From NCBI GenBank assembly GCA_000442015.1, contig KE561226.1:1992-59181 (forward strand): DNA of 57,190 nt. Reading direction: 5' to 3'. The notes under the pieces were generated by a model that was given only the letters and a program-made list of their open reading frames with translations, was not told the DNA's origin and searched no databases. Made by a program: the position numbers and the translations under genes. This DNA comes from Rozella allomycis CSF55 (lineage: Eukaryota > Rozellomycota). Numbering within the stretch: the first letter of the stretch is position 1; every line of letters begins with the position of its first letter. This document shows positions 1 through 57,190 of this stretch, in pieces.

Positions 1-338
1 AAAATAAAAAGTGCGAGGGAAAAAATATTCACCATTGAACGACCTTGTCGAAAATTTTCCGCCACCGGATTTTTACTCTTGACATTCGATATCTTCTAAA
101 ATGATATTTAAATTTAAGATGAGACAATAGTTACTAATATTAACAAGCGATATCAATGTTGCTGATTCATAGTTGCTTAAATATTACAATTTCACATTGA
201 GTGGTAAGTGATCGATAAATTTGCATTTTTTAGAATAAAATTTTAATTTTATTTTGTTACTTTGTCAAAGGTCAGGTAGCTAAGGGGCCAAGGGCCAAGA
301 AGTTTGAAATATCAGGAATGGGTAAAAAGTAAAAAATN

Positions 339-635
339 TGCATCATATTTCGCTCGCATTTCAACATCTTTTAAAATTGAGTAGGCGTTTCCGATTTCGC
401 TATAAATATGAGTCGAATTTTCATCTTCATTCTTATCAGGATGGTATCTATTGCGATATTTTTAATTGTATTACTTCTTTGATAGCATCCTATAAGATCT
501 AGTGATCTCGGAAAGAGGAGCATTTCTTTTCACTTTTAATACATCATAGCAAACCTTGTTTCGACAAAAAAGCTGGCTCGAAAAAACAGGTGTGGAAAGT
601 AAAATAAAAAGTGCGAGGGAAAAAATATTCACCAT
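339..635 (-). CDS. ER-type J-domain protein, DNAJC25-like (3' end missing)
   Basis: The start at 635 gives a signal peptide of about 20 hydrophobic residues, then a Cys-containing stretch and CYDVLKV, the usual opening of the DNAJC25 J domain. The frame stops after LSKK, but a 27-nt intron (about 456-482) joins it to YHPDKN, giving the HPD motif, followed by a helix ending in RAKYDA. The family consists of ER membrane J-proteins that stimulate Hsp70 ATPase. The gene runs into the N at 338, so everything after the J domain is absent. Bases 1-65 are a second copy of the first codons. It is divergent to the carrier gene at 960. Confidence 0.75.
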
Positions 636-665
636 TGAACGACCTTGCCGAAAATTTTCCGCCAC

Positions 666-959
666 CGGATTTTTACTCTTGACATTCGATAGATTCTAAA
701 ATGATATTTAATACCAATATATTTTACGACAACAGTTAATATTAATAAGCGATATCAATGTTGCCGATTGATAGTTGCATAAATAATTTCACACTAAGTA
801 GTGAGTGGTAAATTTGCATTTGTTAGAATAAAATTTTAAATTTATTTTGTGACTTTGTCAAATGTCAGGTAGCTAAGGCACATTGCTGAGCAAGAAGTTT
901 GAAATATCAGGAATGGGTAAAAAGTAAAAAAATCGAGTTCATTAGAAAATAGATCTGAA
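666..959. other. Divergent intergenic region
   Basis: This is the AT-rich spacer between the DNAJC25-like gene (minus) and the carrier gene (plus). Positions 601-931 are repeated at 1-337 with small differences. I see no ORF or RNA gene here; it probably holds both promoters. Confidence 0.5.
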
Positions 960-2250
960 ATGAAACTATCTAATGAAGCCATTGCTGGTGCTGGTATTGA
1001 ATGTTTACAATTATACCAAAGGCGCTGGTGTTGTGACATCTATTTTAGTTTGCCCATTAGATGTCGTGAAGATGCGATTACAAAGTCAGATAAATAATAC
1101 CAAATTTCCCGGCATTTCTAAAACATTAAAGGGAATTTTAAGAGAGGAAGGGATTAAAGGTTGGTACAAAGGTTTGGGCCCGACATTGTTTGGTTACTTC
1201 CCAACATGGGCGATATATTTTTATGTATACAATAAAATAAAGAGGAAAATAATAGAATATACTCCCAGTATTTTAAACTAAAAAATTAAAAAGACCACAA
1301 CGTGGAAGAAACAGATGTTTTTTATCATGGACAATCCCCCATGCCGCTGTGGATAAACTTGATTAGCGCCGTAGGCGCAGGATTGACCTCCACTACTTGT
1401 AAACATATAATTATGTCTTTTTAGTAACTAATCCTTTATGGCTTATCAGAACCCGGATAATGGTNAATTTACTTTTATGTATACAATAAAATAAAGAGGA
1501 AAATAATAGAACATACACCCAGTATTTTAAAATACAAAATTATAAAGACCACAACATGGAAGAGACAGATGTTTTTTACCATGGCCTATCCCCCATGCCT
1601 CTTTGGATAAACTTAATTAGCGCCGTAGGCGCAGGATTGACTTCCACTACTTGTAAACATATAATTAGGTCTTTTTAGTAACTAATCCTTTATGGCTTAT
1701 CAGAACCCGGATAATGGTAATTTATGTGATAGCGATAAATCAAGATCCAATCAAAAAATTCCACATATCAATATAGAAACGCGTTAGATGGTTTTAGACA
1801 AGTTTACATTAGCGAAGGTATATTCGGATACTTTAAGGGTCTTATCCCTAGCTTGTTTGGTGTTTTTCATGTTGCCATTCAGTTCCCCCTTTATGAATTT
1901 CTCAAATGGAACTTACGTATGGTCTTTTCTTGTTTTACAAAGAGGAAAGAGAACCGAACAAGCAACTTTATGATCGGGATATCATATTGGCGTCCGTCTT
2001 TTCCAAAATTGCAGCGAGTTCCATAACCTACCCACATGAGGTGATACGAACTAGACTACAAAATCAAACAGCCAAACCCTATAAATATACAGGAATCTTC
2101 CAAGCGCTTAAACTTATTTTTGCAGAAGAAAAGATCTACGGGTTGTATAAAGGATATTCCACTAATGTTGTTAGAGTGGTTCCTAGCGCGGCTATTACTT
2201 TATGGACATACGAGCAACTTATTAAATATTTATCGACGCGTGGAACCTAA
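960..2250 (+). CDS. Mitochondrial carrier, NAD/folate (SLC25A32/Ndt1) type
   Basis: Splicing introns at 994-1021, 1268-1293 (repeated at 1522-1547), 1399-1424 (repeated at 1653-1678), 1717-1744 and 1917-1942, all 26-28 nt, gives a complete three-repeat carrier. The three signature motifs are PLDVVK, PLWLIR and PHEVIR. The tryptophan in the second motif marks the branch carrying NAD, folate, FAD or pyrimidine nucleotides; GYFPTWAIYF after repeat 1 also fits SLC25A32/Ndt1. The expected site is the inner mitochondrial membrane. The start at 960 is the ATG that reads through the first intron into repeat 1. The N at 1465 lies inside the gene, and 1466-1716 is the second copy of exons 2-4, to be counted once. 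Substrate is not decided by sequence. Confidence 0.88.
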
Positions 2251-2315
2251 TAAAATTGATTCTAATTTTAGACGTGCTTTTCTATTGACTGTAAAATGAA
2301 GATATTAGATAGGCN

Positions 2316-2493
2316 GAAACCATATAAATATACAGGAATTTTCCAAGCGCTTAAACTTATTTTTGTAGAAGAAAAGATCTACGGGTTGTATAAAGGATAT
2401 TCCACAAATGTTGTTAGAGTTGTTCCTAGCGCGGCTATTACTTTATGGACATATGAGCAACTAATTAAATATTTATCGACTCGTGAAACCTAA
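2316..2493 (+). pseudogene. Duplicate 3' exon of the carrier gene (allelic end)
   Basis: The frame repeats the last 60 or so residues of the carrier (YKYTGIFQALK to the C-terminus) with a few changes, directly after the N at 2315. It lacks the rest of the gene, so I read it as the other haplotype's contig end and not a separate gene. Confidence 0.7.
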
Positions 2494-3400
2494 TAAAATA
2501 AATGATTTTATTTTTCTTCGTTATTTTATTTTTCTTCGTGCATTTAATGGACTGTAAAATGAAGATAGGCACATGACACAGACAAACTTGTTTAGGCATG
2601 GAGTGCATTAATTGTCTTGGAATATCCCGTATCCATCTGTTCTGCTGAGTTTTTATTTTATATTTTTCAGAGAGTTTCCGATAGCATCCCAGTAGAGATC
2701 ATTGGCATCAAACCAGTTCTTATTTAATGCGAATAATTTCAAGTCTAAGCCTCAATAAAGTTTTTGAAAAAGAATGAGTGAAGATTTAGAAATTAGTGAC
2801 TTTTATGGTGGAAATGAAAGTCGAGATGTAGAAGCCTTAATGTTTATGCAGAAAATGGTGTCGACAGAAGTGGTATGAGCTAAATGTACAAATTTTCAGA
2901 GTAGGTTAGCAAACTTGGGGCAAAAGTCAATCACGCTTTCGGTAATTTATAAAACCTATATGTATAGGTTAAAAATTTTTCTATTGTTTTAGATCTAAAC
3001 CATCCAAAGTACCCAAAAGCATTGAACAGAGTAGAGCTAAAGACTACATTTGATTTTGACAAAGTGAAAAAGGTAACTTTNGGAGGGTTTGTATACCGTA
3101 TCGCCATTGTTTTTTGATTAACTGATAATATAATGTATCTAGTAAGCATAGCACTTAAATCGACAATATCTCAATGTTTAAGTACCAATAAAGTAACTAA
3201 TGTGTTGGGAATAAAACGGAAAAAACTATCGCAACATTTAACGTTCGTTTAATGATTCTACGTAGTAATTCTCTTCTGAAGAGTTCATATTGTTGTTTTA
3301 TAGTGTTTCCGACAGGAACCCAGGAGAGATCATTGACATCAAACCGTGCTTAATTAATGCGCATTTCAAGTCTAAGCCTCAATAAAGTTTTTGAAAACCA

Positions 3401-3842
3401 ATGAGTGAAGATTTAGAAATTAGTGACTTTTACGGTGGAAATGAAAGTCGAGATGAAGAAGCTTTAATCTTTATGCAGAAAATGGTGTCGACAGAAGTGG
3501 TACGAGCTAAATGTACAAATTTTCAGAGTAGGTTAGCAAACTTGGGGCAAAAGTCAATCACGCTTTCGGTAATCTATAAAACCTACATTTATAGGTTAAA
3601 AATTTTTCTATTGTTTTAGATTTGAACCATCCAAAGTACCCAAAGGCATCGAACAGGGTAGAGCTAAAGACTACATTTGATTTTGACAAAGTGAAAAAGG
3701 TAACTTTCCCAATTCTATTTGAAAGATTTTAATTTCTGATCCTGTTGACTATCCTGGAAAAAAAGGATATAAATATGTCCATGTAAAACAATTGGGGAAA
3801 ATTTATAGGTCCTGTTATTTACCGATAAATCAATTTTCTTAA
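3401..3842 (+). CDS. Small conserved-looking protein of unknown function
   Basis: Four exons separated by introns at 3500-3526, 3569-3594 and 3700-3725 (27, 26, 26 nt) give 120 residues starting MSEDLEISDF. It is acidic at the N-terminus, with RLANLGQKSI in the middle and a C-terminal half containing LNHPKYPKA and YVHVKQLGK. There is no signal peptide, membrane segment or motif I recognise. A second copy of the first three exons is at 2774-3080, cut by the N at 3081; both copies keep the same intron sites and mostly silent differences, which supports real coding. I cannot name a family. Confidence 0.6.
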
Positions 3843-4254
3843 TAATGCCATATATTTATGATAATGCTTTGAAGACAGACAAAGGCATAAATGTTATCAA
3901 TAACCTAAATGATTGGCTTTTTATAAACGGATTAGGACAAAGAAGTCGCCATCGTATTGAGCAGTTTGATTGAAAGTTTTGAAGAAGTGCATAAATTTTA
4001 TATATGTCTTTTAAGTTTGCACTCATACCAAAATTTAAAAATAACCAAGTTTTCTGTGACTCTATTTTTAGAATGTCACGTTTCACGTCCGTGAACATTT
4101 CATGTAACTGCTACATATATGTGAAATCATTCTGGAGNTACATACCAAAATTTAAAAATAACCAAGTGTCTATTTTTAGAATTTCACGTTTCACATCCGT
4201 GAACATTTCATGTAACTGCTACATATATGTGAAATCATTCTGGAGTTCATAATA
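3843..4254. other. Upstream region of the metallopeptidase gene
   Basis: AT-rich spacer with the N at 4138, around which about 110 bp is repeated. Short open frames occur on both strands, but none shows coding character. It probably contains the promoter of the metallopeptidase. Confidence 0.4.
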
Positions 4255-4523
4255 ATGACCTTATGTTTTAATGACTTAATGACCTTATTCTTTGTTTCGA
4301 TAATGTTTACCAACAATAGTGCATCGCTCAACCTAAGCATTGGGGAAAATACCTTCAGTTTAGCCTTAAATGAAACTACAAACCTTTCTTCACGTGATAA
4401 TAATGTACGCCAATACATAGGTTTTGTCGAGGGATATAATAATAGCTATGTTGTTGCTACCGCTAATGATTACGGAATTTTCCATGCATTATTGGAAGTA
4501 GAAGACCACTATTTTTCTNTTTA

Positions 4524-5825
4524 ATGACCTTATTCTTTGTTTCGATATTGTTTACCAACAATAGTGCATCTCTCGACCTAAGCATTGGAGAAAATATCTT
4601 CAGTTTAGCCTTAAATGAAACTACAAACCTTTCTTCACGTGATAAGAATGTACGCCAGTACATCGGTTTTGTCGAAGGATATAATAATAGCTATGTTGTT
4701 GCTGCCGCTGATAATTACGGAATTTTCCATGCATTATTGGAAGTAGAAGACCACTATTTTTCTTACAGCAAACCAATCGATGAAGCTCGTCCTCCAAATG
4801 CAACATTATATTCTATGGATAGCTCATTCCTTGACAATGAGAATGAAGACAAAATCTTCTGTGGTAATTTCGCCAAGCCTAGAAGTCTTCTGCCCAAATT
4901 TAAAACAATAAGATTAGACAGGGAGATTAATGTTCATTTTACAAAGAAAAGACCTTCGTATAATTGTCCTCTTGGTGTTCACCTTCATTCTACATATATT
5001 CAGAGACATGGAGACGGAGATTTTCAGAAAGCCAAGAGACATGCTATTGAAGTATTAAGTGAGTCTATTGATATAATTTATCGTCAAGTTGGTGTTCGCA
5101 TTCCCATTCAATATATTTCACCCTTACAAACTATCAACCCAAAAAGAACAAAGCGTGAAAATGCTAAAATAACCGGACAAGAAATATTGGACGAAATGAA
5201 ATCATTGTTAAAAAATGACAAATTAATACCCGAAAGTTTAAAACATCGAGAATCCATGAAAATATGTGTTTATCACACTTTAACGCATATAGATGATCCT
5301 TCAATTCTTGGATTAGCTTATACAGATGAAATGTGTTCTAGGGATAATTTGAACATTGGTATGTCAACCACAATGAGCTTTGGTAAACCCATCAAACAAC
5401 ATATTGAGCCAATTGTTGTCGCTCACGAGATAATGCACAACCTTGGCTCTCCGCATGATACCGAATTCCAGAAGCCAGAACTTTGCGATCCTCCATCAAA
5501 GTATTTAATGTCCCCATATTTGCCCAAAGGAAAAAATGCGAAAATAGCGTCGCCTTGCACAAGAGAAATAGTTGCCAGAAGATTGGAAGAAGCAAACAGT
5601 TGTGTTGTACCTTTGTCTGAAGACGAATGCCGGAATAGCGAGTTTTTACCACCGGCTCCAAGCGGTCATAGCTATGTAGCTTGTAGTATTCGTTATCCTG
5701 AATCTGGATGTCTACTTATATGCCAAGATCCAGATAAGCCTGGTATATGTACTTCTTTTGAAGATAAAAGGGGTGTGCCAGTGATGAGACAGAGCGCTTC
5801 AGAATTATGCAACACAAACAAATAA
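4524..5825 (+). CDS. Secreted ADAM/reprolysin-like zinc metallopeptidase
   Basis: An uninterrupted frame of 433 residues. It opens with a short hydrophobic signal-like segment. Residues 301-312 are HEIMHNLGSPHD, the M12B zinc site with the catalytic Glu at 302 and the third His at 311. Residues from about 125 carry the metallopeptidase fold; GLAYTDEMCS precedes the zinc site as in ADAM10/17. A dibasic KRTKR at about 207-211 could be cleaved. The last 70 residues are Cys-rich, a short disintegrin-like tail, and there is no transmembrane segment, so secretion is likely. The allelic copy at 4255-4518 carries an upstream in-frame ATG, so the true start may be nine codons earlier. Role as a host-directed protease is inference. 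Confidence 0.85.
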   Translation: MTLFFVSILFTNNSASLDLSIGENIFSLALNETTNLSSRDKNVRQYIGFVEGYNNSYVVAAADNYGIFHALLEVEDHYFSYSKPIDEARPPNATLYSMDSSFLDNENEDKIFCGNFAKPRSLLPKFKTIRLDREINVHFTKKRPSYNCPLGVHLHSTYIQRHGDGDFQKAKRHAIEVLSESIDIIYRQVGVRIPIQYISPLQTINPKRTKRENAKITGQEILDEMKSLLKNDKLIPESLKHRESMKICVYHTLTHIDDPSILGLAYTDEMCSRDNLNIGMSTTMSFGKPIKQHIEPIVVAHEIMHNLGSPHDTEFQKPELCDPPSKYLMSPYLPKGKNAKIASPCTREIVARRLEEANSCVVPLSEDECRNSEFLPPAPSGHSYVACSIRYPESGCLLICQDPDKPGICTSFEDKRGVPVMRQSASELCNTNK

Positions 5826-6580
5826 ATCATGCAGTTTAATATAACTAGTATATTATTATCGCAATTTTCCACCTCATGGCTCATAGTGACTACTTCACTT
5901 ATAAGAGACTGAATAATTAATATAATAGAAGCGAAATGGATGCATCAGCATGTTGTGTGTAGTGTAGGTTTTGGAATATCAGAGGAATAGTATTAAGATA
6001 TGTAGTCTATTTTACCTGTTGAAGACAACAAAGAAAAAAATACGACAAAATACACAACTTCATGACTTACTCGGAATTAAACAACATTTGGGCGGGAAAG
6101 AACGTGTTTATGGGTTTGTTGCTTCTAGACCACTAATTACTTATAAGATGTTAACAACTGATTCAGACAGACGCAAATTAACATTTTCTTATTTCTAATT
6201 CAGGGATAGTGTTTTCACTACTGTCTTCCGTAGCACCCAAGACTTCATTTATAGCAGTCTTTCTTCATTCGCATTCCAAATCTCTATTATCTTGATTTAA
6301 AATAAATGTTTAGAAATATTTACTCTTAATTAGGTTAATAATTTGGCTTTTTACTTTTTGCCTCACTGTGTGATTAAAAACTCAGTCTACCAAGTAGCCA
6401 CTAGGTGTGAAGTCACAGACCAAATTTAGGGCAAGCCCTAATCGAGAGCAAAAAATGTGTGCACATACTGGTTAGCGGTTTGAAAATGGCATTATCTCAT
6501 TTTCCACTAAGCCGGGTCGTAAACTCCCCTGTCGATTAAATAGATGATGTATTTAATAAAATAGGACTTTAAAATATATT
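5826..6580. other. Intergenic region, no gene seen
   Basis: Spacer of 755 bp between convergently transcribed genes. One 75-codon open frame (5971-6198) has no Met-proximal signal or recognisable motif and I take it as chance. I see no tRNA-like fold or strong repeat. Confidence 0.5.
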
Positions 6581-8600
6581 TTATTCCACTTTTTCAATAA
6601 TCCCTTCAACCGTGCAGCTATCTATTGCCATTTTTACCCGGTTCATAAACTCATTGATCGACTCTCCGTTTTCATAGTTAAGGGTACTTAGTTCTGTGCA
6701 TGTGAGAGCCATCGCGTGACGATACAGGTTGTCGTAAAAATTCCAGTTCATTTTAATGTCATTTGCTAACATCACAATATCACGTTTAAGTTTATCCAGA
6801 GTATCGAGAGACATTGTACTGATCGCCTCAAAAGTTTCATCTTGTTTTAGCTTGAACCATTTCGTCAGCTCTGCATTTTCTCCGAGCAGAGATGCACAAT
6901 AATTTGCAAACATAGTATAAACCTGCCCCTTGTGACCAACGCGATCATAAACAGGTATTTTATGAAGTGATATGGCAGTTAAAAATGATAAATCACCGGT
7001 ACAGCCAGTGAACAACCCACTTTTCTTTACATACAAGTTCATTTCAGTTGCATGCATTGGTGGAAATTTGGCCTTGATAAGCCCGTCTGTTGTTTCCATT
7101 GATTTAAAAAAATTAGCTAATACAACGATGCTTTGAGGTAAGCTTTTGTTCATGCTATGGAGTTTTCTGAGACTTACAGCTAATTGGTCGCAAAATCCCA
7201 AAGTTTTTGACGAACTGTAGCAAATATACACAGCGTGCTGGTTCAGGTCCCATTTTAATATATTTGGCTTTTCTAAATCTTCTGCTATAAAATTGTATTC
7301 AGGAACGTAGAGACCAACGTTTTGAATACCTTGGCCAGCTCCCACGTTACATATGTATCCATCACCACCGTCAAGTTCAACATAGGAGATAACTTTAACG
7401 CCCAATTTCCTATAATTCTCAAAATTTCTTATCGTTGGCAAGTATTTATCGAAAATAGGTCCTGTTACAAGAACCCCATTGTTTGGAATCCTCAAACGTT
7501 CATAAAACGCTTTGACATCTTGTGCTTTTTTATTCTGTGGATTTCCTAATGGCTTATTACTAAAAAATAATTTTCTAATTGAATGAACACCGCTTTCCAA
7601 GGAGTAGGTCTCTACAAAGTTTTCCGCTTTTACATTATAAAAGTCCAATGCAGATTTTTGAATTATGCTATCGTCATGGTCGTGAAGTACCATCCCGTAA
7701 ATGGGGCAGTTAGGACATTTGTAACTGATAGCTCTAATAGTTTCTAGTAAGGCATACAAATCTCCTCTTCCATCTGAAATCATTTCAGTGATAAAGTGAA
7801 ATGGAATGGGCTCCTTTAGTCTGTAATTCTCTAGCATTCTAAAGATTGCTCTTTGTGTAACCAGAACCTTGTTTGGAAACAATAAATGTTCTTTAGTTAA
7901 TCCGTATTCTTTTATAAATATATTTTGATCTTCAGGAGACAAATCCAATTCCACCTTGTTATAATACTCGCGATAGAGCGTTTGTGTTCTTCAAGTAAAG
8001 ATAAACCCCGATTAAAATCTAAAAGCTTTAACTTTGCGGACTTTATGTTTTCTAGATGCTGTTGAATAAGTTTTGAATTTTCTTGGTCATTCGAACCAGG
8101 TTTGTCAAATGTAGTTGGGACGTCTCCCGCCATCTCATCAAAATCTTTCACGCCTGTTTGACGATGTTTTTCATTTTGTTCTAAAGGATTATTTGTACTT
8201 TGATCATGAGAAGGTTGCTCGACAGGCTCTTCTACATTCTCAAAGTCCAAACCACCTTTTATTGATATTTCACTTACGGAAAGATCATCGAGATCATCTG
8301 TCCGTGTCGAACCTTGAATGTCTCTAATTATAAGCTGACACTCATTATTCCCATNGCTACTTTCTCCAAATCATCTTTCATTGATATTTCACTTACAAAA
8401 AGATCATCGAGATCATCTGTCGAACCTTGAATGTCTCTAATTATAAGCTGACACTCATTATTCCCATCGCCTTCAACTGGTCTCTCGGTTTCCCGTTTAT
8501 CATCAACATTCTTCTTTCTTGTTATAGAAAATGCGATTGTTATGACCGTTACAGAGACCAAGACTAAAATAACGAAAATCGACTTCTTGCTTAAGATCAT
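6581..8600 (-). CDS. Type II membrane protein with glycosyltransferase-like domain
   Basis: The N-terminus (start at 8600) is MILSKKS then about 18 hydrophobic residues, a signal anchor, followed by an acidic, low-complexity stem. The C-terminal 450 residues form one frame (6581-7954). Near its end, FTGCTGDLSF then AISLHKIPVYD resembles the nucleotide-sugar end of GT-B transferases; this is a motif impression, not a family assignment. A Cys pair (KCPNCP) lies in the middle. Stem and domain are in different frames around 7955-8030: a 44-nt intron would join them, longer than usual here, so an error is also possible. N joins at 8355 and 8684 repeat parts of the N-terminus. Topology would suit a Golgi enzyme. 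Confidence 0.55.
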
Positions 8601-9835
8601 TTTGGATGTGGCTTGGCCCAGTGTGAAAAGTAGTTCTAAAAATAGAGGCGGTAAATCAAAATAGAGGCGGTAGATATATATATNAAGACTAAAAAAACAA
8701 AGATTGACTTTTTGCTTAAGATCATTTTGGATGTGTGGCTTGGCCAAGTGTGAAATGTATTCCTAAAAATAGAGGCGGAGTAAAAATAAATATAAGGCAA
8801 AAATAGATTAATTTACAGATTACTTAATACTGCTAGTTAATTTAAGACAGCCTTTCAATTTCAAAACATCAAACCCCAAAAGAGAAAAACAGAAACCCCT
8901 GACAATATATTTAATGCGAATGCAATTAAGTCGAAGATGTTATAAACTAAGAGTTATAGCTATGCACTAAAGATACATTGGATTTTCTATAAGCGTATGT
9001 GTTTACTTTGTCACACGCACCATAGTTCTTGGTTTAGCGTAGCAAGATGCCGAAAATGGGCTTCGGCATAATGACAATTATCGACTTCAAATGTTAATAT
9101 TTTAAGCGTAGACACTGACAATATAATATAATCCGATTGCATCGACTCATTTATCCTTCCCTATTACCCAATTACCTATAACCTTCCTTCCCTCATTTAC
9201 TCTCTGTTGTAGTTTGTAAACTTGTACCAACCGCTGAAGACTAGAAAGCAAATCTCAAATGATTGTAAATTTCAACAACTTTCAACATGTATCTTGATAC
9301 CAAACGCTGCATGATATTATATCTTTGGAATCACGAAATTTCCAAATGTCGTTTTACTGCCTTACTGCACAACCCTCAAGCGCAGTACTAACTTCTTTTG
9401 AATGCAATTTTACNACTTGCTAGTGCATTTATGATTTAAGGCAACCATTCAATTTTCAAACCGTTAACCCCCAAAAGAGAAAAACAGAAAAAATAGGCGA
9501 ATGCAATTATACACCCAGAGACAGAAGATCCATTGAATTTCCATTAGCATATGTGTTTACTTTGTCACATGCACCATAAGTTCTTGGACAGTGACAATTC
9601 TCGACTTTTTAACGTAGAAAATATTAACTTATAAATTATAATCCGATAGGCGATCGCATTGGCTCATTTACTTCCTTGCTACCCAATTATAACATTTCAT
9701 GTACTCTCTGTTTTAACCTTGTACCAAGGTTGAGGAGCTGCTGAAGACTAGAAATTTAAACCTCAAATAATTGTAAATTTCAACAACTCTCATGTTACGC
9801 AAGATTACGTATCTTTGTAATCAGGAAATTTCCAA
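8601..9835. other. Divergent promoter region, assembled twice
   Basis: Contains two diverged copies (about 8800-9413 and 9415-9903) of the sequence upstream of DDB1, each ending in the first DDB1 codons (ATG at 9346 in the left copy, 9836 in the right). The copies differ by many indels. No other gene is seen. Confidence 0.6.
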
Positions 9836-12800
9836 ATGTCGTTTTACTGCCTGACTGCACAACCCTCAAGCGCAGTACTAACTTCTTTTGAATGCAATTT
9901 TACTGGCGAAAGTGATTTAAATCTTATTCTAAAGTAAAATAAAAAGGAATATTTTATAGTTATGGCACGAGAATAGTAGTCTACACCGTAACTGAATTTG
10001 GTTTGACGCAAACATTTAATATACCTATAAATGGATGTATATGTATCTTGAAGCCAGTCAAGGTTTCTGGAAGGAAGGAATCGTTGTTATTTGTGTTGAC
10101 AGAAAAATATCACTGTTTTATGTTGGGATATGATGTTGANCTGTATCTTGAAGCCAGTCAAGGTTTCTGGAAGGAAAGAATCGTTGCTCTTTGTGTTGAC
10201 AGAAAAATATCACTGTTTTATGTTGGGATATGATGTTGAGAAGAAGTCTGTGAAGACTATATCGACAGTTGACATTAAAGATAGGTTTGATAGAATAAGT
10301 GAAAATGGACCGCTGTGCACTGTTGATAATCTAGGCCGATGCATAGTGTTGTCATTTTCACAAGGCTATGTCAAGGTAATTCAACTGGATGAAAATGGGA
10401 AAATATGTGAATCGTTTCCGCTGAGAATTGAAGCACTGGATATAGTATCGATGACGTTGATACCCGGCCATAATAACCCATTGATTGGAATGATCACTCA
10501 AGACTACCAGGAAGCGCGACATTTTGAAACTTTTGAAATATTTTTGAACCAAAAAGAATTAAATGTTTATGGATGGACAAGGAAGAATTTAGAGCGAGGG
10601 GCTAATCATTTAATTGGACTTGAGAGTGCCGTTGTGATGATTGGTGAACATTCTATAATGTATTTTGGTGATAATGGATTCAAAAAAGAGATTGAAATGA
10701 AGCCAACAATTGTTACTTGTGTTTGCAGAATGACTGAAAACTCCAACATGTTTCTTATTGGAGATTACAAAGGAAGACTGATGATTTTAACGATTCAAGG
10801 AAAAGCCAAAAATGTTAATTTAGATCTTGAAGAAATGGGAAATACAAATATTCCAAAGTCAATAACTTATTTAGACAATGGATTTCTATTTATTGCAGGG
10901 GGTTACTCTGATTCTCAATTGATTCAACTTCTTCCAAAGATGGATGAAAATGGTAGAAAAATAAAAATAATTGAAAATTTTACAAACATTTCTCCCATGA
11001 CTGATTTCGTTTTAGAACAAATTGATCAACAACAAAGCCAGCTGATTTGCTGCAGTGGTGGCTATGAAGAGGGTTCAATACGAAGAATAAGGAATGGTGT
11101 TGGGATAGAAGAACTGGCTACGCTAGAATTAGAAGGAATAGAGTCAGTCTTTCCTATCAATAAAACAGCCAATGGAATGGAATTGGATGATAACACTACC
11201 CAATCACAGAAAACAGTTGAATCTTTACTTTTACTTTCATTTGCTAACAGCACACGAATTCTTTCTCTTATAGAATCAGAGTTTGAGCAAGTCGAGTACC
11301 CAGCATTTGAATTGCATCAAAAAACTATTTATTGCAAAAACATGTTTGATAAAATACTTCAAATAACAACAAATAAATTAATTTTAATTCACCCAGAGTC
11401 ATTTGAGAGAATATGCGAGTTGAAGTTGGAAACAATAAATAAAGTTTCAGTCAGTGGCACAGTCGTTGCTGTTGCGATTGGAAAGAAGGTTGCTTTGTAC
11501 AAAATAAGTAACGAAATTAAAGAAATTGCATCAATGAAAATGGAAAATGAAGTATCATCAGTCGGTGTGGATGATTCCATGCTGGTTTCTGTTGGCTTTT
11601 GGAATGATTGTAGCGTAAGAGTTTACAATGCAACAGATGTGAAATGGAAAGAAATGTTTAAAGATGAATCATTGAATGTTATTAGTAGATCAATGTTATT
11701 TGTTAAGAATAATGAAACTGTTTACTTGATGGTAGGAATGGGTGATGGTCGATTGGTTTATTACAATTTGAATGAAGATTATAAAAGAAAAATTATTTCT
11801 CTTGGCTCTAATCACGTGGATCTTTCAACATCTCTTACTGGGGTGTTTGCATCATGTGATCACCCTGTAATGCTCTTTTTTGAACGATCTAAACTTTATT
11901 ACTCTTCAATTAATGTTCCAAATATAAAATCTCTTTGTCATTTCAATTCTCCTCACTTTCCAAATTCTGTAGTTTATTCCACGCCTTTAGCCTTAACAAT
12001 TGGATCCATTGATGATTTAGCAAAGCTGCACATTGAAACATCAATTATCGATTGTCACATCAGAAATATCACTAAATTCACTCCAAATAACATTTTCATT
12101 GCAAACACTATTAACGTTAATGTAATTGAAAGTGAAATGAGAGAAGAGAAAACTTCATCAGTTAGAGTGTTTTCATACGACTTTAGACGTATCTTTTTCT
12201 ATTAAATCTTATTTAGAAATTTCAGAATTCAAATTGGATCAACATGAAGAAGCTTCATCTGTTTCAATGATTTCAATTGGTCTTGAGGATTACGTTGTGG
12301 TTGGAACTGCTTACACAAGCAACATGCAAGACAATCTGAAAGCAACAAGCGGAAGAGTTCTCTTGTTTAAAGTTGATTCATCGTCAAATTTGATTCTAAT
12401 CAGCCAAGTCAAAGTAGATGGATGTGTCTATTCCGTTNTAACATGCAAGACAATCTGAAAGCAACAAGCGGAAGGGTTCTCTTGTTTAAAGTTGATTCAT
12501 CTTCAAACTTGATTCTAATCAGCCAAGTCAAAGTAGATGGATGTGTCTATTCCGTTCGACCCTTGTTGGGCAAAATAGCCGCCGCAATAAACAACAAGGT
12601 ACTTTATTCTTAATCAAAAGACTCAATAGATTCATATCTTCGAATATCAAGAAAACACCTTGAAGCCTCTTGTAACTCAATCTGGATTCATTCTCATTCC
12701 TTGCATGGAAACTAGAGACAATCTCATTTTGGCGGGGGATTTAATGCGATCAGCCACATTACTGCAATTCAATCACGCGGAAAACAAAATTGAACCTGTT

Positions 12801-13418
12801 TGTATTGATAAAAACAATCACTGGTCAAGATGTTTATCATTCATCGATGAAAATTCATTTATTCTTGCTGATGATAATGGGAATATTGTAACTTTAATTT
12901 TTTTTAATAAATGGTAGCTGTGCAAGAAAAATGAAGAAGGGAACTGCAAGACAATAGCACAATATCATCTTGGGGAAAATATTAATGTGATCACTGAAGG
13001 ATCTCTAGTGGTGAAATCTCCAGAATTAGAAAATATCTTAGAGAACACTTTTATATTCGGGACAATTTTTGGAACTGTTGGAGTCGTAGCTAAAATATCG
13101 CCTGATTTGTTTGAAGTTCTCGCAAAGCTGCAACGCAATTTGGCCCGTCATTTGAACTTTGCTGGGAATATCTCACACAACGAGTAATAAACATTATGTT
13201 CGTTTAATAGATGGAGAGAATTTCAGGATGACAGAAAACACTCTTCTTCATTCGGAATGATTGATGGAGATTTGATTGAATCGATCTTAACACTCACACC
13301 TGAAACCGTGGAAATTGTAGTTAATGGTTCTACTGAAAAGAATATGAATATGCAGGCTATCGGCTACTCTGTAGAACAAACAATTCACATAGTCGAAGAA
13401 TTATCAAGACTCAAATAA
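9836..13418 (+). CDS. DDB1: DNA damage-binding protein 1 (DDB1/CPSF_A family)
   Basis: Exons 9836-9933, 9960-12188, 12217-12598, 12630-12887, 12918-13183 and 13211-13418, with introns of 26-31 nt, encode a beta-propeller protein of about 1,050 residues. DDB1 is the adaptor linking WD40 receptors to CUL4 ubiquitin ligases. Landmarks are YCLTAQPSSAV at the N-terminus, YVVVGTAY, LAGDLMRSATLL, FGTIFGTVGVV and the C-terminal FGMIDGDLIES followed by IVEELSRL, all as in DDB1. N joins at 10140 and 12438 each duplicate about 100 bp of coding sequence, so the raw span is longer than the real gene. Start chosen because it gives the conserved N-terminus directly before the first intron. Confidence 0.93.
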
Positions 13419-13441
13419 ATTAAGTTGAACACTTTGCATTT

Positions 13442-13955
13442 TTATTTTGCTGGTTTTCTCAAGGTACCATTAGCTCCCATCAATTGGGCTCTAGTCATTC
13501 CTGTTTCAGTTCCATTCTTTTGATCCATCAACTCCAAATGATCCTGCTCAGCTACAACCTCCATCACAACAGGAAACAGATACGATTTATCCTATCCTAT
13601 CATCAATTCCATCTTACCTCTTCCGGTTTAGTCCACTCTTCTGGTGGCAGTTTCTCATGATTACTACTCACAAACACCGCTCTTCTGATCCTAAAGCTTC
13701 GATCAAATATAACCTTGTCCGGTAAACGAGACAATGCCGTCTTGACAAGCTCACAATCCTCATTAATCAAATCATCGCGATTTAATCCTTTACTAATTGT
13801 CCGTTATCCTTACCATATTGACGATATTCACATCTGTTGAGATAGTTTTCACGGAAACGATTGAATCGTTCACGGAGCCTTGGATTTCTTTCAAATAATA
13901 CATCCAAATATTGAAATGTGCGACGGGTAAATCTCCATGCCCATAAACTCGTCAT
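13442..13955 (-). CDS. QCR7: Cytochrome bc1 complex subunit 7 (UQCRB/QCR7)
   Basis: Three exons separated by 26-nt introns at 13788-13813 and 13592-13617 give 153 residues. The core reads YGLNRDDLINED, then LSRLPDKVIFDRSFRIRRA and LPPEEWTKPEED, matching UQCRB, the 14 kDa matrix-side subunit of complex III. The start at 13955 is the ATG before an Arg-rich N-terminus. The C-terminal 25 residues extend beyond the animal protein. It ends 24 bp from DDB1 in convergent orientation. Confidence 0.88.
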
Positions 13956-13983
13956 ATTGTTTAGACAGGGGTAGGGATTGCTA

Positions 13984-14155
13984 ATGAAAATTGAAGTGGA
14001 TATCATTACTCAGCTCAAAAAATGTTCTTGAAACATTGCTAATGCCTAATTTAGCGATTTTAATCTACGTTGTAAGCGGAAAAAAGGATGACGAGTACAA
14101 AGGGTCTATTTACTTCTTTGAAACCATGAAGAATGAAGACGGAGAAGAAATTTAA
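13984..14155 (+). CDS. Possible tiny gene, 46 residues, unknown
   Basis: ATG at 13984 runs to a 31-nt GT...AG candidate intron at 14024-14054 and continues in frame to TAA at 14153. The product would be basic then acidic, with a short hydrophobic stretch (ILIYVVSG). It lies head to head with QCR7, 28 bp away. I recognise nothing in it, and the only support is that the intron matches the local size and rescues the frame. Confidence 0.3.
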
Positions 14156-14652
14156 AATTATATATTTTATATTTATATTTTTATTAAGAGCTGCACGTTT
14201 CATTCGTTTCACATCGTTTTGTTTTCATAAAAAGTCTAACAAAAGTGGATTTGAGGTAGCATCAGAGCCGGTGCATATATAGTTGATTGTTAAATCGTAA
14301 AATAATTGGCACGATTGATTACCTCAAAAATACGTAATTGTAATCAAGCCAACCGGGCATAAAACCCATGGCTATGGTGGACGAGTCGACGGTTTGCGTT
14401 ACACAGCTTTTATCCTTGATCATCAGTCCCACCAAGAAGGGCTGTCTAAACGTATACGTGAAACATGAATAAAGATAAGTATATTTATTTTGTACGAGGG
14501 AAACTAAACGACGACAGCCGAAAGGGAATTTGTTAGTATATGCGATTGTGAAGCCTTGAGATGGAAAGTAAAGTAATGAAGATTCAAGAGGTTATATATT
14601 TATATTTCGAACTTGATTTGAAGCTTTCCGTTTCATTCGTTTCTTCCTGATT
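14156..14652. other. Spacer with GC-richer block at about 14319-14478
   Basis: The flanks are very AT-rich. The block at 14319-14478 is open on both strands: plus reads GGRVDGLRYTAFILDHQ, minus reads LVGLMIKDKSCVTQ before a stop at 14319. Neither has a convincing start or splice partner. It also contains inverted repeats that could pair (AGCCA with TGGCT, and GGTGGAC with GTCCCACC). It could be an exon of an unrecognised gene or a structured RNA. A degenerate repeat of about 60 bp (CGTTTCATTCGTTTC) occurs near 14196 and 14628. Confidence 0.35.
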
Positions 14653-15404
14653 TTACTTTCCATCTTCATCGCTTTGTTTTCTTCTATCAATGGTAAAACT
14701 GATGTGATACATAATAAAATTTGTACCTTTATCAAGGACACTATTTTTCAACTCTGTAAGAATGTCTTCAATGTCGACCACCTTTCTATCAAGGCCTTTT
14801 CCATTCAGTAGCTCCAGATAATTGTTGCACCTTCGCGTTATTTCTCTCGTCATATCGTTCCACTCATTTTCCATCACAATTCCTTCTTTTCTTGTACAAA
14901 GAAGCTTGTCCAAACAAAGTTCATTGGTTATTTTTAACGCGCCAAATGAATCCAGGATATAGTCATCATAATCAACGTCTACATTTTGGCAAGTAGTTTA
15001 AAATACCTTCACAAAAATACGATAAAGTGCTCTTATAGGTCTCCGCTTGATGGTTTATCTCTTCTATCTCCATTTCCATTTCCTGGAGCCTCTTATTCCT
15101 GTCCTTTTGTTCATAATACACAACATGTGCGTGTTGTATAAGTTCATGAAATTCAGAGATGTTGTTGTTAAATTCCTCAACCCTATCGTCCAATTCATCT
15201 AAGCTACATAATACGATTAATTGTTACTTGATATAATTTGCTCCTCTGCAATCATAATCTGATTTTCCCTTGTCAAGGATTCGATAAGTCCTTCTTGGTA
15301 GTTTTCCACCTGTTTCTCCATGTAAGACCAGTAAAGTTTGGGAAAGAACCTAATACTTCTAACAGGGTAATAGATTCTAAAGTGTTTTTGAAACTTGAAA
15401 GCAT
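14653..15404 (-). CDS. Coiled-coil protein of unknown function
   Basis: Exons joined across introns of 28-29 nt (after FCE and after IIS) read as a heptad-rich protein: EKQVENYQEGLIESLTREN, then DDRVEEFNNNISEFHELIQ, then KRLQEMEMEIEEINHQAE. The C-terminal part has NEWNDMTREITRRCNNYL and ends SDEDGK. The start at 15404 (MLSSFKN) needs a longer 41-nt intron; a start inside the next exon (MEKQVEN) is the alternative. No family recognised; length and coiled coil would suit a structural or kinetochore/cytoskeletal subunit, but that is only a guess. Confidence 0.6.
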
Positions 15405-15695
15405 TAAATGGCTTTGATTCCTAATTGAAGAGTAAGACAAGTATTACAGACATGGTCGACATTGTAAACAAAACAAATGCAGCCGTATTTATATCTATTG
15501 ACCTTGATTGACTTTCCTTTTGTGTAATAAATTATCAATTGTTTATTTTGATTTGTAAAAAAGTAAACAATTTTAGTAAACAAACGCATGAAGAGGTACA
15601 CGTAAAACTCGGTGTCAATCAATGCTCTTCGCATAAAAGAATATATAATTTAGACCTTTAAATGACAATTTATTTGCGGTGTAATCAAAAAAAAT

Positions 15696-16713
15696 TTACT
15701 GCGTCGCCATCGACATTGATTCAATTCTAGACTCATACTCACTCTCCAATTTAGAAATCTGCTCCAACAAGGCCGAATTTGTCATTTCATGTGAATCCAC
15801 GCGCAACTTTAGCACATGGCATTCAGCTCTCAGCTGCATATTCTCTTTTTCCATACTGCGATATCTTTCATCAGCTTCATCAGCCTTTATTTGAAGAGAT
15901 TTATTTAAATCTTCCAGATACAGGATTTTCTTCTGCAGTAGAACAATTTCCGGATTAATGTCTTGCAGCTCTACTTCAGGTGCAAGTAGGTTGACGTTCT
16001 TTTGTAGAATGTTGTCGAGATCGGTCAACTGAAATCCAATGTTTATGGATGAAAGTGGTTTCAGTAAAACTGTGCAAAGGGGTGCCCATTGTGAGGTCAA
16101 AAAGGACAATGGCTCGTAGTAATCGCTATAATCAACACATTAATATTTTACGCCAGGTTTGAATCAAGAATTACATTGTAAACGTGACTCAACAATCCTT
16201 TGGAGAGACAATTGCAAATCCATGCACGTAATTTTTCGATAGGAGACTTGTGATTTAATTGTTTTACGTAGTCGAGGGAATTTAGGAGTTTGCTATCTCG
16301 TTTTCTTTCTGAAATATAGGTGATGCATGAGATCGGATCGACTCGTCGCCTGTTAAATAGTTTTGTAACTGTCCAATTGTTATGCTGGTGGTTTGATTCT
16401 AATCCTTTCACGGGTATTATTGATATTTACCTTTGTTTCCGTGTGTGAATATATTTTCCAAAACTGCTACTAATGCTTCAATGTTTGACTGTTCGTTTGT
16501 TCCTTGAGAATTTAGTAAGGTTTGAATTGATTGTTTAAGAGAAATGTATAGTCTGAAAGGGATATCGGAAGTGTCTATGTTGGTGGGAGTTTCTAAGGGT
16601 TTTGAGGGAAAGAGGGAGGATATACTTTTTGAAAACGAGAAAGAGTTGTTATTTGAGGTGGTGTTAGAATCGATATTATCAACAAAAGTGAAAAATTCGT
16701 CCAACTCTGTCAT
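15696..16713 (-). CDS. RUN-domain protein with C-terminal coiled coil
   Basis: Three exons with 26-nt introns at 16405-16430 and 16126-16151 give 321 residues. Residues about 60-215 resemble a RUN domain: VAVLENIFTHGNKG, then WTVTKLFNRRR, LRAWICNCLSKGLLSHV, YYEPLSFL and a hydrophobic end near FQLTDLDNIL. The tail (about 220-321) is a coiled coil with LQKKILYLEDLNKSLQ. RUN domains bind small GTPases (Rab, Rap, Arl) in endosome and lysosome traffic. The N-terminus is Ser/Asn-rich. The particular partner cannot be read from sequence. Confidence 0.75.
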
Positions 16714-16810
16714 TGAGAAATTTCAAAAATTAAGTGGTTACATTTTACTTTGACACAACAACGTAAAAACTACACATTATTTTTTAAAAGTTCATAATGT
16801 TAATGTTAAT

Positions 16811-19762
<2,952 letters not shown>

Positions 19763-19981
19763 GTTTCTTTTAAATGTAGACTTGATTACCCTTTCAAATG
19801 ATATTTTTACAGTTTAATATACTGTTTTTTAATTACGTATGTCTTGATAAGAAACAAGAAAATTACAAAGTTGCACTCACTAAATAAGCTCCTTATACTT
19901 AAAACTTTTTAGTCGTTGTAAACCATAATTATGTATTTGTATAATTCTTTATTAATCATGCAGATTTAACGTTGTTTATAT

Positions 19982-20611
19982 TCAGCGAACTCTGGCAGGT
20001 TGTCTGACAGTGTAATATTTTCCACTCCTGGTTGTGTATTTAGACAAGATTTCTTTCATTCTTTTGCGGCTATTTCGTGCACTTATATAGGCTGGTAATC
20101 CGCCAACGGTATGACTGACAAATGATTCTGCAAAACCTCTTGCATACTTTGCATTTGAATCCGCTGCTCTTGTAGTAGTGGATTCACCCCAAGCAGCAGT
20201 TTCCGCTCCGAATGCGACCAAATTCTTGGGACCAGACACCATTCGCCCAGCTTTCTGACCGAATCTTGATAGCTTTGAATCAAACTGAGATGATTTCAAA
20301 TCTTTTATCGTTGATTCTTTAATCATGCTGAAACCTGAAGGTTGCTTGGTTTGCCAGTCAAGTAAAGCTTCCACCATGTTGTTTCTCGTCATCGATTTGC
20401 TGCTACCTGGCTCATAAAGAACGACGCGCTTTAGTGCTTCGTCTATGTTTCCTCCATTTATTCCTGCCAGTCTTCCTTTGAACTCTTCAATACTCATTGT
20501 AGAGTCTCCACGGAGAGCTTCATAAACAAGCTTACTTAAATCATCGAAATCAGCAGGAACTGCAATAGTAAAGGCTAGTAATACGAAAAAAGTCGCGATA
20601 AAAAATCTCAT
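19982..20611 (-). CDS. Secreted protein, unknown (effector candidate)
   Basis: Single-exon frame of 209 residues. The first 17 residues form a clear signal peptide ending near AVPAD. The rest is soluble, with no cysteines I can pair, and a basic C-terminus (RNSRKRMKE, RQPARVR). GLPAYISA near residue 180 is the only hydrophobic patch. No family recognised. It is the first of three adjacent minus-strand genes for secreted proteins (with 20980-22290 and 22991-23386). Confidence 0.7.
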   Translation of the reverse strand: MRFFIATFFVLLAFTIAVPADFDDLSKLVYEALRGDSTMSIEEFKGRLAGINGGNIDEALKRVVLYEPGSSKSMTRNNMVEALLDWQTKQPSGFSMIKESTIKDLKSSQFDSKLSRFGQKAGRMVSGPKNLVAFGAETAAWGESTTTRAADSNAKYARGFAESFVSHTVGGLPAYISARNSRKRMKEILSKYTTRSGKYYTVRQPARVR

Positions 20612-20979
20612 GCCGCAGATAAAACAGGGGGTTGCGCCGACTCTAAATATACAAACTCAGCCACGGTGAACAAATCAAGTGTGATTGTAGAGTGTAATTT
20701 AAAAATGTAGAAGTTTAGTCTCTAGATACAATGCTTACTTTACATTTGCATAGATAATTTAAAAAACGGAAAGTAAAGATAGCAATTTAGAATTTACATT
20801 TCATGAATGATGATACATCGTGGAAAACGAATTTTGTATTATGTTCATGAAGCTTCAAACGAAACCGGAAACATGTCGAGAATCAGGTCATCGCCTTGGT
20901 TTACCAGAGAATTTAATTAATCAATAAAAAATGTTGATATATTAAAAAAATTGTTTATTACTCTCTCCTCGGGACGCTC
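20612..20979. other. Intergenic region, nothing seen
   Basis: AT-rich spacer of 368 bp between two same-strand secreted-protein genes. No ORF, RNA gene or obvious repeat. Confidence 0.5.
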
Positions 20980-22290
20980 TTACATAATAAACGGTAAAAC
21001 CTTTTTTGCGACTTTTTTACCCGTGTCTTTCAAACTTTCTTTATGATCATGAATACCTTCTGGCGTTAATTTTGTCATTTTTAAGAGAGTTAGCATTCTT
21101 ATTGCATCCTGTTTTAATTTGGGGTCAAAATCCTTGTAATTAGTAGGGGAAGATATTTCCACAAGATTATTGAATCCTCTAATGTAATTATTTCGATTGA
21201 AGCCTTCATAAAAGTTACTTGGAAGTCTGGGAGCCCCTGTTTTTGTATGTAGATAATTATTTGCAAGAACAATTAAATTGTTTAACGCTACGAAGCCATC
21301 TTTACCGATTTCATTAATAATGCTCTCCCTTGCTCTATGATCAGCTGTGTCAGTGTATGTATTAGCATCATAAATCGATGACCTATGGATTCTATTGTAG
21401 GTATTCATATTACCAACAATAAACTTTGGTTGATAGTGATCAGGGCCACTGTTCATAATTAAATCTGCTTTAGTATATCCTGCGCTTATACTATATTCTT
21501 CAATTATTTTGTTCAAATTTTTGCCCTTCAAAACTTGTTTCACTAATTGCGGGGTAACATCTGTATGAATGCTATCTTTCATACGCTCTGTTCGAACTTG
21601 ATTGGAATACGAGACAAGAAGTTGGTATGGATCTAGGTCAAGTTTTTTTGAACCAGATGGCCCATAGATTTTATTAATGTATCCTCTTAAATCAGAATAC
21701 AAAACAGGGCTTTCTTCTTTTAAGATTTCGTAGAATTTTGATTGATAACTGTCGTAATCCACACCAACGTTCTTGTTCATAACATCCTTGTCAAATTTTC
21801 TTTTTAGATTTGAAGCTGTCTGACCAACACTCTCTTTCGTAGCTTTCGCCATCGCCATATAGCCGCGAGGATTATTCTTTTTGCTGTAGGCATCAAATGC
21901 ACTAGGGCCATCTGGAGATCCTAATCCAGTTTTAAGCGCTTTTGCAACTTTAAATGCTTCTTCACTTGTTCGAAGTTGTTTTTGTAGAGAAGGATTGTTA
22001 ATCATTCGCTTATCGTGTTTAGGGTCAAAATATGTTTTTTGAACTTCCATTGGGGCTTTAACAGCCTCATCTAACGGGGGAGGCGTTATTTTGTATCTAA
22101 ACTCGGGTATCGGTCGCCTTACAGGAGCTGTAGAAGGCGGGGAGGCATATTGATAGACTTCAGGAAGAGGCGGTTGCATCGTCGCGGCGGTATTCACCGC
22201 GCGATTGTTAAGATGTTGCGCTGTCGTTGGAACTAGTAGATTCTTCGTAGATTTTACGGAGGTTAAATAAAAATATATGAATAGAATCAT
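20980..22290 (-). CDS. Large secreted protein, unknown (effector candidate)
   Basis: From the ATG at 22290 the product is 436 residues beginning with a hydrophobic segment (MILFIYFYLTS). The open frame reaches 22371, giving an alternative start with a less typical N-terminus. After the signal comes a Pro-rich section (about 40-75) and then a mainly helical region with KKNNPRGYMAMAKATKES, LKEESPVLYSDLRGYINK and SIYDANTYTDTADHR. The C-terminus is Lys-rich. No enzyme motif or known family seen. Single exon, unlike most genes here. Confidence 0.65.
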   Translation of the reverse strand: MILFIYFYLTSVKSTKNLLVPTTAQHLNNRAVNTAATMQPPLPEVYQYASPPSTAPVRRPIPEFRYKITPPPLDEAVKAPMEVQKTYFDPKHDKRMINNPSLQKQLRTSEEAFKVAKALKTGLGSPDGPSAFDAYSKKNNPRGYMAMAKATKESVGQTASNLKRKFDKDVMNKNVGVDYDSYQSKFYEILKEESPVLYSDLRGYINKIYGPSGSKKLDLDPYQLLVSYSNQVRTERMKDSIHTDVTPQLVKQVLKGKNLNKIIEEYSISAGYTKADLIMNSGPDHYQPKFIVGNMNTYNRIHRSSIYDANTYTDTADHRARESIINEIGKDGFVALNNLIVLANNYLHTKTGAPRLPSNFYEGFNRNNYIRGFNNLVEISSPTNYKDFDPKLKQDAIRMLTLLKMTKLTPEGIHDHKESLKDTGKKVAKKVLPFIM

Positions 22291-22371
22291 ATGTGTTAGA
22301 AAAAATGAGGGGTAGGTTAAATGTAGAATATCTAAAAATAGTTGTTGCACGATTCGCGTTGTAATTAGCAT

Positions 22372-22990
22372 TCATAAAAAAGGATGCTGTCAGCGGTGAC
22401 ATTGACTGAGCGATTTAAGAGAAAAAGATTAAGTTTAAAATATTTTGGACAAATTAGGCCAGATATTGTGTTTGTAAGAATGATACATTCCAGTAGAAAG
22501 TGTAATAAAAGAATATGCTGAAGATCCAGGAATTACAAAAAATATATTTTCAAAAGAAAACTACCGGCATTTCATTAGAAATACTAGGTAATTTTTGTAA
22601 TTTGAGTTATCTAGAATAGTGTAAATATGGTTATGGGATCATGAGGCTAACTTAAACTTTCTATGCAAATTTTAGGACAGGAAATCATTTAAAGACGGAA
22701 ATTTTCGATTTAAAAGCGTTTTGATATAGTATGAATATGATATATTGAAGTCTCTTGACTGCGGTATAAAAGGAACATTCCATTCAGTAGAAAAATGATG
22801 CACAATCCTTTTGAGCTAATGTCCAAAAGGGATTTACTCAGAAAGCTTAACAATAGATAATTGAGAGCCGATTACTAAAACATTTAAGTTACACAGGCCC
22901 CCTAATTAATTAATTGTCACTACTGCAAAGAGTGGTCCAGTGGACAGTGGTTAATAAAGTTCCTGATTCACTTTTATTTAAATTTAAGTT
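22372..22990. other. Intergenic region, nothing seen
   Basis: AT-rich spacer of about 620 bp between the second and third secreted-protein genes. I see no coding frame longer than chance and no structured element. Confidence 0.5.
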
Positions 22991-23386
22991 TTAATAGAAT
23001 CCATCCAAAGTATTTCCACCAAATTCATAGCTCAAGCGATCAGTAGATTTTTCCCATTCACTTTCTATTCTTGAAATAGAGTCTTTTAAGCTCTTTTCGG
23101 CTTTATTTAAACTAGCATCATCTCCAGCATTGTTGACTATAGGGACAGCCATAGCCAAACCTGTTCCAGTAACTCCCACTGCCGTTAAAATTGGGTGCTT
23201 TTTAGCCCAGTTTACTACTTTTCCTGATCGAGATGTTTTTATATCTCCTGTAGACGGGGTATGATTCACTGGGGCAGCTGGTTTCGGTGTTGTCACGACT
23301 GATGGCGCTTTCACGGTCCCAACAGGAACTGGAGAAGCGAATGTGGTTGTGGCTATAAGAGTCATTAATGTCATTAAAAATTTCAT
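22991..23386 (-). CDS. Small secreted or membrane protein, unknown
   Basis: Frame of 131 residues with a signal peptide (MKFLMTLMTLIATTTFA), a Pro/Thr/Val-rich linker to about residue 50, a second hydrophobic stretch (ILTAVGVTGTGLAMAVPIV, about 65-87) and a charged helical tail. The second segment could be a membrane anchor. Single exon. It is divergent to SAR1 with 181 bp between starts. Confidence 0.65.
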   Translation of the reverse strand: MKFLMTLMTLIATTTFASPVPVGTVKAPSVVTTPKPAAPVNHTPSTGDIKTSRSGKVVNWAKKHPILTAVGVTGTGLAMAVPIVNNAGDDASLNKAEKSLKDSISRIESEWEKSTDRLSYEFGGNTLDGFY

Positions 23387-23567
23387 GGTAAACGTATGAA
23401 AAAATTAACTGGCGAATCGCATTTTATACCTTTCCTTGTTCACGGCCGTGAACACAACTCTCCAAAAATAGCAACAGTCCAAATTTATATCTATAGCAAG
23501 TTTACATCAAAATTATCACCAGAAACATTATTCACAATTTTTGCTTTAGGGACCCTTGTTAAACGTC

Positions 23568-24306
23568 ATGTTCATTTTAGACTGGTTCCGTTCCATTTTG
23601 GATTTTCTTGGTAATTTTAAACGCAATGCATAAAAGGTCTTTCACAGAAGAATGCGAAACTATTATTTTTAGGATTAGACAATGCAGGCAAGACAACTCT
23701 ATTGCACGTCCTAAAAAATTCACGTATGGCGACACTGCAGCCAACTCTCCATCCAAGTATATCAAAATAATATGTTTTTTGTAGCTAGTGAGGAATTGAT
23801 CGTTGATTCTGTTAAATTTACCACATTTGATTTGGGTGGCCATAAACAAGGTAAGGTTGATGATGGGCTTTAATATAGCGAGAAGATTGTGGAGAGATTA
23901 TTTTCCAGAAGTTTCTGGAATCGTTTACATGGTGGATTGTGCTGATGTTAAGAGATTAAATGAGAGTATTGAAGAATTTGGAGTAAGAAGATTATAATTG
24001 TCGTGATAGAACCTTTTGACAATGGAAGAAATTTCCAAGGTTCCGATTCTTGTTCTAGGAAATAAAATTGATCTTCCAGGTACGATATTATTTGGTGTGT
24101 GAAAAGGCGCCATATCTGAAGAAGAATTGCGTTATCGCTTTAATCTCCAAATGACAACTGGAAAAGTAAGAATGATTAAAACTTATTACATGCAGGGCAA
24201 AGTTGCTTTGGCCGAAAACATTCGCGCTATTGAAGTGTTCATGTGCTCCATTGTTCTAAAGAGTGGATATGGCGAAGGATTCCGTTGGTTGTCGCAATAC
24301 GTTTAA
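23568..24306 (+). CDS. SAR1: Small COPII GTPase SAR1
   Basis: Seven exons spliced across introns at 23611-23636, 23757-23784, 23851-23878, 23983-24009, 24080-24106 and 24166-24195 (26-30 nt) give 190 residues, the normal SAR1 length. Motifs: N-terminal FILDWF amphipathic helix with no myristoylation glycine, GLDNAGKTT (P-loop), TLHPTSEEL (switch I Thr), FDLGGHKQ (switch II), NKIDL and the C-terminal [15 protein letters not shown]1 starts COPII coat assembly at ER exit sites. Six introns in 573 coding bases makes this one of the most intron-dense genes here. Confidence 0.95.
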
Positions 24307-24379
24307 TATAAATAATTTTCACGGATTTATTTCTTTTAACCTTTATTGAGTGTCTTTTGAATCCAAGCCACCTGTATTA

Positions 24380-27300
24380 ATGCAAATTTTTTCCACGGTC
24401 CCTGATGAGCTTATAGAGCAATTCCGTGCCCTTTATGCAAATATAACGCAAGATCCCAATAAGCTGTGCAGAGAGCTGGAAGAGAAGGGTGTTGAATATT
24501 TGGAGCCGTTAACGCTTACTATTGAGACGGTGATCAAGGTATGTGTGTATTAAAGAGAGTATTTAGTATGACAAGCCTGATCTAGTTTTAATTTTTCTGC
24601 GCTGTTTGACTGCTATTGTAAAGATTATATCAACGCCATTGACTCGCCAGTATGCGATTATGTTTAGCAAGTCGCTATTAACAAGGCATCGAAAGGCGAT
24701 TAATAGATGGTTTTATATGAGCGAGGGAATAAATTTGGTAGCGGAAATGTGCATGTTGGGTCCGAATGTTGTAAAGGATGTTTTGGGCACTGTGGATATA
24801 TCGGATGCGAAGGTTAAGAAAATTGTTGAGAGTAGGGGTGATAAGACTAGGAGGAGTGTGTTGGAATGGATTAGTGCGATGCTGGAGAATGGCAGTGAGA
24901 GTCAAGTGAGTGAGATTGTTTCTACGAAAGATTTCCTGTCGGTTTATTTTAAGAATTTGGGTGTGGATTCTTTTGAAAATGTTAGGAGGTGGATTGATTT
25001 GTTGAATAGATGTGTTTTGGATAATGTGAAGATATCGAAGAATGCAAAGTTGGGAGTGTTTACGTTAAAGGCGCTTTCACAGACTGCAGATATTTTTCGT
25101 AATGAGAAGAGTGAGATGGAGTTAAAGGAGATAGTTTTTGAGTGGTTAAAGAAGATATGTTGTGAGCCTGGACAAGGAGTGTGTTTTAAAGATGAAGGAT
25201 GGAGCAAGACTAGAGTGAAGAATAAACTGTTGATGGATTTGATAAATGAAAAGTTGAATCCATTGGAATCAAAGTATGAATTTATGTTAACATTGGAAAT
25301 ATTGAAAGTGTGTCCTGAACTTGTTTGTGGATATTTTTCAAAGAAATATGTGAATCTTGAGTGTAAAGATGAAGAGTCTTGGATTGCTAGAATGGCTTTA
25401 GCGATTAAGATTGTGCAGCAGCCAATACCAGAACAATTGACAGATAATATTAACGTGTTGATTGATAATGTGTGTCCAAGTGGTATGAATAAGAACGTGT
25501 TGACGAAGTTATTGCAAACAGAGAATGAAACGATTAGACATTTCACTCTTGCGCTTGTTTCTGCCTGTTGTAAAAGATTCGAAGATATTTTGAATAAATT
25601 GTTGGGTGAAGATTGGCGAGAAAAGAGGGAAGATTTGAAAATTATGTTTCGAAAGAGATTGGCAGATTTTCAAGTATTTGTTTCGATATTTCCCAAAGTG
25701 AAACAAGAAGAAAATGATTTGAATTCAATCAAGTTTATTTTAGAAATATTTTTATTTTTTGAAAAGAATTATCCCCACGTGATTTTGGATAATAGATTTG
25801 ATTTTTCTAAATTGATTCCAAATAATTTAAAATCTTTAAAAGAAGAAGAAAAGGAGAATTATTTTGAGATTATGAAGCGAGTGAATGATATCTCATGGTT
25901 TAGTGGGGAAGAAACTATTTTTCTTCAATTGATAGAAATGGAAAGAAGAGATTTAGTTTATCATTGTATTTCATGTAGTGGTTTAATTGAGAATGAAGTA
26001 TCAGCAATTCTAGTTTACAATTTACCTTTAAAGCAAACGCAAGTCTTTAAATTCTTGAATAATGTTCTTTTAACAGTTACAACGAAATCCAAACCATTTT
26101 TTGAAACGTTTATTGAACAAGGGCTAAGATTAATGAAATCTGAAAAAATGAAAGAGAATGAAAAGAAAAATATTGAAATATTTTTTGTTAAGATTTTGGC
26201 AATTTCTAGATGGAGTGGCTTTGAGATTGAATCTATTCTAAAAATAGTTTTAGAAAAATTGAAAATAGAACAAATTCCAGATTATGCAGATTTGAAAAAC
26301 GAATCTAAAATTTTGAATGATTATTTTGAAAAAAATGATTTGTTTTATTTAATAAAGAATAAAAATTTTGATCTTGTTTTTGAAAGATTGAAGTTTGTTG
26401 AAAAGGAAATGTTTAAAACGATTTCAACTTTATTAATTGAAGAGTATAAACAGAATGGATTAAAAATTATAAGAGATTGTTTGAATTTATTAAATTTCAA
26501 AGATAATGAACGTTTGTTAAATATTTGTTTAGAAAAGGGGCATGATTCAAAAGAAGTTTTAGATTTAGTTTTATTAACAAATAAATATTCTCTTGTTAAA
26601 GATTATGTTGTACAAGTTAAAGATGATGAATTGACATGGGTTGTTAGAAATGAATTTTCTTTTGAACAACTTGAAAATATTTTACAATCTAAATTTTATC
26701 TTTTAAAAATTTCATTTGAAAGAAATTTAGAAAATTTAATTCTATTAAAAGATTCATTAAAATTTTATCCCAAAGAAACAGAAAATTTTATTCTTTCTTC
26801 TTGCCTTTGCATTGAAAAGTTGGCTTCAAGTGTAAATGAAGATTGTATTACATTTTTACCATTTTCTTTAATTGCTTTATTTTCAAAATTTAATCTCAAG
26901 TTTAGTTTAAATTCAATCTTTTCTAATTCATTTCTTGATGAAATTTTGTCTTGTTCTGAATCAACTCTAAACATAAACCCTGAATTCACAATTGACATTC
27001 TTTGTCATGCTAAAAAGGAACATTTCAAACTTTTGTTAAATCAATTAATTCATTTAGATTTAAAATATATTAAATCTTTTATTGGAAAATATAAACATTC
27101 TAAAAAATTAGTTAACCAATTTAGAACATCTGAAAATTCCAAATTATTTTCTCTATTTTTAGAAACAGAAATATTTGGAAATTTCAAAATTAAATCTGAT
27201 GAATTTTCAGAGTACATTTCAAAAGCATTAAAGCAATTCCATCTTTATTCCAACATTGATAAATGTTTAATTGAATATCCCGAATATTTTACCTTTTCAA

Positions 27301-28485
27301 TTTGCGTCCAAATAATGCCCAGTACATTGGAAATGGATTCATCTGAAAGGATTTCGTTATTGTTAAATGTTGTAAAATTGCATCCATCTCTCTTAAATTT
27401 TGATGTCTTGTCTATTGCAGCTAATAAATATTCTTGGACTTGCAATGAAAAAGATATTCTTTTGAAAGAATTAATGACATTTGCTGAAACCAAATTAAAT
27501 ATTGAAATTGGTCATATTCTTTATAAATCATTTAATGAAATTCTTGATTTTGTTGATTCTAGTCTGATTTTTCAAACTATTCATCATGACAAGGGTTATG
27601 ATTGTCAGTCATTGTTACTGCTGATTTCTCATTCTCTCAAAGACCAAACTGATTTAAACGTTTTTGCTTTTCTTAAATCTGGATTATTGGCCTTAATCAT
27701 TTATTCTCTTTGTAACCAGGATTTGCTCACAAGGCAACTTGCCATTGGACTGTTAAATATTCTCTATTCTTATTTAAATCAATCAAGAAAAACAAATTAT
27801 CCTTTGAAAGAAAGAATTAGAATCGCATTCTTTATTAATTTCTTGCTTTCATCAATAACTTCAATTGATGAATCTCTGCCATGTGTTTGTGCAATATTCT
27901 TGGCTGAATCTAGTCTACTTTTGCTTAAACCTGATCATCCTGTTTATCCAATAATATGCAGATTCCTTTCAAAAACACCGTCTATTGAATTTGATGATCT
28001 ACCCTTGTTTTACAGTTCCATCTATTCATCAAAAGATTCATTTAATGAAGAAAGATCTTGGATGTTCAAAATACTCTCAAATGGAATAAAAGATGAAAAA
28101 GTAATTTAATTTGTGACTTATAAATAAAGAGCTTTGAAATTGTTAGAAAGAGGCATTGTTTCGACATTCTTCAAAACTTTTACAGCATATTGAATGATTC
28201 AAATCAAAAATCACTAATAATTCAAGTAACTGTTTTCATTAATGTTGTTAGATTATTTATAATTGCGTCAATTCACACAAAATTCCTAACATCTCTTGTT
28301 GGGTCTATTTCACAATAATCAAAGAGCTGCGAAAGAAAAGGTTCACTTTAGCTTTCAAGTTGGTCCAGTTTTTAGATAAAATTAATGATAAGGTTACTAT
28401 GCTTCAAGTCAAAGGTTTTATTGAACAGTCTAGTCATAATGTTAATGAAATGGCACAGATTTTTGACATTATAAATAAATATTAA
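24380..28485 (+). CDS. URB1: Nucleolar pre-ribosomal protein URB1 (Npa1)
   Basis: Exons 24380-24538, 24567-28100, 28130-28225 and 28252-28485 (introns 28, 29, 26 nt) encode 1340 residues of helical repeats. The N-terminus (YDKPDLVLIFLRCLTAIVK, then ISTPLTRQYAIMF) and the C-terminal block (CRFLSKTPSIEFDDLPLFY, then ERSWMFKILSNGIKD) match URB1/Npa1, a factor of early 60S pre-ribosomes. It is shorter than the yeast protein. Start taken at 24380, the first ATG in the open frame; 70 bp separate it from SAR1. The middle is very AT-rich and poorly conserved to my eye. Confidence 0.75.
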
Positions 28486-28539
28486 AGAGTTTAGATTTCA
28501 AATGTTAAACTGTTATTTAAGATTTTCCGAAATATTACA

Positions 28540-30217
28540 ATGCTCAAAAAGCAAACCATTAAATACACCATTTCTATCGTGATGATGCTAATATTCAGTT
28601 TCGCTCTATTAATGTCCCATAGACAAACCAAAGAAACAAATATTCGAGATGTCACGAGCGTTAACATAAGAAGCACCGTCCAACAATCGAATTTGCAGCC
28701 TCAAGTGGTCTATATACATGAACAAGAAAGTTTCAGTATTGTAACTGCAGTAAACACAGAGAATATGCCACGGTTACGTGAATTTGTTGGAGTAATTGGA
28801 ATTTGAAAGTTTCAAAAAGGCAATTCACTCATTCCGCAGTGAAAGAGACAAATACAAGCGCATAATAATATTAACATACCGGTTAACTGCAAAGAATAGC
28901 AGGGAAATACGGATGTGGGCGAATTGCGACATTTATGATATTGAAAGGGACTTGCTAAATGGAATTGGCCCTGTTGAAATTCCCGATATTAATCATTTGA
29001 ATCATGACTTGTTGCTGTACGTTTTAAGTTTTGTAAAAGATAAATACTCTTCTTTTGTGTTTGTGCCGGTTTCTGTGGATTTTGGAAAAGACACGTTTGC
29101 GGTGATAAGGAATGCACTCATTACAAATGGGTACGTATTTACAAGCTCTAATGATATGCAAAGTTGGAAGTATTTGGACTATTCTGTGATAGGATTTGCA
29201 AGGAATAATGTTTCGGATGTGCTGGTAGACGCTATGGTTAAATGTTCGCGGAGATATTCTTGCTCGTCGGAAACTGAAACTTTGATTACTAAGACTGAAA
29301 CAGATTGCATTGAAAGAAATAATTACAAGAAATTCAGTGATTTTGGATTGTCTATTGGAAACAGCGATCAAAAGCATTTCTGTAAATTGCTGTTAAGGGA
29401 CGAATTACTTTACTCTCTTCTTCTCCCTCCAGTGGTAGATGGGAATGGGATTTTATCAAGTGGCAAGAAAAAAGTAGCGTTTGGAATTCCAACTCTTTCA
29501 CACTCGTCTTTGAATTCACCAACAGACATTTCTTTATTTAAACACCTTTTGCCCTCCTTGATACGATCTTTGACAGATGATGAATTGAAAAATTATGATT
29601 TTGTATTGTACATTGGTTTTGATGAAGAAGACAGATTTTTTGACAATGCAGACTCTTTCAATATAATTCTAAATAGATTCAAAGAACTTGTAGGGTCTAG
29701 GACAATTCAAATGGTTGCCTTGAAGTTTCCATTCACAAAAGGCTGGGTTACTTATTTGTGGAATAGCTTATTCGTTAAAGCTGTGCAAGATGGCTGCACT
29801 TATTTTTATCAAATCAATGACGACATTATCATAAATTCAAGCGGATGGCTCAGCGACTTTGTTTCGACATTGAATGATAATAGTAACATTGGTGTCGTGG
29901 GTCCCAAAGATCCTCTGCATGGGGATAGAGTCATGCTTACACAATCATTCGTTCATCGCACGCATTACGAGATTTTTGGCCGGTTGTATCCTTCAGATAT
30001 TAAAGATTGGTATTCAGATGACTGGATGTCTGAAGTTTACGGGCCAAGTTTCACGAAAACCTTTCCTCAACATACCATAAATAATGTTAATGACAAGGGC
30101 ACTAGATACACAGCTTGCGTGCGATTAGACTGGAAACCATACGTGGAATCCGGGAAGAAGATATTAGCAGAATGGAAGGAGAATTTATTGAAAAATAGAC
30201 AGGTTAGTGTTACATAA
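28540..30217 (+). CDS. Type II membrane glycosyltransferase, GT-A-like
   Basis: Two exons with a 28-nt intron (28792-28819) give 549 residues. Residues 8-26 are a signal anchor after a basic start; a stem follows. The catalytic half has FGIPTLSHSS, then FVLYIGFDEEDRF, then YFYQINDDII with NDD at about 417-419 as the likely metal-binding DxD equivalent, and GVVGPKDPLHGD and WYSDDWMSEVYGP further on. This order is typical of GT-A Golgi transferases, though I cannot name the CAZy family. The donor and acceptor are unknown. Confidence 0.65.
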
Positions 30218-30330
30218 ATTTTTGATTCATCTTTTGCTATTTTTATCGTCCAATCACTTTTCACTAATTGTTCACGTTCACATATCATTACACATTCATA
30301 AAGTGGACATGGTTATCGTTCATAAATATC

Positions 30331-30972
30331 ATGAAAATACATTTCGCATTATTCATCGGATTTATTTGTCACACAATGGCTCTCTCGGTGACATCTATTG
30401 CCGGGCTTGGCCAACACTGGGAAAGCGACGCAAAGGTATCCATGAGAATCTTTCTAGATCCTATAGCAAAAGAAAATATATCAAACATTAAGATAACATT
30501 GTGGCGAGATATACGTTACTTTTTCGACATCAAATTGGCAAACGTCGCTTCATTCAATTTAACACGCTTACAAGAATATTCAAAACAGTTTTCTCATACC
30601 TCTTCATATATCAATATCGAATGTCGCACACCTTCTTTATTCGCATTCGACGCTACAACTGATCATGCATACTTGATTGTTGAAAACATGGACAAGGACG
30701 GTGTAGTAAAGTCGACACATCGTTCGGACGACTTTAAGTTTATTCCAAAGTTTCCCATGGCTTTTCCATCGCCTTGGTTTTCGCGAAACTTTGAGGACAC
30801 TTGCGTGCTCACCCCTCCCCATGGCGCCGCTGACAATATCAGCAAGGAACCATCAAAATTACTAGCAGAACCAGTAATTATTCCAAATGGATTAAGTGAC
30901 AAGCTTAAAGACGAGAATGCAATCATTCAAAAACACTTTGAATACAGCAGAAAATCTGATATAAATAAATGA
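30331..30972 (+). CDS. Secreted protein, unknown
   Basis: The open frame starts earlier (30268), but the ATG at 30331 gives a normal signal peptide (MKIHFALFIGFICHTMALS). The 213-residue product has a beta-rich middle, one CRTPSLFAF and one TCVLTPPHG segment, and a charged tail. Nothing recognised. Its stop is only 20 bp before the NEK kinase start. Confidence 0.6.
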   Translation: MKIHFALFIGFICHTMALSVTSIAGLGQHWESDAKVSMRIFLDPIAKENISNIKITLWRDIRYFFDIKLANVASFNLTRLQEYSKQFSHTSSYINIECRTPSLFAFDATTDHAYLIVENMDKDGVVKSTHRSDDFKFIPKFPMAFPSPWFSRNFEDTCVLTPPHGAADNISKEPSKLLAEPVIIPNGLSDKLKDENAIIQKHFEYSRKSDINK

Positions 30973-30992
30973 CACATTTGCAAATTTATTAG

Positions 30993-32506
30993 ATGAAAAA
31001 TATTTTGAACAACGATAGATACGTTATTATTAAGGAAATAGGACGTGGAACATCCAGCAAAGCATACCTTGCTCACGATAGAGTGACCAGAAACGAAGTT
31101 GCGATCAAGGAGGTTCATTTCGATTTGCTCCACAGTTCAAAAGAACGAGAGTTAGCTAGAAAAGAGGTCTCTCTTTTGTCAAAGCTAGATCATCCAAATA
31201 TAATCAAGTATCTGGATCATTTTGACGAAAAGGGTATGCTCTATTTGGTCATGGAATATGCAGATGGTGGTAAAACTTAGTTTCTGGTAAGAAAAGGGGA
31301 CTTGCACTCATTTTTGAGAAAGAGAAAAGACTTGGATTATTTAAAAGAAGGGCAATTATTGTCAATATTTATTCAGATCGTTTTAGCGCTGAATTACTTG
31401 CACGAGCAAAGAGTGCTTCATAGGGATGTGAAGACAAGAAATATATTTATGTATTCTAATTCGAATACAGTGAAACTGGGTGATTTCGGAATAAGTCGAG
31501 TTTTAGAAGAAACAATTGACCAAGCCAGAACCTCTATTGGAACGCCATACTATCTTTCGCCAGAAATTTGTGAATCTAAACCATATAATGAAAAATCTGA
31601 TTGTTGGGCACTAGGTTGCGTGCTATATGAAATGTGTACTTTAAAACACCCATTTGATGCAAGTACAATCAAATCCTTGATGGCAAAAATAACAAGAGGA
31701 ATTTATCCTCCGATTCCTTCGTAAGCATTTAAAACATTTGATATAGCTTGTATTCATCAAACTTGAAGCAACTCATTGATCGATTACTTTACCGCAAGCC
31801 GGAAGACAGGCCAACAACAGCAGATATCTTAGCCTTACCATTTATCCAGCAAAAGAGTCTGATATATGTCACTCATCAAAGACAATCAAATGTCATTAGA
31901 CAACTAAAGGACGATATTTCCATCCAAGCAATCCCCATAGATGAGAAAGACTTGACTTCAAGATATTTGAAGCTTTGCAAAAGGTACCATTTTATTCTAA
32001 ATAGATTAAGTCTTGGAGAAGAAAAAGCATTCAGAATAATGGCCCAATTTCTATTTGGCAATGTTCCTGTTGAGACTATTATTAGCAAGTTTAGAAAGTC
32101 TGATAGTGAATCCTTTATCGAGATTGTAAGGCATATTCAAAGTAGCTTGAATGAAACTTCTGAAAAAATACATGACGAAATGAGTAACCTACGCATCCAT
32201 AAGTCGAACATAGAAGAGGAATTCGATGACTACCCATCATTTAAAGGAAAGATATTGCGCTTTCCAGAATCAATTTCAAATTGGGACTATTTAGAGCACC
32301 TTAGAATCTTTATTGCGGACTATATTGGTGTCCCGGCCCTGATTGAAGCATACAAGTGGTTGCAAAAAGATAAAGCCTGGTTACAAAGTGATGTATTTTT
32401 AAACAAAATTGCGAATGAGAGTAATTGCAGAGTTAATGACTGTCAAGATATTTGTCAATTAATTCTCTGGCTTATTCAAAGAGAAAAACAGCTAGAGAAC
32501 GAATAA
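30993..32506 (+). CDS. NEK-family serine/threonine kinase
   Basis: Three exons (introns 31270-31296 and 31721-31746, 27 and 26 nt) give 486 residues. Kinase domain at about 10-270: GRGTSSKA loop, VAIKEV lysine (K39), HRDVKTRN catalytic loop with D136, DFG at about 155, GTPYYLSPEIC activation segment end, and WALGCVLYEMCTL, all of the NEK type. The C-terminal 210 residues are helical with no motif I recognise. NEKs act on centrosomes, cilia and mitosis. Active by sequence: all key residues are present. Confidence 0.88.
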
Positions 32507-32624
32507 AGCATTGAATTTCGTGTTTGAATTCAGTCATTTCATATTTCATTAATTTCTTGACGCCGATCTTTGCCATCAAAATTAACCACAAAACTTTTGG
32601 AATTTTCATAGTGACATATTTTTG

Positions 32625-33544
32625 ATGTATATAGACAGGACTGATGATTACCATCACTTAATTCATAGCTCACTGAAAAGCGACAATCCCCATGTGTTTA
32701 CAAAAGTTACACCCATTAGAGATCCGTTTTTGAAAGAGGCCTATTCGACGGTATGTATAACGCCGTTGAAAAATTAGATTCACAAAATAGAAGTGTTGAA
32801 TTCCTATTTAGAAGAAAATAGACACGAATACTGCCAGCCTGAAGCTATAAAGATGTCCAATGAACGAACGTCTGATTTGGATTCTCAAAGCAGTATGTTT
32901 ATTCAAGCATGCATGCAAAAAATTCAAACTATGGAATTAAGTTGTAAGAAGAATAGAGATGATAAAAATACCGACAAAGCCATTCATAGGGAAAGCGTGA
33001 TATGGTACTTGAATAAGAAACTTGCTGAGGCTGCTGGATTGAAAAGGCAACTACAGGAAATACGACTTGATCATCAAATGAAAAATAAGGAAAAGTAAAT
33101 ATCACAAATATTCTTTTTCAGTGTTCTTCATCTGATGCAATCACAGGCTTCTCCGATTTTTGGAGAAAACGATGACACTGAATTTGAAAAATATGATCTC
33201 CAAGAAACCCTCTTATTAGAAGAAGAAAATAAAAATATTGCTAATCGGTTCAATTCCTTAATAGATCAACTAGAGTACAGAATCAGATCTTTTGCAATAG
33301 GGTAACTGAGAAAAGCCTTCATGAAGTCGCTAACTTGCAAGCAATTTTGGAACATCATTTAGCTATTCAATCAAAGCAAATAGAATTTATTCACCAGGAT
33401 TCTTTACTTACCCAAGAAAATTTACAAGATGGAAATCGAGAATTGTTAAGTGCTAAAGCACATGGCTCTGATTTCCGAAAGTACGTCCTGCTCTTCTTAC
33501 TAATATCTTCATTGGTACTACTTTTTCTTGATTGGTATGACTGA
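32625..33544 (+). CDS. STX18: Syntaxin-18 (ER Q-SNARE, Ufe1 group)
   Basis: Four exons (introns 32751-32777, 33095-33121, 33275-33300) give 279 residues. It starts MYIDRTDDYHH, has the helical N-domain pattern SQSSMFIQACMQKIQ, a SNARE helix ending ENLQDGNRELLSAK, and a C-terminal anchor finishing LLFLDWYD, the syntaxin-18 hallmark. The protein mediates Golgi-to-ER fusion. The SNARE motif spans roughly residues 190-250 and the membrane anchor is the last 20. Confidence 0.88.
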
Positions 33545-33614
33545 TCAAACGATAAAAAATAAATACGAGGTGCCGTTTTGCCTAGCAACCGCATTTCGTT
33601 TTCCTTCATATTAA

Positions 33615-35090
33615 ATGCTGAATAACTTTTGTTGCTTTAAGTTTAAAAAATCCAAGATAACGCCAGAAACTAAAACAAATGTTAATATTATGTTAACTAG
33701 TGAAACCGGTAACAATACATTCTTGCATAAAGCTCAAAAATCTTTTTCAGATGGTTCAAAATCTTCTAGCAATAAATCTTTCAATTTAACTAATGAAGAG
33801 GTTAAGTCAAAGGCATTGGAATCATTTGGAGCTACTCGATTGGAATCTACGACCGTGTCAACACGTCAAGCTTTGTTGCGGCGAAGATGGTCATTACCAG
33901 CAGAGGTGCCATTCCAACAATCAAGCTCTAAGCATGATAAGAAAGCTTTGACAATGAAGAAATTAGTCAGCAAAGAAGAAGAAACTTCTAGAAATATATT
34001 CAACAAAACTGATTCCAATAGTATCTCATCGAAAAAATCCAACTCTAGCTCAAAACACAGCGCTATATCCAGCCCAACTGTCCCGAGTATCATGGAAGCG
34101 GATGACGACTTGCAAGTCCTGGATGAAATAGAAAAGGAGATGTTCCCTAATTTGAGCAATCAATCTAATGACACAGAAGTTCAAACTCCAACCAAAGAAA
34201 ATCCTCGAAGAACAATAAGAACAGACCTCTCTAGATCCGGAAGCATTGTTTCAGAGAAGTCTATTCAACAAAGCGTTGTAATTATGTCCCCTGGTGGACC
34301 GATAGAAGTATCTATTGAATCACTTAAGAGTATAAATGGAAATGCAAACTATAATGATGCGGTGGGCGCAACATCTCCCAATGAAGATCGTAGGAACTCA
34401 ATATCGAGTTATTCCAATATACCGGCATTAAAACTTTCCTCTACATCTAATGTCTCAAATTCTTCAAGAAGGACTAGAAGAAGTTCAGTTGGATCTTTAA
34501 GACCATCCTTGACTCCACAGAGTAGAGCATCCGAACCTGATGGGTCGCAGTCAATATCTTTTGGAGTTTCAATGCTAAAATTCGAGTCTGAATTAAAAAA
34601 GAAGTTAACCCCGAAAAGAATTAGACCGGATAAAGTTATAATTCAAAAGCACTCGATTGGGAAGGAGATGTACTTTCTTTTATCTGGGACAGTCCAAGTA
34701 CTATCGGGCGATGGGAAAAGAGTTTACAACACAATAAAGGAAGGCTCGTTTTTTGGAGAGCTTGGGGTACTATTTAATGTACCGAGAACCGCCACAATTA
34801 AATCTGTTGGATGGTGCACTTGCCTTATATTAACGAGGAAGGATTTAGAGGACACTTTAACGAACTATCCTGAAATTGCTGAACGTTTTCGAATGATAGC
34901 AGAAACAAGAATGTTACAAGTCAGCGCCGCGAGAACCAGAAAGCAACGAATGGACCACATTAATATAAAGTTAGACGTTCCAGGTACACTAAACGGTAAC
35001 ATCATATTGAAATAGAAAAGATTAGAAGAACAGGAACCTCAAACGACTGAAAAGAATCCAGATGCTAATAAAGATGAACAAGTTTTGTAA
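33615..35090 (+). CDS. Cyclic nucleotide-binding domain protein
   Basis: The first 310 residues are Ser/Asn/Lys-rich and probably disordered. A cyclic nucleotide-binding domain covers about 330-440: EMYFLLSGTVQVL, then FFGELGVLFNVPRTATI, which is an intact phosphate-binding cassette with the Glu and Arg that contact cyclic nucleotide. No kinase or channel domain follows. The main frame stops at 35015; a 39-nt intron starting GTTCCAGG would join it to KRLEEQEPQ and a stop at 35088. That last junction is longer than other introns here and less sure. Confidence 0.75.
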
Positions 35091-35110
35091 TAAACTATCG
35101 AATTTATATT

Positions 35111-35586
35111 TTAAAAAGACTTGACTCTTTCCAAGACTACATCATAATCAACTTCACTCAATTCAGTTGCTTGAATTTCGGTTGAGACTCCGACGAGTTT
35201 CTTGCGTAGAGCATCCTTGCTACTGGCATACAACATTTTTTGCTTCACCTTGGAAGTTTCTGGAGCCCTTGAATGACCAAAAATAATAGTTTTTACCATA
35301 CGTAAAAGCAAATCTTGTTGCGCATTCCTTCCGAGGCTGATTTCTCAAATTCAAAGTCGTAAACGGCATAACGACAATCGTCTGATGGAAGATCATTGAC
35401 AAAAGAATTGTAATCAGCTTTTTCAACGGCCTTTTCTACTTCAATAGATTTGAAATCGTCAGTGAGTTTATAAATTACATACAGATATTTCTTCTTTAGT
35501 TTAAGTTCTTGAAATATAGTGACGCAATCGTCGTGGACAGTTACTCCGGAAGACTACCATAAACAATGGCGAGTGTCTCTTACCAT
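35111..35586 (-). CDS. COF1: Cofilin / ADF
   Basis: The first coding exon is only the ATG (35584-35586), then a 30-nt intron (35554-35583), exon 35297-35553, a 29-nt intron (35268-35296) and exon 35111-35267, giving 138 residues. [10 protein letters not shown] at the N-terminus, then [36 protein letters not shown] and [14 protein letters not shown] match cofilin, which severs actin filaments. Ser2/Ser3 after the start Met keeps the usual phosphorylation site. Confidence 0.93.
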
Positions 35587-35683
35587 AATGCCAGGGTGGT
35601 ATGGCGCAGTTATTGTCAGCTTAAATAAGGTGATAATAAATTAAGATATAATTAGAATCTAGCAAATAGAAATCAGAAAATAA

Positions 35684-38076
35684 TTATGAAAAATTGGCTT
35701 TATATTTTTTCATCTCTATCATCACTGACTGAATATTTATGGGATCTACTTTTAATTTTTGCGAGCTCTTTTTTCCAACTTTCTTTTCCAATGCCATCAA
35801 AAACCTTTGATAGCACAATATGGTTTCCTTAAATATACTTTGCAGAATGTCAGTTCCAGTTTTGAGGTTGGGGAAAGAACGTAGACTATTATTACTTATC
35901 TCTGATAAAGACTGTTGCCAAGAAGAATTAAAAAAACTAATTGTTAATTCTAAAAGTTCTATAACATATTTACAGTTTGGCTTACCTGGCGAAGTGTTTA
36001 CAGGATCCTTTTCCAACTCACCCAAGCAATCAATAAGTTTGCCAAAATGGGATTTCAATTCAGCATCTTTGTACTCATTTAAGTATGTGTTTAATAAATT
36101 GTTAAAATTTTCCTTCGCCTCGTACACAGCTGTTGTATTCAACTCTGTCAAAACAGCACAAATTAGGTCAAAATTGTTTATCAGGAATATAAGCTGCTCC
36201 TTTGTATTAGTGAATCCATTTGAAAACTTTTGAATGTATGCCTTGAATTCGCTATTTAATCTTTCCAGACTATTCAATATCGCAGGATCATTGTAACCTT
36301 CATTCAAGATTAATATCGATCCAAAGAATTCAGAAAACTTTCTGGTAACCTTAAATTTTTTAGACTTAAAATGTTTACATGTGTGTTGTGAATATCTGAA
36401 GGCGAAACCTGACGTAATTCTATTTTTCGTAGGCTATTGGTATGTTGTTCAATAATAGATTGATATCTAGGCCAAAGAATTATGTTGAGTTGATTAAAAA
36501 ACGAATCTAAACAAGTTAATTTCTTTCTTTGCACGATTTTCATATTTTCTGAGTTTATTCTAATACACAACAAAACAGCCAGGGCATCAGCAGTCAAATC
36601 AACATATTGCTTTATTGAAGTTTGAATTAATCTTAAAGTTGGGCCAAATATTATGAAAAATAAATCCAATTTTCCTTCCATTGACTGATGGGATTCTTGA
36701 AAATAATCACAAAGGAAATTAAACTCTGAACATGAATTATCGATCAAAAGTTTGTTTAAACTTGCAAACAAAACTTCAAATGTGAATTTCTTACTATAAA
36801 TTAGAACATGTCTATTACTTGATTCTTTTCTTCCGCTATGTGTGGCAAAATTGGATTTGAATCAAGGTTCTGGAGAATATTCTTCCTGTCTCCCAATGTA
36901 AATACATTTCCTTTATCTTTTTGTTTTGAACTGCTGAATGAAAACCCCTTTCTTGCTATCTCAATTGACCCGATCAAATCACTTTTATCGGCTATGACAG
37001 TCTATGTAAAGTTTCCAAGAATGTTACTTGAAGCCTAAGAAGAGAATTAATGTAGTTTGTAAAATGATGTTCGTAATAACCCATCACCACCTCAAAGTAT
37101 CCAACCACAACTTCCCTTGCTACAATTGGCAAATGACGCACGAGAAATGCATACATAGATTTGTTTTTTACTAAAATTTGTTGCAATGCAGCCAAATTAG
37201 TTCTTAAAAATCTTATCTGCCTAAATTTGTCGACAAAGAAGTCGTATATTTTCTCTCCTGCCTTGATCTTCAATTTCTCAAATTCTGGGGTTATATCAAT
37301 AACAGCTTTTAGTTCGACATATTCATCTTTCTTTAAATAAAGTAGATGCCCTGATAAAGCATTAAGAGCCCTATGAAATTCTGAATCAATTTCTCCTTGA
37401 AAAATGCACTTGATCATTTCAGCAGGTATCACGAGTTCTTTTAACAAGCCTTGAAGTTTAATTTGAACTTCCTGGATTATAGAAACCAAATAAACATACC
37501 TTTCTATTTCTCAACTTTACATTCAACTTGTTTGATTCATTATGAAGCCTTTGAATATCTGAACTCATGTTCTTTATGTTTAGTTGAAATTGAAGCAAAA
37601 GAGCTTCCATTGTCTCTAAAACTCTATCGCAGGCCTTTCTTGTAAAAATCCATCGCATTACTTTCACTTCTTGATCCAATTTCTTCAATGTTTCACTTTG
37701 ATCAATATCTAATTGATATAATTAAAACCAATTCTTACAATCTTTTAAATGACTCTTTTCAATGTTTTGAAGCTCTTTGTCAATCTCTTTTGCGTAATCC
37801 CTTAAATCAACCCCGTTGGCGATGGCGCTTTTTATTCTGCTGTCTTCATAAAATTCTGACAAACGATCTATATCTGCAAATATTTGAAAATACCCCCAAT
37901 GTTTTCTGCAGATTCAATTATTGATTTTCCTTCGTCAATTATCGAGTTTTGTTGATTTTTCCATTTTTCAAACTATGATTGAATTTAATCAAGCTCTATA
38001 CTTCATTTTCATCTATATCATTAAAAATACTGGAGAGCAAAGGAACATGACTCCATGTCAATGTTTCTTGATTCAT
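35684..38076 (-). CDS. VPS52: GARP/EARP tether subunit VPS52
   Basis: Nine exons with introns of 26-30 nt give 722 residues, close to the animal and fungal length. YIDQSETLKKLD near 110, FTLGDRKNI in the middle, SVMIEMKKYK at the end and KEQLIFLINNFDLI are VPS52 signatures. VPS52 tethers endosome-derived vesicles at the Golgi or recycling endosome with VPS51, 53 and 54. One intron (about 35965-35991, 27 nt) contains no stop and is a multiple of three, so it reads through in the raw frame; excising it removes a short insertion. Start at 38076 is the first ATG of the spliced frame. Confidence 0.9.
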
Positions 38077-38183
38077 TAACGGAATTTTCCACTAAAAACA
38101 AAAATATGGCAAATTTGGCCTCAATTCTAAGAATGTTTAAAAAAAATACTTTATAGGAGATAGTTTTATATTTTTATTAATAT

Positions 38184-38617
38184 TTACATTCCTAATATTT
38201 TGAAATCATTATTTGAATATGCCTTCTTTAGCAGATCTTCATATTCTCTGTAGCTCTCCTCGGCCATTTTCAGCATTTCTTCACAAAGATGCAAAGCATT
38301 TTCTGGTGTAATTGGTGTTGTTGCATCAACGTCTTTGCATTTTCCATAGTGCTGAATCTTTTCACAATAGTCTTTCACTTTGGTAATCCCTAAAGCAGCA
38401 GAGCTTCCTTTTAAAAAATGACCTAACTTTGACACCTCTATTAAATTATTCTCTTTTCTATGTTATGCGAAAAGTTTAATACATACATCGCATTTCTCAT
38501 GGACTCAAAGGTGGATGTTGCTTGCTCAAAATAGTTAGTCACAAGATCTTTGGAAAATTCATGGTCGTCATTTTCATCCATCATTAAAATCTGCTCGAAA
38601 ACCTCAATGTCAATCAT
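38184..38617 (-). CDS. YPD1: Histidine phosphotransfer protein, Ypd1-like
   Basis: Two exons with a 29-nt intron (38458-38486) give 134 residues. FEQILMMDENDDHEFS opens the four-helix HPt domain, and LGHFLKGSSAALG carries the phospho-accepting His. Ypd1 relays phosphate from hybrid histidine kinases to response regulators, as in fungal osmosensing. Presence of this relay argues against an animal source. Full-length. Confidence 0.9.
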
Positions 38618-38824
38618 GGAAAAACAAATTTCAGAAATTTCACGCTTGAATATCAAACGTCATCAGATTAATAGATTAATATTTTTTTGCCATATTTGAT
38701 TAAAATGAAATCCAACATATTTTATTGTAAAAGAACGGTAACTGTAACTGTTTATTTAAAACTAAATACTTAATAGTCAATTCTATAATTTTGATGTCAT
38801 TCTACATTTTGCAGTCCTAAATTG

Positions 38825-39718
38825 TCATTCAGTTGTTGGTATACTTGTATATTTAATATTTTGCGCTTGCGGCGAGTAATTTTCATCTTCGTTACTGTCT
38901 TTGTATAATTTGTCAACCTTTTTCGCCTTATCATCAACTTTTAACAGGAAGTCTTGAATGATTTCAACTTTCTCGTTGGCTTCTTTTTGAATTTGTAGCA
39001 TTCGTTCTTGGTTTTCCAATTCCGAAAAGTAATTTATAGCATCACCAACGAAGTGGCTAGTGAGATAATACGTACCAGTACAACCTAATAAGAATGCAGG
39101 AATCCAAAGAGTATGCAGTCCGATTCTATCGTATGAAATGCATCCTATAGTAGCACCTAATATGTAACCTAAAAACAAAGGAATAAACACACCAAATTTC
39201 CAATTATCTTTCGCTTTTCCTCGCTTGAAAATAATCTGGGCGGTAAGTGTACCAAGATCAGTCAAAATTCCAGTCATATGTGTCGTTCGTAGCACTGCTC
39301 CACTATACACTGAAGCCATGGCATTTTGTAAACCACTTGAAAATGCTAAAAGAAATTGACCTAGAATGCTCCCATTGTGAAGAACAAGATATCCCAATAG
39401 AATAGAAAAGGTTTCTGTGATCATAACCCAACCATAACTTCGAGCGAGCTTGAAATTTCCGGCGCCATCTTGTACAATCAGGCCAGATGTCAAACTACCT
39501 ATCCAAAACGAGCAAATAAGGCCAAAATGAGATGCTAGCTTTGAAGTATTAGTACGAGCAAAATCTATTCCAATGTTTGTAACAGTTCCAGTTACGTGAG
39601 TAACAGGAACCGACAGAAAACTTGAAAGTGAAATTGAATTTATCATTCCCGCAACAAAAGAAAGAATTGAACCCCCAGTAACAACTATAGCGAATTCTTT
39701 TCTTTCAAAGGTATTCAT
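38825..39718 (-). CDS. DUF1275 (YoaK-type) membrane protein
   Basis: A single-exon protein of 297 residues with about six transmembrane segments. FVAGMINSISL and HMTGILTDLGT near the N-terminus and middle are typical of the DUF1275 family, widespread in bacteria and also found in fungi. The C-terminal 70 residues are a charged coiled tail. Function is unknown for the family. It is one of the few intronless genes in this half of the window and lies 115 bp from RPS23, divergent. Confidence 0.75.
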   Translation of the reverse strand: MNTFERKEFAIVVTGGSILSFVAGMINSISLSSFLSVPVTHVTGTVTNIGIDFARTNTSKLASHFGLICSFWIGSLTSGLIVQDGAGNFKLARSYGWVMITETFSILLGYLVLHNGSILGQFLLAFSSGLQNAMASVYSGAVLRTTHMTGILTDLGTLTAQIIFKRGKAKDNWKFGVFIPLFLGYILGATIGCISYDRIGLHTLWIPAFLLGCTGTYYLTSHFVGDAINYFSELENQERMLQIQKEANEKVEIIQDFLLKVDDKAKKVDKLYKDSNEDENYSPQAQNIKYTSIPTTE

Positions 39719-39833
39719 TTAAATATTCCTTCGGGAAATATTCTTCCTCGTTCATAAGCAGTTTCCGAATTTTTGGTGGCGCTTTTGTAAAATTTCTTTT
39801 CATCCCATTGCCCCTGGTTAAAGCATTTAAAAA

Positions 39834-40331
<498 letters not shown>

Positions 40332-40440
40332 ATAAAATATATTTCATTTTTTCACATTTGCGGTAAACTTTATAATGGAGTAATACAATCAATAAATTGG
40401 AATGTAAAAAGTTGCGTAAACCTGTATCTTCGGAGATTTA

Positions 40441-42330
40441 ATGAAGAGTAGAACTTCGTTTATTGCCGAAAAGCCTTCAATAAGCAACAATGATCTACTT
40501 CTTAAAAATGGTTTGAGCATTGATGGCAATCAAAATCTTTCACGAGTGTCATGGAGTAAATCAATCGCATTTGCAGAACACAGCGATGCGAAGCAAGAAC
40601 TTAATCAAATGGACTCTATCGTATTTGAATCTAGCGTTAATATACAACAAGATGTTTCCACTAAGAAAAGAAAAGAGTTACAGGAAAGAATTCAAATCCT
40701 AAAAAGAAAATTGAGAGTTCTAGTGAGAACCATGATAAATTCTGCCAGAATGGAAAAGAATAATGAAGTAAATAGAGATTCCTTCATTGCAATTGGAAAA
40801 TCTAATACTAATCTCTCTCCTCTCATTGCTGTTCGCGACGAAAGACCAACTTTCCAAGTCGATGACTATAAAGTGAAGAAACAAAATTTGATGATTACTG
40901 ATAATCTAATTAATACAGTATTAAGGAAACAACCAGAAAATAGATCAGAGGCGGATTTTATAACGATTGATCAATTAGTTCAAACGATTCCGTACTTTAA
41001 GTCTTATGCCAGATTTCCTGTGTTAAGAAGGCAAATCAGCAAATCTCTTGTTTTTCAAAAGTTTGAAAGAGGGCGGGTTATTCTTAAGCAAGGTCATCAT
41101 CCTCCTTGTTTTGTTTATTTCATTATCAAAGGGCATGTTTCGGTTACTCGTATTGCAACAAGTGATGGCAAGACTAGTGAATGGACAAAGACATTAAAAG
41201 AGGGTTGTACGTTCGGGGATCTTGAAGTTAAACATGACATACCCAGGGTTGCTACAATTACAGTTCTAACTGATGAAGTATATTTGTTCATGATGCATCA
41301 GGAAGCATTCATTCCATTAATTTCTTCTTTTTCATCTCAACTCAATGAAGAAAACGCAAAGATGATTAAAAGTATTCCATCTCTAAAAGACTTGCCGGAT
41401 GATATCATTCAAGCATTAGCAAAAGAATGCTTTGTTGGTGATTTCCCATACCATAGTTTAATAATAAGACAACGAGAGTGGTACCCTGAACATGTGTATT
41501 TTGTTCTTAAGGGTAAGTGCAGCGTGGTGAGAGCAGTCGGGGTGAGGAACAGTATTAACTCTTCTAGCCGAAATTACAGTCTTGCATCTCAATCTTCCAG
41601 TAATGTTGCACTTCTTCAAGCGACTACTATTGATGTTGGCGGTATGTTTGGAGATGAGAGCATGTTTCTTCTTCCAAATATCCCAGATAGAAAGTCATGC
41701 CTACGAGAACATGTTGGGTACCCAGTGGTGTTTTCAAGTTTTGAAAAGTATAATGAAAATGCTGCCAAATCAAATAAGAGTATAGAATTAACTGAAGAAG
41801 ATATACAGCAAGTGTTTGATTTCCAAGCAATTTCAAATAGAAACAGAGCAGTACAAGAAAATGAATACAAGGATACCACCATTTCCTTGAACTTTAGAAA
41901 AAGGAACAGCATTGCTCCAGTCGCATGTTACAGAAAGAATATTTTTAGTGTGATGCCAATCTCGCAAGTACAATGTTTGTTGCTGCCAAAAGTACATCTG
42001 CTCAAAACTTTAGATGATATTCAATACAAAGAGCTACAATACAAATCGTTTAGTCATAACTTGATGAGACTAATTAGCGAAGAATCAATAGCAGAAAATC
42101 ACACGCCTATCGATCATAGATGTCAAATTTACCGACCTACTTCAATCATAAAACCTGAAGGTTTTGACGATAGATTGGGATCCCAAACACTATATTTACG
42201 CAAAGAGGCTCATCACATGGCGTACGATCCATTTGAAGCCATGATTGATATGACGCTTTGGAAATCTTATCAAAGACAAGAAGAATGGCAAAGATATAGA
42301 AACGATTTACTTAAAAGATCACATAAATAA
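40441..42330 (+). CDS. Protein with two cyclic nucleotide-binding-like domains
   Basis: An uninterrupted 629-residue frame. Domain one (about 200-295): FKRGxV-like FERGRVILKQG, FGDLEVKHDIPRVATI with an intact Arg. Domain two (about 320-450): HVYFVLKGKCSVV, then a Ser-rich insert, then GGMFGDESMFLLPNIPD where the cassette has lost the usual pattern. No kinase or channel part. The layout resembles CNBD1/CNBD2 proteins, some of which are linked to sperm and cilia. The N-terminal 200 residues are low complexity. Confidence 0.75.
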   Translation: MKSRTSFIAEKPSISNNDLLLKNGLSIDGNQNLSRVSWSKSIAFAEHSDAKQELNQMDSIVFESSVNIQQDVSTKKRKELQERIQILKRKLRVLVRTMINSARMEKNNEVNRDSFIAIGKSNTNLSPLIAVRDERPTFQVDDYKVKKQNLMITDNLINTVLRKQPENRSEADFITIDQLVQTIPYFKSYARFPVLRRQISKSLVFQKFERGRVILKQGHHPPCFVYFIIKGHVSVTRIATSDGKTSEWTKTLKEGCTFGDLEVKHDIPRVATITVLTDEVYLFMMHQEAFIPLISSFSSQLNEENAKMIKSIPSLKDLPDDIIQALAKECFVGDFPYHSLIIRQREWYPEHVYFVLKGKCSVVRAVGVRNSINSSSRNYSLASQSSSNVALLQATTIDVGGMFGDESMFLLPNIPDRKSCLREHVGYPVVFSSFEKYNENAAKSNKSIELTEEDIQQVFDFQAISNRNRAVQENEYKDTTISLNFRKRNSIAPVACYRKNIFSVMPISQVQCLLLPKVHLLKTLDDIQYKELQYKSFSHNLMRLISEESIAENHTPIDHRCQIYRPTSIIKPEGFDDRLGSQTLYLRKEAHHMAYDPFEAMIDMTLWKSYQRQEEWQRYRNDLLKRSHK

Positions 42331-42347
42331 CTTTAGCTGATTTTATT

Positions 42348-42605
42348 CTAGTTTCTTTTCTGCGCTTTCGGAACTCCAACAGTTATTGATGGCACTAATG
42401 CGCCCAATTTCATACCCACCATTTCTTCTCTAACGATTAAAGGTAAAAACTTGTGCCCGTTGTGTACATAGAGCTTTGCACCAACAAAGCCTGGTATTAT
42501 GGTACAGTTCCTGCTGTAAGTCTGCACCCCAGCCTTTGTAACATCCTTTTTTATTGCTTCATAGAGGTTTAAGTCAACAAACGGACCTTTCCATTTTGCC
42601 CTCAT
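42348..42605 (-). CDS. RSM19: Mitochondrial ribosomal protein uS19m
   Basis: A single exon of 85 residues: KWKGPFVDLNL, then SRNCTIIPGFVGAKLYVHNG and GALVPSITVG. This is the bacterial-type uS19 fold used by mitochondrial ribosomes. Its 3' end lies 17 bp from the stop of the convergent upstream gene. No separate targeting peptide is visible, as in the yeast protein. Confidence 0.9.
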   Translation of the reverse strand: MRAKWKGPFVDLNLYEAIKKDVTKAGVQTYSRNCTIIPGFVGAKLYVHNGHKFLPLIVREEMVGMKLGALVPSITVGVPKAQKRN

Positions 42606-42752
42606 TGTTCAGATTGAACCTACAAGGGTTCATATCCAATTTTCTAATCACCAATCGCCATTAACAATTAAACTTCTTTGAAATATGCATATTTCATTAT
42701 TATACGCAATCATTTTTTAAATAGCTTCTCGTTGTAATTTTCAGGAAAACAA

Positions 42753-43198
42753 ATGAGTGACGAAACTAATGAATCTTACGATTCAATTCCTAGTTTCTCG
42801 ATTGAGGATTTTGAAATGCCTAAATCTAGCATTTTTAAAATGCTAAAGGAAGAATTTAACTCGACAGTACAAATACACAAAGACACGAAGAATGTAATAT
42901 CAAAAATTTTAATAGTATTTGTCTGCTTCCTAACAAATGAGTAATTCCCCTTATAACATTTATTAGGGCTGGTAAGATCGCATCAAAGAAAGGACAAAAG
43001 TCGCTCTCAGCGAAGCATGTTCTGGAGGCGCTGAAAAGTATTGAATATCCAGAATTCGTAGATGAAATTCAAAGTAAGTTTCTGTATTTATAAAAAGTAG
43101 GTACTTTAAGTCTTCGTAAATCAGGTAAAGGCCCAACTGTTACAGAACCTTCGCAGGTCGATTCTTTAGACCAAGCGCGTACAGATCAAAGCATATAA
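42753..43198 (+). CDS. DPB4: Histone-fold protein, POLE3/Dpb4-like
   Basis: Exons 42753-42940 and 42967-43073, then a C-terminal exon starting at 43101 or 43125. IEDFEMPKSSIFKMLKEEF, then KNVISKILIVFVCFLTNEAGK, SLSAKHVLEALKSIEYPEFV fit the H2B-like fold of POLE3/Dpb4 (DNA polymerase epsilon and CHRAC) better than NC2-beta, mainly because of YPEFV. The product is 122 or 130 residues, depending on whether the 24 bases 43101-43124 are coding or a second tandem intron; both stay in frame. Confidence 0.72.
43074..43124 (+). repeat. Possible two-unit tandem intron in the POLE3-like gene
   Basis: A 27-nt intron (43074-43100) ends in AG and is followed at once by GT; a second GT...AG unit of 24 nt ends at 43124, again followed by GT. 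The 24-nt unit has no stop and is in frame, so sequence alone cannot say whether it is exon or intron. Confidence 0.4.
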
Positions 43199-43283
43199 TA
43201 ATTAATAAATTTTTTCCGTTAATTACACTTTTCAGGATGCCAGTCACATCATTAGTCGACTCAGCCCCTCTGAACCAATTCAT

Positions 43284-43851
43284 ATGTCTCACAGAGAGAT
43301 TGATATTGATGCTTATGACGAAGATCAATATATAGACGAAGAAGTAAATCAAATTTCCAATTACGTACAATAATTATACACGTTCGTTACTTATAGGATA
43401 CAAAGTTAACCCAGGCCGGTGCAAATATCAAACAATTATTACAAAAGTAACAAATTTCTTACTTTTTAACCTAAAGAAATGATATTTTAAATGCTTTGCA
43501 GGTGATTTTAGAATCTCCAATCGAAGGGAAGAATGTCCCACAATCAATAAAGGTAACTCGCTTATCATTAATGATGATACCAGGATAAACAACTGAGCAT
43601 GTTAATGGATATATTACAATGTGCAAAATCTCAAGAAGTTTTGTCAATTATTAAAGGACTGACAAGTTCACATCATGATACGCTGATGAAATTCATTTAC
43701 AATGGTATGGCACGTCCAGAAATATATCAACCACCTTTATTGCTGTTATGGCACGAAAAAGTAACTTTGAACGCATTTTATTCTGTAGATTGTGGAGCAT
43801 ACTGGGCTTGGAACGATTATTAGGGTATTGACGGATAAACATAGTGTTTAA
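43284..43851 (+). CDS. ARPC5: Arp2/3 complex subunit 5 (ARPC5)
   Basis: Five exons (43284-43364, 43397-43446, 43477-43552, 43584-43760, 43789-43851; introns 28-32 nt) give 148 residues. It starts MSHREIDIDAYDEDQYIDEE, matching the p16 N-terminus, and later has LLLLWHEKIVEHTGLGTIIR and a C-terminal RVLTDKHSV. ARPC5 is part of the actin-nucleating Arp2/3 complex. Length matches the family. With cofilin at 35111 it indicates branched-actin dynamics. Confidence 0.92.
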
Positions 43852-43907
43852 TTTAAATATAACATAGTGTTTAATTTAAATTATTTTCACTTCAAGTGTT
43901 TAAGACT

Positions 43908-45701
43908 TTATTTATTAGTTTGTTTTTCATAAAAAAGAAGATAAGCCTCCTTTGATACCAAAGCTGGTTTCCCCAACTTTGAGTCCTTGTCGTTAACAAT
44001 GTACCATTTTTCATTAAGCTTAACATTGGCATAATAGTGGCCATTTGATAGAGTGCCATTATGATTACAAATCGCGAAAAGCTCGTAACTTAGATCTAAT
44101 TTTGAACAATGATTTTGATCACTTTGCTGTTCTGGGACATCTGCTCCCAAGGCATTAATATTCAATAATTCAGGAAGTACTATTTGAGTATTTAACTTTT
44201 CTAATTTGTCTTCTATTTGAATGAAACGTTTCAATTCTATTTAATGATCAATGTGTCACCTTACGAATGACCAGTATTTGAGGATGAGTTATAACAGACA
44301 TTTTCTTTTCAATCATTTGCGCCTTAGTACACTGTGAACATACGTAGTTTGCGCTTTTGTCTATTATTTCAGAGGAAAAAAAGGTCTCCAAGCAATCCTC
44401 AAGGTTCACTTTAGTAGGTGGCCCCTTCAAACTAACAAGTACTCTTTGTTACTTCTTCGGATAATGTTGCAATAGGAATTTATAAATCCCAAAATTGGTC
44501 AAAAGATTTGGAAATATGAAAGCATTTACAGCAAGTTACCTTACTCTCTAGCATTCCGCAAAATATATCAGAAAGAAAGCTGTTTGAGACCAAATGCTGC
44601 TTTTTCCATAGAAAATCGGATTTTATAACGTTCCTATACAATCATTTGGAAGGCGGTACGGTAAAGAATCTACATCTTTTTGTTTAAAGTTAAATTTTGC
44701 GTTAAACTTCACTCTATTCATTTCATCATGTAATAGAACTAAAAGAGAGTTCAAAAATTCATGGGCATCATGCTGTCTGAGTTTTTGAATTTTGTTTGCT
44801 TTTACTCGTTTCCTTGAAAAGTAGAATTATGATTCTCAACTATCGATTTGATGCTAGAACCATCACAAATACTAGTGGATATCCAATATTGCCTTAACCA
44901 ATTTTCAAATGCTATATTGATTCCAAATGATTAATACTAGTGATAACTACACTCGCATTCGGTTTCTTATTCTTAAAGTACACCACTAGTGGTTTTATAC
45001 AAGACAAGCATTGCAAAACAGCGTTTATGTAACACTTGTACCAAAAGAATAAATATTATACAGTGTTTCCAAGATTTTGAAGACCTACAGGTGCATTAAT
45101 ATCTTCAGGATTGTATTTTTTCATTAACTATGTCGTTACGGCTGTTATAATTACCGCTTCAATATCTCTCCTAAAAAGCGCTAGATCTATTTTTAAGACA
45201 TCATTAATTGAGAAAGTTTTGTCTGGCTTCCCCAGCACTGTCAATGCTTTGTCAATATCTGGTGTCATAGGGGATTTTAAAGGCGCCTGGATTGCTGGAA
45301 ATTGTTTTGAAGGAATTGGTGATTTCGGCGAAAACTCTTTGGATGCGTTTTGTGGAGGCGAGACATTAATTGTTAATGAATTATTCTTTTTCATTTTTTC
45401 TGGAGCTGATAGTTTATACTCTTCTTTCGATGACAATGAATCACTAGATCCAGTATAATTTCCTCTAGCTTTGGGTTTAAAAGACAATGGTTTTTCTTTC
45501 TTCTTTTTTGCACTCTTATTCTTTCCTTCATTAAGTCTTTCAATAGAACTATTCAGTTTCTAAGCTTTCAAAATATATGAAAAATTATACTTTCGTGCCT
45601 AAAGCGCTTGTCTTTGGTTCATCATTAAGTGGTTCTAAATTAGCATCCGGTGATTTATCTTTGAGACCACCTTTAAGGAGGTTCAATTTGAAAGATTTCA
45701 T
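43908..45701 (-). CDS. Ubiquitin-specific protease (USP), frame broken
   Basis: Start at 45701 (MKSFKLNLLKGG). After a Lys/Ser-rich N-terminus, a 27-nt intron splits the cysteine box: GLQNLGNT and CYINAVLQCL. QHDAHEFL and a CCKC zinc pair follow, then YVCSQC, QLKRF and the His box SNGHYYANVKLNEKWY. So all catalytic parts are present. Between the two halves (about 44400-44482) an in-frame TAA (44480-44482) falls where USPs have the Ser of DLS, and a frame shift follows before GPPTKVNLEDCLE. No normal intron removes both. It may be a sequencing error, or the gene may be inactive. Confidence 0.75.
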
Positions 45702-45844
45702 TTTTGTCGGTAACCAGGACACTGCCAACAAGATGCGGAATCTAACTTATTTACGGCACTGTATTTGGTAAAATTATGAGTATACAATCATTTATGTAAT
45801 GTGAATATGACAGACTACTATCTTTTGAAATAGATTTCTTTATT

Positions 45845-46959
45845 ATGACAACGAGAAAATCAAGAGAGTCAAAGAACACTTGGTTTTCTATCGCCCTCCA
45901 AGATCACATTGTCAAGGAATTAGATCTTGGACTAGGCATAAAAAGTAAACTCTCGCGCTAAAATTAAGAGGATTTAATAAGAAATATAAATGTTCAACCC
46001 GTTTGAAAAAATATGTAGACTCTTCACAAGCTTCACAAGAAAGGGTACTTGATGAACGTGACACATTTCGTTCTTTGGCTCATGAAATAGGCCTAATTGA
46101 TTATTCCAATGGCAAACTTACAGAAGAGAATTGGCAAAACATAAAAGTTAAAAGTCATGATCGAGGCACTAATTTTGATTCATGTCCCGTTTGCCAAGAA
46201 GGATGGCATTTAGGAACTCAAGTATACATTAAAATTAAAAGAGATAAGGTATTATTAAGTTGCAGTCATTCATTCCATTTAAAATGTATTAAAACGTATG
46301 AAACGCACATATCCAAGAAATGCTGTCCAATATGCCGAGAGACAAATTATAGTAAAAGGGTTATATTTGAAGGCAAAAAACGAGCAATGGAAATGTCAGC
46401 GATACTGTAAGATGCATATTAGAATTACACTATAGAATCCAAAAAGTATACCGCGGATACAAAACAAGAAAGCAATTCAGAAACATATTACAAAGTCAAG
46501 AGCCGATAAATAAAAGGTGGAAGAAGATACATTATGAGGACAAGGTAAAATATTCTTTTTAGTTATCATCTGTGCATGAGAATAGGAGAAACAATGGATG
46601 CCACTCTGCAAGAAGACTCAATGGAACTGTCAAATTTTCTTGATGAAATGGACGAAATCATTAACCGTTCGAAATCAGTTAATTTAGAATCTACCGATGA
46701 AAAGTCTAAAGAAGACACACTATGGGATAGGATTGAAGAGTCTTTTCGGGAGCATCAGCAGGATTCATGTCCTATTTGTTTAGAGCAACTTTGGAAAATG
46801 AATAATCCGTTCAGGAAGACATACATTTTGAGTTGCTCGCATGCGTATCACGGGACATGTATTAAAAACTTTGAGAAATTCAGTTCAAGTTTGAAATGCC
46901 CTGTTTGCAGAACTGAATATACAAGAAAAGAAATAAGACAAGAAATAAAGGATCATTAA
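45845..46959 (+). CDS. RNF32: RNF32-like protein, RING-IQ-RING
   Basis: N-terminal FSIALQDHIVKELDL as in RNF32. RING 1: CPVCQEGW ... LLSCSHSFHLKC ... CCPICRE. An IQ motif (IQKVYRGYKTRKQ) follows, then a coiled stretch, then RING 2: CPICLEQL ... LSCSHAYHGTC ... CPVCRTEY. Introns at about 45949-45974 and 46406-46434 are clear. A 27-nt in-frame, stop-free intron (46231-46257) sits where the family has none. Between the IQ motif and the second half the frame changes near 46546-46563, where only an 18-nt GT...AG is seen; this junction is unsolved. RNF32 is linked to cilia and testis in animals. Confidence 0.8.
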
Positions 46960-46995
46960 TGCAAGTACCATAATGGGTTAATCATATTCAATTTA

Positions 46996-49741
46996 TTAAA
47001 ACAAATTAGTGATCCATTGATATATTCTGTTTTCATTTTTCTTTCTTTTAGATCTCTTTTGTTTGGTATTGGCGCTGATTATGGAGGCGTTACTTTCTTT
47101 AAATTGGTGGAAATGTTTATCCAACTCTTTCATTTGCAAAGACTGATCAACGAGAGGCTTGTAAGAAACATTCAGTGTTGAAATCAAGAATGCATATTCA
47201 TAAGCAAGTTCCTATTAGAAACCAAAAATGAATTTTACATCAAGATGGCTGTACTGACCAGATGAGCCGCCGTGCCCACTATCTTCAATTCTGAGGATTA
47301 AAAGATTTGAATCAGTTTTGTAATCACGTAACTTTGCAACAAATTTTGCTGGTTCAAAGTATGCAACTCTTGGATCATTCATTCCACCAACAACCAGCAT
47401 GTTGGGATACGCTTGGTTAGATATATTAGAGTATGGACAATAAGCTTTCATGGCATTGTAAATCTTTTTGTCTTTTGGATTGCCCCACTACAAAAATATA
47501 AAGCTATTGTTGTTACTTCTTCATATTCAAAAGCAGTCCATGGAATGGATGAATCAAACATTGTGTTAATAACATCCACAAATGGAACTTCAGTAAGAAC
47601 AGCTTTAAACAGATCTGGCCTTTGATTGACAACTGCGCCAATTAATAAGCCACCAGCAGATCTTCCATAGATTGATAACTTTTCAGTGCAAGTGTAGCCT
47701 TCTTTAATAAGAAATTCAGTGCAGCTAATAAAATCATTGAAAGTGTTTTGCTTTTTCAATAATTTGCCTTCAGAATACCAAGGCATTCCCATGTCTGCAC
47801 CCCCGCGAACATGAGCAATGGCGTAAATGAATCCACGATCAAGTAAGCTTAATCTGTTGGAGTTGAATATGGGAGAAATACATCCACCATAGGCGCCATA
47901 AGCATACAAGAGACATGGATTAGGGTTTTGTTCTTTATACAATAAATCCTATAATGATAAAGATGAATAAATACTTTTCTGTAAACAAGAGACATTGGAA
48001 TTGCAGTTCCATCAATCCCAGTAGCAAATAATCTTTTTTGAGCGTATTTAGAACGATCATAGTTGGTAACCACTTGCATGTGAACAATGGAACTAGTTTT
48101 GTCATCCATATTATAATCAATGACTTGTTTAGGATCAACAAGAGAAGTAAATGTATATCTAAGAATGTTTGACTCAAACAATGATTGTTTATTCAAATCA
48201 GCGCTTTCTTCAGCTATCGTTCCCAACCAAATTGAATAAACAAGATCAGAGAATGAAACGTAATGATAGTTTTCAAAATTATTTGAATCTGAAATATCAA
48301 TTATTCTCAAGTTTTGGAGACAATTGCTTCTTTCAAGTAAAATCAAATGTTTTTGTCTCATTTGAAGTTCTTCTATATACACAAAATCTCTATGTTCAAT
48401 TACAATTGTTCTAGACTGTTCTATTAACGGAGCCTTTACAGGAATTCTAAACAAGAAATTGTTTTTGACATTTTCATTTGAAAGAATATAAAAGAATCCA
48501 TTATGATGTTCACAAGTATAATTAACATACTTCTTTCTCGGATAAACAACAACTGGCTCTCCTTCGGGGTCATCAAAAGAAATGAACCTTGTTTCAGATG
48601 TGATTTGAGCGCTGGAATTTATAAACAAATAATTCCCATCGCATGATTTATTTAACGTTAAAAAGAACATTTCATCTTTCTCTTCCAACAGCAAAACATC
48701 TTCTGATATCATTTTTCCAATTTCATGTCTTTTCAATTGGAACGCCCTCTCAGTATCATCCAACAGCAAATAATAAACAAATCTTCCACACCGAGAAAAA
48801 TGCAATCCACCTTCAGATACATTTTCTAAAACTTCGCTTAAAACTTTTCCAGAATCCTTATTCTTAAAATAAACCGTATATCGTTCATTCCCAGCCAAAT
48901 CTACTCCATACGCAATCAAATCATTCGCTTGACAATGCCTCAAAAATCCCACATTAAAGAATGTGGTTTCATTATTCAATTCTGATGCCAATAGATTTTC
49001 ATTCAAATAAACTTGTTCAACATTGTTTGAAGAAATTCTACAATGCAGAGAATACTCTTCACCTTCAATTCTTTTGGTGTAATATGTGTATCCATCCTTT
49101 AAAGTAACTTTGGGTGATTCTTCATTTTCATCAATTCTACTGATGAATTCTTGATACAAGACCTGTTGAATTTGCATTATTTGTTTCTTACTTTTTGCAA
49201 CACTGAAGTATGAGCCATTGCTTCCTCCGAATATCTATTCTCAGATTCCAAATACTTTATCAAATCTGGATCCTCTCTATTGGTAAAATACGCATAATCG
49301 TCATTAAATGTATCCCCATGCACATTCACAATACTGGTGCTCTTCTTGACAGCCCGTGGTGGATCTATTTGCACCGGACACGCAATTTGCCCCCTTCGTC
49401 TACTTTACTCTACTCCCAGTCACTTACACAGACTCCTCCAATATCCCCTTCAATTTACACCACGAATCCAAATACGTCTCTGGCGCATTCCTAGTAAGGT
49501 TCACAATAGCACTGGCTATATCAGGCACCATCTGGATAAAATTATTGCTGCTCTTTGATACATACGCGTCCATGTTGTCTAATGTGTCCTTTTTCATGTA
49601 TTGCGTGTTTACAGGATTGAAAAGAGAAGATGCGGATAGCTTTCTTGTTAATGGGGTGCCTGGCTGTTTAGATGATATAGATGATCGGAATGTCATTTTG
49701 TATATTGGTCGGATCCAATTCACCCAGGGTCTTGAGCGCAT
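46996..49741 (-). CDS. Oligopeptidase B with N-terminal extension
   Basis: Six exons with introns of 25-29 nt give 869 residues. Catalytic residues: Ser in GRSAGG, Asp in GGMNDPRVAY, His in EDSGHGGSSG. YAYGAYGG and HVRGGADMG are typical of the prolyl oligopeptidase family (S9A), which cleaves after basic residues. The conserved part begins QIDPPRAVKKS at 49374 without a nearby ATG. A 25-nt intron (49403-49427) joins it in frame to a 105-residue frame starting at 49741, so the extension is probably real. That extension resembles nothing I know. The C-terminus has about 50 extra basic residues. Confidence 0.82.
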
Positions 49742-49800
49742 ATGCTAAATTAAGATTTGATGGAATAAATATTTCAGTTTTGTTATTCTAAAAGGTTAAG

Positions 49801-49974
49801 ATGTTCGGATTACATGACCATGAGAATAATTACCAGAATAAATCTTACGAGAATTGTTGCTTTATTAAATCGCTGATGAATAGATACTTTCTGAATCCTT
49901 TTAATATATATCTAACTACCGTCTTTCAACCATTAACGTTCAACTATACAAAATTATTCTCGGCCCTGATATAA
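49801..49974 (+). CDS. Possible upstream ORF before clathrin, 57 codons
   Basis: Begins ATG at 49801 and ends TAA at 49972-49974, 35 bp before the clathrin start and within its probable leader. The predicted peptide has no recognisable features. Listed as a possible uORF only. Confidence 0.2.
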
Positions 49975-50009
49975 ATAGAGTGTCGACCCTGGACACATTT
50001 GTTGACGAT

Positions 50010-53000
50010 ATGAGTGAACGCATACCTATAATATTCAAGGAGCACTTGCAGGTAAGCTTTAAAAATATCCAAATAAAGCTCCAAAACATTGGTGTGAATG
50101 CAGCAAACATAGGCTTCAACACTTTGACTATGGAATCGGACAAGTACATTTGTATTCGCGAAAAGGTTGGCGAGCAGAACCAGTTGGTGATAATCGACAT
50201 GGGCGATGTATCCAACCCGTTGCGCCGTCCTATATCCGCTGATTCAGCGATTATGAATCCGGCATCCAAGGTGATTGCACTGAAAGGTAGATGGTTTGTT
50301 TCTGGATAATGTAGCTGGCAAGCAGTTGCAGATATTTAATTTGGAGCTCAAGGCCAAGATAAAGTCGTTCATGTTGAGCGACGATGTGGTGTTTTGGAAG
50401 TGGATTAATGTGAACACTATTGGGATGGTGACGGAGAGTGCTGTGTTTCATTGGAGCATGGAGGGGGAGAGCAATCCGGTCAAGGTGTTTGATCGGCATG
50501 CGTCGTTGAATGGGTGCCAGATTATCAATTATAGGACGAATGAGGAGGGCAGCTGGATGTTCTTGGTGGGGATATCTGCGCAACAGGGAAGAGTTGTTGG
50601 ATCGGTGCAGTTGTATTCAAAGGAGAGGAGTGTGTCGCAGCCTATTGAGGGACATGCTGCGGCCTTTGCAGAGATAAAGTTGGATGGCGCGATGTATCCT
50701 ACAAAGTTGTTTACGTTTGCGGTGAGAAGTCAGATGGGTGCAAAGGTAATTGAGTGGGTGTGGTTAGAGTAGCTTCATTTAATTGAGATTGATCACAAGG
50801 AGGGGAATCCTGTGTTTGCCAAGAAGAATGTTGATATATTTTTCCCGCCCGAGGCTGTGAATGATTTTCCAGTTTCGATGCAAGTTTCAAGCAAATACAA
50901 TGTGATATTTTTAGTTACTAAATATGGTTTTTTGCATATTTATGATGTTGAGAGTGGAATGTGTTTGTATATGAACAGGATATCAGCTGATACGATATTT
51001 GTGACTGCAGATTATGAGACTACGAGTGGGATGATTGGAGTGAATAGAAAGGGGCAAGTAACGATTAATGGTTGAAAAGAAAGGTGTTGTCTGTGAGTAT
51101 TGATGAGCAAAACATTGTGCCATATATTTTGCAGCAGATGAATAATCCCGAGTTGGCTATAAGAATAGCATCTAGAAATAATTTGCCTGGTGCTGATGAA
51201 TTGTATGTTGGTAGATTTAATCAGCTTGTTCAAATGGGAAATATGTCAGAGGCTGCCAAAGTAGCTGCAACGTCACCAAAGGTATAGAATGATTTGTGTT
51301 TGGAATCAAGGGGATATTGAGAACTCCACAAACAATAGAAAAGTTTAAGCAAATGCAGGTAAGAATGTAGATATGGATTGAGAGGTGCAACCGGGACAAG
51401 TTCCGCCAATTTTGCAATACTTTGGAATATTGTTAGAAAAGGGAGATTTGAACAAGTATGAATCTATTGAGCTAGCGAGACCTGTGTTGATGCAAGGGAA
51501 GAAGCAGTTGTTGGAGAAATGGTTGAAAGAGAATAAGTTGGAGTGTAGTGAAGAGTTGGGAGACATTGTGAAGCAGCAAGATGTGATGTTGAGTTTGAGT
51601 GTTTATTTGAGGGCGAACATCCCACATAAAGTGATTCAGTGTTTTGCAGAGACTGGACAGTTTAATAAGATTGTGTTGTATGCCAAGAAAGTTGGGTATC
51701 AGCCAGACTATTTATTCTTGCTGCAAACTATTTTGAGAGTGAATGGAGAAAAGGGAGTAGAATTTGCGCAAGAGTTGGTTAAGAGTGAAGGAGGCCCATT
51801 GTTGACTTTGGAGCAAATAACTGAATGTTTTATTACAGCTGGTATGGTTCAGCAACTGACAGCGTTTTTATTGGAAGCATTGAAGGAGAATAAACCAGAG
51901 CAAGGTGGATTGCAAACTAGGTTGATAGAGATGAATTTGATGCAAGCGCCGCAAGTAGCAGATGCTATATTGGGCAATCAAATGTTTAGTCATTATGATA
52001 AGAACAGTGTAGCTCAGATGTGTGAAAAGGTTGGATTGTATCAAAGAGCGTTGGAACATTATACTGACATTTATGATATAAAGAGGACAATAGTGCATAC
52101 ACATTTGTTGAATCCAGAAGTAAAATGATTTGAGTGAGATGATTGTAGTGGGTAGTTGGGTTTTTTGGCAAGTTGTCAGTTGAGCAGAGTATGGAATGTT
52201 TGAAAGAAATGTTGAATAACAATATAAGACAGAATCTGCAGATTGTGATTCAAGTTGCAACTAAATATTCAGATTTAATTGGAGCACAAAATTTGATTGA
52301 ATTGTTTGAATCATTCAAGAGTTATGAAGGTAAGATTGATTTAATTTAATTTGTTATTAGGATTGTATTATTATTTGGGATCTATTGTGAATTTTAGCCA
52401 AGATGGGAATGTGCATTTCAAGTATATCCAAGCAGCGTGTAGAACAGGACAGATGAAGGAAGTTGAAAGGATTTGCCGGGAGAGTGGAGTGATTGATGGA
52501 GAAAAAGTGAAGAATTATTTAAAGGAAGCGAAACTGAATGACCAATTGCCATTGATTATCGTTTGTGATCGATTTAATTTTGTGCATGATTTGGTATTGT
52601 ACCTTTATAAGAACAATCTACCTAAATATATTGAAATTTATGTGCAAAAGGTGAATCCAAGTAGAACTCCAGCAGTTATAGGAGCATTGTTGGATGTTGA
52701 TTGTGAAGAGAATATAATAAAGTCATTGTTGATGAGTGTGAGAGGGAATATTCCTATTGATGAATTGTGTACTCAAGTGGAGCAAAGAAATAGATTAAAA
52801 GTAAATTGTTAATGAGTAAGAAAAGAGATTATATTGCCATTCTTGGAGATGAAGATAAAGGAGGGAACTAGTGACCAGAATGTGTATAATGGGATTGCCA
52901 AGATTTACATTGATAGCAACAATAATCCTGAATCATTCTTAAAAGAAAACAAGGTAATGCAATTTATATTTTAATATAGGTAATGATAAAGTAAACTCCC

Positions 53001-55690
53001 AGATTAGATGTATGATCCATTGGTGGTTGGAAAGTATTGTGAAAAGAGAGATCCCTATTTGGCATTTATAGCATATGAACAAGGGAGATGTGACAAGGAA
53101 GTTATTAAAATAACAAATGAGAATCAAATGTTTAAACACCAAGCAAGATATTTGGTAAAGAGAAGAGATATTGAATTGTGGATGAGTGTGTTGATTGATA
53201 ATCCCTTCAAGAGAGAATTGATAGATCAAGTAGAATAAATAGATTGAATTTAAAAGGTTGTAGGAATAGCGTTGCCAGAAACACAAGATCCAGAAGATGT
53301 GTCAGTTACTGTTAAAGCGTTTATGAATGCAGAATTGCCAAATGAGTTGATTGAATTATTAGAAAAGATTGTTTTGGAATCATCAGTGTTTAGTGATAAT
53401 AGAAATCTGCAGAATTTGTTGATATTGACTGCGATTCAAGCTAATCCAACTAAAGTGTTGGAGTTTGTGCAGAGATTGGACAACTATGATGGGCCAGATA
53501 TAGCCAATATAGCAGTTGGAAATGGATTGTATGAAGAAGCATTCATCATCTACAAGAAATACAATATTTATGAGAATGCAATTAGAGTGTTGATTGAGAA
53601 TATAAAGAATGTAGAGAGGGGACAGGAATATGCGAATCAAGTTGATCAATCCATTGTGTGGTCTATCTTGGCAAAGGCGCAGTTGGAAGAAAAGAGAATT
53701 AAAGAGAGTGTTGAATCTTATTTGAAAGCGAGTGATGCTTCTAATTATGAGCAAGTGTTGAGTGTGTTGAAAGAGATTGGAGAATATGAACAATTGATTA
53801 AATATCTGAGAATGGCTAAAACAAAGAGCAGAGAATCTATTATTGAATCAGAATTACTCTACTGTTTAGCCATGACAAATAGAATTGCTGAAATTGAAGA
53901 ATTTTTATCAAATACAAATATAGCTAATGTGGAAATGGTTGGAGATCGATTATATGAACAAGAAATGTATCTTCCTGCTAAAATATTGTTTAATTCAATT
54001 TCCAACTATGCTAAATTAGCGTCAACGTTGGTTCATTTGAAAGAGTACCAGCAGGCTGTTGAGTGTGCTAGAAAAGCTAATAGTACAAGGTTAGTTTAAT
54101 TGATTGTTTAAATTTGTAGAGTTTGGAACCAGGTTATTGTTGCTTGTATTGAAATGAAAGAGTTTAGATTGGCTCAGATCTGTGGGTTGAATTTGATTGT
54201 GCATGCGGAAGAATTGTCTGTTGTTATAAAGTTGTATGAGCAGAATGGATTTATTGAAGAATTAACGAATCTATTAGAAAGTGGACTAGGTAATTAATAG
54301 TAGTTATATGTTAAATAGGTAATTGATAGTACCTCTCTCTATAATGTTAGGTAATTACTTTCAACTTCACTAACTCATAGGTATGGAAAGAGCTCATATG
54401 GGGTTGTTTACAGAGTTGGCGATTGTTTATTCAAAATATAAACCAGAAAGATTGATGGATCATTTGAAATTGTATTATTCAAGAATCAATATACCCAAAG
54501 TTATTAAATCAGTTGAATTGGCACACATGTGGCAAGAATTAGTATTTCTGTACATCCATTATGAAGAATTTGACAATGCAGCACTTTCAATAATAAAATA
54601 TTCAGCAGACGCTTGGGATCATGATCAATTTAAAAATGTTTTATTAAAAGTTTCGAATTCTGACATTTTCTACAAGGTAAATTCTGTTAAGATATAAGAG
54701 AAAAAGAGTTTGAATTTCTATTTGAATGAACATCCATTATTGTTGAATGATTTATTAAATTCAATCAGCCAAAAGATTGATTACACAAGGCTAGTTCAAA
54801 TATTTCAAAAGAATAATCATCTTCCATTAATCAAACCATTTCTACAAACAATTCAACAAGTAAACTTTTGAATTTTGAATTTTAAAGATTAATAATCCAA
54901 CTGTTAACATGGCATTCAATCAACTATTAATAGATGAAGAAGATTACAACGCTTTAAGAATCTCTATTGACTCTTTTGAAAACTTTGATTCTATTTCATT
55001 GGCTGTTTCTCTAGAAAATCATCCATTAATTGAATTTAGAAGAATTTCTGCTTATTTATACAAAAAGAATAAGAGATACAAGCAATCTGTTACTCTGTCA
55101 AAGAAGGATTTGTTGTTCAAAGATGCAATGGAAACAGCTGCAGAGTCTAGAGACTATGAGACGGCTGAAGAGTTGTTGAAATATTTTGTCAAGAATAACA
55201 AAAAGGTACGTGAAAAGTTTAAATGTTATATTAGGTAAAGTTGTTTAATTGTATTTATAATAGGTAAAGTTGTTTAATTGTTTATAATAATAGGTAATCA
55301 AAGTATTTAATCACTTCAAAATAGGAATATTTTAGTGCTTGTCTTTATATCTGCTATGATTTGTTAAGACCTGACGTTGTTATGGAATTGTCTTGGAGAT
55401 TCGGTTTAATGGACTTTGCTATGCCATTCATGTGTCAAACTATGCGTGAGTACATGACAAAGGTATTTCATTCAATTCATCCATCAGTAGATTGAAACAT
55501 TAGAGAAACACAACAATGAACGAAATCAAAAAGAAGAAGAAGCTGAAAAAAGAGCCATTGACAATTCAATCATCAGAGGTACTCTTTTAACTAATTTATT
55601 TCTATAGGTGCTCCTTTGATGCTTACTAATGGTCCTGTATCAATTCCAAACACTTCTCAAGCTCAAATGCCATTCATCCCTCAATGGTAA
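50010..55690 (+). CDS. CHC1: Clathrin heavy chain
   Basis: Eighteen intron sites. Removing all intron bases (686) leaves 1665 codons, 1664 residues, close to the usual 1675. Landmarks: [19 protein letters not shown] in the N-terminal propeller (1-330), [20 protein letters not shown] in the arm, LERAHMG-type [22 protein letters not shown] and the C-terminal PLMLTNGP. Single introns are 26-31 nt. The first (50052-50078, 27 nt) has no stop. Three sites hold tandem arrays (52954-53007, 54290-54380, 55206-55324). Clathrin forms the coat of endocytic and trans-Golgi vesicles. Confidence 0.96.
52954..53007 (+). repeat. Two-unit tandem intron array in clathrin
   Basis: Units 52954-52979 (26 nt) and 52980-53007 (28 nt) each begin GTAATG and end AG with no base between. 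They interrupt the frame between KENK and [10 protein letters not shown]. Together they remove 54 nt. Confidence 0.85.
54290..54380 (+). repeat. Three-unit tandem intron array in clathrin
   Basis: Units 54290-54318 (29 nt), 54319-54350 (32 nt) and 54351-54380 (30 nt) all begin GTAATT and end TAG. Units one and two share about 13 starting bases (one mismatch). Removing all 91 nt joins LLESGLG to MERAHMG in frame. Confidence 0.88.
55206..55324 (+). repeat. Four-unit tandem intron array in clathrin
   Basis: Units 55206-55234 (29), 55235-55263 (29), 55264-55293 (30) and 55294-55324 (31 nt). Each starts GTA and ends ATTAG or ATAG, with AG directly next to GT at every boundary. Units two and three share their first 18 bases and differ only by a small indel. 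Removing all 119 nt joins NNKK to EYFSACLY in frame. Confidence 0.92.
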
Positions 55691-55767
55691 TAAATGGTTA
55701 AAGATTTTAAACTATTCAAATATTTCATACTATCAATTTCACTTGGAATGATCACATTTAAATTTGT

Positions 55768-56897
55768 TTATTTTTTACTACTCCAAAAGTGCTTGATAAC
55801 ATCAGTCAAAGTAACAACACCAATCAACTTTCTATCTTCATCAATAATCCACACCCTATGAGACTTTGTCGCTATAATCTTTCTCATAGCAAACCCTAGT
55901 GATGACTTTAACGTCACCTCAAACACTGGGAATCTATCCTTGCCTTCATTCTGCAATCCCTCCTGCGTCAACACCAACGACACAAAATGTGAACACGTTT
56001 GCCATAATCTCGAATATCTATTTTGCTTCAATATATACTATTCAATCATTAACATCCCACTTACCTTGATATCCGTCATTGATATATTCCCAACAAGCGA
56101 TTCACCACTACCAGCATCAACAACCGCAACCGAAGATATCCCCTTGGCACTCATCAAACTCAAAGCTTCAAGCACCGGAGCCTCACTATTCACCGAAATC
56201 ACAGGATTATTTCCAAATCCCAGCTCTCCAAGCGTCTTTGACGCAAACGCATTCAACTCTGGTTGCTACTCTACAATCATCCCTCCAATTACCTACCATC
56301 CTCAACCACTACACCTCTTACCTTCATCAACAGTCCCGCCAGATACTTGACCACATCAGTCTGCGACAACACACCCACAACCTCGCCATCCCTCATCACA
56401 TTCAGCCGATGCACACCCTTCCCACTCGCCAGTATCTCCGCAGCCTCTTTCAACGGCGCATCAGCACTAACACTATAAAACGGATTCTTCTTTGACAAGT
56501 CTACTCTACACTCCACCAATCCCATACCAGCAGCCACACGCATCGACATCTTATTCACATCCATCGTAATCGCCTTGCGCACCACATCCCTAATATCCAT
56601 CGTCTCGTCTTCAGGCACCCGCTCAAGCTCCCGGTGCTTGAAAACCATCAACACATAGTCCGCAATGTCGCGGTAGTCGAACATTCCAACATACTTTTTT
56701 AAGGCGGAATCGTACACCGGCGCAGACGATATCTTGTGGCTCACAAGAACCTGGAATTTATATAGTGTTTGGTTACCTAGCTCAGTTAAAATTGATGGAC
56801 GTACCTCACAACCGTCTTCAATGGAATGGTCCGCATCGATTATTACTACCTTTTGGGAGGAAACTAGCTCGGAACATTGGATGTGCCACAAATCCAT
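55768..56897 (-). CDS. SNF4: AMPK gamma / SNF4-like CBS protein
   Basis: Four CBS motifs in 330 residues after removing introns: SSAPVYDSALKKYVGMFDY, then KGVHRLNVMRDGEVVG, then ISSVAVVDAGSG, and SHRVWIIDEDRKLIGVV. This is the energy-sensing subunit of SNF1/AMPK, binding AMP, ADP and ATP. Introns: two-unit arrays at 56751-56804 and 56266-56321 and a 27-nt intron at 56038-56064. The first array is 54 nt with no stop and so reads through in the raw frame. The start at 56897 gives a short N-terminus before CBS1. Confidence 0.85.
56266..56321 (-). repeat. Two-unit tandem intron array in SNF4
   Basis: On the minus strand unit one is 56321-56293 (29 nt, starts GTAAGAGG) and unit two is 56292-56266 (27 nt, starts GTAATTGG). 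AG and GT abut between them. Removing both joins LAGLLMK to QPELNAF in frame. A shorter end for unit two would give a frame shift. Confidence 0.8.
56751..56804 (-). repeat. Two-unit tandem intron array in SNF4 (first site)
   Basis: On the minus strand unit one is 56804-56777 (28 nt, starts GTACGTCC) and unit two is 56776-56751 (26 nt, starts GTAACCAA). The pair is 54 nt with no stop, so the raw frame reads through it, but the family alignment (IEDGCE joined to VLVSHKISSAPV) needs both removed. Confidence 0.75.
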
Positions 56898-57190
56898 TTT
56901 TGGTTTACGAAATTTGGAAATTTGGGATTGCTAGGTGGAGAATTTAGTTAGGATTATTTTAAAATCCGTTCTTTTGTGAGTTGGCGCATTTCTCCTGTCT
57001 TTTGAATATACTATATTAAAGGCATTTTTACTTGAATATCCATTCAATGATAAACGCAGCTATAGTCAACGAGGCGTCAAGGATATGAAGTAATTACTAT
57101 CGTTTTCAATCATTTGTAAGTTTTCCCAAAGATACCTTGGAGTACATTAATACATTTATTCATTTTTTGAAGATTGCTATGAAGTTTTGG
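56898..57190. other. Window end upstream of SNF4
   Basis: AT-rich, probably the SNF4 promoter. A 13-codon frame from ATG near 57049 ends quickly. Nothing else seen. Confidence 0.4.

Follow-up and report, generated by a model that had tools for sequence, protein, structure and literature searches.

In the clathrin heavy chain gene of Rozella allomycis CSF55, four complete introns of 29 to 31 nt lie end to end at a single site. Our analysis confirmed that this run is real, and that it is a general feature rather than a unique one: 55 runs of two to six such units, called arrays here, were counted in 286.8 kb of sequence. The frequency of arrays among intron sites increases with the length of the direct repeat shared by the two outer splice junctions, and we consider the origin of the arrays to be explained with fair confidence. 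Splice junctions and exon joins are marked below with a slash.

Four complete introns in tandem in the clathrin gene

The window, i.e., the whole stretch of 57,190 nucleotides that was analyzed, has a GC content of 34.5%. Its census gave 105 single introns and four arrays, one of which is doubtful. The features discussed here are the following.

50010..55690, + strand: clathrin heavy chain gene, 1664 aa once spliced (hand-corrected model, PDB clathrin matches)
52954..53007, + strand: third clathrin array, two units (26 and 28 nt), with a gapless join FLKENK/MYDPL against solved clathrin
54290..54380, + strand: second clathrin array, three units (29, 32 and 30 nt), 91 nt in all, splitting a Gly codon, with a gapless join SGLG/MERAH against solved clathrin
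55206..55324, + strand: four-unit array of tandem complete introns in the clathrin gene, 119 nt, with a gapless protein join
55206..55234, + strand: unit 1 of the four-unit array, 29 nt, GTACGT..TTAG
55235..55263, + strand: unit 2, 29 nt, GTAAAG..ATAG, forming a repeat with unit 3
55264..55293, + strand: unit 3, 30 nt, GTAAAG..ATAG, forming a repeat with unit 2
55294..55324, + strand: unit 4, 31 nt, GTAATC..ATAG
56266..56321, − strand: doubtful two-unit array in a neighbouring predicted gene, from the gene model only, its 3′ boundary varying between two analyses

The hand-corrected spliced clathrin model (1664 aa), whose start codon was placed with the help of the N-terminus of the deposited R. 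allomycis CSF55 protein (P0121), matches this protein with 100% identity over 100% coverage. The best hits of this clathrin included named fungi at 58-63% identity, vertebrates being listed at about 53-58%; a dicyemid animal as the source, which the 26-28-nt introns and an animal-like clathrin end had suggested, is ruled out by these identities. When the last 419 residues of clathrin were used as a query, this locus only was retrieved, with five exon matches. The earlier note had described GT..AG units of 29, 29, 30 and 31 nt with zero bases between them and had called the second and the third almost the same sequence. The units are indeed seen at 55206-55324, and units 2 and 3 form a 29-nt repeat that is 93% identical in register. 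The array contains stop codons, its length of 119 nt is not divisible by three, and there is no N inside it. Furthermore, the exons that flank it join gaplessly when compared with solved clathrins (...VKNNKK/EYFSACL...). The untrained first pass of our gene finder placed a 101-nt gap here (55235-55335), and the trained passes returned the four units. The clathrin gene still seems readable because splicing takes out the whole run.

Census of intron arrays

A Viterbi gene finder, written and trained for this work, was run on 286.8 kb comprising the window and the loci L001-L014 and L021-L057 (L015-L020 are contained in other loci). Blocks that hold an N or lie 12 nt or less from a sequence end were excluded before counting, as were genes with a coding score below 15 and 55 other long gaps, listed in part and taken on visual inspection to be mostly intergenic mispredictions. 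The output consisted of 100 genes, 461 single introns and 55 N-free arrays. The single introns measured 23-34 nt with a mode of 26-28 nt; the 26-31 nt that the earlier note gave for the other introns is thus roughly correct. The arrays were made of two (21 arrays), three (12), four (14), five (4) or six (4) units. The units were 23-32 nt long with a mode of 29 nt, all except two falling within 26-32 nt, and summed to 51-180 nt per array. The total length was divisible by three in 15 of the 55 arrays. At the level of the units, 53 out of 180 had a length divisible by three, and seven of these 53 were without an in-frame stop.

The sample was for the most part selected with the pattern TAGGTAA, which favours TAG/GTAA junctions and, in two-unit arrays, matching flanks. 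Because most loci were picked by pattern, the ratio of arrays to single introns is not a genome frequency. The key flank tests were redone on the 34 arrays of at least three units, where a pattern match needs the flanks less. A stretch with no listed pattern hit (C132:1-100000; there is one hit on the contig) yielded 165 single introns and one doubtful array.

Nine arrays in four conserved genes were gapless against solved structures (three in clathrin and two each in TOP2, PRPF8 and a DNAH7-like dynein). PRPF8, a core spliceosome protein, bears arrays itself (L048 and L054, C134:14612-19480). The arrays cluster in the genes of axonemal dynein, TOP2, clathrin, PRPF8 and a helicase that we take to be MTR4-like; other long predicted genes are without arrays. 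Gene length as the sole cause was ruled out, since models of 3423 and 2647 aa have none. On contigs whose length is known, the mean relative distance of arrays to the contig ends was 0.37 over 20 clusters (KS p=0.04).

The spacing of splice junction motifs was evaluated genome-wide on an assembly of 9.97 Mb, the control being the same pattern read backwards. TAGGTAA pairs with gaps of 18-28 were found 117 times against 4 in the control, while shorter gaps (0-17) gave 2 against 17 and longer gaps (29-46) 6 against 18. For the less stringent AGGTAA pairs, the counts were 254 against 123 with gaps of 19-29, and 35 against 214 with gaps of 30-48. Triple TAGGTAA runs occurred 45 times, overlapping matches counted, and not once in the control. 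The excess is therefore limited to the spacing of intron units. The earlier note had proposed such a genome-wide scan, holding that a lack of similar arrays elsewhere would speak against its reading; many exist. Values of 11.86 Mb and 34.5% GC have been published for this species (PMC5701793), with which the size of the assembly and the GC content of the window agree.

Unit number in different versions of a site

A difference in unit number is seen at the TOP2 site ..MTDQ/DHDGSH, at which one version has three units (30, 31 and 28 nt) and the other at least five, the longer version being made of four whole units and a piece adjoining an N. The stretch beside these arrays is 97.8% identical over 325 nt between the two versions. 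In the TOP2 gene (L041, L042, L051; C101:149303-156008) the arrays lie at conserved motifs, and both versions adjoin an N join. At further TOP2 sites and in one gene of C65, presumably a glycogen-debranching enzyme, the unit make-up varies and the exons are closely alike. The first unit of PRPF8 is either 26 or 31 nt long. Since a triploid pattern has been reported for strain CSF55 (PMC6784888), we infer that such close assembled pairs are haplotypes.

Single-N joins with similar flanks are frequent in the assembly. Similar flanks were seen at all 11 single N's of the window (positions 338, 1465, 2315, 3081, 4138, 4519, 8355, 8684, 9414, 10140 and 12438) and at 29 of the 55 that were tested elsewhere, the best match between flanks being 76-100% identical. 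From these repeated flanks, such single N's are read as overlapping contig ends that were left unmerged. Of 14 rows of apparent TRF tandem duplications in the window, five span a single-N join and are probably artefacts. One broken stretch amid many single N's (L036; C132, about 52-53 kb) looks like what we take to be a retrotransposon integrase.

Array frequency and junction microhomology

Microhomology was defined as the direct repeat that a site has in common between its first 5′ and its last 3′ junction. The fraction of sites occupied by arrays was 1/192, 1/96, 9/111 and 13/53 at repeats of 0, 1, 2 and 3 nt, respectively, and 7/26, 9/19 and 15/19 at repeats of 4, 5 and at least 6 nt. The comparison of arrays of at least three units with single introns gave p=1.8e-16. 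A graded array frequency of this kind is a prediction of microhomology-driven tandem duplication, and the trend points to this process. Considering the flanks alone, AG precedes and G follows 39 of the 55 arrays against 41 of the 461 single introns, and 16 arrays are without this context. The same context was found in 25 of the 34 arrays of at least three units (p=3e-17 against the single introns). An exon end in AG, with TAG uncounted, was present at 19 of these 34 arrays and at 104 of the 461 single introns (p=1e-4).

The units also bear traces of their relationship. Between-array unit pairs (1965 sampled) had a median identity of 0.54 with a 99th percentile of 0.72 and no evident family sequence, while neighbouring pairs had a median of 0.61. 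The unit cores of 33 out of 123 neighbouring pairs were more similar to each other than this 99th percentile, and 20 of the 55 arrays contain at least one such closely alike pair. The other 90 adjacent pairs are below the cut-off, and the duplication of those units is therefore invisible in sequence, yet they keep both splice sites. The whole-intron tandem duplication put forward in the earlier note is well supported by the 33 related pairs, together with the microhomology trend and the difference in unit number between versions.

The sites that carry arrays are biased in phase. Thirty-four of the 55 arrays are in phase 1, and 31 split a Gly codon as G/GN. This Gly split was found in 26 of 41 single introns and 28 of 39 arrays of the AG/G context, against 24 of 420 other single introns. 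The share of TAG among final acceptors is.37 in AG/G single introns, which is low as in arrays, and.59 in the other single introns. AGG sites in the predicted coding sequence have no phase-1 bias (787 of 2306). The clustering of arrays in certain genes and the phase-1 preference go beyond what duplication alone explains, and it may be that a single class of intron sites gives rise to arrays.

Two other origins were weighed against tandem duplication. Introner-like introns might target phase-1 AG/G and re-enter at the AG/G that each insertion regenerates, building arrays without slippage. Such targeting would account for the phase-1/Gly bias and the low TAG acceptor share that AG/G single introns and AG/G arrays have in common, and for the lack of bias at coding AGG sites; besides, 28 of the 123 adjacent pairs are no more alike than the median of between-array units. 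Nevertheless, we consider insertion improbable, because the sampled between-array units are without an evident family sequence, neighbours in an array are often alike, and the graded dependence on microhomology is better fitted by slippage. The repeated units could also have been produced by the joining of overlapping contigs, given the many single-N joins whose flanks repeat each other and an apparent 8-unit block of TOP2 that includes such a join. However, all 55 counted arrays, including that of clathrin, are N-free, and divergent in-frame units at exact intron boundaries are not expected from duplicated contig ends. We therefore regard an assembly artefact as very improbable.

Splicing route and base polarity

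Judging from the arrangement of the sites, successive unit-by-unit splicing would be a plausible route. Three observations favour it: the units span a narrow range of lengths, their internal sites are intact, and longer single gaps are scarce, those of 35-50 nt numbering 8 against 392 of 23-33 nt. The internal AG/GT junctions are intact in 123 of 123 cases in the 55 arrays, which were defined in this manner; since blocks were scored as arrays because their junctions were intact, this intactness is partly ascertained. Five N-free long gaps in the models of array-bearing genes (50, 146, 147, 193 and 197 nt) could not be split into units and were considered, on visual inspection, to be model errors. 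A search for branch-point motifs returned a weak TTTRA-like motif alone, alike in single introns and units.

The base composition changes along the arrays. Along arrays of at least three units, the proportion of G decreases from.256 to.076 and that of C increases from.066 to.156, while single introns are flat. The difference in skew between first and last unit was significant in these 34 arrays (p=1.6e-5) and not in two-unit arrays (p=0.12), and the polarity was positive in 15 out of 15 contig stretches. The passage from a G-rich first to a C-rich last unit is seen, for example, at 55206-55324 and 54290-54380 of the window. The final acceptor is AAG in 29 of the 55 arrays against 139 of the 461 single introns. 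The base polarity argues against fully equivalent units whose order is free.

This polarity would fit removal of the whole array in one step, using the first 5′ and the last 3′ splice site, the internal AG/GT junctions then being relics of duplication refreshed by unit turnover. The two ends may in that case be brought together if the G-rich half folds back on the C-rich one. The expected number of cross-half pairs was 17.7 against 14.3 with permuted unit order (p=0.025), first-last pairs numbered 6.65 against 4.58 (p=0.03), and the first-last duplex was slightly better than between mismatched arrays (p=0.04). However, comparison with unit-core shuffles showed no difference in folding energy, in end distance or in first-last pairs, and the mean folding energy was no lower than in dinucleotide shuffles. 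A hairpin model of the whole array thus found no support from the energy, and the weak excess of cross-half and first-last pairs (p about 0.03) is linked to polarity. The rarity of single gaps of 35-50 nt also stands against one-step removal, as do the five long gaps that appear to be model errors and the 90 of 123 adjacent pairs that retain both splice sites in spite of their low similarity. A fission-yeast intron that extends across four AGGT copies (cited in PMC4974935) fits one-step removal equally well. The polarity and this analogous case keep one-step removal alive, but on the whole we find it rather unlikely.

Comparison with known systems

In fission yeast (genes SPOG_01682 and SOCG_00815), one intron is reported from ESTs to span four tandem AGGT copies of 24 bp, and a second intron to span two copies (Zhu and Niu 2013, cited in PMC4974935). 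The arrays resemble the AGGT tandem-duplication introns of the Rogers model, in which tandem repeats bounded by AGGT are spliced out and the protein is unchanged (PMC4974935). The AG/G(T) direct repeat at both ends, by which such introns are recognized, is present as AG before and G after in 39 of the 55 Rozella arrays. In the fission-yeast case, however, exonic DNA was copied and two genes are named, whereas in Rozella the units are intron-sized, bear splicing signals and occur at many sites.

Drosophila ratchet points lie inside long introns and require a cryptic exon (PMC8605326). All 123 Rozella junctions share with them an acceptor adjoining a donor at AG/GT, with an apparent zero-nucleotide exon, but the Rozella pieces are nearly all 26-32 nt long with up to six in series. 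The junctions had been called textbook recursive splice sites in the earlier note. The AG/GT likeness holds, and identity does not, known ratchet points being in long introns.

Stwintrons, including the symmetrical sister stwintrons of Hypoxylaceae, are likewise complex intervening sequences of fungi with related partners, taking more than one splicing reaction (PMC8469720). They are nested, the internal intron breaking a splice element of the external one (PMC8469720), whereas the Rozella units are complete and lie side by side. The dual-specific splice sites of UBC also have AGGT in tandem repeats, where it can serve as donor or acceptor, the copy number being tolerated via splicing (PMC10809524). 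There the repeats are coding and splicing alters the product (PMC10809524), whereas in Rozella it is introns that are repeated, and the predicted product stays the same. No description of genome-wide arrays of complete introns was found in the available parts of the open-licence literature searched. The assertion that nothing of this kind had been described has to be qualified, the fission-yeast AGGT introns being the nearest precedent (PMC4974935).

Discussion

The explanation that we hold to be on balance probable combines slippage or unequal exchange with unit-by-unit excision and a near-neutral drift of unit number. Most introns of R. allomycis measure about 24-33 nt. If the exon before a single intron ends with AG and the exon after it starts with G or GT, the intron is flanked by a direct repeat, ranging from AG/G to TAG/GTAA. 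Replication slippage or unequal exchange at these short repeats could then copy the whole intron exactly, giving AG/GT..AG/GT..AG with zero-length exons. Every unit would thereby have its own 5′ and 3′ splice sites, and a spliceosome restricted to intron-sized pairs could excise the units singly and in any order to give the same mRNA. As any unit count would result in the same mRNA, the unit number would be nearly silent and free to drift, much as in a minisatellite that is removed by its own splicing. The data show the architecture of the arrays, their extent across the genome, the restored reading frame, the dependence on microhomology, the kinship of some of the units and the differing unit number of two assembled versions of one site. 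Within this explanation, we infer the slippage event, the unit-by-unit excision, the near neutrality and the haplotype status of the versions.

It is about an even chance, in our estimation, that the arrays are self-excising intron minisatellites, which slip at the microhomology of their own junctions, vary in copy number between haplotypes, leave the protein constant and have their units removed independently. The copy number of such minisatellites would be silent because the units leave independently and in any order, the spliceosome accepting only intron-sized pairs.

The multiplication of introns is a long-standing problem for which there are few natural intermediates. The R. allomycis genome seems to offer many of them, ranging from one unit to six and including recent as well as old ones, together with junction microhomology as a quantitative predictor of arrays and at least one locus with versions of differing unit number. 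This makes it possible to test whether a minimal-intron spliceosome measures length, whether adjacent introns are removed independently, and whether the AG/G contexts of introns reflect the chemistry of duplication and exact loss. It is also a warning for annotation, because in a genome of this kind an "intron" of 119 nt may really consist of four. If the minisatellite reading is true, the matching of AG/GT would be at the same time the mutational substrate of the arrays and the cause of their silence.
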